NCBI GenBank assembly: GCA_002455915.1
Contig: DKLU01000008.1
Location: 1-7,111, forward strand
DNA from: Chryseobacterium sp. UBA6632
GTDB taxonomy: Bacteria; Bacteroidota; Bacteroidia; Flavobacteriales; Weeksellaceae
Length of the DNA: 7,111 nt
Direction: 5' to 3'
Shown here: positions 1-7,111 of the stretch, in pieces
Numbering within the stretch: position 1 is the stretch's first letter
Layout of the letters: every line of letters begins with the position of its first letter
Program-made: the position numbers and the translations under genes
The notes under the pieces: model-generated
Told to the model about the DNA's origin: nothing
Seen by the model: only the letters and a program-made list of their open reading frames with translations
Databases searched by the model: none

Positions 1-598
1 CCCAACCTCCGCCGGCAAAGGCATCGATGAAACCTCCGATCACCCCTAATCTCGTAAGATTTGTTTTTTTCTTCAGTTTTTTATCCTGTTTGGTTTGAAA
101 AGCATTCGATAAAATTTTAATACCAAGATATAAAGTGTAAAAAGAAATTACCGTTTTTGTGATTTTAGAATAATATTCACCCAGATACGTTAAGGCAACA
201 GCACCGAGAATAGCACCAATTACACCCGGAATAGCTAGTTTTTTAACTAAACTTTTACTTACATTTTTCAGTTTAATATGACTCGCGCTTCCTGCGGCAG
301 TGGTAAAACTTTCCGCAGAATGTATACTGGCACTTACAGCATGCGGCGGAATATTAAGGAATAAAAGCGTCGTTGTGCAAATTACACCATAGCCCATTCC
401 CATTGACCCCGCAACGATTTCGGCCAATACTCCGACGAGCATCATCCAGTAAAAAATATAATCGTCTTTGGCTAATATCACAAAAAGCTCATCCAGATAG
501 CCCATTTCATACATTGAAAAAGCGACAATGAACAAAACGGCAACCGTTACAAAAAGAACGTTGAGCCGTATCTGGATTTTTCTTGAGATCACCATCAT
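1..598 (-). CDS. TauE/SafE-family sulfite/anion transporter (partial, C-terminus beyond window)
   Basis: Integral inner-membrane permease of the TauE/SafE family, which exports or imports sulfite, sulfoacetate or related anions. The N-terminal 199 codons are visible and the frame runs open off the left edge. Residues 12-35 form a hydrophobic segment. Residues 50-85 hold the first family repeat, with GSMGMGYG (64-71) in place of the usual glycine-rich loop, followed by PPHAVSAS and a HSAESFTTAAGSASH stretch (93-107). The second glycine-rich repeat (GGFIDAFAGGGWG) begins just before the edge. The start is ATG at 598-596, overlapping the cysN stop in an ATGA; a second ATG at 595-593 is equally possible. 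Either start implies translational coupling to cysN. Its place at the end of a cysH-cysD-cysN operon suggests sulfite or sulfate-related transport, but the substrate is inferred from context only. Confidence 0.88.
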   Translation of the reverse strand, partial: MMVISRKIQIRLNVLFVTVAVLFIVAFSMYEMGYLDELFVILAKDDYIFYWMMLVGVLAEIVAGSMGMGYGVICTTTLLFLNIPPHAVSASIHSAESFTTAAGSASHIKLKNVSKSLVKKLAIPGVIGAILGAVALTYLGEYYSKITKTVISFYTLYLGIKILSNAFQTKQDKKLKKKTNLTRLGVIGGFIDAFAGGGW

Positions 599-1839
599 GA
601 TAAAATCATTACAGCTCCCACCGTAGAATTGCTGGTTTCATCAATCAGAATAGCACTTCCGGTATCATTATTTTCATTAAAACTGTCAAAAACAAGGGGT
701 GAAGACGTTTTCAATTTTACTTTTACCACCTCGTTCAGTTTGATCCCAGAATAAATCGGAATATTTTCCAGCGTATTGACATCAATTTTATATTCAATTT
801 CTTTGATAATGGTTTTTACAACCTTACTTTTATGTTGAATGAAATATTTATTGCCTTCGTTCAGTTCTTTTTTATCCAGCCAGCAGACAATCGCCTCCAC
901 TTCATTTTCTACTTTGGGCTGATTTTCTGTTTTTACAAAAAAATCGCCGCGGCTTACATCGATATCATCTTGCAAATGTAGTACTGCAGGCTGATTGGCA
1001 AAAACAAGGTCAACTTCTTTTCCGCCTGTTTCAATTTTTGAAATGGTTGTTTCAATATTTTGAGGAAGAATGGTAATTTGATCTCCTTTTTGATAAATTC
1101 CTGAAATAATTTCGCCTGAATATCCTCTGTAATCATGCAGTTCATCCGTTTGTGGACGAATAACATATTGCACCTGAAATCTTGCATTTTCAAGATTCGT
1201 ATTGTCATTTACTTCAACATTTTCAAGGAAATCAAGCAACGTAGGACCTTCATACCAAGGTGTTCTTTCTGATTCATCTACAATATTATCGCCGTAAAAA
1301 GCAGAGATTGGGAAATAATTTACATTTTCCAGCCCAAGTTTCTGAGCAACCAATTGATACTGTGCTTTAATATCTTTAAAAACCTCTTCGGAATAATCAA
1401 CCAAATCCATTTTGTTGATCGCCACCACCACATTTTTCATCTTTAATAAGGAAGCAATGATAGAATGCCTTCTCGTTTGCTCAATAATACCTTGTCTGGC
1501 ATCAATTAAAATAATAATCAGTTGAGAATTAGACGCTCCGGTAATCATATTTCTGGTGTACTGAATATGCCCTGGCGCATCGGCAATAATGAATTTTCTT
1601 TTCGGAGTTGAAAAATAGCGGTAAGCCACATCAATCGTAATCCCCTGCTCTCTTTCAGCTCTCAGTCCATCGGTAAGAATGGCAAGGTCTACTCCATTTT
1701 CGTTTTTATTTTTTGATTGTTTCTCTAAAGCTTCAAGCTGATCAATCAATATATTTTTACTATCGTACAGAAGTCTTCCGATCAGGGTACTTTTCCCATC
1801 GTCTACACTTCCGGCAGTTATAAATCTTAGTATGTCCAC
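595..1839 (-). CDS. cysN: Sulfate adenylyltransferase subunit 1 (ATP sulfurylase GTPase subunit)
   Basis: GTPase subunit of cytosolic ATP sulfurylase. It couples GTP hydrolysis to adenylation of sulfate by CysD, giving APS. With a GTG start at 1839 the protein is 414 aa and begins (M/V)DILRFITAGSVDDGKST, the usual N-terminus of the family. The P-loop is at residues 10-18, the switch region EREQGITID at 62-70, DAPGH at 87-91 and NKMD at 142-145, followed by beta-barrel domains as in EF-Tu-like proteins. There is no C-terminal CysC (APS kinase) domain, so this is not a CysNC fusion. An upstream in-frame ATG at 1896 would add 19 residues encoded by a 7-nt-period repeat; I rejected it because that extension is not family-like. 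It follows cysD after 136 nt of repeat-rich DNA and overlaps the transporter gene by 4 nt. Confidence 0.95.
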   Translation of the reverse strand: MDILRFITAGSVDDGKSTLIGRLLYDSKNILIDQLEALEKQSKNKNENGVDLAILTDGLRAEREQGITIDVAYRYFSTPKRKFIIADAPGHIQYTRNMITGASNSQLIIILIDARQGIIEQTRRHSIIASLLKMKNVVVAINKMDLVDYSEEVFKDIKAQYQLVAQKLGLENVNYFPISAFYGDNIVDESERTPWYEGPTLLDFLENVEVNDNTNLENARFQVQYVIRPQTDELHDYRGYSGEIISGIYQKGDQITILPQNIETTISKIETGGKEVDLVFANQPAVLHLQDDIDVSRGDFFVKTENQPKVENEVEAIVCWLDKKELNEGNKYFIQHKSKVVKTIIKEIEYKIDVNTLENIPIYSGIKLNEVVKVKLKTSSPLVFDSFNENNDTGSAILIDETSNSTVGAVMILS

Positions 1840-1850
1840 GTAAATAATAT

Positions 1851-1878
1851 TAGTAATGAGTAATTGGTAATGAGTAAT
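1851..1878. repeat. Heptamer-period repeat before cysN
   Basis: Four contiguous 7-nt units on the plus strand start at 1851, 1858, 1865 and 1872, all of the form (T/G)(A/G)GTAAT; the second and fourth are identical (GAGTAAT). On the cysN coding strand they read as ATTACTC-like heptamers ending 12 nt before the GTG start. The tract is the near reverse complement of the repeat at 1944-1978, so the two could pair in the cysD-cysN mRNA. Confidence 0.75.
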
Positions 1879-1943
1879 TTCTTTCAAACCGCTCATCTTT
1901 GATAATTTAATATTAAGCTATGAGTAAAATATGCAGGATATTT

Positions 1944-1978
1944 TGCATTACTTATTACTCATTGCCCATTATTTATTA
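1944..1978. repeat. Heptamer-period repeat at the cysD 3' end
   Basis: Five contiguous 7-nt units on the plus strand start at 1944, 1951, 1958, 1965 and 1972, all of the form NN(C/T)ATT(A/G), for example CTCATTG. The last unit includes the cysD stop codon (1978-1976). Positions 1946-1963 match the reverse complement of 1855-1872 at 16 of 18 bases. A small AT hairpin (AAAATAT-GCAGG-ATATTTT, 1926-1944) lies in the intervening loop. Confidence 0.75.
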
Positions 1979-2884
1979 AAAGTAACCTCCTTTTTTTCTG
2001 TCTTCCATTGCGGCTTCCGTTACTTTATCATCGATTCGGGTTTCGCCACGTTCAGAAATTTTAGAAGCAATAATTTCGTTGATCACGCTGTCTAAAGTTT
2101 CCGCATCACTTTCCACAGCTGCTGTACAGGTCATATCTCCGACGGTTCTGTAACGAACTCTTTTCGTAATCACCTCATCACTTTCATCAATCTGAATAAA
2201 ATCCGAAGCGGCAATCAACTGACTATCATATTCAATCACCTCTCTGTCGTGCGCAAAATAAATCGAAGGAAGCTGAATATTTTCTTTTCGGATATAACTC
2301 CAAACATCCAGTTCCGTCCAGTTTGAAATTGGGAAAACTCTTACATTTTCACCTTTATTGATTCTTCCGTTATAGATATTCCACAATTCCGGACGTTGTA
2401 ATTTCGGATCCCATTGCCCGAATTCATCACGAACAGAGAAAAAACGTTCTTTAGCTCTTGCTTTTTCTTCATCTCTTCTTGCTCCGCCGATGCAGGCATC
2501 AAACTGAAATTCTTCGATTGTATCTAATAAAGTATGTGTTTGAAGCCAGTTTCTGGAAGCAAATTTTCCTTTAGGTTCGGTTAAATTTTTCGCTTTAATA
2601 GTATCTTCTACCTTTCTTACAATTAATTCAGCACCCAAATGCTCAGCCAGATAATCTCTGAACTGAAGGGCTTCAGGGAAATTGTGCCCCGTATCTATAT
2701 GTACCAAAGGAAACGGAATCTTCATCGGAGCAAATGCTTTTTTCGCCAGATGAACCAAAGTAATAGAATCTTTTCCACCACTGAAAAGCAAAGCCGGTTT
2801 TTCAAACTGTGCAGCCACCTCACGCATAATGTAAATACTCTCTGCCTCCAGCTGCTCCAGATAATCTAATGTATAATTACTCAT
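1976..2884 (-). CDS. cysD: Sulfate adenylyltransferase subunit 2 (ATP sulfurylase catalytic subunit)
   Basis: Catalytic subunit of the heterodimeric ATP sulfurylase: sulfate + ATP gives APS + PPi, the first step of sulfate assimilation. It has 302 aa, the normal family length. It shows the N-type ATP-pyrophosphatase loop SGGKDS at residues 35-40, HIDTGHNFPE at 62-71, the CIGGARRDEEKARAKER segment typical of CysD, and the conserved C-terminal tail SERGETRIDD...RKKGGYF. The start ATG at 2884 gives MSNYTLDYLEQLEAESIYI, which matches the family N-terminus. It lies 22 nt downstream of cysH and upstream of its partner cysN, so it is almost certainly co-transcribed with both. Nothing is truncated or missing. 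Confidence 0.97.
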   Translation of the reverse strand: MSNYTLDYLEQLEAESIYIMREVAAQFEKPALLFSGGKDSITLVHLAKKAFAPMKIPFPLVHIDTGHNFPEALQFRDYLAEHLGAELIVRKVEDTIKAKNLTEPKGKFASRNWLQTHTLLDTIEEFQFDACIGGARRDEEKARAKERFFSVRDEFGQWDPKLQRPELWNIYNGRINKGENVRVFPISNWTELDVWSYIRKENIQLPSIYFAHDREVIEYDSQLIAASDFIQIDESDEVITKRVRYRTVGDMTCTAAVESDAETLDSVINEIIASKISERGETRIDDKVTEAAMEDRKKGGYF

Positions 2885-2906
2885 TATTATTTGAAAGATT
2901 TTTTAA

Positions 2907-3599
2907 TTAATTTGAATGCAGACCGCATTCTTTATGTGAACTTTCCCACCACCAACGTCCGGCACGAGGGTTTTCTCCAGGTTCAATTGCTCTTGTACAA
3001 GGCTGACAACCCACACTGATAAATCCTTTTTTATGCAAAGGCAAATCCTGAACTTTATTTTTTTCAAGATAATCCAAAACATCCTGATACGTCCAGTGGA
3101 TCAGTGGATTGTATTTGTAAAGGTTTCTTTGTTCGTCCCATTCTAAAACCTGCATATTTTCACGATTCTCAGACTGTTCAGAACGTAACCCCGTGATCCA
3201 TACTTTTGCATTTTCCAATGCACGGTTCAACGGTTTTACTTTTCTGATGAAACAACATTCTTTCCTGTTTTCCACGGAATAATAAAAGGCATTCATCCCT
3301 TTTTCATTCACATAATTTTCGACATCAGAAGCTTCCGGAAAATACACTTCCGTTTTTATTTTATATCTTGAATTGTTTTTGGAAAGTAAATCGTAATGTT
3401 CATAGAAAAGTCTTCCGGTATCTAAAGTAAAGACTTTTATCGGTAATTTCTGACTGAAAATTATATCTGTAATCACCTGATCTTCCTGGCCAAGCGATGT
3501 GGAGAAAACAACTCCCTCTGAGAATTTTTCGGAGATGAATTTCAATCCTTCCTTTGCTGAAAGCTGTTTCAGTATATCTGCATCTTCTGTTGAAATCAT
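2907..3599 (-). CDS. cysH: Assimilatory APS reductase (phosphoadenylyl/adenylyl-sulfate reductase, thioredoxin-type)
   Basis: Cytosolic reductase that makes sulfite, using thioredoxin-class reductant. With the start at ATG 3599 it has 230 aa. The PP-loop-like region FSTSLGQEDQV is at residues 32-42 and TLDTGRLFYEHYD at 58-70. The cysteine pairs C115-C116 and C198-x2-C201 are the [4Fe-4S] ligands that mark APS-using enzymes (EC 1.8.4.10), as distinct from PAPS-specific enterobacterial CysH. The catalytic cysteine is C225 in KECGLH near the C-terminus. APS specificity fits the lack of an APS kinase gene or domain here. The upstream ATG at 3656 is rejected because it overlaps the predicted promoter and adds a non-conserved 19-residue extension. 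It is the first gene of the cysH-cysD-cysN-transporter operon. Confidence 0.94.
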   Translation of the reverse strand: MISTEDADILKQLSAKEGLKFISEKFSEGVVFSTSLGQEDQVITDIIFSQKLPIKVFTLDTGRLFYEHYDLLSKNNSRYKIKTEVYFPEASDVENYVNEKGMNAFYYSVENRKECCFIRKVKPLNRALENAKVWITGLRSEQSENRENMQVLEWDEQRNLYKYNPLIHWTYQDVLDYLEKNKVQDLPLHKKGFISVGCQPCTRAIEPGENPRAGRWWWESSHKECGLHSN

Positions 3600-3621
3600 A
3601 TTTTGTTCATTTGAAGTAATG

Positions 3622-3653
3622 CAAATATCTGATAAAATAATTATCCTACCAAA
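3622..3653 (-). promoter_or_regulatory. Bacteroidota-type promoter of the cysHDN operon
   Basis: On the minus strand a TTTG (3653-3650) is followed after exactly 20 nt by GATATTTG (3629-3622), a one-mismatch fit to the TAnnTTTG -7 element used by the Bacteroidota primary sigma factor. Transcription would start about 5-7 nt further on and leave a short leader before the cysH ATG at 3599. The upstream gene has its own terminator, which supports an independent promoter here. Confidence 0.6.
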
Positions 3654-3660
3654 CAAGTAG
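3646..3660. promoter_or_regulatory. Candidate operator dyad over the cysH -33 element
   Basis: CTAC (3646-3649) and GTAG (3657-3660) form a short inverted repeat with a 7-nt centre that contains the TTTG -33 element. A protein bound here would compete with RNA polymerase. The neighbouring Rrf2 regulator is the natural candidate. The dyad has only four base pairs and may be chance; I do not know the binding motif for this regulator. Confidence 0.3.
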
Positions 3661-3671
3661 ACTAATTATTC

Positions 3672-3704
3672 AAAAAAAAGGATTTAGATCAGTCGATCAA
3701 ATCC
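3672..3704 (-). terminator. Intrinsic terminator of the rrf2 gene, overlapping its last codons
   Basis: On the minus strand GGATTTGATC (3704-3695), loop GACT, then GATC-T-AAATCC (3690-3680) makes a 10-bp stem with one bulged T, followed directly by eight Ts (3679-3672). The left arm and loop lie inside the last codons (Asp-Leu-Ile-Asp) and the stop codon of the regulator gene. It separates rrf2 transcription from the cys operon. Confidence 0.85.
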
Positions 3705-4096
3705 AGTAACGTTTTTTCTTCCAAAATCTTAAGAGATGCATCCCGAACCTCAATCAAAACATCGTGCAAACTGCAGTGATCTTCATTACAGTCGGCACAT
3801 TTTTCATAAAAATTCAGACTTACACAAGGCAGCATGGCGATAGGTCCGTTTACCAAACGTATGATTTTGGCAAGCTTCACATTTTCAGGATTTTCTTTAA
3901 AAAAATATCCTCCCCCTTTTCCCTTTTTACTATCGAGAATATCTGCTTTTTTTAATTCAAGCAAAATATTTTCCAGAAATTTTAACGGAATTTTTTTGTG
4001 TTCCGCGATTTCAGAAATCAGAATAGGCCCGTCATTCCTTTTTTCTACAAGATATGACAGCGCCTTAAAAGCATATTGAGATTTTTTTGACAGCAT
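3689..4096 (-). CDS. Rrf2-family transcriptional regulator (Cys-rich, CymR/IscR-like)
   Basis: DNA-binding regulator of the Rrf2 family, which includes IscR (Fe-S sensing), CymR (cysteine metabolism) and NsrR. It has 135 aa, a usual length. It starts MLSKKSQYAFKALSYL; residues about 25-54 form the helix-turn-helix (ISEIAEHKKIPLKFLENIL), and KKGKGGGYFF (57-66) is the wing. Cysteines C91, C100, C103 and C108, with H107 and H111 nearby, sit where IscR/NsrR-type members hold their cluster ligands, although the spacing differs from E. coli IscR. Adjacency to cysH in the same direction suggests it controls sulfate assimilation; that is inference. It has its own promoter and terminator and diverges from the DUF4268 gene. 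The ATG at 4096 is the only plausible start, since the conserved N-terminus begins there. Confidence 0.92.
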   Translation of the reverse strand: MLSKKSQYAFKALSYLVEKRNDGPILISEIAEHKKIPLKFLENILLELKKADILDSKKGKGGGYFFKENPENVKLAKIIRLVNGPIAMLPCVSLNFYEKCADCNEDHCSLHDVLIEVRDASLKILEEKTLLDLID

Positions 4097-4101
4097 TACA
4101 G

Positions 4102-4109
4102 CAAAATTA
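4102..4109 (-). promoter_or_regulatory. -7 element of rrf2, five nt before its ATG
   Basis: TAATTTTG on the minus strand (4109-4102) matches TAnnTTTG exactly. Only five bases separate it from the ATG at 4096, so a normal transcription start would fall at or next to the start codon, giving a leaderless or near-leaderless mRNA. No well-spaced -33 TTG is seen; the closest is about 31 nt upstream. Confidence 0.5.
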
Positions 4110-4110
4110 A

Positions 4111-4159
4111 GAAAAAAGAATTAAGTTAAAAGTAAAAAGGCAAAAGTTAAAAGTAAGGG
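4111..4159. repeat. Heptamer-period repeat upstream of rrf2
   Basis: Seven contiguous 7-nt units start with G at 4111, 4118, 4125, 4132, 4139, 4146 and 4153. Most have the form G(T/G)NAAAA; GTTAAAA occurs twice (4125, 4146). On the rrf2 coding strand the tract is pyrimidine-rich and runs right up to the -7 element. Confidence 0.7.
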
Positions 4160-4203
4160 TGAAAGAATTATCATTCGAGCCTAAAGTTTTCATATACTTG
4201 GCT

Positions 4204-4231
4204 CTTTTACCTTTTTACTTGCTTCTTACTT
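4204..4231. repeat. Heptamer-period repeat upstream of the DUF4268 gene
   Basis: Four 7-nt units start with C at 4204, 4211, 4218 and 4225 (for example CTTTTAC). The tract resembles the reverse complement of the repeat at 4111-4159, so the two tracts face each other across about 45 bases and each is pyrimidine-rich on the coding strand of the gene it precedes. Confidence 0.6.
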
Positions 4232-4245
4232 TTTTCCTACATTTG
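4219..4245 (+). promoter_or_regulatory. Promoter of the DUF4268 gene
   Basis: TACATTTG (4238-4245) is an exact TAnnTTTG -7 element. A TTG (4219-4221) lies 16 nt upstream, slightly short of the usual -33 spacing. The ATG follows the -7 element after only four bases (TATC), which predicts a leaderless transcript. Confidence 0.55.
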
Positions 4246-4249
4246 TATC

Positions 4250-4678
4250 ATGTTCAGTAAAGAGGAAGCGCAAAAATTAAAAAAAGAGTTTTGGACGGCA
4301 TTCGGAAAGTCTTTTCCGAGAAAATGGATTTTGTATGATACCAAGATCAAAGATTTCTCGTTTAAATTTTATGCAGATAAGAAAAAAGCAGAGGTTTCTT
4401 TGGATATCGAAATGAAAGACGAAATTTTCCGCGATGCTTATTACAACAAGATTTGGTCTCTCGAAGATATTCTGAAAGATTTTATCGGCGATTTCCATAA
4501 AGAAGAATTTTATACGCTTGAAAACGGAAAAGTCATCAGCAGAATTTGGGTAGAAAAGGAAGGAATTTCGGTTTTCAATAAGAATACATGGCAGGAAGCT
4601 TTTGAATTCTTCGTTGATAAAATGGATGGGTTTGAAAGATTTTATTATGAATATGAGGATTTTATAAAAGATGTTTAA
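4250..4678 (+). CDS. DUF4268 domain-containing protein
   Basis: Small soluble protein of 142 aa with no signal peptide or membrane segment. The whole length looks like a DUF4268 domain: an N-terminal MFSKEEAQKLKKEFWTAFG helix, then a KWILYDTKIKDFSFKFYADKKKAEVSLDIE beta region, and later GKVISRIWVEKEGISVFNKNTWQEAFEFF. No catalytic motif can be picked out and the function is unknown. The family also occurs fused to nucleases or restriction-like domains in other bacteria, but nothing like that is here. The start at 4250 is the only choice because the next in-frame ATG lies after about 50 conserved residues. It is probably transcribed with the small ORF that begins five bases after its stop. Confidence 0.85.
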   Translation: MFSKEEAQKLKKEFWTAFGKSFPRKWILYDTKIKDFSFKFYADKKKAEVSLDIEMKDEIFRDAYYNKIWSLEDILKDFIGDFHKEEFYTLENGKVISRIWVEKEGISVFNKNTWQEAFEFFVDKMDGFERFYYEYEDFIKDV

Positions 4679-4683
4679 CAATT

Positions 4684-4848
4684 ATGATTCTTGAAATTTT
4701 AGCAGAAATTTTATTTGAATTAATCTTTTTTAAGCTTCCTGTTTTTTTGTACAGGAAAGTAAAATTATTTTTCATAAAGCAATCTAAAATCAGGAAAAAT
4801 AGAATAAACATACCAATAAAACCCAAATTAACAAGGTTTGAAAAATAG
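4684..4848 (+). CDS. Putative small membrane-associated protein (54 aa)
   Basis: A 54-codon ORF that starts five bases after the DUF4268 stop and ends with TAG at 4846-4848. The N-terminal half (MILEILAEILFELIFFKLPV, then FLYRKVKLFF) is strongly hydrophobic with acidic residues every three to four positions. It is followed by a very basic tail (KQSKIRKNR...), a pattern of a membrane-bound or amphipathic small protein with its positive end inside. I do not recognise a named family. The tight spacing and the complete frame in AT-rich DNA support a real gene; the lack of any recognised domain leaves chance possible. An inverted repeat TTCCTGT/ACAGGAA (4736-4742, 4751-4757) lies inside it and could form a hairpin in the transcript. 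Confidence 0.5.
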   Translation: MILEILAEILFELIFFKLPVFLYRKVKLFFIKQSKIRKNRINIPIKPKLTRFEK

Positions 4849-4996
4849 TGTAAAATTCACATAAAACTTAAAATTCTGTTTAAATAATTTTTGTATTTTA
4901 GTGAAACTAAAAATATCAATTGGTAAGTATTCATAATGCTTTTCAGCAGAATTTACATTGATATTTCTAATTATTAAATCACAAAAATATTATTTC

Positions 4997-5818
4997 ATGG
5001 AAGAAAACACGTTCATCTTCACAGATGGAGCCGATCCTAAAATGATTGAAGCTTACCAAAAAGCGCAGGAAACTTTTAAATATTTCTGGAGAGAACTGTC
5101 TTGGGAATACAGAAGAATTATTCCGGCGATGAGCCTTGCCTGTGTAAAAACTTCTTTTTCTGAAAAACATCCCGAAACCGGAGAAGAAATCGTTGAACAT
5201 ATGTGGATCAATGATATTGATTTTAATGGAGATACCATAAAAGGCTACCTCATCAATGAACCCAATAATCTTAGCAGTATTCAGGCAGGTGATTATTTTG
5301 AAATTCCTTTGAATGAGATCAGCGACTGGCTTTTTGCGATGACACCACCTGCTAAAAAACCAAAAGGTCTTTCCAAATTATTTTCTTCTTCAGAAGAACG
5401 TATTCCAAAAGCATACGGAGGATTTACGATTCATAAAATGCGCGCCGATATGAAGTCTGATCAAGAACTTCAGGAGCACGATGCCATGTGGGGGCTTGAT
5501 TTTGGAGATTTTAATCATATTGAAGTGGTTTACGAGCAAACGGAACATCCTGAAAACCTGACTGAACATCCCATGAGTAAAAATATGAAGGAAAGTTTTG
5601 TTACTTTTTTAAAGGATTATCCGAATAAATTGACCAATCTGGACGAGGAAGGTTTATCTCTTCTTCACAAAGAAACAATTGCCGGAAATTTAAGCTCGAT
5701 TGAAGTACTCTTAGAGCATGGAGCCGATAAAAATTTAAAAGCAAACAACGGAAAAACGGCTTTAGATTATGCTAAACAACTAAAATGGGAACATTTGATT
5801 CCTATTTTGCAGAATTAA
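4997..5818 (+). CDS. DUF2314 (YegJ-like) domain protein with C-terminal ankyrin repeats
   Basis: Soluble 273-aa protein using the ATG at 4997 (MEENTFIFTDGADPKMIEAY). The upstream ATG at 4958 would add 13 unrelated residues. Residues about 14-200 form a DUF2314 region: HMWINDIDFNGDTIKGYLIN (68-87) then EPNNLSSIQAGDYFEIPLNEISDW (to 111) gives the family core, followed by KAYGGFTIHKMRA, EHDAMWGLDFGD and a HPMSKNM motif. The last 60 or so residues read as about two ankyrin repeats (EGLSLLHKETIAGNLSSIEV..., GADKNLKANNGKTALDYAK). DUF2314 has no established biochemical activity; ankyrin repeats normally bind other proteins. It carries its own terminator. I see no clear promoter in the 148 bases before it, so a separate start or read-through from 4250 are both possible. 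Confidence 0.85.
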   Translation: MEENTFIFTDGADPKMIEAYQKAQETFKYFWRELSWEYRRIIPAMSLACVKTSFSEKHPETGEEIVEHMWINDIDFNGDTIKGYLINEPNNLSSIQAGDYFEIPLNEISDWLFAMTPPAKKPKGLSKLFSSSEERIPKAYGGFTIHKMRADMKSDQELQEHDAMWGLDFGDFNHIEVVYEQTEHPENLTEHPMSKNMKESFVTFLKDYPNKLTNLDEEGLSLLHKETIAGNLSSIEVLLEHGADKNLKANNGKTALDYAKQLKWEHLIPILQN

Positions 5819-5840
5819 TTTTAATTTGAAAACAATAGGT

Positions 5841-5867
5841 AGAGAAGCTTTCGGGTTTCTCTTTTTT
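5841..5867 (+). terminator. Intrinsic terminator after the DUF2314 gene
   Basis: AGAGAAGC (5841-5848) pairs with GTTTCTCT (5855-5862) around the loop TTTCGG, an 8-bp stem with one G-T pair. It is followed by a T run through 5867, and lies 22 bases after the DUF2314 stop. Confidence 0.85.
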
Positions 5868-5901
5868 GTTTGTAAGTAGCTCCCAAAAAATAAATTTTAT
5901 C

Positions 5902-6118
5902 CGTCTGAATCTCAGAAAACTTTAACCCATTTTAAACCTCTTCGTCTGAACTTCAGATTCTTTAAACCAGTTATGATTCTGCCCGTCTGAACTTCAGAAA
6001 GTCTAAACCAATAGTAGTTCTGTTCGTCTGAGTTCCAGATTACCTAAACTAGTTTAAGTTGGGCTCGTCTGAACTTCAGACGTAGGGAAAATATTTTGAC
6101 TCGTCTGAGACTCAGACG
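5902..6118. repeat. Six-unit tandem array of a 17-bp dyad with 41-bp period
   Basis: The dyad CGTCTGA-N3-TCAGANN begins at 5902, 5943, 5984, 6025, 6066 and 6102, so the first five starts are exactly 41 bp apart and the last step is 36 bp. CGTCTGA is identical in all six, and CAGA at the right arm is also invariant (TCTG-N5-CAGA). Only the last two copies, 6066-6082 and 6102-6118, have full 7-bp arms ending CAGACG. The 24-bp intervening segments are related too, sharing a TAAAC(C/T)A core in units 2-4 and more weakly in unit 1, so the whole 41-bp unit was probably duplicated and then diverged. Forty-one bp is close to four helical turns, which would place all dyads on one face of the DNA. The array lies after the DUF2314 terminator and upstream of the SDR gene. 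No coding frame spans it. The function is unknown: a regulator-binding array, an RNA hairpin series or a genome-wide intergenic repeat are all possible. Confidence 0.9.
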
Positions 6119-6154
6119 TGAATATTTTTTTTCATTAAAAATGAAACATTCACG
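6117..6154. other. Nested inverted repeat adjoining the dyad array
   Basis: An outer stem CGTGAAT (6117-6123) / ATTCACG (6148-6154) encloses an inner stem TTTCATT (6130-6136) / AATGAAA (6140-6146) with loop AAA; a T-rich six-base bulge sits on the left. The outer arm shares its first two bases (CG, 6117-6118) with the last dyad of the array, so the two structures cannot both form fully. It contains a T run and could act in termination or in shielding the SDR gene from read-through. Confidence 0.55.
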
Positions 6155-6190
6155 ATTCAGATACATCATTCGTTGATCCAGCTACTTTTA

Positions 6191-6212
6191 CCATCTTCCA
6201 TCTTGCCATCTT
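6191..6212 (+). repeat. CCATCTT triple repeat upstream of the SDR gene
   Basis: Three identical CCATCTT units at 6191-6197, 6198-6204 and 6206-6212, the third displaced by one G. The tract is pyrimidine-rich on the coding strand and its end merges with the likely -7 element. The surrounding sequence (CTTTTACC before, TTTGTATCAT after) closely resembles the DUF4268 promoter region. Confidence 0.7.
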
Positions 6213-6214
6213 TG
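6207..6214 (+). promoter_or_regulatory. Candidate -7 element of the SDR gene
   Basis: CATCTTTG differs from TAnnTTTG at one base and would give a leader of roughly 25-30 nt before the ATG at 6248. The same TTTGTATCAT string follows the exact -7 element of the DUF4268 gene at 4242. No well-spaced -33 TTG was found; TTG at 6173-6175 is about 31 nt upstream. Confidence 0.4.
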
Positions 6215-6247
6215 TATCATCATATAACAACAATAAAATATTTAAAA

Positions 6248-7087
6248 ATGGAAACAAAAAAAGTATGGTTTGTGACAGGAGCTTCAAAAGGATTAGGATT
6301 ATCTTTAATTAAAAAATTACTGGAACAAAATTATCGTGTGGCTGCCACCACAAGAAATGTACATTCATTGATCGCTGAAATCGGAGAGATTTCGGAAACA
6401 TTTTTACCGCTTGAAGTAAGTTTAACCGACAATGAAAATGTAAAATCGGCCATCGAAAAGACGGTTCAACATTTCGGACAGCTAGACGTTGTGGTAAACA
6501 ACGCAGGTTACGGTCAACTGGGAACTTTGGAAGAGCTTTCTGATGAAGAAGCAAGAGCTAATTTTGACGTAAATGTTTTTGGAACATTGAACGTGATTAG
6601 AAACGCAATGCCTCATCTCCGCCTACAAAAATCCGGACACATCCTAAATATTTCGTCTATCGGTGGATATTCAGGAAACTTTCCGGGATGGGGAATTTAT
6701 TGTTCGACAAAATTTGCCGTGGCAGGTTTAACGGAAGCTTTGGCTGAAGAAGTAAAAGACTTTGGGGTGAAAGCAACTGTGGTTTATCCTGGATATTTCA
6801 GAACCGATTTTTTATCCAAAGAATCTGTCAGAACTCCGGAAAATTCAATTCCTGAATATGAAGCAGCAAGAAACTCTGAGCAGGCTCACCTTGATGAAAT
6901 CAATGGAAATCAGCCCAACGATCCCGACAAAGGAGCAGAAGCTATTATTGTCATCAGCGAAGTTGAAAATCCGCCTGTACATTTCCTTCTGGGAAGCGGA
7001 ACTGATGAGTTTTTGAATAATAAAATTAAAACCATTACGAGCGATGCAGAGAAATGGAGTGAACTGACGTATTCTACTGTGATTTAA
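6248..7087 (+). CDS. SDR-family NAD(P)-dependent oxidoreductase
   Basis: Cytosolic short-chain dehydrogenase/reductase of 279 aa with a Rossmann fold. The cofactor motif TGASKGLG is at residues 10-17, NNAG at 84-87, and the catalytic set Ser137 / Tyr151 / Lys155 in NISSIGG...YCSTK. PGYFRTDF follows after the fold core. Arg36 at the end of the second strand (TTRN) favours NADPH over NADH. The C-terminal portion fits the classical SDR type annotated as carbonyl or keto-reductases; the substrate cannot be read from sequence. The ATG at 6248 is chosen because METKKVWFVTGAS gives a normal N-terminus. The upstream TTG at 6173 would add 25 residues translated from promoter and repeat DNA. It is a single gene isolated between the dyad array and the window end, with no partner gene visible. 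Confidence 0.93.
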   Translation: METKKVWFVTGASKGLGLSLIKKLLEQNYRVAATTRNVHSLIAEIGEISETFLPLEVSLTDNENVKSAIEKTVQHFGQLDVVVNNAGYGQLGTLEELSDEEARANFDVNVFGTLNVIRNAMPHLRLQKSGHILNISSIGGYSGNFPGWGIYCSTKFAVAGLTEALAEEVKDFGVKATVVYPGYFRTDFLSKESVRTPENSIPEYEAARNSEQAHLDEINGNQPNDPDKGAEAIIVISEVENPPVHFLLGSGTDEFLNNKIKTITSDAEKWSELTYSTVI

Positions 7088-7111
7088 AGACTTTCTTTTG
7101 TCTTGAAACAA

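Follow-up and report, generated by a model that had tools for sequence, protein, structure and literature searches.

What purpose is served by six phased palindromes between two genes of a Chryseobacterium contig, and what might recognize them? The window (the whole 7,111-nucleotide stretch of DNA analysed, from contig DKLU01000008.1 of Chryseobacterium sp. UBA6632) contains such a phased array between a gene for a DUF2314 and ankyrin protein and a short-chain dehydrogenase (SDR) gene, both on the same strand. Its features are as follows; XY denotes the two variable letters of each half-site (see below), and G and L numbers are our labels for genomes and loci.

4997..5818, + strand: upstream neighbour, gene for the DUF2314-ankyrin protein
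5841..5862, + strand: terminator-like hairpin of the DUF2314-ankyrin gene, ahead of the array
5902..6118, no strand: whole phased array, six dyads, XY = TG
5902..5918, no strand: dyad 1, CGTCTGAATCTCAGAAA
5943..5959, no strand: dyad 2, CGTCTGAACTTCAGATT, 41 bp on
5984..6000, no strand: dyad 3, CGTCTGAACTTCAGAAA, 41 bp on; aligns with a CC dyad of G026
6001..6024, no strand: spacer 3, alignable with the G026 spacer although the adjoining dyads differ
6025..6041, no strand: dyad 4, CGTCTGAGTTCCAGATT, 41 bp on
6066..6082, no strand: dyad 5, CGTCTGAACTTCAGACG, a perfect palindrome, 41 bp on
6102..6118, no strand: dyad 6, CGTCTGAGACTCAGACG, 36 bp on; also scores as a terminator-like hairpin on the + strand
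6148..6247, + strand: conserved block preceding the SDR gene, shared by G005, G103, G077 and G026 with or without an array
6248..7087, + strand: downstream neighbour, SDR gene

The dyads start at 5902, 5943, 5984, 6025, 6066 and 6102, that is, at four intervals of 41 bp followed by one of 36 bp, leaving four spacers of 24 bp and one of 19 bp. A motif scan and shuffles confirmed these positions and intervals, which had been proposed in a reading of the sequence alone: TCTGANNNTCAGA with at most one mismatch matched six times in the window, always inside the array, against a mean of 0.38 in shuffled sequence, and six or more matches occurred in 0 of 200 shuffles. The right arm TCAGA, put forward as common to all six dyads, holds in five of them; the dyad at 6025 has CCAGA, its sole mismatch. 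The outermost C-G positions can pair in the last two dyads only. Additionally, a strict test of the region 5819-6247, which overlooks less perfect dyads, detected a chain of three dyads at 41 bp, and an equally spaced chain of three appeared in 0 of 1000 mononucleotide shuffles.

G077 (same genus as G001, Chryseobacterium edaphi) encodes a counterpart with 95% identity to the DUF2314-ankyrin protein. Pfam matches and inspection of the open reading frames (ORFs) revealed no Cas gene among the genes of the window, and the neighbours of the array gave weak candidate defence matches only. Elsewhere in the window, a DUF4268 protein (4250-4678) weakly matches the candidate defence family PDC-S11, and a cluster resembling sulfate assimilation (595-3656; cysN, cysD and cysH, named by eye from the ORFs) accompanies what looks by eye like an Rrf2-like regulator (3689-4096).

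A two-dyad scan of 84,980 genomes returned 31 stretches, including two Chryseobacterium loci at 41 bp, L017 and L029; most of the others were unrelated repeats. In the genomes of these two loci the motif, with GG allowed in place of TG, forms 41-bp clusters, and further clusters were found, among the matches listed, in 118 genomes of the genus. The motif does recur in related genomes at 41-bp spacing, a check that the sequence-only reading had called for. In 26 curated arrays (counted without L099, L103, L104, L106 and L124), 58 of 70 successive intervals measured exactly 41 bp and seven measured 83 bp, the rest being 35, 36, 40, 48 or 68 bp; the units called number 96, of which at least two (L093 3259 and L095 3431) are apparently spurious yet were kept. 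Furthermore, 54 two-dyad segments align without gaps over 58 columns in one direction, head to tail. As to other tandem palindromes, two loci from uncultured Parabacteroides (L016 and L018) contain TCTGAGACTCAGA at a 41-bp period with well-kept spacers, and no DUF6261-like gene (see below) was recognised by eye among the adjoining ORFs. Unrelated tandem palindromes, GTCTGAAAGTCAGAC, occur in L020 (Massilia atriviolacea), L002 and others, with a 58-bp period in Massilia and similar matches in Hydrogenophaga.

Because the variation falls in two positions per half-site, the dyads can be described by the framework GTC-XY-AAnTT-Y'X'-GAC, where XY is mainly GG, CC or TG, with TC in loci found later. 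The window array shares both family marks, this framework and the 41-bp period. Columns 5/13 of the dyads are GC in 33 cases, CG in 17, TA in 15 and AT in one, and columns 6/12 are GC in 51 and CG in 20. Among 72 distinct dyads, 94.0% of arm cells were paired against 77.4% after shuffling, 62 cells against 22.3 were changed on both sides, and the covariation score was 0.424 against 0.135, with slid versions at most 0.150; none of these three values was reached in any of 500 shuffles. Symmetry partly guided the selection of the 17-mers; this raises the paired share and leaves the letters used unaffected. Spacers, in turn, diverge while the dyads hold their complementarity through two-sided changes. 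Typing by XY failed for two of 50 arrays; L333 and L340 were not entered, and the dyads of L340 look asymmetric. In the open-licence literature, as far as its accessible text extends, we found no description of DUF6261 or of such arrays in Chryseobacterium or Flavobacteria.

Comparison of orthologous sites showed that arrays keep their place while their letters change. The window's site is also occupied in G026, where an array of CC instead of TG dyads precedes the same SDR gene, and the spacer beside dyads 3 and 4 is still alignable between the two (AAACCAAT..TAGTTCTGT). The site is patchy: G005 and G103 keep the gene order but lack the array, and G077 has neither array nor SDR gene there. 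The 3' side of hemH (ferrochelatase, Pfam) bears four types in four genomes, TG in G077, GG in G042, CC in G136 and TC in G158; likewise, the site 3' of an MFS gene is TG in G001 and CC in G013, G096 and G154. The mutL site carries five GG dyads in G001, another five in G104 and a single one in G013. Switching of XY with flanks or spacers still alignable is the pattern expected from a trans-acting reader of changing specificity, and the orthologous positions speak for long residence rather than movement. Within genomes, the Y letter agreed in 19 of 26 pairs, a value reached by 203 of 10000 permutations; this is a tendency, far from complete. A fresh insertion at the window's site had been considered, given that G005, G103 and G077 have no array there and that a 71% similar array is found at another place in G077, and was dropped because G026 has an orthologous array and the G077 array belongs to the shared hemH site, so that movement is unneeded.

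The sequence-only reading had held the palindromes to be under constraint and to suit a protein-binding array, and both views gain support from arms that co-vary and switch together at orthologous sites. It had also reckoned that arms varying as freely as the spacers would speak against function; orthologous arms do vary, but in complementary pairs.

A number of arrays stand immediately upstream of a gene for a DUF6261 protein (PF19775). Within the genus, this family is present in 56 of 118 genomes (119 matches in this first set) and in 21 of 53 others; across the phylum the figure is 12 of 395. The idea that arrays recur beside one gene family thus holds for DUF6261 and not for the window's own array, since the window has no DUF6261 gene and tblastn found no DUF6261 remnant in it. 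We fetched 90 of the 119 loci (30 plus 60), which contain phased dyads of varied sequence ahead of the gene, and 86 were tested, the other four being too short or near a contig end. Phased dyads were significant (p<=0.05) in 55 of 86 upstream regions, 15 of 86 downstream regions and three of 86 gene interiors; some of the 31 upstream regions that fail are, by eye, clear arrays of three to five dyads. Dyad pairs in the upstream regions peak at lags of 20.5-21 and 41-42 bp, i.e. every two helical turns (28, 41, 42, 33 and 40 pairs at lags 20.5, 21, 41, 41.5 and 42, against about three in shuffles), which fits the earlier suggestion that the sites face one side of the DNA.

The association extends to arrays remote from the gene. 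A two-dyad covariance model at E<=1e-5, run with stricter filters that lose weak matches, detected arrays in 30 of the 171 genomes (from 173) that had a DUF6261 test, in each at least once away from any DUF6261 match. DUF6261 is present in 29 of these 30 genomes as compared with 77 of 171 overall (hand tally; Fisher 5e-11, uncorrected for kinship); at E<=1e-6, it is present in 25 of 26 array genomes (Fisher 3e-9, likewise uncorrected). Among 53 genomes that played no part in forming the idea, six of seven array genomes had DUF6261 against 21 of the 53 (p 0.012, with kinship again uncorrected). The exception is G154, with arrays and no DUF6261 match.

Agreement in type between the DUF6261 array and those elsewhere is partial. 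Genomes G107, G062, G013, G118 and G020, whose DUF6261 array has TCCCAANTTGGGA, contain more clusters of that dyad elsewhere; no such clusters occur in G001, G104 and G060, and G048 and G077 have single matches inside ORFs. G096 and G003 break the match, with CC arrays but DUF6261 arrays that look like another type, and G077, the closest relative, has TG and GG arrays, yet its only DUF6261 belongs to another subfamily and is accompanied by an unrelated array. A locus beyond the main genus, L286 (G514), has four CTTCGTACGCATACGAAG-like palindromes of quite different sequence at 42 bp before a DUF6261 gene. Loci L326 (G120) and L333 (G066) contain arrays directly beside an XRE-type gene and no DUF6261, and have possibly lost it. 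Defunct DUF6261 loci were sought with tblastn in the window and in 14 loci lacking a known DUF6261; the best match had only E 0.048, and the idea was discarded. One DUF6261 query found no match among plasmid or phage records.

Two residues of DUF6261 track XY, with one exception. Residues 8 and 11 (L115 numbering) were the sole fully covered columns separating GG (10) from CC (4) proteins with L157 left out: GG loci have D8 with K or R at 11, and CC loci H or Y at 8 with G or A at 11 (L154 and L345 were typed by eye). Two or more separating columns arose in five of 1001 relabellings, also without L157. This locus, from G026, is a clear exception, with D8/R11 as in GG loci and, by eye, CC dyads, and no column separates the types when it is counted in. 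In two lineages with TC loci (L112/L113 and L343), residues 8 and 11 are H and S. Structure prediction gives DUF6261 an all-helical model (mean pLDDT 87.4) in which residues 9-11 form a short helix. A fold search with this model in the PDB and BFVD gave no match at E<=0.001, sequence comparison found no PDB relative, and no DNA-binding fold was recognised; the net charge is near zero.

The palindromes could act as DNA or as RNA. DUF6261 upstream regions fold better than shuffles on both strands (mean z -3.66 sense and -3.40 antisense; 71 of 86 below -2 in sense), and the difference between strands is not significant (p=0.12); raw energies lean towards the antisense strand, in keeping with its base composition. 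The window array behaves similarly (z -4.65 and -5.79). Mismatches in the dyads comprise 170 G-U and 216 A-C, with no G-U excess; composition predicts still more A-C, so there may be a weak G-U preference. Additionally, in the DUF6261 subfamily with MKI..LSTKDLAT, the array lies by eye just before, not after, TTTG-N19-TATATTTG, which we take to be the promoter. Folding, mismatches and promoter position favour DNA sites over RNA, and the series of RNA hairpins, which the sequence-only reading had offered as its other option, lacks strand-specific support.

In this same subfamily, the gene on the far side of the array points away from it and differs from locus to locus, and the array often separates the DUF6261 gene from a varying defence-type gene. 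Among 20 such neighbours, hand-picked from 42 loci as a long ORF across the array, 15 contain defence-system domains, one more falls below the cut-off and four have none. The 15 domains are:

Vsr, AbiH, Mrr, DUF4365, AIPR/AbiU, AAA_15 or AAA_21 (three), DUF4062, nSTAND1, PIN_8 (two), TIR, GIY-YIG and PDC-S71

No effector was found among the ten downstream neighbours checked, three of which gave weak HTH matches. At the junction of the varying defence gene with the conserved array block, L171, L175, L178, L170, L173, L172 and others have palindromes CCGTATTTCTACGG and TTACGGTTTTCCGTAA, possibly REPs of a Y1 transposase.

From these comparisons, DUF6261 is the best candidate reader of the arrays. 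The six dyads of the window would then be DNA sites repeated every four helical turns and bound cooperatively by a sequence-specific protein, probably of the DUF6261 family. A short N-terminal helix of the protein, through residues 8 and 11, may read XY, several subunits may occupy one face of the DNA, and the resulting filament or loop could set the output of the adjoining promoter, here that of the SDR gene. If the specificity of the reader shifted, selection would drive the arrays dispersed through the genome to follow. That the window array is an operator-like array of DNA sites read by a DUF6261-type protein seems to us about evenly poised between right and wrong. The interpretation of the sequence-only reading is partly supported.

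We propose more tentatively, and with doubt predominating, that the DUF6261 family forms a new class of protein with sequence-specific DNA binding, in which residues 8/11 of the N-terminal helix would read the palindromes and the protein would coat arrays spaced by whole turns and kept at fixed sites. A change of code would cause arrays to be rewritten letter by matching letter, and one branch would serve as the anchor of exchangeable antiphage defence genes. If true, an uncharacterised protein family would gain a function and a DNA code, and the natural specificity switches GG, TG, CC and TC would make protein-DNA co-evolution testable within one genus. The repeats would also form a family whose partner is not a transposase, a repeat-plus-reader system of a new kind, and the defence branch would give a lead on how defence genes dock at, or are controlled beside, a conserved module.

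Other explanations were weighed against binding by DUF6261. The dyads might be operators or upstream activating sites of another regulator, an XRE-type HTH protein or a sigma-54 activator, with DUF6261 merely one of its targets. An HTH_3 (XRE-type) gene directly precedes the array in several DUF6261 loci, the arrays of L326 and L333 adjoin such a gene with DUF6261 absent, and sigma-54-like motifs stand, by eye, shortly before DUF6261 in L138, L139, L154, L157 and L345, TGGCA-N-GC motifs that we presume to resemble sigma-54 promoters. We consider this rather unlikely, given that L115, L118, L120, L121 and L130 have clear arrays with no HTH gene alongside and that no second gene came up, short of a genome-wide search, that tracks the arrays as DUF6261 does. 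An array working through its transcript, with hairpins that stabilise mRNA, terminate transcription or act as RNA antitoxin units ahead of a protein gene, would explain why DUF6261 upstream regions and the window array fold better than shuffles, why dyad 6 scores as a terminator and why a promoter-like TAnnTTTG lies, by eye, ahead of the array in some DUF6261 loci; tandem repeats of 30-50 nt upstream of a toxin gene, as in type III toxin-antitoxin systems, offer a likeness. Conversely, sense and antisense z-scores are alike, G-U does not exceed A-C, the array precedes the promoter in the MKI..LSTKDLAT subfamily and the dyad is equally symmetric as DNA. As no significant strand difference emerged, we keep RNA hairpins merely as a rival, and an improbable one.

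Two further explanations were considered. Neutral minisatellites, their look maintained by slippage and gene conversion, would account for copy numbers that vary between orthologous arrays, as at the mutL site, and for the decay of some arrays; they are strained by the covariation, by spacers that diverge beside dyads that stay complementary and by the predominance of exact 41-bp intervals, and we regard them as highly improbable. The dyads could otherwise be a selfish repeat of REP type that a transposase, for instance Y1 (RAYT-type), moves or homogenises. They resemble the CGTC-tagged REPs, which are extragenic and known from Bacteroidetes too (PMC3733652). Of 30 placed solitary arrays, 28 lie between tandem or convergent genes, and arrays of G104 at separate sites give the impression of spacer features in common, both of which suit a dispersed repeat. 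However, Y1_Tnp occurs in 104 of 118 genomes, so the presence of the transposase does not track the arrays, and G048 has arrays with a single marginal match (E 4.6e-4); a RAYT as required partner was rejected on the former count. No transposase was seen beside the arrays inspected, although one Y1_Tnp gene (PF01797, E 6e-8) adjoins a DUF6261 array of another type (L177). The orthologous positions of the arrays also speak against such a repeat, and the features that define REPs (tag pairing, stem, loop, tail and orientation) fail here, making this explanation quite unlikely as well.

CRISPR loci combine near-identical repeats of at least 23 bp with unrelated spacers and Cas genes. The arrays share with them short palindromic repeats and regular spacers, but their repeats are of 17 bp and their 24-bp spacers align with each other. 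In type III toxin-antitoxin systems, tandem repeats upstream of the toxin gene are transcribed as an RNA antitoxin, with a terminator between the two. Tandem units stand upstream of DUF6261 genes; no strand-specific RNA signal was found, and the window array has no such gene next door. Operator and activator arrays of bacterial regulators are generally known for phased dyads near promoters and matched changes of half-sites; here, by comparison, tens of arrays keep the same spacing, sites frequently lie 3' of genes and the proposed reader is without a known DNA-binding fold.

The CGTC-tagged REPs are the nearest published repeats: short extragenic palindromes starting with CGTC or TGTC (CCTC also counts as a terminal motif), dispersed in Bacteroidetes among others and without a dedicated transposase (Di Nocera et al. 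2013, PMC3733652). That source gives them an unpaired tag, a stem of 8-9 bp with A-T pairs in positions one and two, a loop of 4-5 nt and a tail that is mostly CCA; head-to-head dimers predominate, head-to-tail ones are negligible and clusters are rare. Most GG and TG dyads of our arrays also begin with CGTC or TGTC, and CC dyads often with TTTC. Against what that source describes, however, the TC of the tag (columns 3-4) pairs with GA (columns 14-15) in 69 and 70 of 72 dyads, CGTC is followed by GG, TG, CC or TC instead of A-T pairs, the odd dyads have a one-base centre, and copies stand head to tail at 41 bp. A parallel in organization is offered by GTAG REP/RAYT systems (REPtrons), in which palindromes are tied to one protein family at source loci, have copies elsewhere and co-evolve with the protein. 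In our arrays, the linked protein is DUF6261, predicted to be all-helical and not a Y1 HUH transposase, and the arrays are few, phased and situated at orthologous sites.
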